DNA of 35,262 nucleotides from IMG/VR virus record IMGVR_UViG_3300027901_000015, positions 1-35,262 of that record; one strand, written 5' to 3'. The stretch is from a virus. Below the pieces are notes generated by a model. That model was not told the DNA's origin. It saw nothing but the letters and a program-made list of their open reading frames with translations, and searched no databases. Positions 1 to 35,262 of the stretch are shown here, in pieces. The position numbers and the translations under genes were made by a program. Within the stretch, counting starts at the first letter, position 1, and each line of letters starts with the position of its first letter.

Positions 1-76
1 TAGGTTCAATATCAGGCTCTTTAATACCCTCTTCATCTTTATCTTTTTCCAAATCTTTATCTAATTCTTCTGCCAT
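1..76 (-). CDS. Partial gene, acidic/lysine-rich N-terminus
   Basis: The first 25 codons of a leftward gene that runs off the window edge. The start ATG has an AGGAG Shine-Dalgarno about 8 bases upstream, just after the stop of the preceding gene. The visible residues are almost all Glu, Asp and Lys (it begins MAEELDKDLEKDKDEEG), so this end is highly charged and probably disordered. Its place after the portal and small head genes would suit a scaffold-like or capsid-associated protein, but that rests on gene order only. Confidence 0.6.
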   Translation of the reverse strand, partial: MAEELDKDLEKDKDEEGIKEPDIEP

Positions 77-87
77 ATCTGTCTCCT

Positions 88-471
88 TTAATTAATAAAC
101 TCTGCCCTACATTCGTGGCATATTTTTTGTGCAGGTGACCCTGGTGTAAAAGTTTTACCACATTTACTACAATCCCTATCTTTATATTTTGATACTGTCT
201 CCTCAGTCACTCCATCTGTTTTATCTTTTGTTAAATCAGAAATTATCTTTTTCAATTCCATTACTTCTTTTTTAAGCTCACTTACATTTACATCTTGATG
301 AACTAAATTATCAGGTAAATCATCATTAGGTTTATCTCTACCATCTCTTATACAACGAGGACAGTATTCTGCATCAGGATTTTTAGGAGATAAAAAATAT
401 CCATGGCAGTGTTTACAACATCTTTCATATTTGAATTTTTCATGTATTAGTTCTAAATTTTGTTTACTCAT
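88..471 (-). CDS. Small protein with two CxxC zinc-finger pairs and a central coiled coil
   Basis: A 127-residue protein with Cys19/Cys22 and Cys37/Cys40 at the N-terminus, a heptad-like helix at about residues 63-82 (ELKKEVMELKKIISDL), and a second four-cysteine set, Cys101/104 and Cys118/121, at the C-terminus. This looks like two zinc knuckles joined by a dimerising helix. No family is recognised. It lies in the leftward late operon. Its ATG overlaps the TGA of the upstream 48-codon gene (ATGA), which suggests translational coupling, and an AAGGAAA ribosome site precedes it. Role unknown. Confidence 0.75.
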   Translation of the reverse strand: MSKQNLELIHEKFKYERCCKHCHGYFLSPKNPDAEYCPRCIRDGRDKPNDDLPDNLVHQDVNVSELKKEVMELKKIISDLTKDKTDGVTEETVSKYKDRDCSKCGKTFTPGSPAQKICHECRAEFIN

Positions 472-614
472 TTCTGTTTCCTTTTTGTATAATAATTTAG
501 TTTAACTTTACCATTAACATATTTATTCTTATAAGCTTCTAAATTATCCTGTGTCCATGCAGGACGATGAACCGAGGCATCAAAAAATATATTAAGATAA
601 TTCTTCAACACCAT
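468..614 (-). CDS. Hypothetical 48-residue protein
   Basis: A short basic protein rich in Asn, Lys and Tyr that fills the gap between its two neighbours. It starts inside the end of the upstream zinc-ribbon gene and its TGA overlaps the next ATG by four bases, the same coupling seen throughout this operon. GAGGGAG lies immediately before the ATG; a GTG or TTG one or two codons later would have better spacing, so the start is uncertain. No family recognised. Confidence 0.55.
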   Translation of the reverse strand: MVLKNYLNIFFDASVHRPAWTQDNLEAYKNKYVNGKVKLNYYTKRKQK

Positions 615-921
615 GCTCCCTCATATACTTTTTCTTCATTGGTCTATTCTTAATTAGTAATTGTCCAGTTTTAGGATGATATACTCTATCTGGATACTTT
701 CTTTGCATTTCAGGTATTTTATCTACGTGAACACCAAGTGACCAAGACCATCTAAGATTATCTTTGTATCCTATATTAACAAATTGTTTGTCTAAATTAG
801 ACTCTTTGTATGGTCGTAAACTATAAAATCCATGACCACATTCAGGACATCTTAAGGGTGCTTCAAATTCATTATACACACCATTAAAGTTACAAAGTTT
901 ACAAACAAATTGGTCTTTCAT
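592..921 (-). CDS. Zinc-ribbon protein
   Basis: A 109-residue protein with an N-terminal zinc ribbon, Cys7-x2-Cys10 and Cys25-Pro-Glu-Cys28-Gly-His, followed by a basic tail with many Tyr, Arg and Lys. The pattern is that of a small rubredoxin/FmdB-like knuckle. The region beyond residue 35 is not recognised. Its ATG overlaps the upstream stop (TAATG). It sits in the late operon downstream of head genes, so a minor virion or assembly role is possible but unsupported. Confidence 0.75.
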   Translation of the reverse strand: MKDQFVCKLCNFNGVYNEFEAPLRCPECGHGFYSLRPYKESNLDKQFVNIGYKDNLRWSWSLGVHVDKIPEMQRKYPDRVYHPKTGQLLIKNRPMKKKYMREHGVEELS

Positions 922-1196
922 TATACAATTCTTTCTTGGTTTGGGTAAACTAATATACCACTCCCACCAACTTGTAACATACCATGTCCAACTTTAACAT
1001 CATTACTATAAACACGCATCACATGAGAACCTACCCATCTAAACCATATATCAATATAATATAAACCGTCAGATAAATAGGTCATTTCGAATCTAGAGCT
1101 TTGTTCTAGTTTAGGATTAACAAACTCTACTTCAACTGTTTCACCTGTTAAAGTATTAGACTGAAAAAATATTCTATTCTGTCCCCTTCTATACAC
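921..1196 (-). CDS. Hypothetical late-operon protein, beta-rich
   Basis: A 91-residue protein with alternating hydrophobic and polar residues, as in beta strands (for example YYIDIWFRWVG and SGILVYPNQ). There are no cysteines, membrane segments or known motifs. It is coupled to the next gene by a TAATG overlap and lies in a chain of small genes downstream of the portal, where head-tail connector and decoration proteins are common. Function unknown. Confidence 0.7.
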   Translation of the reverse strand: MYRRGQNRIFFQSNTLTGETVEVEFVNPKLEQSSRFEMTYLSDGLYYIDIWFRWVGSHVMRVYSNDVKVGHGMLQVGGSGILVYPNQERIV

Positions 1197-1207
1197 ATTC
1201 TATAATC

Positions 1208-1564
1208 CTAACCAACCATAGGTGGACTATCAATTCCTTGAGTTTGTATCTCTATTGTGTCTATAGTTTGACCTATTTCATCGAGATTATATCCACCAAC
1301 TGAATATTGTTTTACAATTTTGCCACGTGTAGGAGTACCATATGAAATCATCACTACCCATTCACCTTCTGTATCAGGTGTAAACGAACCAGTATATCTA
1401 CCAGTAGAACCAATCTCTGTCATAGTAACATCAGGAAAATTAACTAAGTCTTTAGAACCAGTTTCATCAAATATCTCCATAGTTACTATTTGTCCAGATT
1501 GAGCAGCAAATGTTTGATAAGTTATTTGTATTAATTCATCAACTTTATAATTTTTCAGAGCCAT
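1208..1564 (-). CDS. Putative structural protein with Ig-like beta-sandwich
   Basis: A 118-residue protein. Residues 20-90 read as an immunoglobulin-type beta sandwich: a run of strands with the phrase GRYTGSFTPDTEGEWVVMISYG, which resembles the E-F-G strands of bacterial and phage Ig-like or filamin-like domains. A short amphipathic C-terminal helix (about 95-110) follows. Such domains are common on phage heads and tails as decoration or adhesion modules. Its start overlaps the stop of the preceding gene. The Ig-like reading is from strand pattern, not from a search. Confidence 0.7.
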   Translation of the reverse strand: MALKNYKVDELIQITYQTFAAQSGQIVTMEIFDETGSKDLVNFPDVTMTEIGSTGRYTGSFTPDTEGEWVVMISYGTPTRGKIVKQYSVGGYNLDEIGQTIDTIEIQTQGIDSPPMVG

Positions 1565-1938
1565 TATGTAGTCCCCACAACAAGATATTCATATGCAGGA
1601 GTTTCACCTGTACCATTATTTTTGACATAAACTGTGCCAGCAGGATTAGTAATTATAGCAGGAATTTCTCCAGCTTTTGCTGTTAAATCTGCATCAAAAG
1701 AAGATACAAAATCACAATCAATATCTAAATCATAATCAATAGCATAAATAATAATGCACGTAACAGTACTAATATCGCCCAAATCTAAAGCCTCAGCAGT
1801 ATTAGTAGTAGCTAGTACACGATAATTATATGTTGCAGCAGTAGGAGTAGTACCATCTGCACCTTTTTTAATAAATGTCTGACTCATACCTAATCCTGTT
1901 AATTCAGCTATAACAGAAACATTCAATTCAGCAGCCAT
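1564..1938 (-). CDS. Putative structural protein
   Basis: A 124-residue acidic protein rich in Ala, Thr, Asp and Val with clear beta alternation (for example VTCIIIYAIDYDLDIDCDF). Composition and position are typical of small virion proteins such as head decoration or completion factors, but no family is recognised. It is coupled on both sides: it starts on the last base of the upstream gene and its stop abuts the next ATG. Confidence 0.7.
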   Translation of the reverse strand: MAAELNVSVIAELTGLGMSQTFIKKGADGTTPTAATYNYRVLATTNTAEALDLGDISTVTCIIIYAIDYDLDIDCDFVSSFDADLTAKAGEIPAIITNPAGTVYVKNNGTGETPAYEYLVVGTT

Positions 1939-2183
1939 TAAAATACCTCAATACTTTTAACACAGCCCCAAGGTATTACAGTATAATCTCCATCACCATC
2001 TTCTGTAATACTATGTGCTATTTTCAATTCTCGTTTTTTATTTTCTAGAAAAAACCCTAAAGTTTTAACTCCTACAGTTTTTACTTTGTCCAACTTGTTT
2101 ATATTATGCCAAGAAGCATCAGATGTTATATCATTCCACACTATCAATAACTTAGTAAATTTAGGAAACTTTTTTACTCGCAT
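1938..2183 (-). CDS. Hypothetical 81-residue conserved-type phage protein
   Basis: A small protein with a basic N-terminus and the C-terminal phrase TVIPWGCVKSIE, of a type often seen in short phage proteins (established in outline only; no family name is recalled). It overlaps the end of the upstream 64-residue gene by 23 bases and is coupled to the next one. No membrane segment. Role unknown. Confidence 0.65.
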   Translation of the reverse strand: MRVKKFPKFTKLLIVWNDITSDASWHNINKLDKVKTVGVKTLGFFLENKKRELKIAHSITEDGDGDYTVIPWGCVKSIEVF

Positions 2184-2355
2184 GCTTTTTCTTTCGTTTA
2201 TAAAGCTTTTTCTTTGGGTGTGGATTTTCTGTTTTTTCGACCCCTTTTATCACTCCTTTATTTCTTGAGGCGTAAAATACGGACTCGCCTTTTTTCTCTC
2301 CATATTCTTTTTTCATGGAAGCCATAATTTTTTCACCTTTTTCAGTCAATGGCAT
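2161..2355 (-). CDS. Small basic conserved phage protein
   Basis: A 64-residue strongly basic protein. The N-terminal half (MPLTEKGEKIMASMKKEYG, then GESVFYASRNKG) matches a pattern recalled from many tailed-phage genomes: a short helical segment followed by a YAS-x-NKG phrase. The C-terminal half is mostly Lys and Pro and is probably disordered or nucleic-acid binding. It lies between the protease and the 81-residue protein in the late operon. Function not established. Confidence 0.75.
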   Translation of the reverse strand: MPLTEKGEKIMASMKKEYGEKKGESVFYASRNKGVIKGVEKTENPHPKKKLYKRKKKHASKKVS

Positions 2356-2364
2356 TATATACTC

Positions 2365-3141
2365 CTAATCATTAATATAATAATCTTCCCGATTTTCTAT
2401 ATAATTACGACTAACACCTTTTTCAACTTTATATTTATCTAAAGCAAACATCATTTTAATAAGTTCAATATCTTCCATAAATAAATCGGAAGGCATACTA
2501 CAATTAAGTACAGGACTAAAGCCACCAACTAAAAGACCTCTAACTTTACCATCCATAGTAAATACAGGGCCACCGCTATTTCCAGGATGGGCAGCAGAAT
2601 CAGAAGTAAACGCAATTTTCCAGCCATATAATTCTCCTGTCCAAGGGTCACGCATTTCCCAATCTTTATTCAAACCAGATATAATACCTAATGTCACATT
2701 ATTAAAATTTATCTTACCATATGGACTACCAATTATAAAAACAGATTGACCAAGTACACAATCTTTAATACTTCCAAATTTAGCTGGTGTTAATATTGGT
2801 TCATCAACTTTAATAAAACCAATATCATAATCCTTATGTGAAACAGCTTGCACACCATTTATTTTAGTGCCATCATGCAATGTAATCTCATATCTAACAC
2901 CATCAACAACATGACGTGCTGTAGCGATAATATTTTCTGTTAAAGCAACACCTGAACCTTGCCATTGTGGGCATTCTATATGAACAACACTTGGTAATAC
3001 ATCTTGTATTGTATCAGAAAATTTAATAGTAACTGCCGGTTTAGGTAAATAAGATGTTATTGGAAGTACAACTATACTAGAAAATAATACAAATAATACT
3101 ATAATAGACATTAACAACCCTGATTTTTGATTAAATAGCAT
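2365..3141 (-). CDS. Membrane-anchored trypsin-like (HtrA-type) serine protease
   Basis: A 258-residue protein predicted to hydrolyse peptide bonds outside the cytoplasm or at the membrane. Residues 8-30 form one hydrophobic segment, a signal anchor or uncleaved signal. A chymotrypsin-fold protease follows with all three catalytic residues: His77 in ATARHVV, Asp106 in DYDIGFIKV and Ser189 in HPGNSGGPVF. The oxyanion GNSGGP and the GS-PYG strand (139-142) are typical of DegP/HtrA proteins, but no PDZ domain follows; the tail after about residue 225 is short and charged. It lies directly downstream of the portal gene, where phages often encode a prohead protease, but those are usually of other folds and are soluble. 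It could be a prohead protease, an anti-host factor or an envelope-acting enzyme. Confidence 0.88.
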   Translation of the reverse strand: MLFNQKSGLLMSIIVLFVLFSSIVVLPITSYLPKPAVTIKFSDTIQDVLPSVVHIECPQWQGSGVALTENIIATARHVVDGVRYEITLHDGTKINGVQAVSHKDYDIGFIKVDEPILTPAKFGSIKDCVLGQSVFIIGSPYGKINFNNVTLGIISGLNKDWEMRDPWTGELYGWKIAFTSDSAAHPGNSGGPVFTMDGKVRGLLVGGFSPVLNCSMPSDLFMEDIELIKMMFALDKYKVEKGVSRNYIENREDYYIND

Positions 3142-3143
3142 TA

Positions 3144-4934
3144 TTAACTCCTTATATAATTAGGCGGTGAGCTTTGTCCACCTGCTCTATTCTGCTGTTG
3201 ATTAAGATTAGCTAAACGACTCATTGGTGATGCACCAAAAAAGTCATTCATTTGTCCAGGGCTTCTACTAGCATTCTGAGGACTATTTCTCATTGGCATC
3301 ATTGTATATGGTACAGATTCCATTTCGTGTGGCACTCCAGTTTTATAAAATTGATTAAAGTTTTCAAACCCACCATACTCAGCTATAATTCTTGTGAGTA
3401 GTGGTATATCAATTTGTGCTCCTTGTGCCATAGCTAACTGCATGGTAGGTATAAGCCATTGTACACCAAATCCAAGCATCTTTTGATATTTAACTTCTGG
3501 ACTTTCTCGTTGCATAGAGAATGGAATAAGGTCATAAATAAAATCATTAAACTCACCTACTCTATCAGCAGAGGAATATACTGCTGGCATTGAACCATAG
3601 CCAGGTATTTCACGTATTACAGGTGTGTATGATAATGGATTATACATATAATCCCAAACAAACTTCTTTACAATAGATGTAGTAAAAGCATCAAATCTAT
3701 TCAAGAAATTACGTATAATTCTTGTAGCATTATTAAATAACATTTGCTCCTGTCCTAATGTAGGAGCTTGAGCATTTCTACCACCAAGAATATCAGGATT
3801 ACCACCTTGTTTAGTAAACTCTCTTTCAGCAAATTCCATCCAAGCGAGATTAGCCTCACTCATACCATTATATTCTACTTCTTTTAATGACCCAATATTA
3901 TTTACACGAACACTTCCAAGATTAGGTGTATTAACTATACGCTCTACATCATCCTTAGCAGCATCTTCATAAGCTAATACAGTCTTTTGATTCTCAGCTT
4001 GTTCACGACTTTTATCAAATACTCTATTCATAGTAACATCTAAGTCATGCCAAGCCCAAGCAGGTGGTAGAGGAATAGGAGATTCTGACATCCACTTATA
4101 ACCAAGATAGTCATACGGCCCACCTTCCGGCCCTTTCCATTCTACTTCTCGTAATATCTTAGCTTTCTTTCCTTCTGGCATTATTGTTACTATAATATTT
4201 TCATCATAAAGATAAATATCCATAAAAGTTGTTTGGTCATAAATGCCAAACTTAGCTCTATCTTGATTATATTTTGCTATATCTTCTGGTGAATAATCTT
4301 GTATTAATTTGCCATCGGGTTTTATGTAATCCGCTATTTCATTACCAAACTTATCTTTACCAGCAAAAAATTCCTGTGCATATTTAGTTGGCAGTCTATA
4401 AATATCACCTTCCATTGTAAAATCAACACGTCTTTTTGCAGCAGGGTCTCCAATATAATTAGCATCGTCTATAACAACAACAGAAGGTTTTCCAGTTTTA
4501 ATAGAACCACCCTCTTCAAGTCTAATATTACCACTATGAGTCAACATAGTACGAACAATGCCAGCACCAAACATAGAATTAAGAGCAGCAGGAATAAGAG
4601 CTTTTTCTGCTATATTAAATGAGTCTAAATAATAATTAATAGCAAGTTGAGTAATATAAGCCCAAGGTCTATAATTAGCTACTTTAGTTGTTACCAAAAA
4701 TCGTGGATTACCTTCCACAAGAAATGGTACTGTAGTATCTACACCACGGCCTATTAAATTAATTGTATGATACGGGTATGCCCTATCTTCATAATAACCC
4801 GAAGCCCAACTATTAAACATCTTTAGACGTTTCTTCAAAGTAGGTTCTGTAATTATTTTCCAAGACTTTTGAGCTTTTTGCAACCTTCTAGGGAAACTTA
4901 GCTTTTTATTTTGTTCTTCTAATATATTTGCCAT
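3144..4934 (-). CDS. Portal protein
   Basis: A 596-residue protein immediately downstream of the large terminase and overlapping it by one base. Length, position and sequence character (an N-terminal WASGYYEDRAYPYHTINLIGRG-type helix, a central mixed alpha/beta wing, a long helical stem around residues 360-420 with NPDILGGRNAQAPTLGQEQ, and a Gln/Asn/Pro-rich C-terminal tail) fit the dodecameric portal through which DNA enters the head and which docks the terminase. The assignment rests on gene order and on the portal-like stem region. The tail after about residue 540 looks disordered. Confidence 0.8.
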   Translation of the reverse strand: MANILEEQNKKLSFPRRLQKAQKSWKIITEPTLKKRLKMFNSWASGYYEDRAYPYHTINLIGRGVDTTVPFLVEGNPRFLVTTKVANYRPWAYITQLAINYYLDSFNIAEKALIPAALNSMFGAGIVRTMLTHSGNIRLEEGGSIKTGKPSVVVIDDANYIGDPAAKRRVDFTMEGDIYRLPTKYAQEFFAGKDKFGNEIADYIKPDGKLIQDYSPEDIAKYNQDRAKFGIYDQTTFMDIYLYDENIIVTIMPEGKKAKILREVEWKGPEGGPYDYLGYKWMSESPIPLPPAWAWHDLDVTMNRVFDKSREQAENQKTVLAYEDAAKDDVERIVNTPNLGSVRVNNIGSLKEVEYNGMSEANLAWMEFAEREFTKQGGNPDILGGRNAQAPTLGQEQMLFNNATRIIRNFLNRFDAFTTSIVKKFVWDYMYNPLSYTPVIREIPGYGSMPAVYSSADRVGEFNDFIYDLIPFSMQRESPEVKYQKMLGFGVQWLIPTMQLAMAQGAQIDIPLLTRIIAEYGGFENFNQFYKTGVPHEMESVPYTMMPMRNSPQNASRSPGQMNDFFGASPMSRLANLNQQQNRAGGQSSPPNYIRS

Positions 4935-6988
4935 TAGTACCTATATACCCTAAGCTCTCGCTTTTCTTTATCTTGTTCTTCTTTCCATTTTCTAAATCTA
5001 TATTCAAAACTATTAGTAGGTGGGTTTTTATATTTCTTTAAGTCTGCAGGTTTCATTTCATTCATAGCTAGTATACACAATCCAGTGGCTATAACTCTAT
5101 CTCCATGAGCATAACGAGCACCAGATTCATCTGTGATAGAATTAGATAAATCAACATCTATGCGACCTGGCATAAAGATATAATCTTCTAATTCATTTAT
5201 CAATGCTCCATCATGTATTATAATATATCTATATAACTTTTCAGATTTAATACTCTCTGTTAATGCAGCATTAAAGTGACTCAACATATCCATCTTTGAG
5301 CCATTAACTCCAGGTGTACTTCTCCAACCTCTATTTTGACTTCTACGCCTAGTTATTCTTCTTTCATTAACATTAATATAAACTCTATGATAACCAAGTT
5401 TTGTTATTCGCTTATCAAATGTGTCACCTGGCCCGTTAGCTTCCCATATAAGATAAGCATCACCTAACCACTTACATATAGCAACAGCTAATTCTGCTAA
5501 ATCTGTAACATCAATAAATGGATTAACATATAAACCTATTAACTCACTTCTATTAACATCACAAATCGATATAACAGAATTAGAAGCTCCAGTACCTCTT
5601 GATATATCACAAGCAACAATATAATTATGTTTTGTATCAGCAAACCCCTTAGCTGTTCCATCTTCTTGTGGTATCATTATCATCTTACCCCACCACTTTA
5701 GATGATGATTAATACCAGATTGAGTAAAATAAGGCTTTGTAATTATATTGTTATTATTCGTATATTTTATATCACCTATATATGTAGGCTCACATTCATA
5801 TATACTTCTAAGTTTATGAATAGTAGCTTCATCAAAAAACATATCAGCAGAACCCTGTGGGATTCTTAATACGTTTTGAGCTAAGTCTGTTTTACTTCGT
5901 CCCCTTGCTTCTTGCTCATCATACCAGATACTTCTATCTCTCTTAAAATTAGTTTCACCACCATCAGCTACAAAATTAATATCTTTACATTTCTCATAAA
6001 CTTCATCAGGTAAATCTTTTATCTTTTTCTGAAATTCACTATAAGAAAAAGATTGATGTTTATTTATGTCATTAAAAACTTCTGGACAAATTCTTCTATA
6101 ATAATTTATATCTTTAATTTCAATAATATCTTCTAAAGGCGACCAGTATAATCCAGCGTTCTTTTCAGGGTTATCTTCGAAACCAAGAGTAATAGTAGTA
6201 ACACGGTTGCTTCGTAACAAACGTGCATAAGGGTGTCCACTACCCCATCTAAAATGAGTAGAGTTATATATACAACAGGGGCTAACATCTTGAATATTAT
6301 CAATGATATATTGTGCCACGTCTGGCTCGATACGTGCGACTTCATCGACAAGAACAGCAGTAGCCCTATCACCAGCACCCATTGACTCATTAGTAGATTC
6401 ACCGCCTATCATACTATTATTGTTAAGGTTCTGTAATGAACAGTGGGTCTTTAGAAAATCAACCTGTACCCAAGCAGGAAGATTAACTATACCATACATT
6501 ATTTTATGAAATAAAGATTTGTGAAGTCCAATCAAAACTCCATTTTTGTAATTAACTGACTTATCTACAAAATCTTCTTTACGTGAACTAACTAAAAAAT
6601 ATACGTCAGGTCGCAACCACCAGTATAATGCAAACATCTTACAGATAACTTCTGTTGCACCTTCATCACGACTCTTATCTATAAGTAAATTATGCTCATT
6701 ATCAATAGCATCTTTTATTCCATCAACCATAATAGATTGTTTTGGTCTAAGAATAAAAGGATTGTTTTGATAGCCAGGTGGCTTTCTTGGGTCATATGTC
6801 CACAATGCTGTATTAAAAGCAATCTGTGGCTTTATATCACACATCTCCATATAATCTTTCTGAGCTTCCTTATCATCAGCAAGAACAGAATGCAATTCCA
6901 TACGAAACTTTATATTTTCTTTTAGGTCTGATGGAATTATTTTTAAGAAATCTTCTGGTGTAGTTATTTTAGATAAAGTTAATGTCAT
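4934..6988 (-). CDS. terL: Terminase large subunit
   Basis: A 684-residue packaging motor. The N-terminal ATPase has a Walker A-like loop at 104-112 (DKSRDEGAT) and a Walker B strand ending Asp215-Glu216 (AVLVDE), which would power DNA translocation into the prohead. The C-terminal RNase H-fold nuclease has Asp461 in VACDISRGTG, Glu516 in LIWEANG and Asp630 in ARYAHGDRV, the usual metal-binding acidic triad. It overlaps the small subunit by four bases upstream and abuts the portal downstream. Length is within the range for large terminases, and no defect is visible. Confidence 0.95.
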   Translation of the reverse strand: MTLTLSKITTPEDFLKIIPSDLKENIKFRMELHSVLADDKEAQKDYMEMCDIKPQIAFNTALWTYDPRKPPGYQNNPFILRPKQSIMVDGIKDAIDNEHNLLIDKSRDEGATEVICKMFALYWWLRPDVYFLVSSRKEDFVDKSVNYKNGVLIGLHKSLFHKIMYGIVNLPAWVQVDFLKTHCSLQNLNNNSMIGGESTNESMGAGDRATAVLVDEVARIEPDVAQYIIDNIQDVSPCCIYNSTHFRWGSGHPYARLLRSNRVTTITLGFEDNPEKNAGLYWSPLEDIIEIKDINYYRRICPEVFNDINKHQSFSYSEFQKKIKDLPDEVYEKCKDINFVADGGETNFKRDRSIWYDEQEARGRSKTDLAQNVLRIPQGSADMFFDEATIHKLRSIYECEPTYIGDIKYTNNNNIITKPYFTQSGINHHLKWWGKMIMIPQEDGTAKGFADTKHNYIVACDISRGTGASNSVISICDVNRSELIGLYVNPFIDVTDLAELAVAICKWLGDAYLIWEANGPGDTFDKRITKLGYHRVYINVNERRITRRRSQNRGWRSTPGVNGSKMDMLSHFNAALTESIKSEKLYRYIIIHDGALINELEDYIFMPGRIDVDLSNSITDESGARYAHGDRVIATGLCILAMNEMKPADLKKYKNPPTNSFEYRFRKWKEEQDKEKRELRVYRY

Positions 6989-7605
6989 ACTTCTTTTGAT
7001 TCAATCTGTTTAGTTTTTGTATCATCAAATAATTTTCCTGCTAATTTTCTGATACTATCAGAAGCCAGTTTACCATCAATAGTAATGTTAAGATTTTTAT
7101 TCTCAACTTCTAATGTTTGCTTACTATGCCATTCATTATCACCAAGTTGTCTATCCATATTACAAAGTAAAAACATTAATAATCTATCATTTCCAGCTTG
7201 TTTATTATCAAACTTAGTTTCCTCAATCTTCTGCACATTACCATCAGCGTCCATAATAGTGCGAGTTTTCTTAGTCTGATAATCATAACCAACAGCATTA
7301 AGCATAGCACGAGCAACCATCTTACGCTTCATCACTCTTTTGCCATCTTCACAAGCTCTTTTGAATTCAGGATACCTTTTTTTCCAATCGGCTACTGTGT
7401 GGTGGGAGCAGTTGAACACGTATCCTAAGTCTTTTTCCGTGAACCCTGCTGCCACTAATCGTTCTGCAACCTCTATGAATGATTCGTCGTATATCTGAGC
7501 TATGCCACGAAGATTTTTTCTTTTTTTCTTTGGCATATCTTGATAAAGTTGTTCTACTGGAATCTCTATGTCGCCTTCTGGCACTGTTGATTTCTTCTTC
7601 TTCAC
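6985..7605 (-). CDS. terS: Terminase small subunit (GTG start)
   Basis: A 206-residue DNA-recognition subunit of the packaging enzyme. Residues 45-80 form a helix-turn-helix (GFTEKDLGYVFNCSHHTVADW), then KRYPEFKRACEDGK and a GYDY-x-TK region that is common in small terminases, and a C-terminal helical tail that would contact the large subunit. It overlaps terL by ATGA. The best start is GTG at 7605, with GGGAG about 11 bases upstream; an in-frame ATG is lacking nearby. The GTG lies inside the end of the reading frame of the upstream zinc-finger ORF. Confidence 0.85.
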   Translation of the reverse strand: MKKKKSTVPEGDIEIPVEQLYQDMPKKKRKNLRGIAQIYDESFIEVAERLVAAGFTEKDLGYVFNCSHHTVADWKKRYPEFKRACEDGKRVMKRKMVARAMLNAVGYDYQTKKTRTIMDADGNVQKIEETKFDNKQAGNDRLLMFLLCNMDRQLGDNEWHSKQTLEVENKNLNITIDGKLASDSIRKLAGKLFDDTKTKQIESKEV

Positions 7606-7735
7606 TTAATAAAAATCTCCCATCTCTTAAGCAACAAGAAATACACCAAGCATATAGCCTTGGTATATCTGAACGCATCCAAAACTCTGTTTCTTTTTTA
7701 ACTTCACCACATTTTTCACATCGTTTTAGATTCAT
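7367..7735 (-). CDS. Short zinc-finger ORF overlapping terS
   Basis: Only about the first 45 residues look like a real protein: Cys6-x2-Cys9-Gly, then Cys31-x2-Cys34, the CxxCG...CxxC arrangement seen in small phage zinc-finger proteins related to the HNH nuclease knuckle. From residue 44 the frame runs inside terS in another frame and becomes Arg/Ser-rich, as expected of a shadow, so either the true product is frameshifted into terS or its tail is non-functional. No Shine-Dalgarno is visible before the ATG; instead a terminator-like hairpin with a T run lies there. Confidence 0.45.
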   Translation of the reverse strand: MNLKRCEKCGEVKKETEFWMRSDIPRLYAWCISCCLRDGRFLLSEEEEINSARRRHRDSSRTTLSRYAKEKKKKSSWHSSDIRRIIHRGCRTISGSRVHGKRLRIRVQLLPPHSSRLEKKVS

Positions 7736-7741
7736 ATAAAA

Positions 7742-7776
7742 AGCAGAGTGATTTGACCAGGCGGGCTCACCCTGCT
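7742..7776 (-). terminator. Terminator-like hairpin ahead of the leftward late genes
   Basis: On the minus strand AGCAGGGTG pairs with CACTCTGCT (nine pairs including one G-T), followed at once by TTTTT and then the ATG at 7735. This has the form of an intrinsic terminator or attenuator at the head of the packaging operon. The same two arm sequences recur in the larger structured element at 13086-13206. Confidence 0.5.
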
Positions 7777-8053
7777 AAAGCCTATAAAATATATAATCTA
7801 TCTGCATCAGCCAAACCTCCACTATAGGTTACGTACCGCCGAAGATTATATTATAACTATATGGACAGAATTTGGGCTACTTATAGATATTCCTATACAG
7901 TATAACAGGAACGGATATGTGACCTAATATTCTTGTTAGTTATTTATCTAACATACATATCTATCTCTATTGATTCTGCTGAGATATATTTTTATTGAGA
8001 TTTCCATATCTCATATACCTCTGTTATAGGTATATTAAGAGATAATTCGCACT

Positions 8054-8081
8054 ATTTTACTGTTAAAGAGATATATTTCAA
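8054..8081 (-). promoter_or_regulatory. Possible leftward sigma70-type promoter
   Basis: On the minus strand TTGAAA (8081-8076), a 16-base spacer and TAAAAT (8059-8054). It would transcribe toward the terminase genes. In DNA this AT-rich such matches occur by chance, so the call is tentative. Confidence 0.3.
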
Positions 8082-8190
8082 GAACAAAATAAAAATATTT
8101 ACAATATTGTAATAAAATAGCAGAAAAAGTGCACTTTAATCCTTAATATAATATAACAAAGAGAATATGATAATTATATATAAATTATAC

Positions 8191-8219
8191 TTGACATATA
8201 TAGTAATATATATTATAAT
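8191..8219 (+). promoter_or_regulatory. Consensus sigma70-type promoter for the early genes
   Basis: TTGACA at 8191-8196, an exact 17-base spacer and TATAAT at 8214-8219, a perfect match to the bacterial housekeeping consensus. It lies 32 bases before the first rightward gene, so transcription would start near 8226. This is the obvious early promoter for the whole rightward block and implies reading by host RNA polymerase soon after entry. Confidence 0.85.
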
Positions 8220-8251
8220 AAAATAAAAACATTAAATAATAGGAATAAATA

Positions 8252-8824
8252 ATGAAAAATGATAGGATGTTTCCAACAAAAAAGCAGCAAGAAGTATATA
8301 AACTAGTACATCCAGACTTTGAGGGGCTTACAATAGCTCAAGCAGCAGAAAGATTAGGTATAACTGAAAGCTCTGCACGTAGAAGATTAAATAATATGCG
8401 TGAGGATTTTCCAGAAGCCTTTAGATTTGAGAAGTTTGACAATCAAAAAGTAGCTGGAATGAGTAATATAGCACAGATTTATGGTGGTTATAAAGCAAAA
8501 GCTACTAATCAAGGCCTAGAATTTACCTTGACACAAGATGATGTTAAGGAATTAATACAATTAGAATGCTTTAATTGTGGATATTTACCAAATAATTCTT
8601 ATGCAGTAGATGATTATGATGATAATTATGACCATTTTAATAGTGAATTTGCTGGTATGTCAATTGTTAATCCAAGTGAATATAATAAATGGGCTTATGA
8701 TGAAGAAACTGGATATAGATTTCCATATAACCATTTGTGGAGATATGATGTATCTAAAGGATTTACTTATGATAATGTAATAACTTTATGTACTAAGTGT
8801 ATCCAGAAACGAAGAGACCAATAA
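8252..8824 (+). CDS. HTH protein with degenerate HNH-like C-terminus
   Basis: A 190-residue protein, first behind the consensus promoter. Residues 25-55 form a helix-turn-helix of sigma70 region 4/LuxR type (GLTIAQAAERLGITESSARRRL). The C-terminal half has CFNCG and a final LCTKCIQKRRD, spaced as the zinc knuckle of phage HNH endonucleases; between them LWRYDVSKGFTYDNV aligns with the family's IDR-x-DN-x-KGYT-x-DN. The catalytic His is not obvious, so nuclease activity may be lost. It could be an early regulator that grew from an HNH protein, or an active nuclease with a DNA-binding head. TAGGA precedes the ATG. Confidence 0.7.
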   Translation: MKNDRMFPTKKQQEVYKLVHPDFEGLTIAQAAERLGITESSARRRLNNMREDFPEAFRFEKFDNQKVAGMSNIAQIYGGYKAKATNQGLEFTLTQDDVKELIQLECFNCGYLPNNSYAVDDYDDNYDHFNSEFAGMSIVNPSEYNKWAYDEETGYRFPYNHLWRYDVSKGFTYDNVITLCTKCIQKRRDQ

Positions 8825-8836
8825 AGGAGCTATAAA

Positions 8837-9007
8837 ATGCCTGATGGTGTTAAATATATATTTAATGAAATAATTCGTAAGCTATCTTTGGCTAAAATAG
8901 CTAGTACTCACAAAGGCAAAGAGCTTATTGATGATGTGCTGTTCAATGATTTACCAAAATTAAAGGAGCTATTAGATGGAAAAAGTAATGACCGACAGAT
9001 TATTTAA
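8837..9007 (+). CDS. Hypothetical 56-residue early protein
   Basis: A short helical protein with an excellent AGGAG ribosome site seven bases before its ATG. The body (for example IFNEIIRKLSLAKIAST) is amphipathic, with no cysteines or membrane segment. Its end overlaps the start of the next gene by 32 bases in a different frame. No family recognised; small early phage proteins often act on host targets, but nothing here shows that. Confidence 0.6.
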   Translation: MPDGVKYIFNEIIRKLSLAKIASTHKGKELIDDVLFNDLPKLKELLDGKSNDRQII

Positions 9008-9215
9008 GTCTATATTTTATAAGACATATCAGTTTAAGTTAACTGGTATGACTGATATGGAAATAGTTGGAGTGTTAGAATCTATTAAAGATTATTATAT
9101 TCATAATTCATGTTTAGACTTTACTGATGCTTATATTAAATCACAGATTAGAAATGCACAGAATAGAAAGTTTAAGTTAGTACCTATTAAGGAAGAATTA
9201 AATGAAACCAAGTAA
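8976..9215 (+). CDS. Hypothetical 79-residue early protein
   Basis: A predicted all-helical protein rich in Ile, Lys and Tyr. AAGGAGCT precedes the ATG at suitable spacing. It overlaps the following zinc-ribbon gene by 14 bases, as in an operon read by one ribosome train. No motif is recognised. Confidence 0.65.
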   Translation: MEKVMTDRLFKSIFYKTYQFKLTGMTDMEIVGVLESIKDYYIHNSCLDFTDAYIKSQIRNAQNRKFKLVPIKEELNETK

Positions 9216-9444
9216 GAATTTTAGAGAACATCCTACTAATAAGAATCATTTATTATGCCCCTTTTGTGATAGTGAGGCTTGGTATGTAACTAATTCTTGG
9301 ATTAAATGTTTCTTATGTGGTAGAATGTATAGTAGAAGTATATTAGAGATATTGCCGGTTTATCGTGCTAATATGCAATTACAACAGATTAAGAAATTGA
9401 ATGATACTATGGGAGAGATGTTTGGGGGGTTCTTTGACAAATAG
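9202..9444 (+). CDS. Small zinc-ribbon protein
   Basis: An 80-residue protein with a textbook zinc ribbon: Cys19-Pro-Phe-Cys22, a Trp-Tyr strand, then Cys36-x2-Cys39-Gly. A helical tail ending GEMFGGFFDK follows. AAGGA precedes the ATG inside the previous gene. Such ribbons usually bind nucleic acid or serve as protein docking units; the partner is unknown. Confidence 0.7.
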   Translation: MKPSKNFREHPTNKNHLLCPFCDSEAWYVTNSWIKCFLCGRMYSRSILEILPVYRANMQLQQIKKLNDTMGEMFGGFFDK

Positions 9445-9452
9445 GATATATT

Positions 9453-9671
9453 ATGAAAAATTATATAAAATATTATTATTGGATATATGGATTAGATAAT
9501 CCAATAGTTATAAAGGAGAGTGCTCCCTGGACTTCTGAAAGCAATAGATTATCTATAGGTAAAACTAAAGCTTTAGAAACTATAAAGAAAGGTTTAATTT
9601 TACAAAAAAAAGATATTTTGAGAATATATCCACCAAATAGAATTAAATATATTGAAATAGAAAGTATTTGA
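9453..9671 (+). CDS. Hypothetical 72-residue protein
   Basis: A basic protein rich in Tyr, Ile and Lys, without cysteines or recognisable motifs. AGGAT lies before the ATG. Its TGA overlaps the start of the next gene (TGATG), which supports translation in series. Confidence 0.6.
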   Translation: MKNYIKYYYWIYGLDNPIVIKESAPWTSESNRLSIGKTKALETIKKGLILQKKDILRIYPPNRIKYIEIESI

Positions 9672-9865
9672 TGAAACAAAAAAGATTCAAAAGACATAAA
9701 GACTTAATAAAGCAAGCGGTCAAGAACAATCAAGGTAGACTGACTAATGAAGAGCGACTAGCTAAGAATATATTAATATTGAGCGGAATTAGGAATCCTA
9801 GTCGGGAGTTAATTCGGGAGGCAATGAAAAATTATGAAAAAGAAAATATTAAGAAGGCTATTTAA
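9671..9865 (+). CDS. Hypothetical 64-residue basic helical protein
   Basis: A Lys/Arg/Asn-rich protein with a helix-loop-helix look (HKDLIKQAVKNN, then NEERLAKNILILSG, then RELIREAMKNYEKE). A TTG one codon earlier is an alternative start. It overlaps the stop of the upstream gene and the start of the next. The high positive charge suggests nucleic-acid binding, but no family is recognised. Confidence 0.6.
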   Translation: MKQKRFKRHKDLIKQAVKNNQGRLTNEERLAKNILILSGIRNPSRELIREAMKNYEKENIKKAI

Positions 9866-10061
9866 GATTGGTGAATTTCATCCTAATATGCAAATTGATA
9901 TAAGTTATACTCAAGAATATCTTAAAGTAGCTAGGGGCCACTATAATGAAGATAAGATTAGATTTAGAGGAGCTCCAATTACCAGATTAACTAAAGAAGA
10001 ATTGGAAACAGTTATAGCTATGTTATATAACTATCAAAATCAATCTTTGTTTTGGGATTAA
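9834..10061 (+). CDS. Hypothetical 75-residue protein, last of the early block
   Basis: A basic protein with the C-terminal helix TRLTKEELETVIAMLYNYQNQ. It starts inside the previous gene, with GGGAGG 14 bases upstream of the ATG. It is the last gene before the 730-base repeat-rich region. Function unknown. Confidence 0.6.
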   Translation: MKKKILRRLFKIGEFHPNMQIDISYTQEYLKVARGHYNEDKIRFRGAPITRLTKEELETVIAMLYNYQNQSLFWD

Positions 10062-10134
10062 ATATATTATATAATTTTTTGAGTACTTGTACCAACACCC
10101 ACAGCCCTTTCCTTATCTCTGCCTACCTACCCCT

Positions 10135-10199
10135 GTCCGATAATAAATAAGTCCAATAATGTTGTCATAGTCCAATAATAAATATCACGTCCTATAATA
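10135..10199 (+). repeat. Four GTCC-box direct repeats
   Basis: Copies GTCCGATAATA (10135), GTCCAATAATG (10151), GTCCAATAATA (10170) and GTCCTATAATA (10189) are spaced 16, 19 and 19 bases apart. Further single copies lie at 10450, 10540, 10585, 10600, 11288 and 11337. The regular spacing of about two helical turns suggests protein binding on one face of the DNA. Confidence 0.7.
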
Positions 10200-10296
10200 G
10201 GTATAAGCGTGCGTGTGAATGTTAGTGAATATAGGACTGACTTTTATCACTTATACTGTCTATCCCATCTATATCAATAATCACAATTATACCACT

Positions 10297-10396
10297 ACAA
10301 TCAATACAATTAATACTCATTATAATCAATAAAATCAACATAATTAGACTTATAATCAATATTATACATATAACTAATACAATCAATATAATCAAT
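10297..10396 (+). repeat. AT-rich ATAATCAATA repeats
   Basis: Repeats of the form (T)A(T/C)AATCAATA occur at 10297, 10321, 10351, 10379 and 10388, two of them (10321 and 10351) exactly 30 bases apart. They form a likely easily melted block between two groups of GTCC boxes. Confidence 0.5.
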
Positions 10397-10417
10397 CTGC
10401 ATCTATCTATCAATATC

Positions 10418-10436
10418 TTATTGCATATTGCAATAA
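10418..10436. repeat. Perfect 8-base dyad
   Basis: TTATTGCA and TGCAATAA separated by TAT, an operator-like perfect inverted repeat within the noncoding region, 14 bases before another GTCC box. Confidence 0.5.
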
Positions 10437-10470
10437 CATTATAAGACCTGTCCGATAATATCGCATTGAC

Positions 10471-10488
10471 GATTATAACGATTATAAC
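10471..10488 (+). repeat. Tandem GATTATAAC pair
   Basis: Two exact head-to-tail copies of GATTATAAC, following a GTCC box at 10450. Part of the repeat-rich candidate origin. Confidence 0.5.
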
Positions 10489-10679
10489 ACTCAGGTTATA
10501 GGACTATAATATTGCTATTTATAGTAGATATATTAAATAGTCCTATAATACTAATTATATCAATTCTAATGATTATACTGCTACGTCCGATAAACTCAAG
10601 TCCGATAATAAAATCTTCATCTATAAATCCTTGTCAATAAAGCACTTATAACTTTTTTCAAAAAAACTTTGTTTTTTAT

Positions 10680-10708
10680 TTGCATTTTATCCTTTTATGT
10701 GTTATACT
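10680..10708 (+). promoter_or_regulatory. Promoter P1 of the duplicated leader cassette
   Basis: TTGCAT at 10680-10685, a 17-base spacer and TATACT at 10703-10708, with TGTGT just before the -10 (an extended -10 TG). Two GTCC boxes lie 80 and 95 bases upstream. Transcription would begin near 10715 and run into the hairpin at 10741. The same -35, extended -10 and flanks recur at 11376. Confidence 0.75.
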
Positions 10709-10740
10709 TTACTTTAGGTATGGATGGTAAAAACTTGTTT

Positions 10741-10772
10741 TATGTGTAATAGGCGAAAAACCGAAACACATA
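10741..10772 (+). ncRNA. Leader hairpin, copy 1, conserved 18-nt loop
   Basis: TATGTGT (10741-10747) pairs perfectly with ACACATA (10766-10772) around AATAGGCGAAAAACCGAA. The second copy at 11430 has the identical 18-base loop but a different stem that still pairs, so the stem is kept by compensating changes. It lies in the 5' leader between P1 and the gene at 10791; GG and CC inside the loop could form a small inner stem. Likely a cis-acting RNA element or protein-binding site. It matches no riboswitch class that I recognise. Confidence 0.6.
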
Positions 10773-10790
10773 CTATTTAAGGGAAAACCA

Positions 10791-10874
10791 ATGTTTACTA
10801 CTATTATAGATAATTTGCGTATCGTTAAACGTATAGCTTTATTATCTGTATTCTGTTTTGTGGCATTATGTTGA
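10791..10874 (+). CDS. 27-residue hydrophobic (leader) peptide
   Basis: A short reading frame with a good AAGGGA ribosome site after the leader hairpin. The peptide has a charged start and a hydrophobic end (IALLSVFCFVALC), like a single membrane segment. Its stop lies at the AGGAGG that serves the next gene, so its translation could couple to or regulate that gene. It could be a leader peptide rather than a functional protein. Confidence 0.45.
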   Translation: MFTTIIDNLRIVKRIALLSVFCFVALC

Positions 10875-10885
10875 GGAGGTTTATT

Positions 10886-11050
10886 ATGAATGATAAATGC
10901 AAAATTACAGAAAAAGAGCATGATAAAATGTGTGAAATATGTAAGGAAATTTTAGGGTTTCCTACTGATAATATGCCTTTGCCTTGTAATGCCGATGCTT
11001 TTTTATTCTGTCCTGCAAAAGCAATAGACGATTTTCTAAAATTGGAGTAA
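10886..11050 (+). CDS. 54-residue cysteine-containing protein
   Basis: Start taken at 10886 because GAGGAGGT lies six bases upstream; a TTG-led extension to 10868 is less likely. The protein has Cys5, Cys16 and Cys19 (MCEICKE), then Cys40 and Cys48, possibly one zinc site. It is the first longer gene behind promoter P1. No family recognised. Confidence 0.6.
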   Translation: MNDKCKITEKEHDKMCEICKEILGFPTDNMPLPCNADAFLFCPAKAIDDFLKLE

Positions 11051-11054
11051 AGAT

Positions 11055-11333
11055 ATGAGCAGAACACGCAACAAAAACCGTAATAAGAAAAACCGTAAAC
11101 GTCAAGAAAAACTGGAATTAAAACTATTAGGTGAAATCGGGATAAAAGCACAAAACGAAGGTAAAGCAATTAGTATAATGATGGTAACAGGTAATGTTCA
11201 ACAGAAAAGATTAAATAGAACATACAACATAGATGGCGTTAAATTTTGGGCGGGTAAGAAACGCAGGCAAGGAGGTAATATTGGGACGTCCGATAACCGA
11301 ACCCAGCCAGCTATGCTATGGGAAATCAAGTAA
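11055..11333 (+). CDS. Hypothetical 92-residue very basic protein
   Basis: The first 20 residues are nearly all Arg, Lys and Asn (MSRTRNKNRNKKNRKRQEK), followed by a mixed region with VKFWAGKKRRQGG. It is probably RNA- or DNA-binding by charge alone. It uses CGT and CGC for arginine, unlike most genes in the window, which use AGA. Its last codons contain a GTCC box (11288), part of the upstream region of promoter P2. No family recognised. Confidence 0.6.
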   Translation: MSRTRNKNRNKKNRKRQEKLELKLLGEIGIKAQNEGKAISIMMVTGNVQQKRLNRTYNIDGVKFWAGKKRRQGGNIGTSDNRTQPAMLWEIK

Positions 11334-11375
11334 AAAGTCCGATAAAAGAATTTTAAGAAATTTTTGATTTTTAAT

Positions 11376-11403
11376 TTGCATTTTGGAAAATATGTGTTAT
11401 ACT
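11376..11403 (+). promoter_or_regulatory. Promoter P2 of the duplicated leader cassette
   Basis: TTGCAT at 11376-11381, a 16-base spacer and TATACT at 11398-11403, with the same extended TATGTGT before the -10 as in P1. GTCC boxes lie 39 and 88 bases upstream. It would drive the gene at 11511 through a leader containing hairpin copy 2. Confidence 0.75.
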
Positions 11404-11429
11404 TTATATAGAACGAAAAATTGATTGTA

Positions 11430-11459
11430 TCGGGTAATAGGCGAAAAACCGAAATCCGA
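11430..11459 (+). ncRNA. Leader hairpin, copy 2, conserved 18-nt loop
   Basis: TCGGGT (11430-11435) pairs with ATCCGA (11454-11459), six pairs with one G-T, around the same AATAGGCGAAAAACCGAA loop as copy 1. Four of the stem pairs differ from copy 1 on both sides, yet the register is identical. It sits about 20 bases into the transcript from P2 and 51 bases before the next ATG. Confidence 0.6.
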
Positions 11460-11510
11460 AAAAACCAAAAACGTGGTTATTTTATGGGTTTAATCTGAAA
11501 GGGTTTAGCT

Positions 11511-11756
11511 ATGTCAAGAAAACGCAAAGTTACACTATCAAACAACAAAAAAGAGAATGTAGCCAGGTTTGCTTGTTCACGTCTTAACAAGGCCGTTAAT
11601 GCTGTTAGGGTGTTCGGTAATTGTTATGGCTCTAACTATGACTGGACAGACGAACAAATCGAAAAGGCCGAAACGTATCTACTTGACGAAGTACAAAAAA
11701 GTATCGAGCAAATACGTTCTGGCTCTGGCGTGGCTATCGCTGGAATTAGTCTATAA
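11511..11756 (+). CDS. Hypothetical 81-residue protein of the atypical cassette
   Basis: The N-terminus is basic (MSRKRKVTLSNNKKEN) and a helical body follows, with DEQIEKAETYLLDEVQKSIEQIRSG near the end. AAAGGG precedes the ATG. Codon use is visibly less AT-biased (CGC, CGT, GGC and GCC are frequent) than in genes on either side, which suggests separate acquisition. The N-terminus resembles that of the 92-residue gene (MSR-x-R-K start after the same leader). No family recognised. Confidence 0.65.
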   Translation: MSRKRKVTLSNNKKENVARFACSRLNKAVNAVRVFGNCYGSNYDWTDEQIEKAETYLLDEVQKSIEQIRSGSGVAIAGISL

Positions 11757-11766
11757 GTAAAGACGT

Positions 11767-11820
11767 GCTGTTTAATACTCTGCTATAATCAGGGTTGGTT
11801 ATAGCAGAGACTTAAACAGC
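11767..11820 (+). ncRNA. Long perfect hairpin after the cassette
   Basis: GCTGTTTAA and CTCTGCTATAA (11767-11775 and 11778-11788) pair without mismatch with TTATAGCAGAG and TTAAACAGC (11799-11809 and 11812-11820). This gives 20 pairs with a 2x2 internal loop and a ten-base loop. It lies 10 bases after a stop codon. No T run follows on either strand, so it is not a classical terminator; an RNase III-type processing site, a transcript-end stabiliser or a protein-bound site are alternatives. Confidence 0.6.
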
Positions 11821-11847
11821 AATATTAAAATATTTGAGGGTATAATT

Positions 11848-12048
11848 ATGAGTAAACAAATAAAATGTAATTTGGATATAAAAGATAATACTTTACCAAA
11901 TTATAGACAATTTATGGATATTAAAACTTATAAAGCTATCGGCATAAACGGCGGTCGTTGCGTTGTTTGTGCTAAAAATTTACAACACGCTAAATTATTA
12001 GCAATAACAAAACTTGGTTGCAAGTGTAAAGAAATTTATAGAATATAG
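11848..12048 (+). CDS. Hypothetical 66-residue cysteine-bearing protein
   Basis: A basic protein with Cys8, Cys38 and Cys41 (RCVVCAKN), then Cys58 and Cys60 (GCKCKE); the last four could hold a zinc ion. GAGGGT lies before the ATG, after the long hairpin. AT-rich codon use returns here. No family recognised. Confidence 0.6.
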   Translation: MSKQIKCNLDIKDNTLPNYRQFMDIKTYKAIGINGGRCVVCAKNLQHAKLLAITKLGCKCKEIYRI

Positions 12049-12059
12049 GAGGTTTAATT

Positions 12060-12200
12060 ATGATTACTGAATCCGAAAAACAATATGTTAAGTCTCAAGA
12101 GAGAGAATTGGAAAGTCTTTATGATAGGCGACTAATATCTTTAGAGCAATATCAAATAGCTTTAGAAAAACTTTATAAACCTTTTAAGGAAAAACTATAA
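12060..12200 (+). CDS. Hypothetical 46-residue coiled helix protein
   Basis: A strongly helical charged protein (ESEKQYVKSQERELESLYD, then SLEQYQIALEKLYK) with a perfect AGGAGG ribosome site seven bases before the ATG. Its TAA overlaps the next ATG (TAATG). No cysteines and no membrane segment. The helical pattern resembles the short SHOCT-like motif, but this is only an impression. Confidence 0.6.
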   Translation: MITESEKQYVKSQERELESLYDRRLISLEQYQIALEKLYKPFKEKL

Positions 12201-12382
12201 TGAAAAGACAATTAGATGAATTTGATTTACAAGCTGAAAAAGAAGGTAGTGCTTTAAGATTTGCAGCTATGAATAGAACAAACCATCAATATCGCGTATC
12301 TAATAAGCAACGATTTATTAAAACCAAACATATTGGAGTAACGAAAGATGGACAGAGAAAATTTGATAGATTATTCAGATGA
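12200..12382 (+). CDS. Hypothetical 60-residue basic protein
   Basis: Charged and Arg/Lys-rich toward the C-terminus (KHIGVTKDGQRKFDRLFR). It is coupled to the preceding gene by TAATG and overlaps the next, cysteine-rich gene by 35 bases in another frame. No recognised motif. Confidence 0.55.
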   Translation: MKRQLDEFDLQAEKEGSALRFAAMNRTNHQYRVSNKQRFIKTKHIGVTKDGQRKFDRLFR

Positions 12383-12476
12383 TTTCGATTGGTCTGAAAT
12401 GCCAGATATTATTGATTGTGAGGGTAATTGCTTCGGGTGTTGCAGGGATGATTGTGAGTGTCAATTATCTGATTAG
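12348..12476 (+). CDS. 42-residue acidic, cysteine-rich peptide
   Basis: An acidic N-terminus (DYSDDFDWSEMPDIID) and a tight cysteine cluster, CEGNCFGCCRDDCEC, with six cysteines in 15 residues. This could bind a metal cluster or form disulfides. It starts inside the end of the previous gene; AACGAAAG before the ATG is a weak ribosome site. Confidence 0.45.
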   Translation: MDRENLIDYSDDFDWSEMPDIIDCEGNCFGCCRDDCECQLSD

Positions 12477-12528
12477 AAGAGAATAATTTAACACTTACTT
12501 CTATTTTAGAGGGGGTTAAAATATAATT

Positions 12529-12645
12529 ATGTTATTAGCACATCAAAAACCAAGTAAGATAAAAGCCAATTATATGTATTATAGGTTCAAAGTGAAGTTT
12601 TGGTTGTTACACAAATTTAATTTAATTAAGGCTATAAGATTATGA
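12529..12645 (+). CDS. 38-residue basic peptide
   Basis: A short, basic, aromatic-rich peptide (NYMYYRFKVKFWLLHKFN). A GAGGGGG run lies about 12 bases upstream and the TGA overlaps the next ATG by four bases, the coupling used throughout this operon. No family recognised. Confidence 0.45.
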   Translation: MLLAHQKPSKIKANYMYYRFKVKFWLLHKFNLIKAIRL

Positions 12646-12857
12646 AGATTAGTAAAATTTGGTTTCCTGCATTTGAGGGTTTATTTGTGTGTGGTGAAAT
12701 ATCTAATGATGATGTAGCAGAAATTATAGCTATAAGAAGCACTATATTTTATGATGTATATGCTGGGTATAGTAAAACAGAACAAAATAAAAGAAAACAA
12801 ATAGTGGATTTCGTAAAAAGTAAAGGGTATGAAATAGTTGAGATTATAGAGTTATGA
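12642..12857 (+). CDS. Hypothetical 71-residue protein
   Basis: A mixed alpha/beta small protein ending in a helix-strand unit (KQIVDFVKSKGYEIVEIIEL). It is coupled to the upstream peptide. No cysteine pair beyond a single Cys and no membrane segment. Unknown. Confidence 0.6.
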   Translation: MKISKIWFPAFEGLFVCGEISNDDVAEIIAIRSTIFYDVYAGYSKTEQNKRKQIVDFVKSKGYEIVEIIEL

Positions 12858-12869
12858 AAAGATTTAATT

Positions 12870-13064
12870 ATGAGCGAATCAAGTACAATAAATAATTATG
12901 GAATTAATTTTACAAGCCTACTGACTATTTTATTCATAGCTTTGAAATTAATGGGTTATATAAATTGGTCGTGGTGGTGGGTACTATCACCAGTTTGGAT
13001 AAGTGCTATAATAACAGTCCTTGTTATTGTGGTAATTATCATGGTAACATTATTATGTACATAA
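12870..13064 (+). CDS. Two-helix membrane protein, Tmemb_185A-like (Fragile-X-F) phage type
   Basis: A 64-residue protein with two hydrophobic helices (about 14-30 and 40-62) joined by NWSWWWVLSPVWI. The layout NNYGINFTSLLTILFIALKLMG then WSWWWVL is the one found in many small phage and bacterial proteins annotated as transmembrane Fragile-X-F proteins. It should sit in the inner membrane. Its role is unestablished; holin-like or host-membrane functions are guesses. Only a weak ribosome site is visible. Confidence 0.75.
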   Translation: MSESSTINNYGINFTSLLTILFIALKLMGYINWSWWWVLSPVWISAIITVLVIVVIIMVTLLCT

Positions 13065-13085
13065 GTTTAATTTATATGTCATTAT

Positions 13086-13209
13086 AGCAGGGTGGGCTGA
13101 CTGGACGTCCAGGATTGCTCACATCATAAAGCATAGCATAAGCTATATTTATAATCCTGCCTAAATAGTCTGTAAATAAAATAAATATAGACAGGCTCAC
13201 TCTGCTTTT
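13086..13209 (+). ncRNA. Candidate structured RNA with closing stem and inner hairpins
   Basis: AGCAGGGTGGGC (13086-13097) pairs with GCTCACTCTGCT (13195-13206) over 12 positions (two G-T). Inside are CAGGATT/AATCCTG (13110-13116 with 13153-13159), which encloses ATAGC/GCTAT (13133-13146), and GTCTGTA/TATAGAC (13168-13174 with 13186-13192). A short T run follows the closing stem. No convincing gene covers 13065-13245. The outer arms match those of the hairpin at 7742-7776. It may be a small RNA ending in its own terminator, or a leader for the gene at 13246. Confidence 0.55.
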
Positions 13210-13245
13210 AATGTTAATATAATTTATTATTGAAAGGGTGAAAAA

Positions 13246-14001
13246 GTGAAAAAATACTATAAATTGACAGACCAAAATATGCAAACTTTTGGGGGTTTTC
13301 AATGGGAAGTTGGAAAGTGGGTTGAAGCTAAGGGCGACTTCAATAAACCGCTATGTTCTAATGGTTGGTTACACTGTTATGAATCACCTTTGTTAGCGGT
13401 GTTACATAATCCTATACACGCTGATATTAAAAATCCACGATTATTTGAGGTTGAAGTAAGGGGCAAGAGTAAATTCGATAAACAACTGAAATGTGGATTT
13501 CGTAAAATGAGACTTACAAAGGAAATACCACTACCTAAAATTACTATAAACCAAATAACGGCCTATGGGATTTTATGTGCTAAAAATAATTACAAAAATG
13601 GCACATGGATTAAATGGGCTAATGATTGGTTAAGTGGAAAGGACAGAAGCAGAGTTGCTGCTTGTGTTGCTGCTGATGCTATTTATGCTGCTTGTGTTGC
13701 TGCTGCTGCTAATGCTGCTACTTATGGTTATGATGTTGCTACTTATGCTGCTAGTGCTGCTGCTTGTGTTGCTGCTGATGCTGCTCATGGTGCTGCTTGT
13801 GCTGCTGATGCTGCTATTTATGCTGCTGATGCTGCTGCTTATGGTTATGATGTTGCTACTTATGCTGCTGATGCTGTTGCTGAGGCTGCTACTTATGCTA
13901 CTTATGCTGCTAATGCTGCTGCTTGTGTTGCTGCTGATGCTGCTCATGCTCATGTTATTAACTTGATTAAAATAGCAGAACAAGCTATAAAAATAATATA
14001 G
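13246..14001 (+). CDS. DUF7666-type protein with long alanine-repeat tail (GTG start)
   Basis: A 251-residue protein. Residues 1-130 match a domain recalled from many phages and prophages: YKLTDQNMQTFGGFQWEVG, GWLHCYESPLLAVLHNPIHAD, RLFEVEVRGK and WANDWLSGKDRS. Its function is unknown. From residue 135 to 240 the chain is mostly Ala with Tyr, Asp and Cys, coded by GCT-rich repeats, including two copies of TYGYDVATYAA or AYGYDVATYAA 39 residues apart. The start is GTG with AAAGGG upstream. The tail is probably helical and variable in length between relatives. Confidence 0.75.
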   Translation: MKKYYKLTDQNMQTFGGFQWEVGKWVEAKGDFNKPLCSNGWLHCYESPLLAVLHNPIHADIKNPRLFEVEVRGKSKFDKQLKCGFRKMRLTKEIPLPKITINQITAYGILCAKNNYKNGTWIKWANDWLSGKDRSRVAACVAADAIYAACVAAAANAATYGYDVATYAASAAACVAADAAHGAACAADAAIYAADAAAYGYDVATYAADAVAEAATYATYAANAAACVAADAAHAHVINLIKIAEQAIKII

Positions 14002-14028
14002 TAAGTTTTGTTAAAGGGGGATTAAGAT

Positions 14029-14121
14029 ATGATTAAATATATTATATATACAATGTGTAGATGGTGTCATGGTGATGGTTGTCCAGCTTGTAATTGGGAA
14101 GGATTTATAGAAGAAATATAA
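14029..14121 (+). CDS. 30-residue DnaJ-like zinc-knuckle peptide
   Basis: A tiny reading frame with a strong AAAGGGGG ribosome site. The middle, CRWCHGDGCPACNWEG, has the spacing of one half of a DnaJ cysteine-rich repeat (CxxCxGxGC..C). It lies between the Ala-repeat gene and the amidoligase locus. Peptides of this type are seen in several phages, but the role is unknown. Confidence 0.5.
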   Translation: MIKYIIYTMCRWCHGDGCPACNWEGFIEEI

Positions 14122-14250
14122 CTATATGGATAGATATTAGGCACGGATGCTTTTTCTTTTTAAGGGTATGATAATAATAGATATGGCAAAATTTATATCT
14201 GATTTAGCTGTTACCTGTTAATGAAAAGCTTTATACATTGAGGTAAATAA

Positions 14251-15345
14251 ATGAGAAGCAACCATATAGATAGTGATTTATTAAAGTGTGATAATTGCAA
14301 TAAACTAAAAGACGGAGATTTTTATGTAGTGTATAATAGGGCTTACCAATCTACAGAAGTTTGTGAAGATTGCCTTGATACTTATTATACTTATTGTGAT
14401 TGCTGTTGTGACTATTACGAAAATAATTATGTAGAATACTATAATGATATATCACGGTATTTGTGTACTGATTGTTTAGATAATAGTTATTTTACCTGTG
14501 AGAGTTGTGGTGCGTTACAGCCTAATTATAATTATGGTGGTAGTTGCTCTAGTTGTGGTTATTCCAGTGAATATTGCGAGTGTAATTATCACTATGATTT
14601 TAAGTTTCATAGCACTAATCATGAAACAAGGTATAATGGTAATATACTATATTATGGTATTGAGTTAGAAGTTGGTTCATTTGAGCATACTGATAGTGTA
14701 TTGAGTGTGATTCGTAAATGGAGTCCTGAGTATGCTATGGTAACAGAGGATTGTAGTATATATGATAATCACGATGTAAGATGTGGTGGTGAAATAGTCA
14801 TGCAACCATGTACGTACAATTGGTATATAGATAATAAACAGCAAATAAAAGATATGTTTAGTAGACTAAAAGACGCTGGCTATAGAAGTTATAAAACTGG
14901 AAGTTGTGGAATTCATATACATATGTGCAAAGACGCTTTTAGTACAAACCATCTGTATAAATTTATTAAAATGATTTATGAACACAGAGAATTTACAGAG
15001 TTTGTGAGCCAGCGTAATGGTCGTGGGATGAATTGGTGCAAACTAAGTAATGAAAATAATGAAGATTCATATAAATATAAAGCTGAAAATAAGAGTAGCA
15101 ATGATAAATGCTCTGCTGTAAATTTGATACACAATAAAACTTTAGAAGTTAGGATATTTAGAGGGACATTAAAATTTAGTAGTTTCTATAAGAATATACA
15201 ATACTTACATTCATTATTTGAATTTACCAAAGAAGTAAAGAAAACGGATTTGGCTCTTGATAATTACTTGAAATTTATATCGTTAAATAAAGATAGATTT
15301 GAATATTTATATAATTGGTTGAAAGAAAAGGGTAGGATACAATGA
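14251..15345 (+). CDS. Amidoligase-like protein 1 with N-terminal zinc fingers
   Basis: A 364-residue protein. Residues 13-112 carry many CxxC pairs (CDNC, CEDC, CDCC, CTDC, CESC, CSSC), enough for several zinc ions. The C-terminal half fits the Amidoligase_2 family, distant relatives of glutamine synthetase/gamma-glutamylcysteine ligase that join an amine to a carboxylate with ATP: YYGIELEVG (135-142) with metal-binding Glu, GGEIVMQP (179-186), CGIHIHM (219-225) and a late EVRIFRGT. AGGT precedes the ATG. It is the first of two paralogues, followed by a class II amidotransferase. The substrate is unknown; the zinc region may dock a protein or nucleic acid. Confidence 0.75.
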   Translation: MRSNHIDSDLLKCDNCNKLKDGDFYVVYNRAYQSTEVCEDCLDTYYTYCDCCCDYYENNYVEYYNDISRYLCTDCLDNSYFTCESCGALQPNYNYGGSCSSCGYSSEYCECNYHYDFKFHSTNHETRYNGNILYYGIELEVGSFEHTDSVLSVIRKWSPEYAMVTEDCSIYDNHDVRCGGEIVMQPCTYNWYIDNKQQIKDMFSRLKDAGYRSYKTGSCGIHIHMCKDAFSTNHLYKFIKMIYEHREFTEFVSQRNGRGMNWCKLSNENNEDSYKYKAENKSSNDKCSAVNLIHNKTLEVRIFRGTLKFSSFYKNIQYLHSLFEFTKEVKKTDLALDNYLKFISLNKDRFEYLYNWLKEKGRIQ

Positions 15346-15554
15346 TATTTATAGATGTAGATAGAATGGTTGATTCTTCTATTCATATTAACGATTTAAG
15401 AAGATATTTATGTGATGATAATGTAGGCTATGTACAAATGACAGCACGTATGTTACATACTTTTTATGGGTTGCCATACAGTAAAAAGTGTGAAAAAGAT
15501 TATAAAAACTACGATTGGTTTGAGAGGGTAAAGAAATTTCTTGAGGTACTTTAA
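15342..15554 (+). CDS. Hypothetical 70-residue protein between the two amidoligases
   Basis: It overlaps both neighbours by ATGA-type junctions (15342-15345 and 15554), so it is translated with them. It has an acidic, helical sequence with LRRYLCDDNVGYVQMTARMLHTFYGL and no obvious catalytic motif. Its fixed place inside the amidoligase locus suggests a shared process, perhaps as a small partner or substrate. No family recognised. Confidence 0.65.
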   Translation: MIFIDVDRMVDSSIHINDLRRYLCDDNVGYVQMTARMLHTFYGLPYSKKCEKDYKNYDWFERVKKFLEVL

Positions 15555-16786
15555 TGATAGTATTAGAATATACTAATTGTGTAATATGCAATACTAATAT
15601 AAATTTATCTAGCGCATGGTCACATTATATAGTTAATACTACATACATTAGAGATGAAGAATTACATGAGAGTTTCAAGGGGTATAAAGAGAATGAAAGT
15701 AATCATGCACTGGGATATGTTTGTGTACCTTGTTATAATGAGTTAATGAGGCCATTACTATCTGATAGAGAACGTTATTCATTACAATCTATGTTGGGAT
15801 ATTTTAACTGTCAGCGGTGTCAAGGAGAAGTTAGTATTCATTGTATGCGACAAGATGATAATGAAATTGTATGTATTGACTGCTTCTCTATCAATCATTG
15901 GTCATGTTATCATTGTAATGAATGGTTTAATAGTGATATAGAATATTATGAAGGCGATACAATCGGAGCACAATTTTGTGAAGATTGTTGGTCAGAAAGA
16001 CAACGTAGAGACTTCATAAAACCGTATGATTATATACCTAATAATCACAACTTCTATAAAGAAGATAATGAATATAGAAATTTGCTATACTTTGGGATTG
16101 AATTAGAAATTGAAGCTAATGATAATGATAAATATTTATTTGCTGCTCAATTACCAGATTTTGTATACGCTAAATCCGATGGAAGTTTATATAATGGGTT
16201 TGAAATTGTATCACATCCTACCAGCTATAGATGGTTAATGAAAAATAAAGAAAAATGGAATGAATTATTATGTTGTAGAAAACGAGGTTACCGCAGTTTT
16301 AATACGGATACTTGTGGTATGCACGTACATATGAGTAAAAATGCATTCGGAAATCATCACTTATATAAATTTATGAAGTTATTTTATAATAATCCTCAAT
16401 TAATATATAAAGTTAGTCAGAGAAAAACGAAAAAAAATTTGGATAGGTGGGCACAGTTAAAGCCTACTGTACCATTAAAAAAGGTAGCAAAATATAAAAG
16501 TATGTATAACCACGATAATAGATATACAGCTATTAGTTTATATAATCATCCTACAATTGAAGTTAGAGTATTTAGAGGTACATTACATCCACCATCATTT
16601 TGGAAAAACATAGAGTTTTGTAAGTGTGTTTATGAATTTTCATATAACAATAATGAGAAATATATGACTGAGCTCAATTTCAGAAAATATGTTAAGATAA
16701 ATAAATCAGAATTTCCTAATTTGTATTCATTTTTATATAGTAGTGAAAGTAAGATTGAGACTGAGAAATTAATGATTGATTGTTAA
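15554..16786 (+). CDS. Amidoligase-like protein 2 with N-terminal zinc fingers
   Basis: A 410-residue paralogue of the upstream protein. Cysteine pairs at 57/60, 86/89, 107/110, 118/121 and 142/145 form the N-terminal zinc part. The ligase half repeats the landmarks: LLYFGIELEIE (178-187), KSDGS (207-211), GFEIVSHP (215-222), GYRSFNTDTCGMHVHM (245-260) and TIEVRVFRGTLHPPSF further on. Conservation of Glu and His at equivalent places suggests both copies are active. The two proteins differ widely outside these motifs, so the duplication is old and each may have its own substrate. Confidence 0.75.
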   Translation: MIVLEYTNCVICNTNINLSSAWSHYIVNTTYIRDEELHESFKGYKENESNHALGYVCVPCYNELMRPLLSDRERYSLQSMLGYFNCQRCQGEVSIHCMRQDDNEIVCIDCFSINHWSCYHCNEWFNSDIEYYEGDTIGAQFCEDCWSERQRRDFIKPYDYIPNNHNFYKEDNEYRNLLYFGIELEIEANDNDKYLFAAQLPDFVYAKSDGSLYNGFEIVSHPTSYRWLMKNKEKWNELLCCRKRGYRSFNTDTCGMHVHMSKNAFGNHHLYKFMKLFYNNPQLIYKVSQRKTKKNLDRWAQLKPTVPLKKVAKYKSMYNHDNRYTAISLYNHPTIEVRVFRGTLHPPSFWKNIEFCKCVYEFSYNNNEKYMTELNFRKYVKINKSEFPNLYSFLYSSESKIETEKLMIDC

Positions 16787-16804
16787 TGAAAGGGTAAATA
16801 ATTA

Positions 16805-17962
16805 ATGTGTATTATAGTTGTAAAACCAGCTAAAGCTATTATCACAAGAAAAACATTAAAAACTTGTTATGATTCCAATTCAGATGGTGCAGGTATGATG
16901 TTTGCAACTGGTGGAAAGCTGTTTGTAGATAAAGGATATTTTAGCTTCCGTAGATTTTACAAACAATTTAGAGAACATGAAAGAGCATATCCTGATAGTA
17001 ACTTTGTATTACATTTTAGAATAGCAACAAGTGGTGGTATAAGACCTGATACTTGCCACCCATTTTATGTTCACAAAAATTTAGCCTTTGCTCATAACGG
17101 AATATTATCTAGATTAGGTACTAAAGATAAATCAGACACTATGGTATTTAATGAGACTATTTTACAACTATTGCCACCTAACTTTTTAGATATGGACAAG
17201 GCAAAAAATGCTATCGAAGATTATATAACTACATCATTGTCTAAAGTCGTTTTTATGGATAACGCAGGAAAATTAACCATAATGAATGAGAAAAACGGAC
17301 ATTGGGATAATGAATGTTGGTTTTCTAATTACGGTTATTATAATTACACAAGAAGTGGACGTTATGATTATATCTTAAACGGACAAGATTGGTATGATAC
17401 ACACATTAATTATGCTGATATTTCTGCACATACTTTCAAAAAATGTATTGTATGTTCTTGTCAATCTCATAGAGATACTGTTATATGGAAATCGAATATT
17501 AAAGTATATAGTGAAATTAAATCTGGATGGGTGTGTAATTTTTGTCTAGATTATTATGTTAATTCAAAGTATAATTGTGCAGGTTGTGGTGAAAGCTTTA
17601 ATAGAACCATGTTAACAAGAAATATATATGGTGAATATATATGCGATGATTGTCTTTTGATAAATGGACAACATATAGACACTAACAACGCCACCGATTT
17701 CAAATGTTGTATTTGTAAAAGTGAGGATATATACTATAGGGATGAAGATAATTGGTGTTATTGTAAAAAATGTGGTAATGAATCAGGATTATTCGGTGAT
17801 TTACTAAAATATGAGTGCAATACAACAGAAGAAGAAGAACAAACTTCTGTAACAGGTATTTGCATAGTTTGTTCGGCAGATGTAACAAGTTATTATACAG
17901 ATAATTGGAGATGCCCTAATTGTGGTACATATTTAGATATTAACAGTTATGAATCGATATGA
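16805..17962 (+). CDS. Class II glutamine amidotransferase with C-terminal zinc ribbons
   Basis: A 385-residue protein. The N-terminal 200 residues are an Ntn-type glutaminase: Cys2 directly after Met (MCIIVVKP) as nucleophile, HFRIATSGG (70-78), AHNGIL (96-101) and KSDTMVF (109-115), the expected order for releasing ammonia from glutamine. Residues 215-385 hold at least four CxxC pairs in zinc-ribbon form (CIVCSC, CNFC, CAGC, CDDC, CCIC, CKKCG, CIVC, CPNCG). It follows the amidoligases with AAAGGG before its ATG; ammonia from it could feed an amide-forming ligase. The zinc ribbons parallel those on the ligases and may bring the three proteins to one target. Confidence 0.82.
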   Translation: MCIIVVKPAKAIITRKTLKTCYDSNSDGAGMMFATGGKLFVDKGYFSFRRFYKQFREHERAYPDSNFVLHFRIATSGGIRPDTCHPFYVHKNLAFAHNGILSRLGTKDKSDTMVFNETILQLLPPNFLDMDKAKNAIEDYITTSLSKVVFMDNAGKLTIMNEKNGHWDNECWFSNYGYYNYTRSGRYDYILNGQDWYDTHINYADISAHTFKKCIVCSCQSHRDTVIWKSNIKVYSEIKSGWVCNFCLDYYVNSKYNCAGCGESFNRTMLTRNIYGEYICDDCLLINGQHIDTNNATDFKCCICKSEDIYYRDEDNWCYCKKCGNESGLFGDLLKYECNTTEEEEQTSVTGICIVCSADVTSYYTDNWRCPNCGTYLDINSYESI

Positions 17963-17978
17963 AAGGTATTAAATAATT

Positions 17979-18386
17979 ATGAATAAAAAATATGTTTTAG
18001 GGTTTATTAATTATTTATGTGAAAAAAATAATGTTCATAAATGGTATGAAGTTAAAGAATTAAAAGAATTAATGGTAAAAACTTACTTAGGTACAGAAGG
18101 TATTGTTTTCGGTAAAGATGTTTGGGAATCAAAAGTTAATTATTGTTTTATGATTGACAAATCTCTTGATATTATAAAATTACCCCTCAGTACAATTATA
18201 GAAGATAAAAATATAATAAAAGACTATATACAAGTTTTACATAATATGTATGATATGTATATAACACATTTATTAGGAAAGTTAGGAAAGGTAACACCAG
18301 TTGTTAAGACAACACCTGTAACTCCCCTTGTTGATGATTTTATCTATAGCTCATTATTTGGTGCAGCATGGCATAGGAGTGCTTAA
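17979..18386 (+). CDS. Hypothetical protein with C-terminal copy of a nuclease segment
   Basis: A 135-residue protein. The first 105 residues are basic/helical and unrecognised. The last 18 (VDDFIYSSLFGAAWHRSA) repeat a part of the next gene's nuclease (VDDYIYSSLFGTAWHKF). The DNA copies, 18330-18375 and 18589-18634, differ at 4 of 46 bases. This points to a recent duplication that replaced or extended the end of this gene. AAAGG precedes the ATG. It may be a genuine protein with an odd tail or a decaying chimera. Confidence 0.6.
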   Translation: MNKKYVLGFINYLCEKNNVHKWYEVKELKELMVKTYLGTEGIVFGKDVWESKVNYCFMIDKSLDIIKLPLSTIIEDKNIIKDYIQVLHNMYDMYITHLLGKLGKVTPVVKTTPVTPLVDDFIYSSLFGAAWHRSA

Positions 18387-18426
18387 CCAGAGCTATTAAT
18401 TCATACAATTACATATAGAGACAATA

Positions 18427-19275
18427 ATGATTTTAACAAATAGATACAAATATCCAGAAGCAGTAGTTAAAGCAGTACAAAATGAAATGTATAAACCTAA
18501 CTATGATATATGGAGAGTAACAGAAATAATAGATTCTCCACTAGTAAAAAAGCTATTAATTAAATATTGGGATGATATAGAAATAGACGTTGATGACTAT
18601 ATCTATAGCTCGTTATTTGGTACAGCATGGCATAAATTTCTAAGTGCTTGGGAAGTAGACGCTATGGTTGAACGTAGATGGAGTGTACGATATTGTAACA
18701 CTACATTATCAGGTCAATCCGATATTTATAAGCAATCAATAGCTACGGTAGAAGATAATAAAGTTGTTGGGGCATTTTCCTTCGTATTTGGGCAACCACA
18801 TTGGGACGAACAACTTAATATATATGCTACACTAATAGAAGATTGTGGTTTTCCTGTTAGGAAGTTATATATTAATGCTTTTATTAGAGATTGGTCAAGA
18901 TATGAGGCAGCTAAATATAATCGTAAAGATGGTTATCCAGACCGTAAATTTTATAAGAAAAAAGTACCACTATGGAATAGGGATAAACGTGAAGTATTTA
19001 TTAATAGTAGGTTAAGATTACATCTTGATACAAATGAAAGCTATGAATGTACTCCCGATGAAAGGTGGCAAAAGAAAACTACCTATGCTGTTATGAAAAT
19101 AGGACAGAAAAAAGCTAAAAGAGTATTAGATACCATAGATGAAGCTAAAAAGTGGGTTGATAATCAAACTAAAGATAAAAATAAATTATCAATAGTTGAA
19201 AGACCTGGTGAATGTACTAGGTGTAAATCTTATTGTCCAGTAAGAAGTGTATGTACAATAAAAGGATATAATTAG
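18427..19275 (+). CDS. PD-(D/E)XK nuclease (RecB/Cas4-like exonuclease)
   Basis: A 282-residue phage nuclease expected to resect DNA ends for recombination. It has the N-terminal LTNRYKYPEAVVKAV typical of this phage family, a GTAWHKFL helix with His69, LSGQSDIY (95-101) supplying Asp99, VEDNK (108-112) as the (D/E)xK core, and DEQLNIYA (127-134) as the following Q-motif helix. The C-terminal CTRCKSYCPVRSVC (four cysteines) resembles the iron-sulfur or zinc end of Cas4/AddB-type nucleases. It lies just upstream of the annealing protein, the classic phage recombination pairing. The ribosome site is weak. Confidence 0.82.
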   Translation: MILTNRYKYPEAVVKAVQNEMYKPNYDIWRVTEIIDSPLVKKLLIKYWDDIEIDVDDYIYSSLFGTAWHKFLSAWEVDAMVERRWSVRYCNTTLSGQSDIYKQSIATVEDNKVVGAFSFVFGQPHWDEQLNIYATLIEDCGFPVRKLYINAFIRDWSRYEAAKYNRKDGYPDRKFYKKKVPLWNRDKREVFINSRLRLHLDTNESYECTPDERWQKKTTYAVMKIGQKKAKRVLDTIDEAKKWVDNQTKDKNKLSIVERPGECTRCKSYCPVRSVCTIKGYN

Positions 19276-19286
19276 GAGCTTAATAA

Positions 19287-19559
19287 ATGACATTAATAAC
19301 TAAATGTATAGGCTGTAGTAATACTATTTCAGTAACATTAAAAGGTGAGTATGACAGAAAACATCCATTTTGGTGTAAAGATTGCTCTACAAGCTCTATT
19401 GCACAAACAATAACTAATGTTAATTTATTAACAGAAGGTTTAGCACAAACAGCAACTACACCAAATACTATGGGGTTTAGAAGTAGTAATAATGTAATGT
19501 CGTCAGAAGTTAGGAAGTATCATGAATTAAAAGCATTAGTTAAGGAATTAAATAAATGA
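19287..19559 (+). CDS. Small zinc-finger protein
   Basis: A 90-residue protein with Cys7-x2-Cys10 and Cys30-x2-Cys33 (CIGC, CKDC), a Thr/Asn-rich linker and a C-terminal helix (SSEVRKYHELKALVKELNK). AGGAG lies before the ATG and the TGA overlaps the next ATG. It sits between nuclease and annealing protein, so a recombination accessory role is possible. Confidence 0.65.
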   Translation: MTLITKCIGCSNTISVTLKGEYDRKHPFWCKDCSTSSIAQTITNVNLLTEGLAQTATTPNTMGFRSSNNVMSSEVRKYHELKALVKELNK

Positions 19560-19759
19560 AAAGAGATAGGCAAGCAAGGCAAATAGGTTTAACTTCTGCT
19601 AAAAAGGTAAAAAGACCTAGCAGTAAGTATTATCGTGGCGGTACAGATGGCAATAAGGGTAAGAAAAAGAAAAGTTGGTATGAGTGGGTTTGTAATAAAT
19701 GCCTTAAAAGATATAAAATTGAGCTTAAAAGTAATTGTAAATGTAATTGTATAAATTAA
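19556..19759 (+). CDS. Basic zinc-finger protein
   Basis: A 67-residue, very Lys/Arg-rich protein ending in a cysteine group: CNKCLKRYKIELKSNCKC, with another Cys two residues later. It probably binds nucleic acid by charge and zinc. It is coupled to the upstream gene (ATGA). Confidence 0.6.
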   Translation: MKRDRQARQIGLTSAKKVKRPSSKYYRGGTDGNKGKKKKSWYEWVCNKCLKRYKIELKSNCKCNCIN

Positions 19760-19778
19760 ATAATTGAAAGGATAAAAT

Positions 19779-20480
19779 ATGCCAGCAAAGAAAAGTATAA
19801 AACCAGAAAATAACAACTTAGAATTGTGGAATCAGGTATGTGAAACTAACCCTGCTATAACTAAGCGTGTTAATACTCGTGGGGGATTTACTAGTATTGA
19901 TGCTCAATCTCAAGTTAAAAAAGCAACTGAGCTATGGGGTAAGTATGGTCACAAATGGGGTCTAAAGGATTTAGCGTTTGAAAATATTTGTGATGCTAGT
20001 ACAACAATAGGTGTATCATTAGTTGCTACATTCTGGTATCCGCTTAATGACGGTAGTGGTACTGCTCAATTTCCTGTTGCTACTGATATTAAATATAAAG
20101 CAGGTGATGATTGCTTTAAGAAACTAACTACTGATGCTTTAACTAAAGCATTATCACGACTTGGCTTTAACTCAGATGTATTTGAAGGTAGGTTTGATGA
20201 TAATAAATACGTAGCAGAAATGGAAGCTAAATATAAAAAGGAAACTGTGCCAGATATTAAGACCTACACTCCAGATGAAACTGCCAAGAAATTAATGGTT
20301 AAAATAGCAGCTAAATATAAAGAGTTGGATGGTATTTATTTCCAAGATAATGAAATAGATATGGATAAGCTTGCTGCTGCTATATTCAATAAGTATGGTA
20401 AGTATCCATCTAAAGCAAGTGCTGTGGATACTATAACAAAAACTATCGATGTTAAAGATGTTAGTGTTAAGAAGGGATAA
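19779..20480 (+). CDS. Single-strand annealing protein (Rad52/Sak3-like)
   Basis: A 233-residue protein expected to bind single-stranded DNA and pair complementary strands during phage recombination. The core fits the Rad52-like phage annealases: TRGGFTSIDAQSQVKKATELWGKYG (two parts of the conserved helix), a beta region with VATFWYPLNDG, and FKKLTTDALTKALSRLGF, the region equivalent to the Rad52 helix that follows the sheet, then DVFEGRFDDNKYV. The C-terminal 60 residues are charged and would contact SSB or the nuclease. AAAGGA precedes the ATG. Its neighbours are a PD-(D/E)XK nuclease and SSB. Confidence 0.72.
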   Translation: MPAKKSIKPENNNLELWNQVCETNPAITKRVNTRGGFTSIDAQSQVKKATELWGKYGHKWGLKDLAFENICDASTTIGVSLVATFWYPLNDGSGTAQFPVATDIKYKAGDDCFKKLTTDALTKALSRLGFNSDVFEGRFDDNKYVAEMEAKYKKETVPDIKTYTPDETAKKLMVKIAAKYKELDGIYFQDNEIDMDKLAAAIFNKYGKYPSKASAVDTITKTIDVKDVSVKKG

Positions 20481-20559
20481 TAGAAGGATATAATAAACAA
20501 AACAGTGTATTATTACAAAGTATAGATATTCAAAGTAAATATATTTGAAAGGAAATAAC

Positions 20560-20874
20560 ATGGAGCAATTCAAAAAGCGTGAATATTATGAAATGGATTA
20601 TTGGGATTTAGATGAACTAATAGAAACGCATCTTGGTTTTAATCCTGGATGTTGTGATTGTTGGGAAACAGGTAATGATACCTGGAAAGTATTACATATT
20701 TCTAAGAACGTGGATATATATGAAACAGAAGAATTAAAATTATTGTTAGAAGATGGAGAACAATATGGTTATAAAATACGAAACTCATATAATGCTCCAT
20801 ATTTAGCAATGGTTGAATTATGTAGAAGGGATATTATTCCAGAAGGCAATTACTTAATAACAATTTGTTGGTAA
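20560..20874 (+). CDS. Hypothetical acidic 104-residue protein
   Basis: Start set at the ATG at 20560, which has AAAGGA six bases upstream; the frame is open to a TTG at 20545. An acidic protein with MDYWDLDELIETHLG and GCCDCWETGNDTW near the N-terminus (three close cysteines). It lies between the annealing protein and SSB. No family recognised. Confidence 0.65.
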   Translation: MEQFKKREYYEMDYWDLDELIETHLGFNPGCCDCWETGNDTWKVLHISKNVDIYETEELKLLLEDGEQYGYKIRNSYNAPYLAMVELCRRDIIPEGNYLITICW

Positions 20875-20933
20875 ATTGTCAAGGAAATTAATTGTAAACT
20901 AAAAATTATAATATATTTTTGAGGAGAGTTAAG

Positions 20934-21290
20934 GTGGCGAGTTATAATAAATGTGTATTAATGGGTAATTTAACAAAAGACCCTGAGCTACATCACACTG
21001 AGAGTGATACAGCTATTTGTAACTTTGATATAGCTGTTAATAATCCAACACGTGAAGATGAAGTATTATTTATAAGATGTGTAGCTTTTGGTAAGTTAGC
21101 GGATGTAGCTAATAAATATCTATCCAAAGGTAGTGGTGTATTAGTAGATGGTAGATTGGTACTTGAAAGCTGGACTAGTACAGAAGGTGATAAGCGGTCT
21201 CAAATTAAGCTCTATGTATCTACACTACAGTTTGTTGGTAGTAAAGTTACATCAAGTAATAATGAAGAAGTGGAATCAGTTGATATATAA
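20934..21290 (+). CDS. ssb: Single-stranded DNA-binding protein (GTG start)
   Basis: A 118-residue OB-fold protein that coats single-stranded DNA at the fork. After the start it reads NKCVLMGNLTKDPEL, the bacterial SSB signature (N-x-V-x-L-GNL-x-DPE), then ICNFDIAVNN, FIRCVAFGKLADVANKYLSKGSGVLVDGRL and SWTSTEGDKRSQIKLYV. The start is GTG at 20934 because GAGGAG lies seven bases before it; a TTG in frame at 20919 is less likely. The acidic tail (NNEEVESVDI) is short and lacks the usual DDDIPF, so partner binding may differ. Confidence 0.93.
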   Translation: MASYNKCVLMGNLTKDPELHHTESDTAICNFDIAVNNPTREDEVLFIRCVAFGKLADVANKYLSKGSGVLVDGRLVLESWTSTEGDKRSQIKLYVSTLQFVGSKVTSSNNEEVESVDI

Positions 21291-21312
21291 TTATACCCTT
21301 TCATAAAGGCTT

Positions 21313-21336
21313 AGGGCTGTGCCTATAAACAGCCCT
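21313..21336 (+). terminator. Probable intrinsic terminator after ssb
   Basis: AGGGCTGT and ACAGCCCT pair perfectly (eight pairs) around GCCTATAA, followed by ATTTATTAT. It lies 22 bases after the ssb stop and 22 before the next ATG. The T-rich tail is interrupted, so termination may be partial. Confidence 0.6.
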
Positions 21337-21358
21337 ATTTATTATAAAGGAGATTAAT

Positions 21359-22303
21359 ATGCCTAGACAATGTACTGAGTGTATACATTATGAACCACCA
21401 GGTTTTTGCCATTTGGCTGAGAGAGGTATTGTACCAGAGTTAGGTTGTTCTAGCCTTCAACCATCACTTGAAATTTATGATGACACACCTATGCCCTCAC
21501 CGAGAGATATTGAGTGGATTCCTGATGATGAATTTCCTGAGAATGATACGAGAAATACCAAGAAATCAGAAGAAAAACCTAAAAAATATAAATCAAAAGA
21601 TGGTTTTGAATTAGTACCATTAAGGCGTGGCTTTACTGAGATTGCCCCACTATGGAAGCTATTAGAAAAAGTAATATCATCTACTAAAGAAGATTGTTTT
21701 ATCTGTGGTGGATATGCAAGGTACTGTGCGTCACCTAAATTTGACCCTGTTAAAGCATCTGATATAGATGTGTATAGCGAGGGTGAAAAAGCGTATAAAA
21801 AGATAGTTAAATTGCTTAAACAGAAAAAGCTTAAAGTTAAAGCTGAAAATGATATGGCTATCACTTTTGATAGACCTGCTACTGGTGCATTTCATTACAT
21901 GCCACTAATACAAGTAATAAAGCCACTTACTAAAGGTAAGATTGTATCTATTGGAAATAAAATAGACATACTTAGTAACTTTGATTTTACAGTAATAAGG
22001 GCAGCAATAGAATCACCTACAGAAATAGTAGTTGATGCTGATTTTGTGCATGATGAATCTCATAATCTTATTCGTATAAAGAATATACATTGTCCTATTA
22101 GCTCTACTTTAAGATGTCTTAAATATGCTACTAAAGGATATTGGCTCCGACCTATGGAATGTCTTAAGCTATTTCTGGATTGGGGTAGTAGAACACAAAA
22201 CTATAGAGATAAACTTGTAGAGTTTTTAGATAAAGCTAATGAGGGTGAAGGATTAACACAAGAAGAAGTGGATGAATTAGAAGCATTAATGAGGATAGAT
22301 TAA
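21359..22303 (+). CDS. Nucleotidyltransferase-fold protein with N-terminal Cys motif
   Basis: A 314-residue protein. Residues 1-30 have CTECIHY and further Cys (16-x), like a small zinc unit; 40-90 are a charged linker. From about 110 it has FICGGYARYC (GG at 117-118) and SDIDVY (Asp135, Asp137), the GG and DxD motifs of the polymerase beta/poly(A) polymerase superfamily, and near 233 LIRIKNIHCPISSTLRCLKYATKGYW, a helical region often found in phage members. It may add nucleotides to RNA or DNA ends or modify a protein; no partner is visible. AAAGGAG precedes the ATG. Confidence 0.7.
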   Translation: MPRQCTECIHYEPPGFCHLAERGIVPELGCSSLQPSLEIYDDTPMPSPRDIEWIPDDEFPENDTRNTKKSEEKPKKYKSKDGFELVPLRRGFTEIAPLWKLLEKVISSTKEDCFICGGYARYCASPKFDPVKASDIDVYSEGEKAYKKIVKLLKQKKLKVKAENDMAITFDRPATGAFHYMPLIQVIKPLTKGKIVSIGNKIDILSNFDFTVIRAAIESPTEIVVDADFVHDESHNLIRIKNIHCPISSTLRCLKYATKGYWLRPMECLKLFLDWGSRTQNYRDKLVEFLDKANEGEGLTQEEVDELEALMRID

Positions 22304-22485
22304 TGAAACAAATTGAATTAATAATTGAAGATAATACATTTGAAAAATTAGTTGAAATTACCTTTGCTAAACAGGTAACAGGACATCAAATATCTATTGA
22401 CGACCAAGCGTGGGCATTAATTCTCGCAAGAATACGTGATGGAAAAGGTTTTGTTTATTTAGGCAGCACAAAAATAAAGATATGA
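22303..22485 (+). CDS. Hypothetical 60-residue protein upstream of the helicase
   Basis: A small mixed alpha/beta protein (QIELIIEDNTFEKLVEITFAK). It starts on the last base of the nucleotidyltransferase gene and overlaps the helicase start by four bases, so all three are translated together. Unknown role. Confidence 0.6.
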   Translation: MKQIELIIEDNTFEKLVEITFAKQVTGHQISIDDQAWALILARIRDGKGFVYLGSTKIKI

Positions 22486-23375
22486 CTGATGATATAAATA
22501 AAAATCTAATAAAAATATCTGATTATTTACATCAAATACTACCTAATATAGGTAAGAATCCTATGGGTCTATCAACTGGAATACCAGCACTTGATAAGAA
22601 AACTAAAGGATTAAAATCAGGTGAGCTTTATATAATAGGTGGTAGACCATCGATGGGTAAATCTGCATTAATGGTTGACATGGTATTAACAGCAAGTGAA
22701 GAAGGTGCTATATTAATATTTAGTATGGAAATGTCAGCTAAGTTACTTATTGAAAGAATGGTTGCTAATTTAGCTGGTGTAAATTTTTCTGATATGCAGG
22801 ATAATTTACTATCTAATACAGAAAGAAAAAAGATTGAAGAAGCATCTAATAGTTTATTATCAAAAGAGATATTTATTTGTGATAACGCCTATGTTAATCA
22901 TGTATATATAAGTAATATTGTTGAAGCTGTGATTGTAGACCATAAAGTAGCTATCTGTTCTGTGTTTATAGATTACCTACAGCTTATGGGATTCAAAGGA
23001 TTAGCTGACACACGTAATGAGGAAATTGCAGCTATATGTAGAAACCTGAAAAACTTAGCAAGATATTATAATATACCATTTGTTGTGTTGTCTCAGTTAA
23101 ATAGGAAAGTTGAAAGCAGGGATAATAAAAGACCAACGATGGCTGACCTTAGAGATTCAGGTGCTATTGAACAGGACGCAGATAGTATTATGTTTTTATA
23201 TAGGCCAGGGTACTATACTATGTTATCAGGTAATAAAGATATTATAGATACAGGTGAAGCTGAGATTATTATAGCTAAACAAAGAAATGGCCCAACTGGT
23301 ATAGTGCACTGTATGTTTGATAAAGCTGCAATGTCATTTAGAGATAGAGGTAATGTTGAGTTAGGAGATATATAA
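22482..23375 (+). CDS. DnaB-type replicative helicase
   Basis: A 297-residue RecA-fold helicase that unwinds DNA ahead of the polymerase. It has STGIPALDKKTKGLKSGELYIIGGRPSMGKSA with the Walker A at 53-61, FSMEMSAKLLIERM, the Walker B strand FIDYLQLM, then VVLSQLNRKVESR and DLRDSGAIEQDADSIMFLYR, the conserved DnaB C-terminal run with the arginine-finger region. The N-terminal primase-interacting domain of full-length DnaB is missing, so it is a core-only phage helicase. The primase gene is close downstream. Confidence 0.93.
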   Translation: MTDDINKNLIKISDYLHQILPNIGKNPMGLSTGIPALDKKTKGLKSGELYIIGGRPSMGKSALMVDMVLTASEEGAILIFSMEMSAKLLIERMVANLAGVNFSDMQDNLLSNTERKKIEEASNSLLSKEIFICDNAYVNHVYISNIVEAVIVDHKVAICSVFIDYLQLMGFKGLADTRNEEIAAICRNLKNLARYYNIPFVVLSQLNRKVESRDNKRPTMADLRDSGAIEQDADSIMFLYRPGYYTMLSGNKDIIDTGEAEIIIAKQRNGPTGIVHCMFDKAAMSFRDRGNVELGDI

Positions 23376-23542
23376 TGAATTACTTAGAAGAATTATTTGA
23401 TGAATATATAGATGAATTATATGGATATATAAATATATGTGGAATGGATTATCCTGCTAGTAGAGTATTGAAAGAAGTAGACCCAACTGCCTATGATGTT
23501 ATGTATGTAGATTGGAGTGCAGAACAAGATAGTTTTTATTGA
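23375..23542 (+). CDS. 55-residue acidic conserved phage protein
   Basis: Coupled to the helicase by TAATG. The phrase YPASRVLKEVDPTAYDVMYVDW is of a type found in short phage proteins in replication regions (L-x-E-x-DP-x-AY). Acidic, no cysteine pair. The function is not established. Confidence 0.65.
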   Translation: MNYLEELFDEYIDELYGYINICGMDYPASRVLKEVDPTAYDVMYVDWSAEQDSFY

Positions 23543-23551
23543 GGTATCACT

Positions 23552-23740
23552 ATGAGAGACCCTGAAAGAATAGATGAAATATTAGAATTAATTTCTGATA
23601 TATGGCATAAGAATCCTGACCTAAGATTATGTCAATTATTAAGTAACGCTGCTATTAGAAGTAGCTGGCCTGAAAAAGATTTATACTATCTTGAAGATGA
23701 TGAATTAATTGATATGTTATTGGATGAATATTTATGGTGA
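23552..23740 (+). CDS. 62-residue conserved phage protein, YihD-like
   Basis: The run MRDPERIDEILELISDIWHKNPDLRLCQLLSN followed by YYLEDDELIDMLLDE matches a widespread short phage family and resembles the E. coli YihD (DUF1040) pattern of W-x3-PD-x2-L-QLL and a late DD-x-LI. TGAGGT precedes the ATG. It is a helical, acidic protein of unknown role between helicase and primase. Confidence 0.65.
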   Translation: MRDPERIDEILELISDIWHKNPDLRLCQLLSNAAIRSSWPEKDLYYLEDDELIDMLLDEYLW

Positions 23741-24609
23741 TACGGGTGAGTGAAAATCATAATAAACTTATAATACATTCAGAAGATTCTTCGGAAATTT
23801 GGGCTTACTGCCCATTCCACAATGATAAACAGACTCCCAATCTTTTAATATCTAAAGTTGGTGGATACGCAGGGTATTATAAATGTTTTGCTTGCGGTAA
23901 ATTTGGCAAGGCTAAAGACTTAGGTATTGATGTAGAATCTAAAGTTGTTAAAAAATTAAATAATGCCACTAAATATACACCTATTAATTGGACAAAACTT
24001 AGTGCTGAGTATGAATATACAGCATCTGAGGATTTTAGATATACTCCATTAATGATTGATTGGGGTGTATCTAAAAATGTATTAAAGAGATTAAGAATGG
24101 GATGGAGTGCAATAGAGGAGTGCTACACTCTTCCTATGTGTAATAGTATGTTTGCTATAACTGGTATACAACGTAGATTTACTAATCAAAATAAAGAGAA
24201 AAAAGCAATTAGTGGAAGCAAATTAGGTTGCTTTGTTCCCATTGATATAGATTTTACCGATATAATTATAATATGTGAAGGGGTACATGATACTGCTACA
24301 ATATTGGATTTAGGATTTCAAGCTATAGGTAGACCTGGTGCTTCATCTGTTTACCAACTTACTGCTGATATAGTTAGTGGATGCAATGTATTAATTATAC
24401 CAGATAATGATGCACCTGGTAAAGACGGTGCAAAAAGATTATATAAGGAATTGAAACCTGTATGTGATAGGGTGGTAGTATTGGATACAAGTAAATTTGG
24501 TGTGTGTAAAGACATAAGTGAATATATAGATTATAATAGTAAAGAAAGTGTACGTAATATTCTTAAGAGTATAATTTGTAACTTGAAAGCTAATATATTG
24601 GAGACTTAA
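23734..24609 (+). CDS. DnaG-type DNA primase
   Basis: A 291-residue primase that lays down RNA primers. It has an N-terminal zinc finger Cys26-Pro-Phe-His29 and Cys51-x2-Cys54-Gly (CPFHNDKQTPN, then YKCFACGKFG), and a TOPRIM core with IIICEGVHDTATIL (Glu182) and LIIPDNDAPGKDGA (Asp224, Asp226). It is much shorter than bacterial DnaG and lacks the helicase-binding C-terminal domain, as do many phage primases. It overlaps the previous gene by seven bases. The helicase lies two genes upstream. Confidence 0.9.
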   Translation: MVIRVSENHNKLIIHSEDSSEIWAYCPFHNDKQTPNLLISKVGGYAGYYKCFACGKFGKAKDLGIDVESKVVKKLNNATKYTPINWTKLSAEYEYTASEDFRYTPLMIDWGVSKNVLKRLRMGWSAIEECYTLPMCNSMFAITGIQRRFTNQNKEKKAISGSKLGCFVPIDIDFTDIIIICEGVHDTATILDLGFQAIGRPGASSVYQLTADIVSGCNVLIIPDNDAPGKDGAKRLYKELKPVCDRVVVLDTSKFGVCKDISEYIDYNSKESVRNILKSIICNLKANILET

Positions 24610-24611
24610 AA

Positions 24612-24827
24612 ATGGTAGATTATAAATATTTATCTCCTATCAGATGTCAGTATGGGGTGTATGATAAATATAATCCAGATGATAATTTTTGTAGTGATTG
24701 TGGCGAACCTGCAGTAGCTAAAGTTTGGTGGGGTATAGATTCTTTAAGGAATAGTCTGCATGTTTGTAGGGAACATTTGCAACAAATATTAGAAGATGAA
24801 GAAAAGTTAGAGGAAGAAGATGGCTAA
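24612..24827 (+). CDS. Small zinc-binding protein
   Basis: A 71-residue protein with Cys12, Cys27-x2-Cys30 (CSDCGEPA), then VCREHLQQ, which adds Cys and His ligands: CxxC...CxxxH, as in treble-clef-like small proteins. The tail is acidic (EDEEKLEEEDG). GGAG precedes the ATG. Role unknown. Confidence 0.65.
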   Translation: MVDYKYLSPIRCQYGVYDKYNPDDNFCSDCGEPAVAKVWWGIDSLRNSLHVCREHLQQILEDEEKLEEEDG

Positions 24828-25026
24828 GAAAAAAGCAATATTTCAGAATCATCATATAATATACGAGAATAAGGAGAAAAGAGTTAAAGAAGTAACTCGT
24901 AAAATACGTAAAGGGGTTCATCGAATAATCACTTTGATACGCAGATATAATTTCTTAACAAACCAGGAGATAGATACAATAAAACTTGAAGCCGAATTGA
25001 AAAGGAATTATGAAAATGAAGAATGA
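24820..25026 (+). CDS. 68-residue conserved basic phage protein (HHIIY type)
   Basis: Starts inside the previous gene with AGGAAGA upstream. It reads HHIIYENKEKRVKEVTRKIRKGVHRIITLIRRY, a pattern recalled from small proteins in phage replication modules (HHI-Y, then V-x2-I-RKGVH). The paired His may be a reduced HNH-like remnant, but the rest of an HNH site is missing. Likely nucleic-acid linked by charge and place. Confidence 0.6.
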   Translation: MAKKKAIFQNHHIIYENKEKRVKEVTRKIRKGVHRIITLIRRYNFLTNQEIDTIKLEAELKRNYENEE

Positions 25027-25093
25027 TTATTTAGTTTGGTTATTTATTATAGTTTTGATTATCCTATCAATTATTGAAGCATCAGGAACGTAG
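25016..25093 (+). CDS. 25-residue single-span membrane peptide (possible)
   Basis: MKNDYLVWLFIIVLIILSIIEASGT, of which residues 6-20 are purely hydrophobic. It overlaps the end of the previous gene. No strong ribosome site; the call depends on the clean membrane-segment composition only. Its stop lies inside the first arm of the structured region that follows. Confidence 0.35.
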   Translation: MKNDYLVWLFIIVLIILSIIEASGT

Positions 25094-25230
25094 GAACAAT
25101 CGGGGTCATAGTACCCGTTAACATGGTGGAGTCCAACCCCACCTATAAATGGTGTCCTAGGCTACGTTGCATCAAGTGTTAACGTTAGTTGTGGCTAATG
25201 GTTGGTGTGTAGTGGCTTAGGACACTTTCC
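25087..25230 (+). ncRNA. Structured intergenic segment with two exclusive folds
   Basis: This segment is visibly richer in G and C than its surroundings. Fold A: AACGTAG (25087-25093) with CTACGTT (25162-25168), enclosing CGGG/CCCG (25101-25117) and GGTGG/CCACC (25125-25143). Fold B: GTGTCCTAGGCTAC (25152-25165) pairs along 14 positions with 25212-25225 (two G-T), enclosing an AACGTTAG/CTAA-T-GGTT hairpin (25181-25203). The folds share 25162-25165 and cannot form together. No supported gene covers 25094-25256. It precedes the exonuclease gene; a regulatory leader or small RNA is plausible. Confidence 0.5.
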
Positions 25231-25256
25231 AATAAATAATTTTTTAGGGGATTAAT

Positions 25257-25775
25257 ATGAAAGATTTAATGTTAGATTTAGAAACTTTAGGCATCAGACC
25301 TACCTCTGTAATAGTACAAATTGGTGCATGTTATTTTGATAGATATACAGGTAAAATAGGAAACACATTTTTAATTAATATAGATACGGGTTCTAATTTA
25401 TTAGCTGGTTTAACAATAGACCAATCGACTATTGATTGGTGGAAAGAACAACCTAATAAAACATGGCTTGTAGGTAAAATACTAGGTATACATACAGCAC
25501 TATCTTCATTTGAAGTATTTGCTAAAGATGCCACAGCTGTGTGGTCACATGCTACTTTCGATGTGCCAATTTTAGCTAACGCATATACAGCATGTAATAA
25601 AAAACTACCATTTCACTTTAGAGCAGCAAGAGATATACGAACACTTGTGGATTTGTCGGATGTTAAATTTTCCAAGGAATCCGAGGCTGAAATAAAAACT
25701 CATAATGCTCTTGAAGATTGTGTTCGTCAAGTTAAATATTGTGTTGAGTGTTTTAATAAATTAAAGTCTAATTAA
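25257..25775 (+). CDS. 3'-5' exonuclease, RNase T/Rv2179c-like DEDD family
   Basis: A 172-residue nuclease of the DEDDh group. It has Asp7 and Glu9 in LMLDLETLG, Asp102 in SHATFDVPIL, and His149 with Asp154 in THNALEDCVRQ. STIDWWKEQ and ARDIRTL also fit the phage/actinobacterial exoribonuclease family. It would trim RNA or DNA 3' ends. GGGG before the ATG is a fair ribosome site, and the structured region 25087-25230 is its likely leader. It is distinct from the polymerase exonuclease domain and from the RNase H-like gene at 27462. Confidence 0.85.
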   Translation: MKDLMLDLETLGIRPTSVIVQIGACYFDRYTGKIGNTFLINIDTGSNLLAGLTIDQSTIDWWKEQPNKTWLVGKILGIHTALSSFEVFAKDATAVWSHATFDVPILANAYTACNKKLPFHFRAARDIRTLVDLSDVKFSKESEAEIKTHNALEDCVRQVKYCVECFNKLKSN

Positions 25776-25789
25776 TGAAAGGAAAAAAG

Positions 25790-26242
25790 ATGTTTAAGAA
25801 ACTATTAAGTACACTAGGAATTACATTAGTATCTGTATTTTTTGTAATTCTACTAGGGTGTAGTGCTGTCATGGATGTGGTGACTCCAGCTTATATTAAT
25901 CCTAAAGTAGCGGAGTATGCAGAGGAATCATTAACTGTGTTTACACCATATACTTCATTATGGGATGCCAAGCGTATTGATGATAAATTAGATTATATGC
26001 ACTTGGTAAAACAAGCTTCTCTTAAAAAGCTAGCTGAGGATGATAATAGAGCCTACGCATTTTATAATGATTCTATAGATATATCTATTGCAGGTGGCGA
26101 GGAGTTTAAGGGTAATGTGTTTAGTCCTACTGGCCCGATTGGTATCCTATTAGCTGGTATTCCTGGATTTACATTAGGTTGGCTAGGTTTATCAAAGCCC
26201 TCTGATAAGAAGAAGTTAAATGGGAGCAGTAATGGGTTATAA
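25790..26242 (+). CDS. Putative lipoprotein
   Basis: A 150-residue protein from the ATG at 25790, chosen because AAAGGA lies seven bases upstream; an in-frame ATG at 25775 would lengthen it by five residues. It begins with a signal peptide, KK then a hydrophobic run ending LLGC, so Cys24 would be lipid-modified. The mature part has a short GPIGILLAGIPGFTLGWLGL hydrophobic stretch near the end, possibly a second membrane contact. A phage lipoprotein could act in superinfection exclusion or lysis; nothing decides this. Confidence 0.65.
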   Translation: MFKKLLSTLGITLVSVFFVILLGCSAVMDVVTPAYINPKVAEYAEESLTVFTPYTSLWDAKRIDDKLDYMHLVKQASLKKLAEDDNRAYAFYNDSIDISIAGGEEFKGNVFSPTGPIGILLAGIPGFTLGWLGLSKPSDKKKLNGSSNGL

Positions 26243-26435
26243 GTCTGATTCAGGAAAGGGAGATTTAATACGTCAAGGATTTGATTGGAATAAATATGGA
26301 TATACCTATGAGAGGTTGTTCCATCCTCATTGTAAAAGTTGTGGGACAATAATGGAACAACGCACTGGGTGGTCTGGTGTGTTTTATTGTCCTAATGAAA
26401 ACTGTAAACAATATTATAAATTTGAAAGGAAATAA
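26232..26435 (+). CDS. Small zinc-ribbon protein
   Basis: A 67-residue protein from the ATG at 26232, which has GGGAG upstream; an ATG at 26220 is an alternative. It has Cys-x2-Cys in PHCKSCGTIMEQ and Cys-x4-Cys in YCPNENCKQYYK. It overlaps the lipoprotein gene end by 11 bases. Unknown role. Confidence 0.65.
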   Translation: MGYKSDSGKGDLIRQGFDWNKYGYTYERLFHPHCKSCGTIMEQRTGWSGVFYCPNENCKQYYKFERK

Positions 26436-26437
26436 CT

Positions 26438-26665
26438 GTGTTTAATTTTAATGCAACTGGAACAGCAAGGATTAAGAAAGTAACAGGAAAGTTTATAAAT
26501 ATGATTAATGAGTTAAAATTAGGTGCTAAAGAAATCAAGTCTGAAATAAATAGCAATAAAGTAATTATCTCTGGGTTAGTAGCAGATAATGATAAGCTTG
26601 ATGCTATGCAGACTGAAGCTGAAAATCTTATTAAGGACTTAACAAAGTTAGTTAAAGGAGAGTAA
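26438..26665 (+). CDS. Hypothetical 75-residue coiled protein (GTG start)
   Basis: Begins with GTG two bases after the previous stop, with AAAGGA upstream. Helical and charged, with a heptad-like end (NDKLDAMQTEAENLIKDLTKLVKG). No known motif. It precedes the nucleotide hydrolase gene. Confidence 0.65.
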   Translation: MFNFNATGTARIKKVTGKFINMINELKLGAKEIKSEINSNKVIISGLVADNDKLDAMQTEAENLIKDLTKLVKGE

Positions 26666-26666
26666 T

Positions 26667-27050
26667 ATGCCTTATGATTTAGAAGATAATGATTATACTA
26701 TTGGTGATAAACTTAAAGAAGGTACTAAATATGACCAAGATAAGCTTCGTACTGATTTAATTCCACCAGAATGTATAGAGGCTCTGGCTTATATTTATAC
26801 ATTTGGTGCTAAAAAATATGATGATAACAACTGGCGTAAAGGCATGAAGTTTAGTCGTGTTTATGGTGCTACTCTTAGACATTTATTAGCTTGGTATAAA
26901 GGAGAGGATAATGACCCTGAAACTGGTAAATCCCATACATGGCATGCTATTTGGGGTTGTGTAACATTAGCGTATTATATGTTATTTTATAAAAGATATG
27001 CTAAGTTTGATGATAGAATTATTAAAGGAGAATATAAATGCGAAGAATAA
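26667..27050 (+). CDS. dATP/dGTP diphosphohydrolase-like protein (DUF5664, MazG/MazZ relative)
   Basis: A 127-residue protein. KYDQDKLRTDLIPPECIEALAYIYTFGAKKYDDNNWRKGMKFSRVYGATLRHLLAWYKGEDNDPETGKSHTWHAIW is the continuous hallmark of the phage dATP/dGTP diphosphohydrolase N-terminal family: GAKKY, NWRKG, RHL-x-AW, GED-x-DPE-x-G-x-H-x3-A. Such all-helical enzymes cleave dNTPs to monophosphates. In phages with 2-aminoadenine DNA a relative (MazZ) shapes the dGTP pool, but no PurZ is seen here. AAAGGAG precedes the ATG; the end overlaps the next start by 13 bases. Confidence 0.82.
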   Translation: MPYDLEDNDYTIGDKLKEGTKYDQDKLRTDLIPPECIEALAYIYTFGAKKYDDNNWRKGMKFSRVYGATLRHLLAWYKGEDNDPETGKSHTWHAIWGCVTLAYYMLFYKRYAKFDDRIIKGEYKCEE

Positions 27051-27451
27051 AGGCTTATTTAAGCCATCCTATTAGAGGGTTAAAAGGAGCTAATGCTACT
27101 GTAGAAGATATGGAAATGAACAATTATAAAGCTATTTATTTAGGCAATATACTTAGAGCAGCATTTCCAAATTTAGACTTACATATTCCTGCTGAAATGG
27201 AAGATTTTGTTAGTAAGGCTTACCATCTTAATGTTATTGATGAATCTACTATATTAAAAGTTGATTGTGACATCATAAGTGATTGCGACTTGGTTATATT
27301 TTATAATCATCAGTACCGTTATAGTAATGGTATGCAGGTAGAATATAATCATGCACGAGAGCTTGGTATTGGATTAGCAGAAGTATATGAACCTAGCCAT
27401 ACAGCAGTTACTTCTATTGAAACTGCTATACTCAAAGTATTAAATAAATAA
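27038..27451 (+). CDS. DUF4406/nucleoside 2-deoxyribosyltransferase-like protein
   Basis: A 137-residue Rossmann-type protein. It starts YLSHPIRGLKGANAT, has LRAAFPNLDLHIPAEMEDF, DCDIISDCDLVIFYNH and SNGMQVEYNHARELGIG, the order of the nucleoside deoxyribosyltransferase-like families (substrate loop, D-x-I strand, G-x-E-x2-A helix). It would act on nucleotides or their bases, in keeping with the dNTP hydrolase it overlaps. Activity cannot be assured from motifs alone. AAAGGAG precedes the ATG. Confidence 0.7.
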   Translation: MRRIKAYLSHPIRGLKGANATVEDMEMNNYKAIYLGNILRAAFPNLDLHIPAEMEDFVSKAYHLNVIDESTILKVDCDIISDCDLVIFYNHQYRYSNGMQVEYNHARELGIGLAEVYEPSHTAVTSIETAILKVLNK

Positions 27452-27461
27452 GGAGAATAAT

Positions 27462-28166
27462 ATGGAGCGATATAAACTTAGTCAAGTTAATCCTCTTAGA
27501 TGGTCTAAAGCAGAAATAGATAAACGCTCTATGTGGAGATGCTCACAACATAGGCATCAAGGCTTATCAACTGGACATCAAAATTGCTATAACAAATACT
27601 TTGGTATCACTGAACGTATAGGTTGCATTGATATTGAAGCTAGTAATCTCAAAGCTAACTTTGGCATAATCTTATCTTGGTCTATCAAAACATTAGATAA
27701 AGATGAAATATGGTATGATTGTCTAACAAGCAGAGATTTACAATGTGGTAAATTTGACCAACGTTTAACAGAGACATTAATACGTGCTATGTGGAATTAT
27801 GATAGATTAGTTGGTCATTATAGCTCAAGATTTGATTTACCATTTGTACGTACCAGAGCTATACAATGGGATTTAGATTTCCCTGAGTATGGTATGATAT
27901 GGCATACGGATGTATGGAGAATAGCAAGGGATAAGCTTTGTCTTAATAGTAATAGACAAGGTACTGTGGCTCAAGCTTTACAGAAGAAAGATATTAAAAC
28001 TAAAATACATTCTGAAAAATGGCTAACTGTACAGTTTGGTAATAGCAAAGAGCGTAGAGAAGCTTTAGATTATATTGTTGACCATAATATAAAAGATGTG
28101 ATACAGCTTGAGGGTAACTACACAGCGTTGAAACCTTATTTCAAAGAAAGAAGAACATCTATATGA
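27462..28166 (+). CDS. RNase H-like DEDD 3'-5' exonuclease
   Basis: A 234-residue protein. The N-terminus has CSQHRHQGLSTGHQNCY, a His/Cys group that may hold zinc. The nuclease has GCIDIEASNL (Asp57, Glu59), GHYSSRFDLPFV (Asp125) and DYIVDHNIKDVIQLE (Asp212), the three Exo motifs of the DnaQ-like fold. AGGAG precedes the ATG. It lies directly upstream of the DNA polymerase. After its TGA the same frame stays open for 27 more codons to TAA at 28250, perhaps the relic of a longer tail. Confidence 0.8.
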   Translation: MERYKLSQVNPLRWSKAEIDKRSMWRCSQHRHQGLSTGHQNCYNKYFGITERIGCIDIEASNLKANFGIILSWSIKTLDKDEIWYDCLTSRDLQCGKFDQRLTETLIRAMWNYDRLVGHYSSRFDLPFVRTRAIQWDLDFPEYGMIWHTDVWRIARDKLCLNSNRQGTVAQALQKKDIKTKIHSEKWLTVQFGNSKERREALDYIVDHNIKDVIQLEGNYTALKPYFKERRTSI

Positions 28167-28252
28167 TGTGGTAATATTTATATTTTAGCTGCCCCTTATG
28201 AAGATAAAAAGAAATCTGAAAATGGTGCTGTCAGTGATTTAGACAAATAAGT

Positions 28253-30061
28253 ATGAAAGTATCAATAATAAAAACCTATGACAGTTTAGTTAATTGGATT
28301 ACTGTGGCTAATACCAGTGTTTTCTCATTGGATACTGAATTAGTAGACACTAATTGGTTATCTATGGAGATAGCTGGTATTAGCTTGTGTAATGGTGATT
28401 CAGCTTGCTATATAGACTTATTAGATAATGACCAACAATATCTAATGTTAATAGCTATCAATGATTTATTAGAACATAAGGTGCAAAAAATCATTTATCA
28501 TAATGCACCTTTTGATATGATGGTGTTGCAGAAATATGATTTGAATCTTGTAACAGATTTATTTTGTACTATGACTGCTGCTCATTTAATAGATGAAACT
28601 CAACCTAAAAGTCTAAAGCAATTAGCTATAAAATATCTTCATATTAATGCTAATGATGTAATAGACTTTGAGACTGCATCTGAGAATGGATTTCATACTG
28701 ATAGATTTTATAACTATGCGTTAGATGATGCTATTTGGACGTGGTATTTATATGAGTTATTTGAAAAAGAATTATCTACTCAGAGTTTAGAAGAATTGTT
28801 TTACAATATAGAAATGCCATTTCAATTTTGTTTAATGGACTTAAAGATTAATGGTGCATTAATAGATACCAATGCTCTTAAAAGTTTAAGGGCTAAGGCT
28901 CAACGTATTATAGATACACTTGAATTTGAAATGTATGAAGCAGCCAATATCGAAAAAGATTCTATTAATCTAAATAGTCCACAGCAATTAGTAGAATTAT
29001 TATTCAAATTAGGTGTTAAACTAACAGAGAAAACTGAGCCATCCAAAGTTTATCCAGATGGTGTATATAGTACAGCTAATGATGTGCTTGAGCGAGTTAA
29101 AGACCAACACAGATTTGTTGAATTGTTATTAGAGTACAAAAAAGCTAATAGCTTAATGGTTAAGTTTCTAAAACCATTACCTTTATTTATAGAAGAAGAT
29201 GGTAGAATTCGAGCTAATTTTCATAATACTGTTGCTGTTACTGGTAGACTTTCGTCGACTAAACCTAATTTACAGCAATTACCTAAAGATAATACTGGGC
29301 CACTTCCATTACGTCAAGTTATAATTCCTGCTAAAGGCAGGAAATTAATATGTGCCGATTATTCAGGTCAGGAGTTACGTGTATTAGCTCATGTATCTCA
29401 AGACCCTAATATGATAGACGCTTTCAACAAGAAAATGGATGTGCATCTAATGATTGCTAATATATTCTTTGAATTAAATATTCCTGCTGAGGCTCTCATT
29501 ACATCGCATCCAGACTATAACACTCATAAAAAGAAATTCAAAGTTGAAAGAGACAAGATTAAAACTGTTAACTTTGGGTTAGCATATGGCAAAACAGCTT
29601 ACGGCTTCTCTAAAGATTGGAACATACCTGTACAAGAAGCCCAGGAGTTTATTGATAGTTATTTCGCTAGATTTCCATTACTTAAAAGGGCAATGGATGA
29701 ATGTAAAGAAGAATTACGTAAATATAAAAAAGTGCGTACATTCTTAGGCAGGTATCGTAGATTTAAGTATATTAGTAATAGGGCTATACGGCAAGCATTT
29801 AATCATCTAATCCAGAGTCCGAGTGCAGATATGATGAAAGCAGCAGCAGGACAGTTTAGATATATAATATTAGAACACCCTGAATGGGGTTGTTTATTAG
29901 TATTAAGTGTGCATGATGAATTGGTATATGAAACTAAAGAAGAATATGCTGATGTAGTAGCTAAGGAATTAATAGAAGTTATGGAAAGTGCAGTTAAAAT
30001 AAGTTTACCCATTGAAGTAGATGCTGGAATTGGGGATAATTATGCAGAGGCAAAAATCTAA
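28253..30061 (+). CDS. DNA polymerase, family A, with 3'-5' proofreading domain
   Basis: A 602-residue replicative polymerase. The proofreading domain has all three motifs: FSLDTEL (Asp27, Glu29), YHNAPFDMM (Asp88) and YALDDAIWT (Tyr155, Asp159). The polymerase domain has TGRLSSTKPNLQQLP (330-344), motif A ADYSGQELR with Asp369, motif B RDKIKTVNFGLAYG (Arg433, Lys437, Phe441) and motif C VHDE (His554, Asp555, Glu556). Phe441 is the position that in T7 is Tyr, so it should discriminate against dideoxynucleotides, as E. coli Pol I does. There is no 5' nuclease domain. The ribosome site is weak; the stop lies within the next gene. Confidence 0.96.
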   Translation: MKVSIIKTYDSLVNWITVANTSVFSLDTELVDTNWLSMEIAGISLCNGDSACYIDLLDNDQQYLMLIAINDLLEHKVQKIIYHNAPFDMMVLQKYDLNLVTDLFCTMTAAHLIDETQPKSLKQLAIKYLHINANDVIDFETASENGFHTDRFYNYALDDAIWTWYLYELFEKELSTQSLEELFYNIEMPFQFCLMDLKINGALIDTNALKSLRAKAQRIIDTLEFEMYEAANIEKDSINLNSPQQLVELLFKLGVKLTEKTEPSKVYPDGVYSTANDVLERVKDQHRFVELLLEYKKANSLMVKFLKPLPLFIEEDGRIRANFHNTVAVTGRLSSTKPNLQQLPKDNTGPLPLRQVIIPAKGRKLICADYSGQELRVLAHVSQDPNMIDAFNKKMDVHLMIANIFFELNIPAEALITSHPDYNTHKKKFKVERDKIKTVNFGLAYGKTAYGFSKDWNIPVQEAQEFIDSYFARFPLLKRAMDECKEELRKYKKVRTFLGRYRRFKYISNRAIRQAFNHLIQSPSADMMKAAAGQFRYIILEHPEWGCLLVLSVHDELVYETKEEYADVVAKELIEVMESAVKISLPIEVDAGIGDNYAEAKI

Positions 30062-30203
30062 AACTAAAGTAGTACATTGTAAAAAAGAACCTTATGATGT
30101 GTATATAGGTAGACCATCTAAGTTTGGTAATCCTTTCAAAAGATGTTGGTGTAAACCTAAAGCTTGTCATGGTGATGTAATTGTAGAATATTTAGAGGGC
30201 TAA
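30042..30203 (+). CDS. Shortened DUF4326 protein
   Basis: A 53-residue protein from the ATG at 30042. It joins the two ends of the DUF4326 domain: VVHCKKEPYDVYIGRPSKFGNPF at the N-terminus and RCWCKPKACHGDVIVEYLEG at the C-terminus. In the family as I know it these are separated by some 40-45 residues (a conserved Arg/Tyr helical middle), so an internal in-frame deletion is likely. All the Cys and His that could bind metal remain. GGGG lies upstream of the ATG, inside the polymerase gene. Function of the family is unknown. Confidence 0.7.
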   Translation: MQRQKSKTKVVHCKKEPYDVYIGRPSKFGNPFKRCWCKPKACHGDVIVEYLEG

Positions 30204-30204
30204 T

Positions 30205-30378
30205 ATGAGGGATGTACCTAGAAAATATAGAAAATTACAGCAAAGAGCCATGAAATATACGGGTAGAAAGGCTAAAATCAGGCTTTTTTGCTTAGAGTGC
30301 TGTGCTTATGATGGTAAGGAAGTGGAAAAATGTACGGATAAAGACTGTATTTTCTATAACATAAGGAAAACAGGTTGA
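30205..30378 (+). CDS. 57-residue cysteine-rich conserved phage protein
   Basis: MRDVPRKYRKLQQRAMKYTG then IRLFCLECCAYDGKEVEKCTDKDCIFYNIR. The pattern C-LEC-x7-EV-x2-C-x4-C-x-(F/L)-Y-x2-R is a small zinc-binding type found in many phage replication regions (recalled, not searched). It follows the DUF4326 gene with GAGGG upstream. The role is unknown; nucleic-acid binding is likely. Confidence 0.7.
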   Translation: MRDVPRKYRKLQQRAMKYTGRKAKIRLFCLECCAYDGKEVEKCTDKDCIFYNIRKTG

Positions 30379-30445
30379 ACGGTTGGAGATAATGGCTAAT
30401 TACCCCCAAAAAGTATCGAAAAAGCACTAGTTTTAGGAGATAAAA

Positions 30446-30934
30446 ATGGATATGACATACTTAATACAACCGCCTAAAAGATGGACATTTGAGCAGCCTA
30501 AATTAAAGCAATGGGTTGAATCGTGGTGTGGTGGTAATATATTAAATCTATTTGCTGGTAAAATAAGGCTTAATGTACCTGAAACAAGAGTAGATATTAG
30601 TGGAGAATTTAAGCCTGATTATATTTCTGATGCTTATGATTTTGTAAATATGGCTATAGATATTAAGTTAAAATTTAATACTATTATATTAGACCCGCCA
30701 TACAATCTACGTAAAGCAAGAGAAAAATATAACGGTAAATATATAGGCTCGTTTACTAAGATTAAAAATCTATTGCCACAAATACTTGAGCCTGGGGGCA
30801 GGGTTATTACATTAGGCTATGATACTGTAGGCATGTCTAAAAGCAGAGGGTTTGAAAAAATAGCTATATGTGTAGTCTGTCATAATGGAGACCACAATGA
30901 TACATTATGTGTAGTAGAAAGATTTGTAAAATGA
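30446..30934 (+). CDS. Small DPPY-type adenine-methyltransferase-like protein
   Basis: A 162-residue Rossmann-fold protein. NILNLFAGK (31-39) is the AdoMet-binding loop, RVDIS (48-52) supplies the acidic ribose ligand, and IILDPPYN (80-87) is the catalytic DPPY of amino-methyltransferases. GGRVITLGYD forms a later strand. It lacks the target-recognition domain of a full DNA methylase. It could methylate phage DNA against restriction, or another amino group. TAGGAG precedes the ATG; the TGA overlaps the next start by four bases. Confidence 0.75.
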   Translation: MDMTYLIQPPKRWTFEQPKLKQWVESWCGGNILNLFAGKIRLNVPETRVDISGEFKPDYISDAYDFVNMAIDIKLKFNTIILDPPYNLRKAREKYNGKYIGSFTKIKNLLPQILEPGGRVITLGYDTVGMSKSRGFEKIAICVVCHNGDHNDTLCVVERFVK

Positions 30935-31029
30935 ATGACTGTACCATAAAAGAGAATATTATAGTAGCTTTATGCATGACCTATATTGTGTGGTGGATAT
31001 TTAAGCTATGCAGGAGATTAAAGAAATGA
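30931..31029 (+). CDS. 32-residue single-span membrane peptide
   Basis: One hydrophobic span (IIVALCMTYIVWWIF) flanked by a polar start and a basic end (KLCRRLKK), so the C-terminus should face the cytoplasm. ATGA overlaps tie it to both neighbours. Its chain of tiny membrane proteins resembles small lysis or membrane-stress genes of phages, with no direct proof. Confidence 0.5.
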   Translation: MNDCTIKENIIVALCMTYIVWWIFKLCRRLKK

Positions 31030-31196
31030 CTTGGTGGATATTAGGATATATTATTATAGGAATATTATTTACACTATTAGGTAAAATATGTGAAATGGGT
31101 AAAATGCCTATAATATGCTGGTTAATTTTTATTGGTATGTGGCCTATAATGTTATTGGGGTTAATAATTTATATATTATGTGAGATAGAAATATGA
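31026..31196 (+). CDS. 56-residue two-span membrane protein
   Basis: Start taken at 31026 for the ATGA coupling and the AGGAG nine bases before; a start at 31008 is possible. Two hydrophobic spans (about 3-19 and 29-52) with a short charged loop (KICEMGKMP), the size and layout of small holins. No lysin gene is in view to support that. It is coupled to the next gene. Confidence 0.55.
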   Translation: MTWWILGYIIIGILFTLLGKICEMGKMPIICWLIFIGMWPIMLLGLIIYILCEIEI

Positions 31197-31369
31197 GACG
31201 AATAACTTGTGTTATATGTGGAAACAGAAGAAAGCCGTGGTGGGATAATGTTCGTGGCTACGGTATTGTTAGGAAAACAAGGAAACGATATTTTGATTTA
31301 GAATTAAAGGTAATACCACTACGTAAAAATATATGTTGGAAGTGTGCAGTTAAGGAATTAATACTATGA
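31193..31369 (+). CDS. 58-residue basic zinc-finger protein
   Basis: CVICGNRRKPWWDN at the start and ICWKCAVKE at the end give two CxxC pairs that enclose a very basic middle (GIVRKTRKRYFDLEL). ATGA overlaps join it to both neighbours. Probably nucleic-acid binding; no family recognised. Confidence 0.6.
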   Translation: MRRITCVICGNRRKPWWDNVRGYGIVRKTRKRYFDLELKVIPLRKNICWKCAVKELIL

Positions 31370-31449
31370 TATGGTTTTTGTTGCCATTAATAATGTACTC
31401 GATGTGTTTGATAATAATATGGTTATGTGAAGGGAGTGATAAAAAATGA
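31366..31449 (+). CDS. 27-residue single-span membrane peptide
   Basis: A hydrophobic core (IWFLLPLIMYSMCLIIIWL) with a short charged end (CEGSDKK). It overlaps both neighbours through ATGA junctions, which favours real translation despite its size. Third membrane peptide in this small cluster. Confidence 0.45.
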   Translation: MIWFLLPLIMYSMCLIIIWLCEGSDKK

Positions 31450-31613
31450 AAGCATTTGAAGAATGGTTTTATAATAAGTATGACGATAACCATAGAAAAA
31501 ATGGTAGAGAAGAGGGGTGGAAAGCAGCTTTGGAATGGGTTTTAAGTAAAGTTGAAGTTTCAAATTCAGATGGAAGTATTATACAATATATCAAAGATGA
31601 ATTAAAAGATTGA
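31446..31613 (+). CDS. Hypothetical 55-residue protein
   Basis: Acidic, helical, with WFYNKYDD and GWKAALEWVLSK, the Trp-rich kind of sequence seen in small phage proteins with an EEGWKAALEW phrase. AAGGGAGT precedes the ATG within the previous gene. It is the last gene before the terminator at 31634. Confidence 0.6.
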   Translation: MKAFEEWFYNKYDDNHRKNGREEGWKAALEWVLSKVEVSNSDGSIIQYIKDELKD

Positions 31614-31633
31614 ATTATTTACCTCTTTATTAC

Positions 31634-31672
31634 GGGCGGGTTTCTTGTCAGGGTTACTCGCCCTTTCTTTTT
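31634..31672 (+). terminator. Intrinsic terminator of the rightward operon
   Basis: GGGCGGGT (31634-31641) pairs with ACTCGCCC (31656-31663), eight pairs with one G-T, followed by TTTCTTTTT. It lies 20 bases after the last coupled gene and is the strongest intrinsic terminator in the window. Confidence 0.8.
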
Positions 31673-31683
31673 AGGAGAATATT

Positions 31684-31860
31684 ATGGTCAATAAGATAGA
31701 TAGAATAATAGCAAAAGTAATAAATGATTTCAAATTTGATTGTGACGATGTAAATTGGTGCTTAAAGTTTTACAAAAATAAAATTGAAGAAGTGAGAAAC
31801 AATATATTATCAGTAATAGCACATGATTTACAATCTAAGTATCCATTTATGAAAGATTAA
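31684..31860 (+). CDS. Hypothetical 58-residue protein beyond the terminator
   Basis: AGGAG sits six bases before the ATG, directly after the terminator's T run, so the gene would need read-through. Helical, charged (KIDRIIAKVINDFKFD, then FYKNKIEEVRNNIL). Its TAA overlaps the TAA of the convergent minus-strand gene in TTAA. Unknown. Confidence 0.6.
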   Translation: MVNKIDRIIAKVINDFKFDCDDVNWCLKFYKNKIEEVRNNILSVIAHDLQSKYPFMKD

Positions 31861-32027
31861 TTTTTCTGTTTTCTAAGTATGATTACTAACAAAGCTGTAA
31901 CCAGACCACCTACTATGCCGAGCATAGACATACCAAACAAAAAGTGATGGTGTAAGTGATTAGTAAGCAATTCATATATTAAATCTACACGTTCACATAA
32001 TTGTATTAGGATTTCATGGTCTGACAT
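31857..32027 (-). CDS. 56-residue membrane protein at the end of the late operon
   Basis: An N-terminal amphipathic helix with a His-rich end (IQLCERVDLIYELLTNHLHHH), then one membrane span (MLGIVGGLVTALLVIIL) and a basic tail RKQKN. It starts on the last base of the large internal-protein gene. It faces the rightward operon end to end, sharing four bases at the stop. It may be a holin or spanin-like piece, or a virion membrane component. Confidence 0.55.
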   Translation of the reverse strand: MSDHEILIQLCERVDLIYELLTNHLHHHFLFGMSMLGIVGGLVTALLVIILRKQKN

Positions 32028-35000
32028 TATAATCTTTGTATCCTTTCCAAATCCTCAAGCTGTGCTTTATTCACAATCTGTTGACGTGCAGCAGCTTTAA
32101 TCTCTTCCATAATTCTATTAATAATTTCTACACGTATTGGTGCTGGCATTTCCTTCCATAAATTACTTCTAACAAAGTTAGTTAAAACTTCTTTATATAA
32201 CTTCTTAGTAGTATTAAAATATTCATCAAATCTCTGCTCATTCAAAAACCAATCTTGAGCAATCTTTCTACTAATACCACTAACAGGAACGTTGATAGCA
32301 TCTAATTCTTGGCGTACATCAGCAGGTAAGGCATTATATAGTTTCTTACGTGTTTTCTCCCTTTGTTGTGCTAATCTAGATAGAAAGTCAAAGTTGGTTC
32401 TATCAAAAGCATACTGTCTTTCTTTTATTTCTACATCAGGAAATTCAGTACGCATATAATCTTGTATATCCTGCCCTAAATCATCCCATCTTTCACCAAA
32501 TACTTGCATAGATAATCTATTCTTGTATTGCATTAATTGAGCACCTGGACTAGCCGGATATGTTTGTACTCCAACACCGAAGAAACCAAGTGGTAACGCT
32601 CTAGCACCTGCTCTAAAGCCTTGGTATCTAATAGCATCCATTATATCTTGTATTACAAAGGGAATAAATCTATGCCAGAATTGTTCCATTGTACTATTAG
32701 CATCTAATCCAACATAATCACCATAAAAGGTTTGACCACGTATTACATCCAAAGCATAGGCAGGAGCAGGGCCAAGTTTTGATTGAAAGAATGTAATAAG
32801 TGTATCTCTCCACTCAGCAGGTATAACTCTGCCAGCTTGTGTTTTTATTTCACCAGATGCTAGTCTCATAAATAATCTAGCAATAGGTAAGTAACCGCCC
32901 CAAAAATCTATACGTTGTTTTCCTATACGTATTTTACCAAAGTCAGTAGAACGCCAATCTCTTTCTACATGAACACCAGGTACTAAACTCATTGAACCTA
33001 ATATACCCATATTAACAGCAAAAGCTGATGTCATATGATATACAAGTATTTTACGTGCTGCCCATGATAGTGAGGGATTAAGTATATCAGTAAAGGTTCT
33101 TACTCTAGCTTCTAATAGACGTGGTGCAAAGAACACAGCATTAAGAGCAGGAGCTAATCTGCCTAATCTCTTAGCATCACCTTCACCAGTAAGAATATCT
33201 ACAACATGCCCTAAGTCGTTCCATTGTTTATCAGAAGTATACCTGCCCTTACGTTGCTCTGCTATTTGTAGCATCTTCTCACCACGTATTAGATTGCCAC
33301 CAAGAGCATAAGCACGTTCACTTCTTTTAACTCCAGGTACTTCACCAGCTATTTTAGAAGCAAATCTTTCTGTCCCTGTAATATAACCTGCACCTTCACC
33401 CCACCTATTCCATCTAATATATTTTTGTAACCCACCAGCTTCATCAAGCCTAGTTAGCATATCTTTTTCAACAGTACGAGCGGTGGATTCGTCCCTAAGT
33501 AACAAATTCCAATCTCTTACTAAGCCCTTAAACCATATCTTAGGACTACCTATCATAGTAATATTCTGTCTACCTGTACGTGATAAGTCCATTGATGCAG
33601 CAGTAGCTTTAGGAAGTGATAAATAATCAATAAAAGATTCACCACCTTTATCTCTAAGTTGTTTCATCTCCTTAAGTTTATTAGCTATATTATCACCCCA
33701 AGCTTTACGAGCATATTCTATCTCATGGTCTCTAAATATTTCTCCATCTTCATAAAGTCTTTTAAGTGCATCAGCTAATTTTACTGCTTCAAAGTCAGAG
33801 AGTTTTTGATTGGTTCTTATTTCATCATTTAGTATTTCATATGATTCAACAGGTAAACTTTCTTTAAGTGGAGTAATTCCTAATTTTGTATACTGTCCTT
33901 TAAGTGCACGTTTAGCTTCATATAACCAATCACCTTTATCAAACTCTCTACGTATTCTACGTACTTGACCAGCACGCACACCTTTTTCTTTTCCTCTTAA
34001 TTTCTGTTGTTTAGCATAAGTTACTAAAGATTCTTCAAGAGCTATATCCAATTTAGCAGCAGGAGTATTTACATCTTCTACTTTAATTATAGATTTAGAT
34101 TCAGCAGCTTTTTTTGCAGCTTCCATTTCAGCCGTAATATCATTAGCTGTAAATCCAATACCTGCTTCTAGTGCTGCACCTGGAAGTGGTAATAAAGCAA
34201 ATCCTTTAAGAGCACCTTTACCAACTTCATATAAACGCTTTTGTGTTTCCTTATCTGTAGTAGCTTCAAATATAGTATTAGCAGTATTAAGAGCTAGCTC
34301 TGCTGTACTTCTAAGATAAGATGGACTAACGTGTATGCCTTCTCTTTGTAATTCTTTAGCAGTTTTTTCTGCAGATATTTGTATAATCTCTTGCCCTAAT
34401 TCCTCTGCCACTTCTTTACCAAGTGTAGTACCATAGGTCTTAAATGCTTTAGCTAATACTTCTAATATAGGTGCTTGAACAGCACTCATTACTTTTTTCT
34501 TAACATCTAAAGTAAGACCTTTTAATTGTAAAGTTTCTATAAGAGCATATGGTATACCAGCTATATGAGCAACTTCCTGAGCTATATCAGGATTAACCCC
34601 ACTCTCTACCATTTCTGCAAACATACCACCAACGCCTTCTTTATATGCAAATAAAGTAGAGCCAGCAGCAGAAGCAAACTTAAACCCAACACGAGCACCT
34701 GTACCTACAGTTACAGCTTCCTCTCCAATAGTAGGTATTGCTACACCTACAACAGCACCCCCTATGCCACCAGCAGCAGCACCAGCTAAACCAGCAGCAC
34801 CACCACGTTTAGCAGCTTCAAATAGTTGACCAGAAGTTTTAGCAGCAGCATAGATTAAATCAGATAGTAATCCACCTTCAATTGGATTTAATGCTTCATT
34901 GAGTCTAGTTTTACGCCGTACAATTAATGCACCCTCTAAATCCTCAGTAGGGTCAATCATAGCATTATATACACCAACATTAGCTAATACACTATTTTGT

Positions 35001-35137
35001 CCACGTTGAAAAGAATCTACAATTCTACCAAAGAATCCATGTTCAAGTGGATTATCACCTAATTCTTCACCTAAGTCAGCAAAACCACCAGTAGGTGTAA
35101 TTGAAGATAAAGTACCTAAGTCTGAAAAATCAGCCAT
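32027..35137 (-). CDS. Large internal virion (ejection) protein
   Basis: A 1036-residue protein. Residues 105-140 are Ala/Gly-rich and hydrophobic (AAGLAGAAAGGIGGAVVGVA), like a membrane-inserting segment, and the body is helical and charged. The stretch around residues 660-860 (for example LAPALNAVFFAPRLLEARVRTFTDILNPSLSWAARK, and FFQSKLGPAPAYALDVIRGQTF) is of the kind seen in large proteins at the end of phage structural operons and in polyvalent proteins. The likely role is in the head core or tail, ejected with DNA. No lytic transglycosylase or peptidase motif was noticed. CAG-rich codons for Ala and Gln are absent; codon use matches neighbours. Confidence 0.72.
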   Translation of the reverse strand: MADFSDLGTLSSITPTGGFADLGEELGDNPLEHGFFGRIVDSFQRGQNSVLANVGVYNAMIDPTEDLEGALIVRRKTRLNEALNPIEGGLLSDLIYAAAKTSGQLFEAAKRGGAAGLAGAAAGGIGGAVVGVAIPTIGEEAVTVGTGARVGFKFASAAGSTLFAYKEGVGGMFAEMVESGVNPDIAQEVAHIAGIPYALIETLQLKGLTLDVKKKVMSAVQAPILEVLAKAFKTYGTTLGKEVAEELGQEIIQISAEKTAKELQREGIHVSPSYLRSTAELALNTANTIFEATTDKETQKRLYEVGKGALKGFALLPLPGAALEAGIGFTANDITAEMEAAKKAAESKSIIKVEDVNTPAAKLDIALEESLVTYAKQQKLRGKEKGVRAGQVRRIRREFDKGDWLYEAKRALKGQYTKLGITPLKESLPVESYEILNDEIRTNQKLSDFEAVKLADALKRLYEDGEIFRDHEIEYARKAWGDNIANKLKEMKQLRDKGGESFIDYLSLPKATAASMDLSRTGRQNITMIGSPKIWFKGLVRDWNLLLRDESTARTVEKDMLTRLDEAGGLQKYIRWNRWGEGAGYITGTERFASKIAGEVPGVKRSERAYALGGNLIRGEKMLQIAEQRKGRYTSDKQWNDLGHVVDILTGEGDAKRLGRLAPALNAVFFAPRLLEARVRTFTDILNPSLSWAARKILVYHMTSAFAVNMGILGSMSLVPGVHVERDWRSTDFGKIRIGKQRIDFWGGYLPIARLFMRLASGEIKTQAGRVIPAEWRDTLITFFQSKLGPAPAYALDVIRGQTFYGDYVGLDANSTMEQFWHRFIPFVIQDIMDAIRYQGFRAGARALPLGFFGVGVQTYPASPGAQLMQYKNRLSMQVFGERWDDLGQDIQDYMRTEFPDVEIKERQYAFDRTNFDFLSRLAQQREKTRKKLYNALPADVRQELDAINVPVSGISRKIAQDWFLNEQRFDEYFNTTKKLYKEVLTNFVRSNLWKEMPAPIRVEIINRIMEEIKAAARQQIVNKAQLEDLERIQRL

Positions 35138-35158
35138 TATAAATATTCCTTAAATTTA

Positions 35159-35262
35159 TTATCTTCTAATCTTAAATCCAGGAGCTTCACCAGGCTTTAG
35201 AAAATAATAAAATGGACTCTTTCTAATTCTCTCTTCTTTTTTCTGCTTAAGATATTCTGTAC
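35159..35262 (-). CDS. Partial gene, C-terminal 33 residues
   Basis: The end of a leftward gene that enters from the right edge. It reads basic at first (EYLKQKKEERIRKSPFYYF) and ends LKPGEAPGFKIRR. It lies 21 bases before the ATG of the large internal protein, so it belongs to the same operon. Too little remains to name it. Confidence 0.6.
   Translation of the reverse strand, partial: TEYLKQKKEERIRKSPFYYFLKPGEAPGFKIRR

Follow-up and report, generated by a model that had tools for sequence, protein, structure and literature searches.

Twin leader hairpins with an identical loop behind a duplicated promoter in a phage genome: a candidate cis-acting RNA tag

What does a phage gain from a small leader hairpin that it carries twice, with the same loop letters, behind two copies of the same promoter? 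The question is raised by the window, i.e. the whole stretch of DNA analysed here, a virus record of 35,262 bases with a G+C content of 32%. Its left part holds minus-strand genes, read as structural or packaging genes, and its plus strand a long array of small genes, amidoligase-like genes, a helicase, a primase and a DNA polymerase. The twin promoter–hairpin cassettes sit in the early part of this plus-strand array, a position from which we infer that the operons behind both hairpins are early operons (Table 1). The genes downstream of the hairpins matched no known family.

Table 1. Features of the twin cassettes, and boxA-like motifs in leaders of the same promoter family
Feature	Position	Strand	Remarks
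Promoter 1, TTGCAT-17-TATACT, extended -10 TGTGT	10680..10708	+	From sequence; TTGCAT 10680-10685, TATACT 10703-10708, TG extension
Leader hairpin 1, 7-bp stem, AAUA/GAA internal loop, GG/CC, apical CGAAAAA	10741..10772	+	Stem 10741-10747/10766-10772; loop 10748-10765
27-aa hydrophobic peptide MFTTI...FVALC	10791..10874	+	First ORF downstream of hairpin 1
Small Cys-containing protein	10886..11050	+	Listed ORF start 10868; homologue in L044, E 0.0012
92-aa protein, N-terminal arginine/lysine-rich segment	11055..11333	+	Candidate hairpin reader
Promoter 2, TTGCAT-16-TATACT, extended -10 TGTGT	11376..11403	+	From sequence; TTGCAT 11376-11381, TATACT 11398-11403, TG extension; orthologous promoters in L005 and L052
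Leader hairpin 2, 6-bp stem, same 18-nt loop	11430..11459	+	Stem 11430-11435/11454-11459; loop 11436-11453
81-aa protein, predicted two helices, basic N-terminus	11511..11756	+	First gene after hairpin 2
boxA-like motifs in promoter-family leaders	L036 557; L038 3707 and 3352; L039 4407; L043 3805; L011 9948	- (L036, L038, L039, L043); + (L011)	

The same extended promoter can be read directly from the sequence at both places, with spacers of 17 and 16, as the first-pass annotation had it. The element behind it, which had been placed 25-30 bases downstream, begins 32 and 26 bases after the end of TATACT if measured to the stem, and 39 and 32 bases if measured to the loop. The claim of an identical 18-nt loop (AATAGGCGAAAAACCGAA) enclosed by pairing flanks in the same register was confirmed; no third site was found in the window at up to 3 mismatches, and none of 100 shuffles gave two. 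For an 18-nt gap flanked by an uninterrupted helix of 7 bp or more, and of 6 bp or more, the frequencies in the window are 0.0016 and 0.0042 (joint 6.8e-6), or, given the shared inner T-A pair, 0.0040 and 0.0095 (about 3.8e-5). Between the two stems three pairs are changed on both sides, one goes from G-C to G-U, two are unchanged and one is broken in copy 2, so that the earlier figure of at least four double-sided changes was too high. With the register shifted by 1-3 columns the double-sided changes disappear altogether; the shuffle control, which with two rows cannot decide, reached the observed number in 65 of 500 cases. Across the two leaders 21 bases round the loop are identical and the flanking bases differ widely. 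Both the promoter duplication and the hairpin pairing hold up.

The loop, identical in its letters, is not fully open, for two G-C pairs (GG/CC) are predicted inside it in both copies. The predicted apical loop is thereby 7 nt, CGAAAAA, on 2 bp, and could also be drawn as GAAAA closed by a C-A mismatch. Folding energies give z-scores of -2.78 and -1.13 for the isolated hairpins and are unremarkable in the full leader context (z -1.10 and -0.35). A U run such as marks an intrinsic terminator or attenuator is missing behind either hairpin (tails CTATTTAAGG and AAAAAACC), and both are absent from the list of intrinsic terminator-like sites. Pairing partners for the loop within the window amount to the two loops themselves and one site with 2 mismatches. 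A leader peptide ending in the loop, with TAATAG after the 5' arm in both copies, was rejected because copy 2 has no reading frame opening with ATG there, unlike copy 1.

The annotation further saw a conserved RNA fold and suggested a covariance model as the way to find more of it. Such a model, built from the two window copies, was run on the window together with 47 other loci (48 sources); it recovered both input copies (E ~1e-8) and then three matches with E-values from 0.59 to 3.9, of which those in L018 and L035 (E 0.59 and 2.8) were discarded, as some of the model's pairs are broken there. A scan of 23 whole records, i.e. the window and 22 of the 43 other virus records with loci, recovered the window and one partial match with an E-value of 0.24 (UAGGCGAAAUACCGAA in L014), which was set aside as lying inside a serine-protease-like reading frame. 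Neither the exact loop nor a variant with two free positions had a match in IMG/VR, a search that possibly left out records very near that of the window. The nine exact loop 18-mers in bacterial and archaeal genomes are taken as chance because the flanks of all nine have only 0-2 contiguous pairs. Rfam 15 gave no match in the window at the gathering threshold and none on the hairpins at E<=10, and a literature search did not return the leader hairpin element among its results. Among annotated phages the cassette had no match, a relaxed E-value yielding short chance-like matches only, and for the nearest of these phages the DNA polymerase matches are all below 60% identity. A conserved RNA family was therefore rejected, since further copies were absent from IMG/VR, the prokaryote genomes and the covariance scans. 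What survives of the earlier idea of a cis-acting RNA used twice is its use within one phage, for which the compensated stem and the fixed loop speak, and not its conservation beyond that phage. The sequence thus supports, within this phage, a phage-specific cis-acting leader RNA, a further instance of a familiar type of element, the phage leader hairpin.

Relatives of the window point the same way, as two of them hold unrelated hairpins in the orthologous leader. The record containing L003 and L005 belongs to a related phage (DNA polymerase 54% and 71% identical over two aligned stretches); L005 has the same gene order here, with a homologue of the 81-aa protein (64%) behind the same promoter, whose 16-mer TATGTGTTATACTTTA occurs three times in that locus, two further promoter copies lying upstream. 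In L052 the 81-aa gene (52%) follows a slightly different promoter copy. Like hairpin 2, the leader hairpins CGGC-AAGGATAA-GCCG in L005 and CGGGC-ACGGACAA-GCCCG (plus a shorter one) in L052 stand between promoter and 81-aa gene, both orthologous to those of the window, but loop and stem are different and their loops carry ANGGA, which the loop of the window does not. ANGGA is the CsrA-type recognition core. The first promoter of L005 is followed by a 20-bp hairpin and the second by no clear hairpin. The 81-aa protein itself has homologues in six phage loci and weak matches to two Synechococcus phages, and its model is a plain two-helix arrangement.

It is the promoter that is conserved between phages, and the hairpin does not travel with it. 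The pattern TTGCAT-16/17-TGTGTTATACTTTA was also found in the relatives and in 43 IMG/VR stretches, some of which, judged by eye, are probably chance matches inside coding DNA; a host search by the same pattern gave 0 of 7, 0 of 398 and 0 of 167 genomes. For a structure test, 64 promoter-like matches were reduced to 44 by dropping nine loci judged coding by eye and the leaders with upstream A+T below 0.68. Hairpins reached p<=0.05 against shuffles in three of these 44 leaders, and a general 5' structure in the promoter family was accordingly rejected.

Considering what the twin hairpins might do, the reading that we tentatively prefer, and which still falls short of probable, is that each serves as a tag of the nut/boxB kind, recognised by a protein acting in trans, which may be the 92-aa product, with antitermination as the presumed effect. 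In this scheme, in which it is inferred that the leaders are transcribed, that a protein binds them, which protein this is and that antitermination results, the hairpin would mark an early phage transcript in cis, close to its 5' end. The stem would have to keep its pairing alone, whereas the letters of the internal loop, of both G-C pairs inside the loop and of the A-rich apical loop would stay constant through recognition by a single trans-acting protein. Both leaders would be bound by a small RNA-binding protein of the phage, for which the arginine-rich 92-aa product of the first operon is a candidate; once bound, it would modify the elongating RNA polymerase or protect the transcript, and both early operons would be switched on together. 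The preference rests on the loop and stem pattern, the promoter distance, the basic segment of the 92-aa protein and the boxA-like motifs in leaders of the family. A loop of fixed letters in a stem that conserves only pairing is what a protein-read RNA hairpin would be expected to look like, and action on the young transcript is favoured over masking of the ribosome-binding site because the distance of the hairpin from the promoter is steadier than that from the ATG. Against the tag stands the fact that there are two copies only, in one phage.

Support for the 92-aa protein as the reader is indirect. Its gene lies between the two hairpins, in the first operon, and it starts with the basic segment MSRTRNKNRNKKNRKRQEK, predicted to be helical (residues 2-35, block pLDDT 62-79) in a structure model that is poor overall (mean pLDDT 56.5). 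It had no match in Pfam, among the N-protein models, among solved chains in the PDB or among annotated phages, and its best in PHROGs was 0.16, to an unknown. The basic segment is absent from the homologues of two of three relatives, L005 and L052, both of which lack the window hairpin, and the third, in L044 (E 0.005), has a different basic N-terminus, and its gene immediately follows a promoter of the same type, another hairpin lying between the two. Basic N-terminus and hairpin would thus go together, as a correlation in a handful of phages, and the arginine-rich product is perhaps what reads the hairpins.

The closest comparison is with the lambdoid N/nut system, where a lambda-type nut site requires a boxA, a boxB with a pentaloop, and the N protein, and where the apical sequence of boxB is U-GAAAA-A. 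Similarly, the window has a hairpin with the same loop in the leaders of two operons, early by their position, one of which encodes a small phage protein with an N-terminal basic segment, and its apical C-GAAAA-A resembles that of lambda. On the other hand, the hairpin has two G-C pairs under the apical loop followed by a 4x3 internal loop, the 92-aa protein is not recognised by N models, and the leaders lack boxA (consensus TGCTCTTTAACA), the best matches in the two 70-nt leaders having 5 and 7 mismatches; for this last reason the hairpin was not filed as a lambda-type nut site. It may nevertheless work like one without belonging to the known family. Antitermination without a phage protein is also known, from the HK022 put RNA. 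On the plus strand no intrinsic terminator-like site was found from 7700 to 16000; one occurs further along this gene array, at 21312-21337, among 10 sites against 6.6 in shuffles.

Other leaders of the family do contain boxA-like motifs, in L036, L038, L039, L043 and L011, where the same promoter family and the same leader position are combined with a linear element in place of the hairpin. After four more coding-like loci and duplicates were dropped, 39 leaders remained for a regular expression and 38 for a mismatch count. The consensus within 2 mismatches occurs in 3 of the 38 unique leaders against 0.07 in shuffles, none of 300 of which reach three. Compared with neighbouring stretches (the next 70 bases, and upstream), the leaders have 3 versus 1 and 1 at up to 2 mismatches, 4 versus 3 and 1 at 3, and 12 versus 9 and 10 at 4, which is a weak excess. 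The regular expression, chosen after looking, finds 6 of 39 leaders against 0.28 in shuffles and none in both neighbouring stretches. If one promoter family carries either boxA-like motifs or hairpins, this would show an exchange of leader signals while the promoter stays, and, if the 92-aa protein reads the hairpin, a 32-nt RNA and a 92-aa protein would form a compact RNA–protein pair from an uncultured phage group. The fuller proposal of a new antitermination site, in which the rRNA-type boxA that stands behind the same early promoter family in other phages has given way to a hairpin with a sarcin/ricin-like internal loop, read by a phage protein whose N-terminus became arginine-rich, is rather unlikely.

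The sarcin/ricin (bulged-G, loop E) consensus is AGUA/GAA. In sequence, the window has AAUA opposite GAA between Watson-Crick pairs, i.e. the consensus but for the bulged base, an A in place of G. A bulged A is reported to be a rare natural variant, and loss of the bulged G to cost ~5.5-6 kcal/mol in model duplexes (PMC8450098).

Next to the tag come two readings that we consider unlikely, and equally so. Under one, an early protein (the 81-aa, the 92-aa or another) binds its own leader hairpin as an operator and blocks translation or destabilises the message, which would suit the fact that each hairpin precedes a gene whose small, basic product begins MSR(T/K)R, namely the 92-aa and the 81-aa protein, and that an AAGGG ribosome-binding site starts 6 bases past hairpin 1, itself 18 bases from the ATG. 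Hairpin 2, however, ends 51 bases from its ATG and 39 from AAGGG, so that direct occlusion is unlikely there, and in L005 and L052 the conserved 81-aa protein is encoded behind leaders with other loops. Those same leaders, with their short hairpins of unrelated loop, and the 20-bp hairpin of L005 fit the other reading, that a 5' hairpin merely stabilises or insulates early transcripts and that the identical loop is a remnant of cassette duplication or conversion; but the promoter family is not rich in hairpins, and if the duplication were recent, the stem should have been preserved along with the loop.

A site acting as DNA, in which the 18-mer is an operator just 3' of each early promoter and the pairing of its flanks is incidental, would account for 18 identical bases at a similar position behind each, yet it leaves the in-register stems with their three compensated pairs to a joint chance of about 7e-6, and a third copy is missing from the window; we regard it as improbable. 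Of the three roles first suggested, protein-bound regulator, antitermination element and ligand sensor, the last is the least likely, because the hairpin is short and its distance to the start codon variable. A riboswitch or other metabolite sensor would indeed be a cis-acting leader with a fixed loop and a variable stem, but the element has about 32 nt and a single helix, is not followed by a U run, matches no Rfam family even at a permissive threshold and precedes genes of no known family, which makes this very improbable.

Several smaller observations concern the surroundings of the cassettes. Between two early genes, 10061-10680 is a stretch of about 600 bases without a plus-strand gene, A+T-rich and with repeated ATCAAT-like words, part of which (ACCCACAGCC) recurs at a like place in L005. 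Just 5' of promoter 2, at 11337-11349, lies GTCCGATAAAAGA, found also upstream of the promoter in L005 and L040, with a counterpart, GTCCGATAA, in L020. ORFs of 23-27 aa ending (A/S)L(C/M), like the 27-aa peptide, occur downstream of the same promoter type in L005, L006 and L016, either directly behind it or some hundred bases further, and similar short ORFs were seen by eye in L015, L036 and L033. A perfect TTGACA-17-TATAAT promoter at 8191-8219 precedes a gene whose 190-aa product weakly matches sigma region 4, and the leader behind this promoter is without such a hairpin. Directly after the 81-aa gene, 11766-11821 forms an inverted repeat, long but imperfect, which lacks a U run and may be where an RNase processes the transcript; L005 and L052 have a different inverted repeat there. 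Further along, an array of 9- and 12-base units at 13635-13970 encodes an alanine-rich stretch within ORF 13246-14001, and two adjacent genes at 14251-16786 have amidoligase-like PHROG matches and are paired in L005 too.

Follow-up and report, generated by a model that had tools for sequence, protein, structure and literature searches.

Neighbouring genes for an amidoligase and a glutamine amidotransferase (GATase) have been described in several phages. In LUZ24 (gp18-gp19) and phiEco32 (gp84-gp83) they belong to the same two families as the genes analysed here, stand adjacent in the same order and lie within a block of replication genes. Such pairs have been assigned, by prediction, to a peptidoglycan-modification or superinfection-exclusion cassette of RIO-1/LUZ24/phiEco32-like phages (PMC5498523, PMC10580990, PMC11318856), and the LUZ24-type cassette adds a PF14395 protein, a RimK-like ATP-grasp protein and GGCT. 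Methylophilales phages MEP401 (gp05-06) and MEP402 (gp06-07) likewise encode an adjacent PF12224 ligase and GATase (PMC10580990). Marvin-type mycobacteriophages also carry the two genes side by side (gp105-106); the ligase has CxxC at its N-terminus and the GATase at its C-terminus, and the annotation of each is glutamine amidotransferase domain protein. In the literature we found no experiment on these phage proteins and no tested substrate.

Organization of the locus

Four open reading frames, all on the + strand, were confirmed at positions 14251-17962 of a 35,262-base viral record (the window). Ligase 1 (AL1, 364 aa, 14251..15345) is followed by a gene for a 70-aa protein (15342..15554), by ligase 2 (AL2, 410 aa, 15554..16786) and by a class II glutaminase/Ntn hydrolase (GAT, 385 aa, 16805..17962). 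A preliminary description had reported four consecutive overlapping genes. The positions stand, as do the overlaps of AL1 with the 70-aa gene (4 bases, ATGA, 15342-15345) and of the latter with AL2 (1 base, 15554), whereas GAT does not overlap AL2 and starts 18 bases past it, behind an aaaggg-type ribosome site. Replication and recombination genes adjoin the ligase-glutaminase genes in a + strand block, which suggests that the latter are expressed early.

The 70-aa frame has a codon bias of 0.156 per codon, resembling the 0.16-0.20 of the flanking genes, while the other two forward frames score about 0 or below; the gene is real. The earlier idea that its product is the substrate or a partner of the ligases did not survive as a general explanation, as the gene is absent from L012 and L015, and of the three close relatives with two ligases only L043 has a counterpart, a weak one (a 92-aa ORF in the same position, 35% identical over 55 aa).

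Two amidoligases with intact active sites

AL1 and AL2 each combine N-terminal Cys4 modules with an Amidoligase_2/GS-type domain. Their scores against the PF12224 (Amidoligase_2) profile, 32.2 and 41 bits, respectively, both exceed the curated cut-off of 22 bits and agree with the family to which they had first been assigned. The motifs named at that time are also present: GIELE at residues 136-140 of AL1 and 181-185 of AL2, GGEIV/GFEIV, and CGIHIH/CGMHVH. Residues E183, E185, D209, S211, E217, H257, H259, R290, E336 and R338, which in AL2 fall within the ligase domain (residues 172-409, 16067..16780), are invariant in 61/61 ligases including both window copies.

Only AL2 was modelled, and its AlphaFold model has a pLDDT of 85. 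In structure comparisons residues 172-409 matched YbdK (Z 12.3), plant GCL (Z 11.6) and GS (Z ~11), and the AL2 segments GMHVHMS and IEVR align with GMHCHMS and IEVR of E. coli GlnA. The AL2 model thereby places the ligases in the glutamine-synthetase/glutamate-cysteine-ligase fold, and the glutamine synthetase-type site, on which the preliminary description had staked its reading, is borne out by both the predicted structure and the invariant residues. At least 587 ligase relatives were present in one viral collection. Scans of viral contigs with AL1, AL2 or the 70-aa protein singly returned no relatives, and alignment-based scans did return them.

Zinc modules of the ligases and the glutaminase

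The CxxC pairs reported for the ligase N-termini and the GAT C-terminus are present and exceed residue shuffles in each case. The AL1 zinc region (Cys13 to Cys109, 14287..14577) has 6 CxxC against a shuffle mean of 1.8 (57/20,000 shuffles as high), with its Cys columns kept in the AL1 alignment. The AL2 region (Cys9 to Cys145, 15578..15988) also has 6, against a mean of 0.9 (1/20,000), and the C-terminal ribbons of GAT (residues 214-373, 17444..17923), where model confidence is low, have 8 against 1.9 (2/20,000). Seven Cys positions are kept in 55-60 of 61 ligases, and the predicted Cys4 zinc modules are the norm of the ligase family and no oddity of the window.

The Cys pairs of AL2 follow a LIM-like order, and the ligase family profile matches the tandem LIM domains of PINCH1 (E 2.5e-5). 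LIM domains have the spacing C-x2-C-x16-23-H-x2-C-x2-C-x2-C-x16-21-C-x2-C/H/D. AL2 reads C86-x2-C89-x17-C107-x2-C110-x7-C118-x2-C121, and a true LIM domain was rejected because seven residues, not two, separate its modules. Since the CxxC pairs are largely lost in one ligase subgroup, and AL2 of L043 has no zinc region, zinc is putatively dispensable for ligase activity. Glutaminase C-termini matched the ligase zinc modules at E<0.01 in 5/30 cases, compared with 4/300 Cys-preserving shuffles. This is only suggestive of a common origin for some ribbons and ligase modules, and the earlier notion of zinc modules shared by all three enzymes is retained to that extent.

The glutaminase and its linkage to the ligase

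GAT begins MC, which places Cys2 at the position of an N-terminal nucleophile. Its GATase_4 score lies just under the curated cut-off (22.4 vs 23 bits), its family profile matches GlmS/PurF, and in structure comparisons its AlphaFold model matched EgtC and GlmS, both at Z 13.9. Cys2, R72, T75, N98, G99 and D111 are conserved in 52-53 of 53 glutaminases. The model supports a class II glutaminase with a GlmS/EgtC fold, as the MC start had originally been read, although the same residues would also fit a gamma-glutamyl hydrolase.

Ligase and glutaminase genes are adjacent in 125/126 viral contigs, the exception (L089) ending 27 bases past the ligase, and their order is reversed in five (L128, L132, L135, L136 and L139). 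The linkage, for which the preliminary description had offered gene neighbourhood in relatives as a check, has thus held up. The pair was also found in 37/39 genome loci; it is widespread in phages and is carried by bacterial genomes as well.

An old tandem duplication of the ligase

Two tandem PF12224 ligases occur in 5/126 viral contigs with a ligase. AL1 belongs to a clade (support 100/98) with orthologues in L012, L015 and L043, four diverged phages when the window is included, and this clade supplies the upstream copy in three of the five two-ligase contigs and in the window. Its members share an insertion of 5-6 residues between D209 and E217, beside an active-site glutamate. Because AL1 forms a single clade with a shared insertion across diverged phages, the duplication is old and both copies have been retained; every catalytic residue is intact in both window ligases. 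The doubled zinc-finger ligase had not been recognised as a described arrangement. Tandem duplication of PF12224 is rare, but most ligases of the family bear zinc modules, and published phages already include some that combine a glutaminase with two GS-type ligases of different kinds (PMC5498523, PMC3890496).

Proposed function and alternatives

We consider it about an even call that the pair constitutes a phage-encoded glutamine-dependent amide ligase, which amidates a carboxylate in the host cell. Each GS-type ligase would use ATP and Mg to convert a carboxylate to an acyl phosphate, and the neighbouring class II glutaminase would split glutamine to ammonia. We infer that this ammonia is transferred to the ligase, so that a carboxylate on a host molecule, activated by the one enzyme and supplied with ammonia by the other, would become an amide. 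The ligase Cys4 modules and the GAT ribbons may have a structural binding role, keeping the enzymes in a complex or on their target, and the two anciently duplicated ligases probably differ in the carboxylates or partners on which they act. A likely purpose would be an early change of the infected host cell, for example in envelope peptides, that keeps other phages out. C. difficile phage AR1086-1, whose genome encodes the ligase but no glutaminase, counts against amidation. So does the lack of cassette partners: GGCT (PF06094) and RimK-type ATP-grasp (PF08443) gave no match in the 35,262-base record, which may be a fragment, while controls were positive. PF14395 also had no match in the record, but it had none in the control genomes either, although LUZ24 gp16 matches it.

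The main rival of amidation, which we regard as possible and hold tentatively, is a cycle of gamma-glutamyl addition and removal. The ligase would join the gamma-carboxyl of glutamate to an amine, as do YbdK, GCL, EgtA and GmaS, and GAT would be a gamma-glutamyl hydrolase like EgtC, so that gamma-glutamyl groups would be attached and taken off again by the pair, or gamma-glutamyl bonds remodelled. The best structure matches of AL2, YbdK and GCL, are gamma-glutamyl ligases, although the common fold alone does not fix the acyl substrate, and EgtC ties with GlmS as the match of GAT. MW202828.1 encodes a fusion of GGCT with the glutaminase, and GGCT adjoins the pair in phage Kovu, occurs near L126 and L137 and is part of the LUZ24 cassette; however, the window gave no GGCT match, and in the neighbourhood of the zinc-bearing subfamily GGCT is rare, a motif search giving 2 loci. 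A degradative reading of the phage GATase has been published (PMC5498523).

It seems unlikely that these are auxiliary metabolic genes of nitrogen or amino-acid metabolism, supplying phage growth with glutamine- or glutathione-like metabolites. Such a role was proposed for Phage-ZRK32, which has amidoligase, GATase, GGCT and glutathione synthase genes (PMC10945688), but the large Cys4 binding modules and the divergence between the two ligases set them apart from small-molecule housekeeping enzymes, and in Clostridia the pair also occurs on non-phage mobile, mobilisable elements. Because of these mobilisable elements, modification of the virion is disfavoured as well.

Quite unlikely, in our estimate, is a two-step or two-target conjugation machine restricted to a small phage lineage, in which both diverged ligases, together with the glutaminase, are docked through zinc modules on a specific target, either a host protein or an envelope precursor, and the copies place different amides; if true, it would be a so far undescribed cell-wall or post-translational modification made by a phage. 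Pupylation-like protein conjugation, in which zinc modules recruit a protein whose carboxylates receive an amino acid or peptide from the two ligases, perhaps with the 70-aa protein as tag, is very improbable: the Foldseek matches include PafA and Dop and the modules resemble protein-binding LIM domains, but PafA/Dop match more poorly than YbdK, GCL and GS, no conserved tag-like C-terminus is present, and L012 and L015 do without the small gene. DNA base hypermodification was set aside, as the genes scanned (part of the ORFs) included no hydroxymethylase- or hypermodification kinase-like gene; a methyltransferase-like gene at 30446-30934 was the sole DNA-modification-type candidate among them. 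A search for defence systems gave no PADLOC match.

Comparison with known systems

Amidation by the window pair would resemble in outline the MurT/GatD lipid II amidotransferase, in which an ATP-dependent ligase and a separate glutaminase amidate a carboxylate, although MurT/GatD is non-homologous, with a Mur-ligase fold and a class I glutaminase. In EgtA/EgtC of ergothioneine synthesis, a gamma-glutamyl ligase of the GCL/GS type is paired with an Ntn hydrolase of the class II type, EgtC, which is a top structure match of GAT. EgtC, however, removes a gamma-glutamyl group and feeds no ammonia, and EgtA/EgtC are without zinc modules. Among phages, the MEP401 and MEP402 glutaminases are 46% and 42% identical to GAT over the aligned part, but these phages have one ligase, with a longer N-terminus bearing two CxxC only, and no glutaminase ribbons. 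The Marvin-type phages also have one ligase. In LUZ24 and phiEco32 the GIELE-type motif lies ~27 residues into the ligase, with no zinc region, and LUZ24 has beside the pair a second GS-type ligase from PF14395, whereas the second ligase of the window is a PF12224 paralogue. The duplicated ligase is the sole rare feature of this locus, the remainder being a variant of an already described phage gene set, and a lineage that keeps two diverged ligases with one glutaminase offers a natural comparison for finding the target of these enzymes.

Results

The window is a virus record of 35,262 bases. The replication genes on its plus strand (exonuclease-like, SSB-like, DnaB helicase, primase and PolA) are headed by four genes that read in the same direction: ligase 1 (AL1, 14251-15345), a 70-residue gene (15342-15554), ligase 2 (AL2, 15554-16786) and a class II glutaminase (GAT, 16805-17962). 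The first three overlap, and GAT begins 18 bases after AL2. Both ligases exceeded the PF12224 cut-off in profile searches, and CxxC pairs in the AL1 and AL2 N-termini and the GAT C-terminus were far above those in shuffled sequence, confirming the locus as the preliminary description had seen it. Just upstream lies a DUF7666 protein (13246-14001) with a long Ala/Tyr/Cys-rich low-complexity repeat; another member was found among neighbours scanned at other loci. The minus strand carries a terminase small subunit gene with adjoining packaging/structural-like genes, and a trypsin-like serine protease with an N-terminal hydrophobic segment (2365-3141) adjoins structural-type genes. The segment at 4934-6988 is terminase-like by position.

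The collections scanned yielded no close relatives. Distant relatives were numerous, with at least 599 pattern matches and at least 587 confirmed ligases in an alignment-based scan of viral contigs. A second viral scan, with the AL1 family as query, gave 55 loci and a genome scan gave 39; together the two viral scans (80 loci, and 46 more on contigs new to the set) cover 126 viral contigs. In these ligase-seeded counts, a class II glutaminase gene adjoined the ligase in 125 of 126 contigs, the sole exception (L089) stopping 27 bases past the ligase; the two genes are neighbours almost throughout. The pair was also kept in 37 of 39 genome loci; L157 stops just past the ligase, and one phage, AR1086-1, carries the ligase with no glutaminase gene anywhere in its genome. 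Five contigs (L128, L132, L135, L136, L139) have the reverse order, and the link therefore looks functional rather than the mere inheritance of one arrangement.

An AL2 model built with 61 relatives (mean pLDDT 85) matched YbdK over residues 172-409 with a Z of 12.3, plant glutamate-cysteine ligase with 11.6 and a large number of glutamine synthetases with about 11. In profile alignments with E. coli GlnA, ligase GMHVHMS and IEVR pair with GMHCHMS and IEVR, whose residues bind metal and substrate in glutamine synthetase. All 61 ligases, AL1 and AL2 among them, share fourteen invariant positions. The synthetase-type site expected from the ligase motifs is supported. The GAT model (pLDDT 77.8) was confident for residues 1-180, not for the ribbons; it matched GlmS and EgtC equally (Z 13.9) and retains the glutamine-binding residues. 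In the close relatives L012 (6105-6110) and L015 (5882-5887), ATC or ATT, not ATG, precedes the catalytic Cys of the glutaminase, pointing to a short propeptide or to initiation at a rare AUC/AUU codon.

In most ligases 4-11 CxxC precede the GIELE motif, and in the viral set the majority of glutaminases have C-terminal CxxC; zinc modules are the family norm. Most pairs are lost in one subgroup (L023, L026-L042) and L043 AL2 has no zinc region, so the modules are structural, not catalytic. The ligase family profile resembles the tandem LIM domains of PINCH1 (E 2.5e-5), which are protein-binding. LIM identity was rejected, as the Cys spacing differs.

Two ligases occur in 5 of 126 contigs (L012, L015, L043, L131, L139), and the order AL1-AL2-GAT is common to the window, L012, L015 and L043. 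In a tree of 61 rows, all four AL1 copies group as a single clade (100/98), and the AL2 copies resolve into no single clade among neighbouring single-copy ligases. Window AL1 and the AL1 of L015 and L043 have only about a third of residues in common, and AL1 has an insertion of 5-6 residues between D209 and E217 (AL2 numbering). The duplication is old and the active sites are intact in both copies, which implies two roles. L131 differs, each ligase being followed by a glutaminase; the entire pair is doubled (5917-10217).

The 70-residue gene shares the codon bias of its neighbours. Its protein had no match in viral contigs apart from a 92-residue ORF between AL1 and AL2 of L043 (35% over 55 residues, E 0.001, in a search across the loci collected), which itself had no match in the phage collection. 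The gene is missing from L012, the nearest relative, and from L015, both at that place and across the rest of the contigs, which argues against its proposed role as a general substrate or partner.

In Clostridia the pair was also found outside phages. At L154 and L166 it adjoins genes for a serine recombinase and Fic; at L162 it lies near genes for MobA/MobL, T4SS coupling and integrase, with a Cas3 gene beside it. Such locations favour the cell over the virion as its target. Butyricicoccus pullicaecorum DSM 23266 has at least five copies (L152, L155, L156, L159, L162); further loci of this kind, in related Clostridia, are L154, L158, L166 and L170. A contig binned as Candidatus Lokiarchaeota (L149, JAHPYZ010000033.1) has the pair close to genes reading like window 4934-6988, its ligase being 41% identical to AL2; the contig is a wrongly binned phage or else a virus of archaea.

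Discussion

The conjugation or amidation system proposed in the preliminary description stands in part: a GS-type ligase, a class II Ntn enzyme and a conserved gene pair are established here, together with an old duplication, and the 70-residue gene, absent from L012 and L015, is not a general component. The glutaminase would feed ammonia to the ligase, which would amidate a carboxylate. The chief rival is that the pair adds and then removes a gamma-glutamyl group, as the ligase's likeness to YbdK and glutamate-cysteine ligase, the glutaminase's likeness to EgtC and a glutaminase-cyclotransferase fusion in MW202828.1 would favour. This natural class II glutaminase-gamma-glutamyl cyclotransferase fusion (L010, 5001-6218; GGACT 65.7 bits; GATase_4 22.5 bits, just below the cut-off of 23) sits downstream of an ORF that resembles a GS-type ligase and is diverged.

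No description of the zinc-bearing subfamily or the PF12224 tandem was found in the literature searched. The ligase-glutaminase pair itself is already known: it occurs in OM43 phages (PMC10580990), and a seven-gene peptidoglycan-modification cassette contains two different ligases, a GATase, an ATP-grasp protein and a GGCT (PMC5498523). Its supposed role is superinfection exclusion (PMC10580990, PMC11318856; Iyer et al. 2009 cited there). The ligase and glutaminase families of the window are likewise adjacent in LUZ24 (gp18-gp19) and phiEco32 (gp84-gp83).
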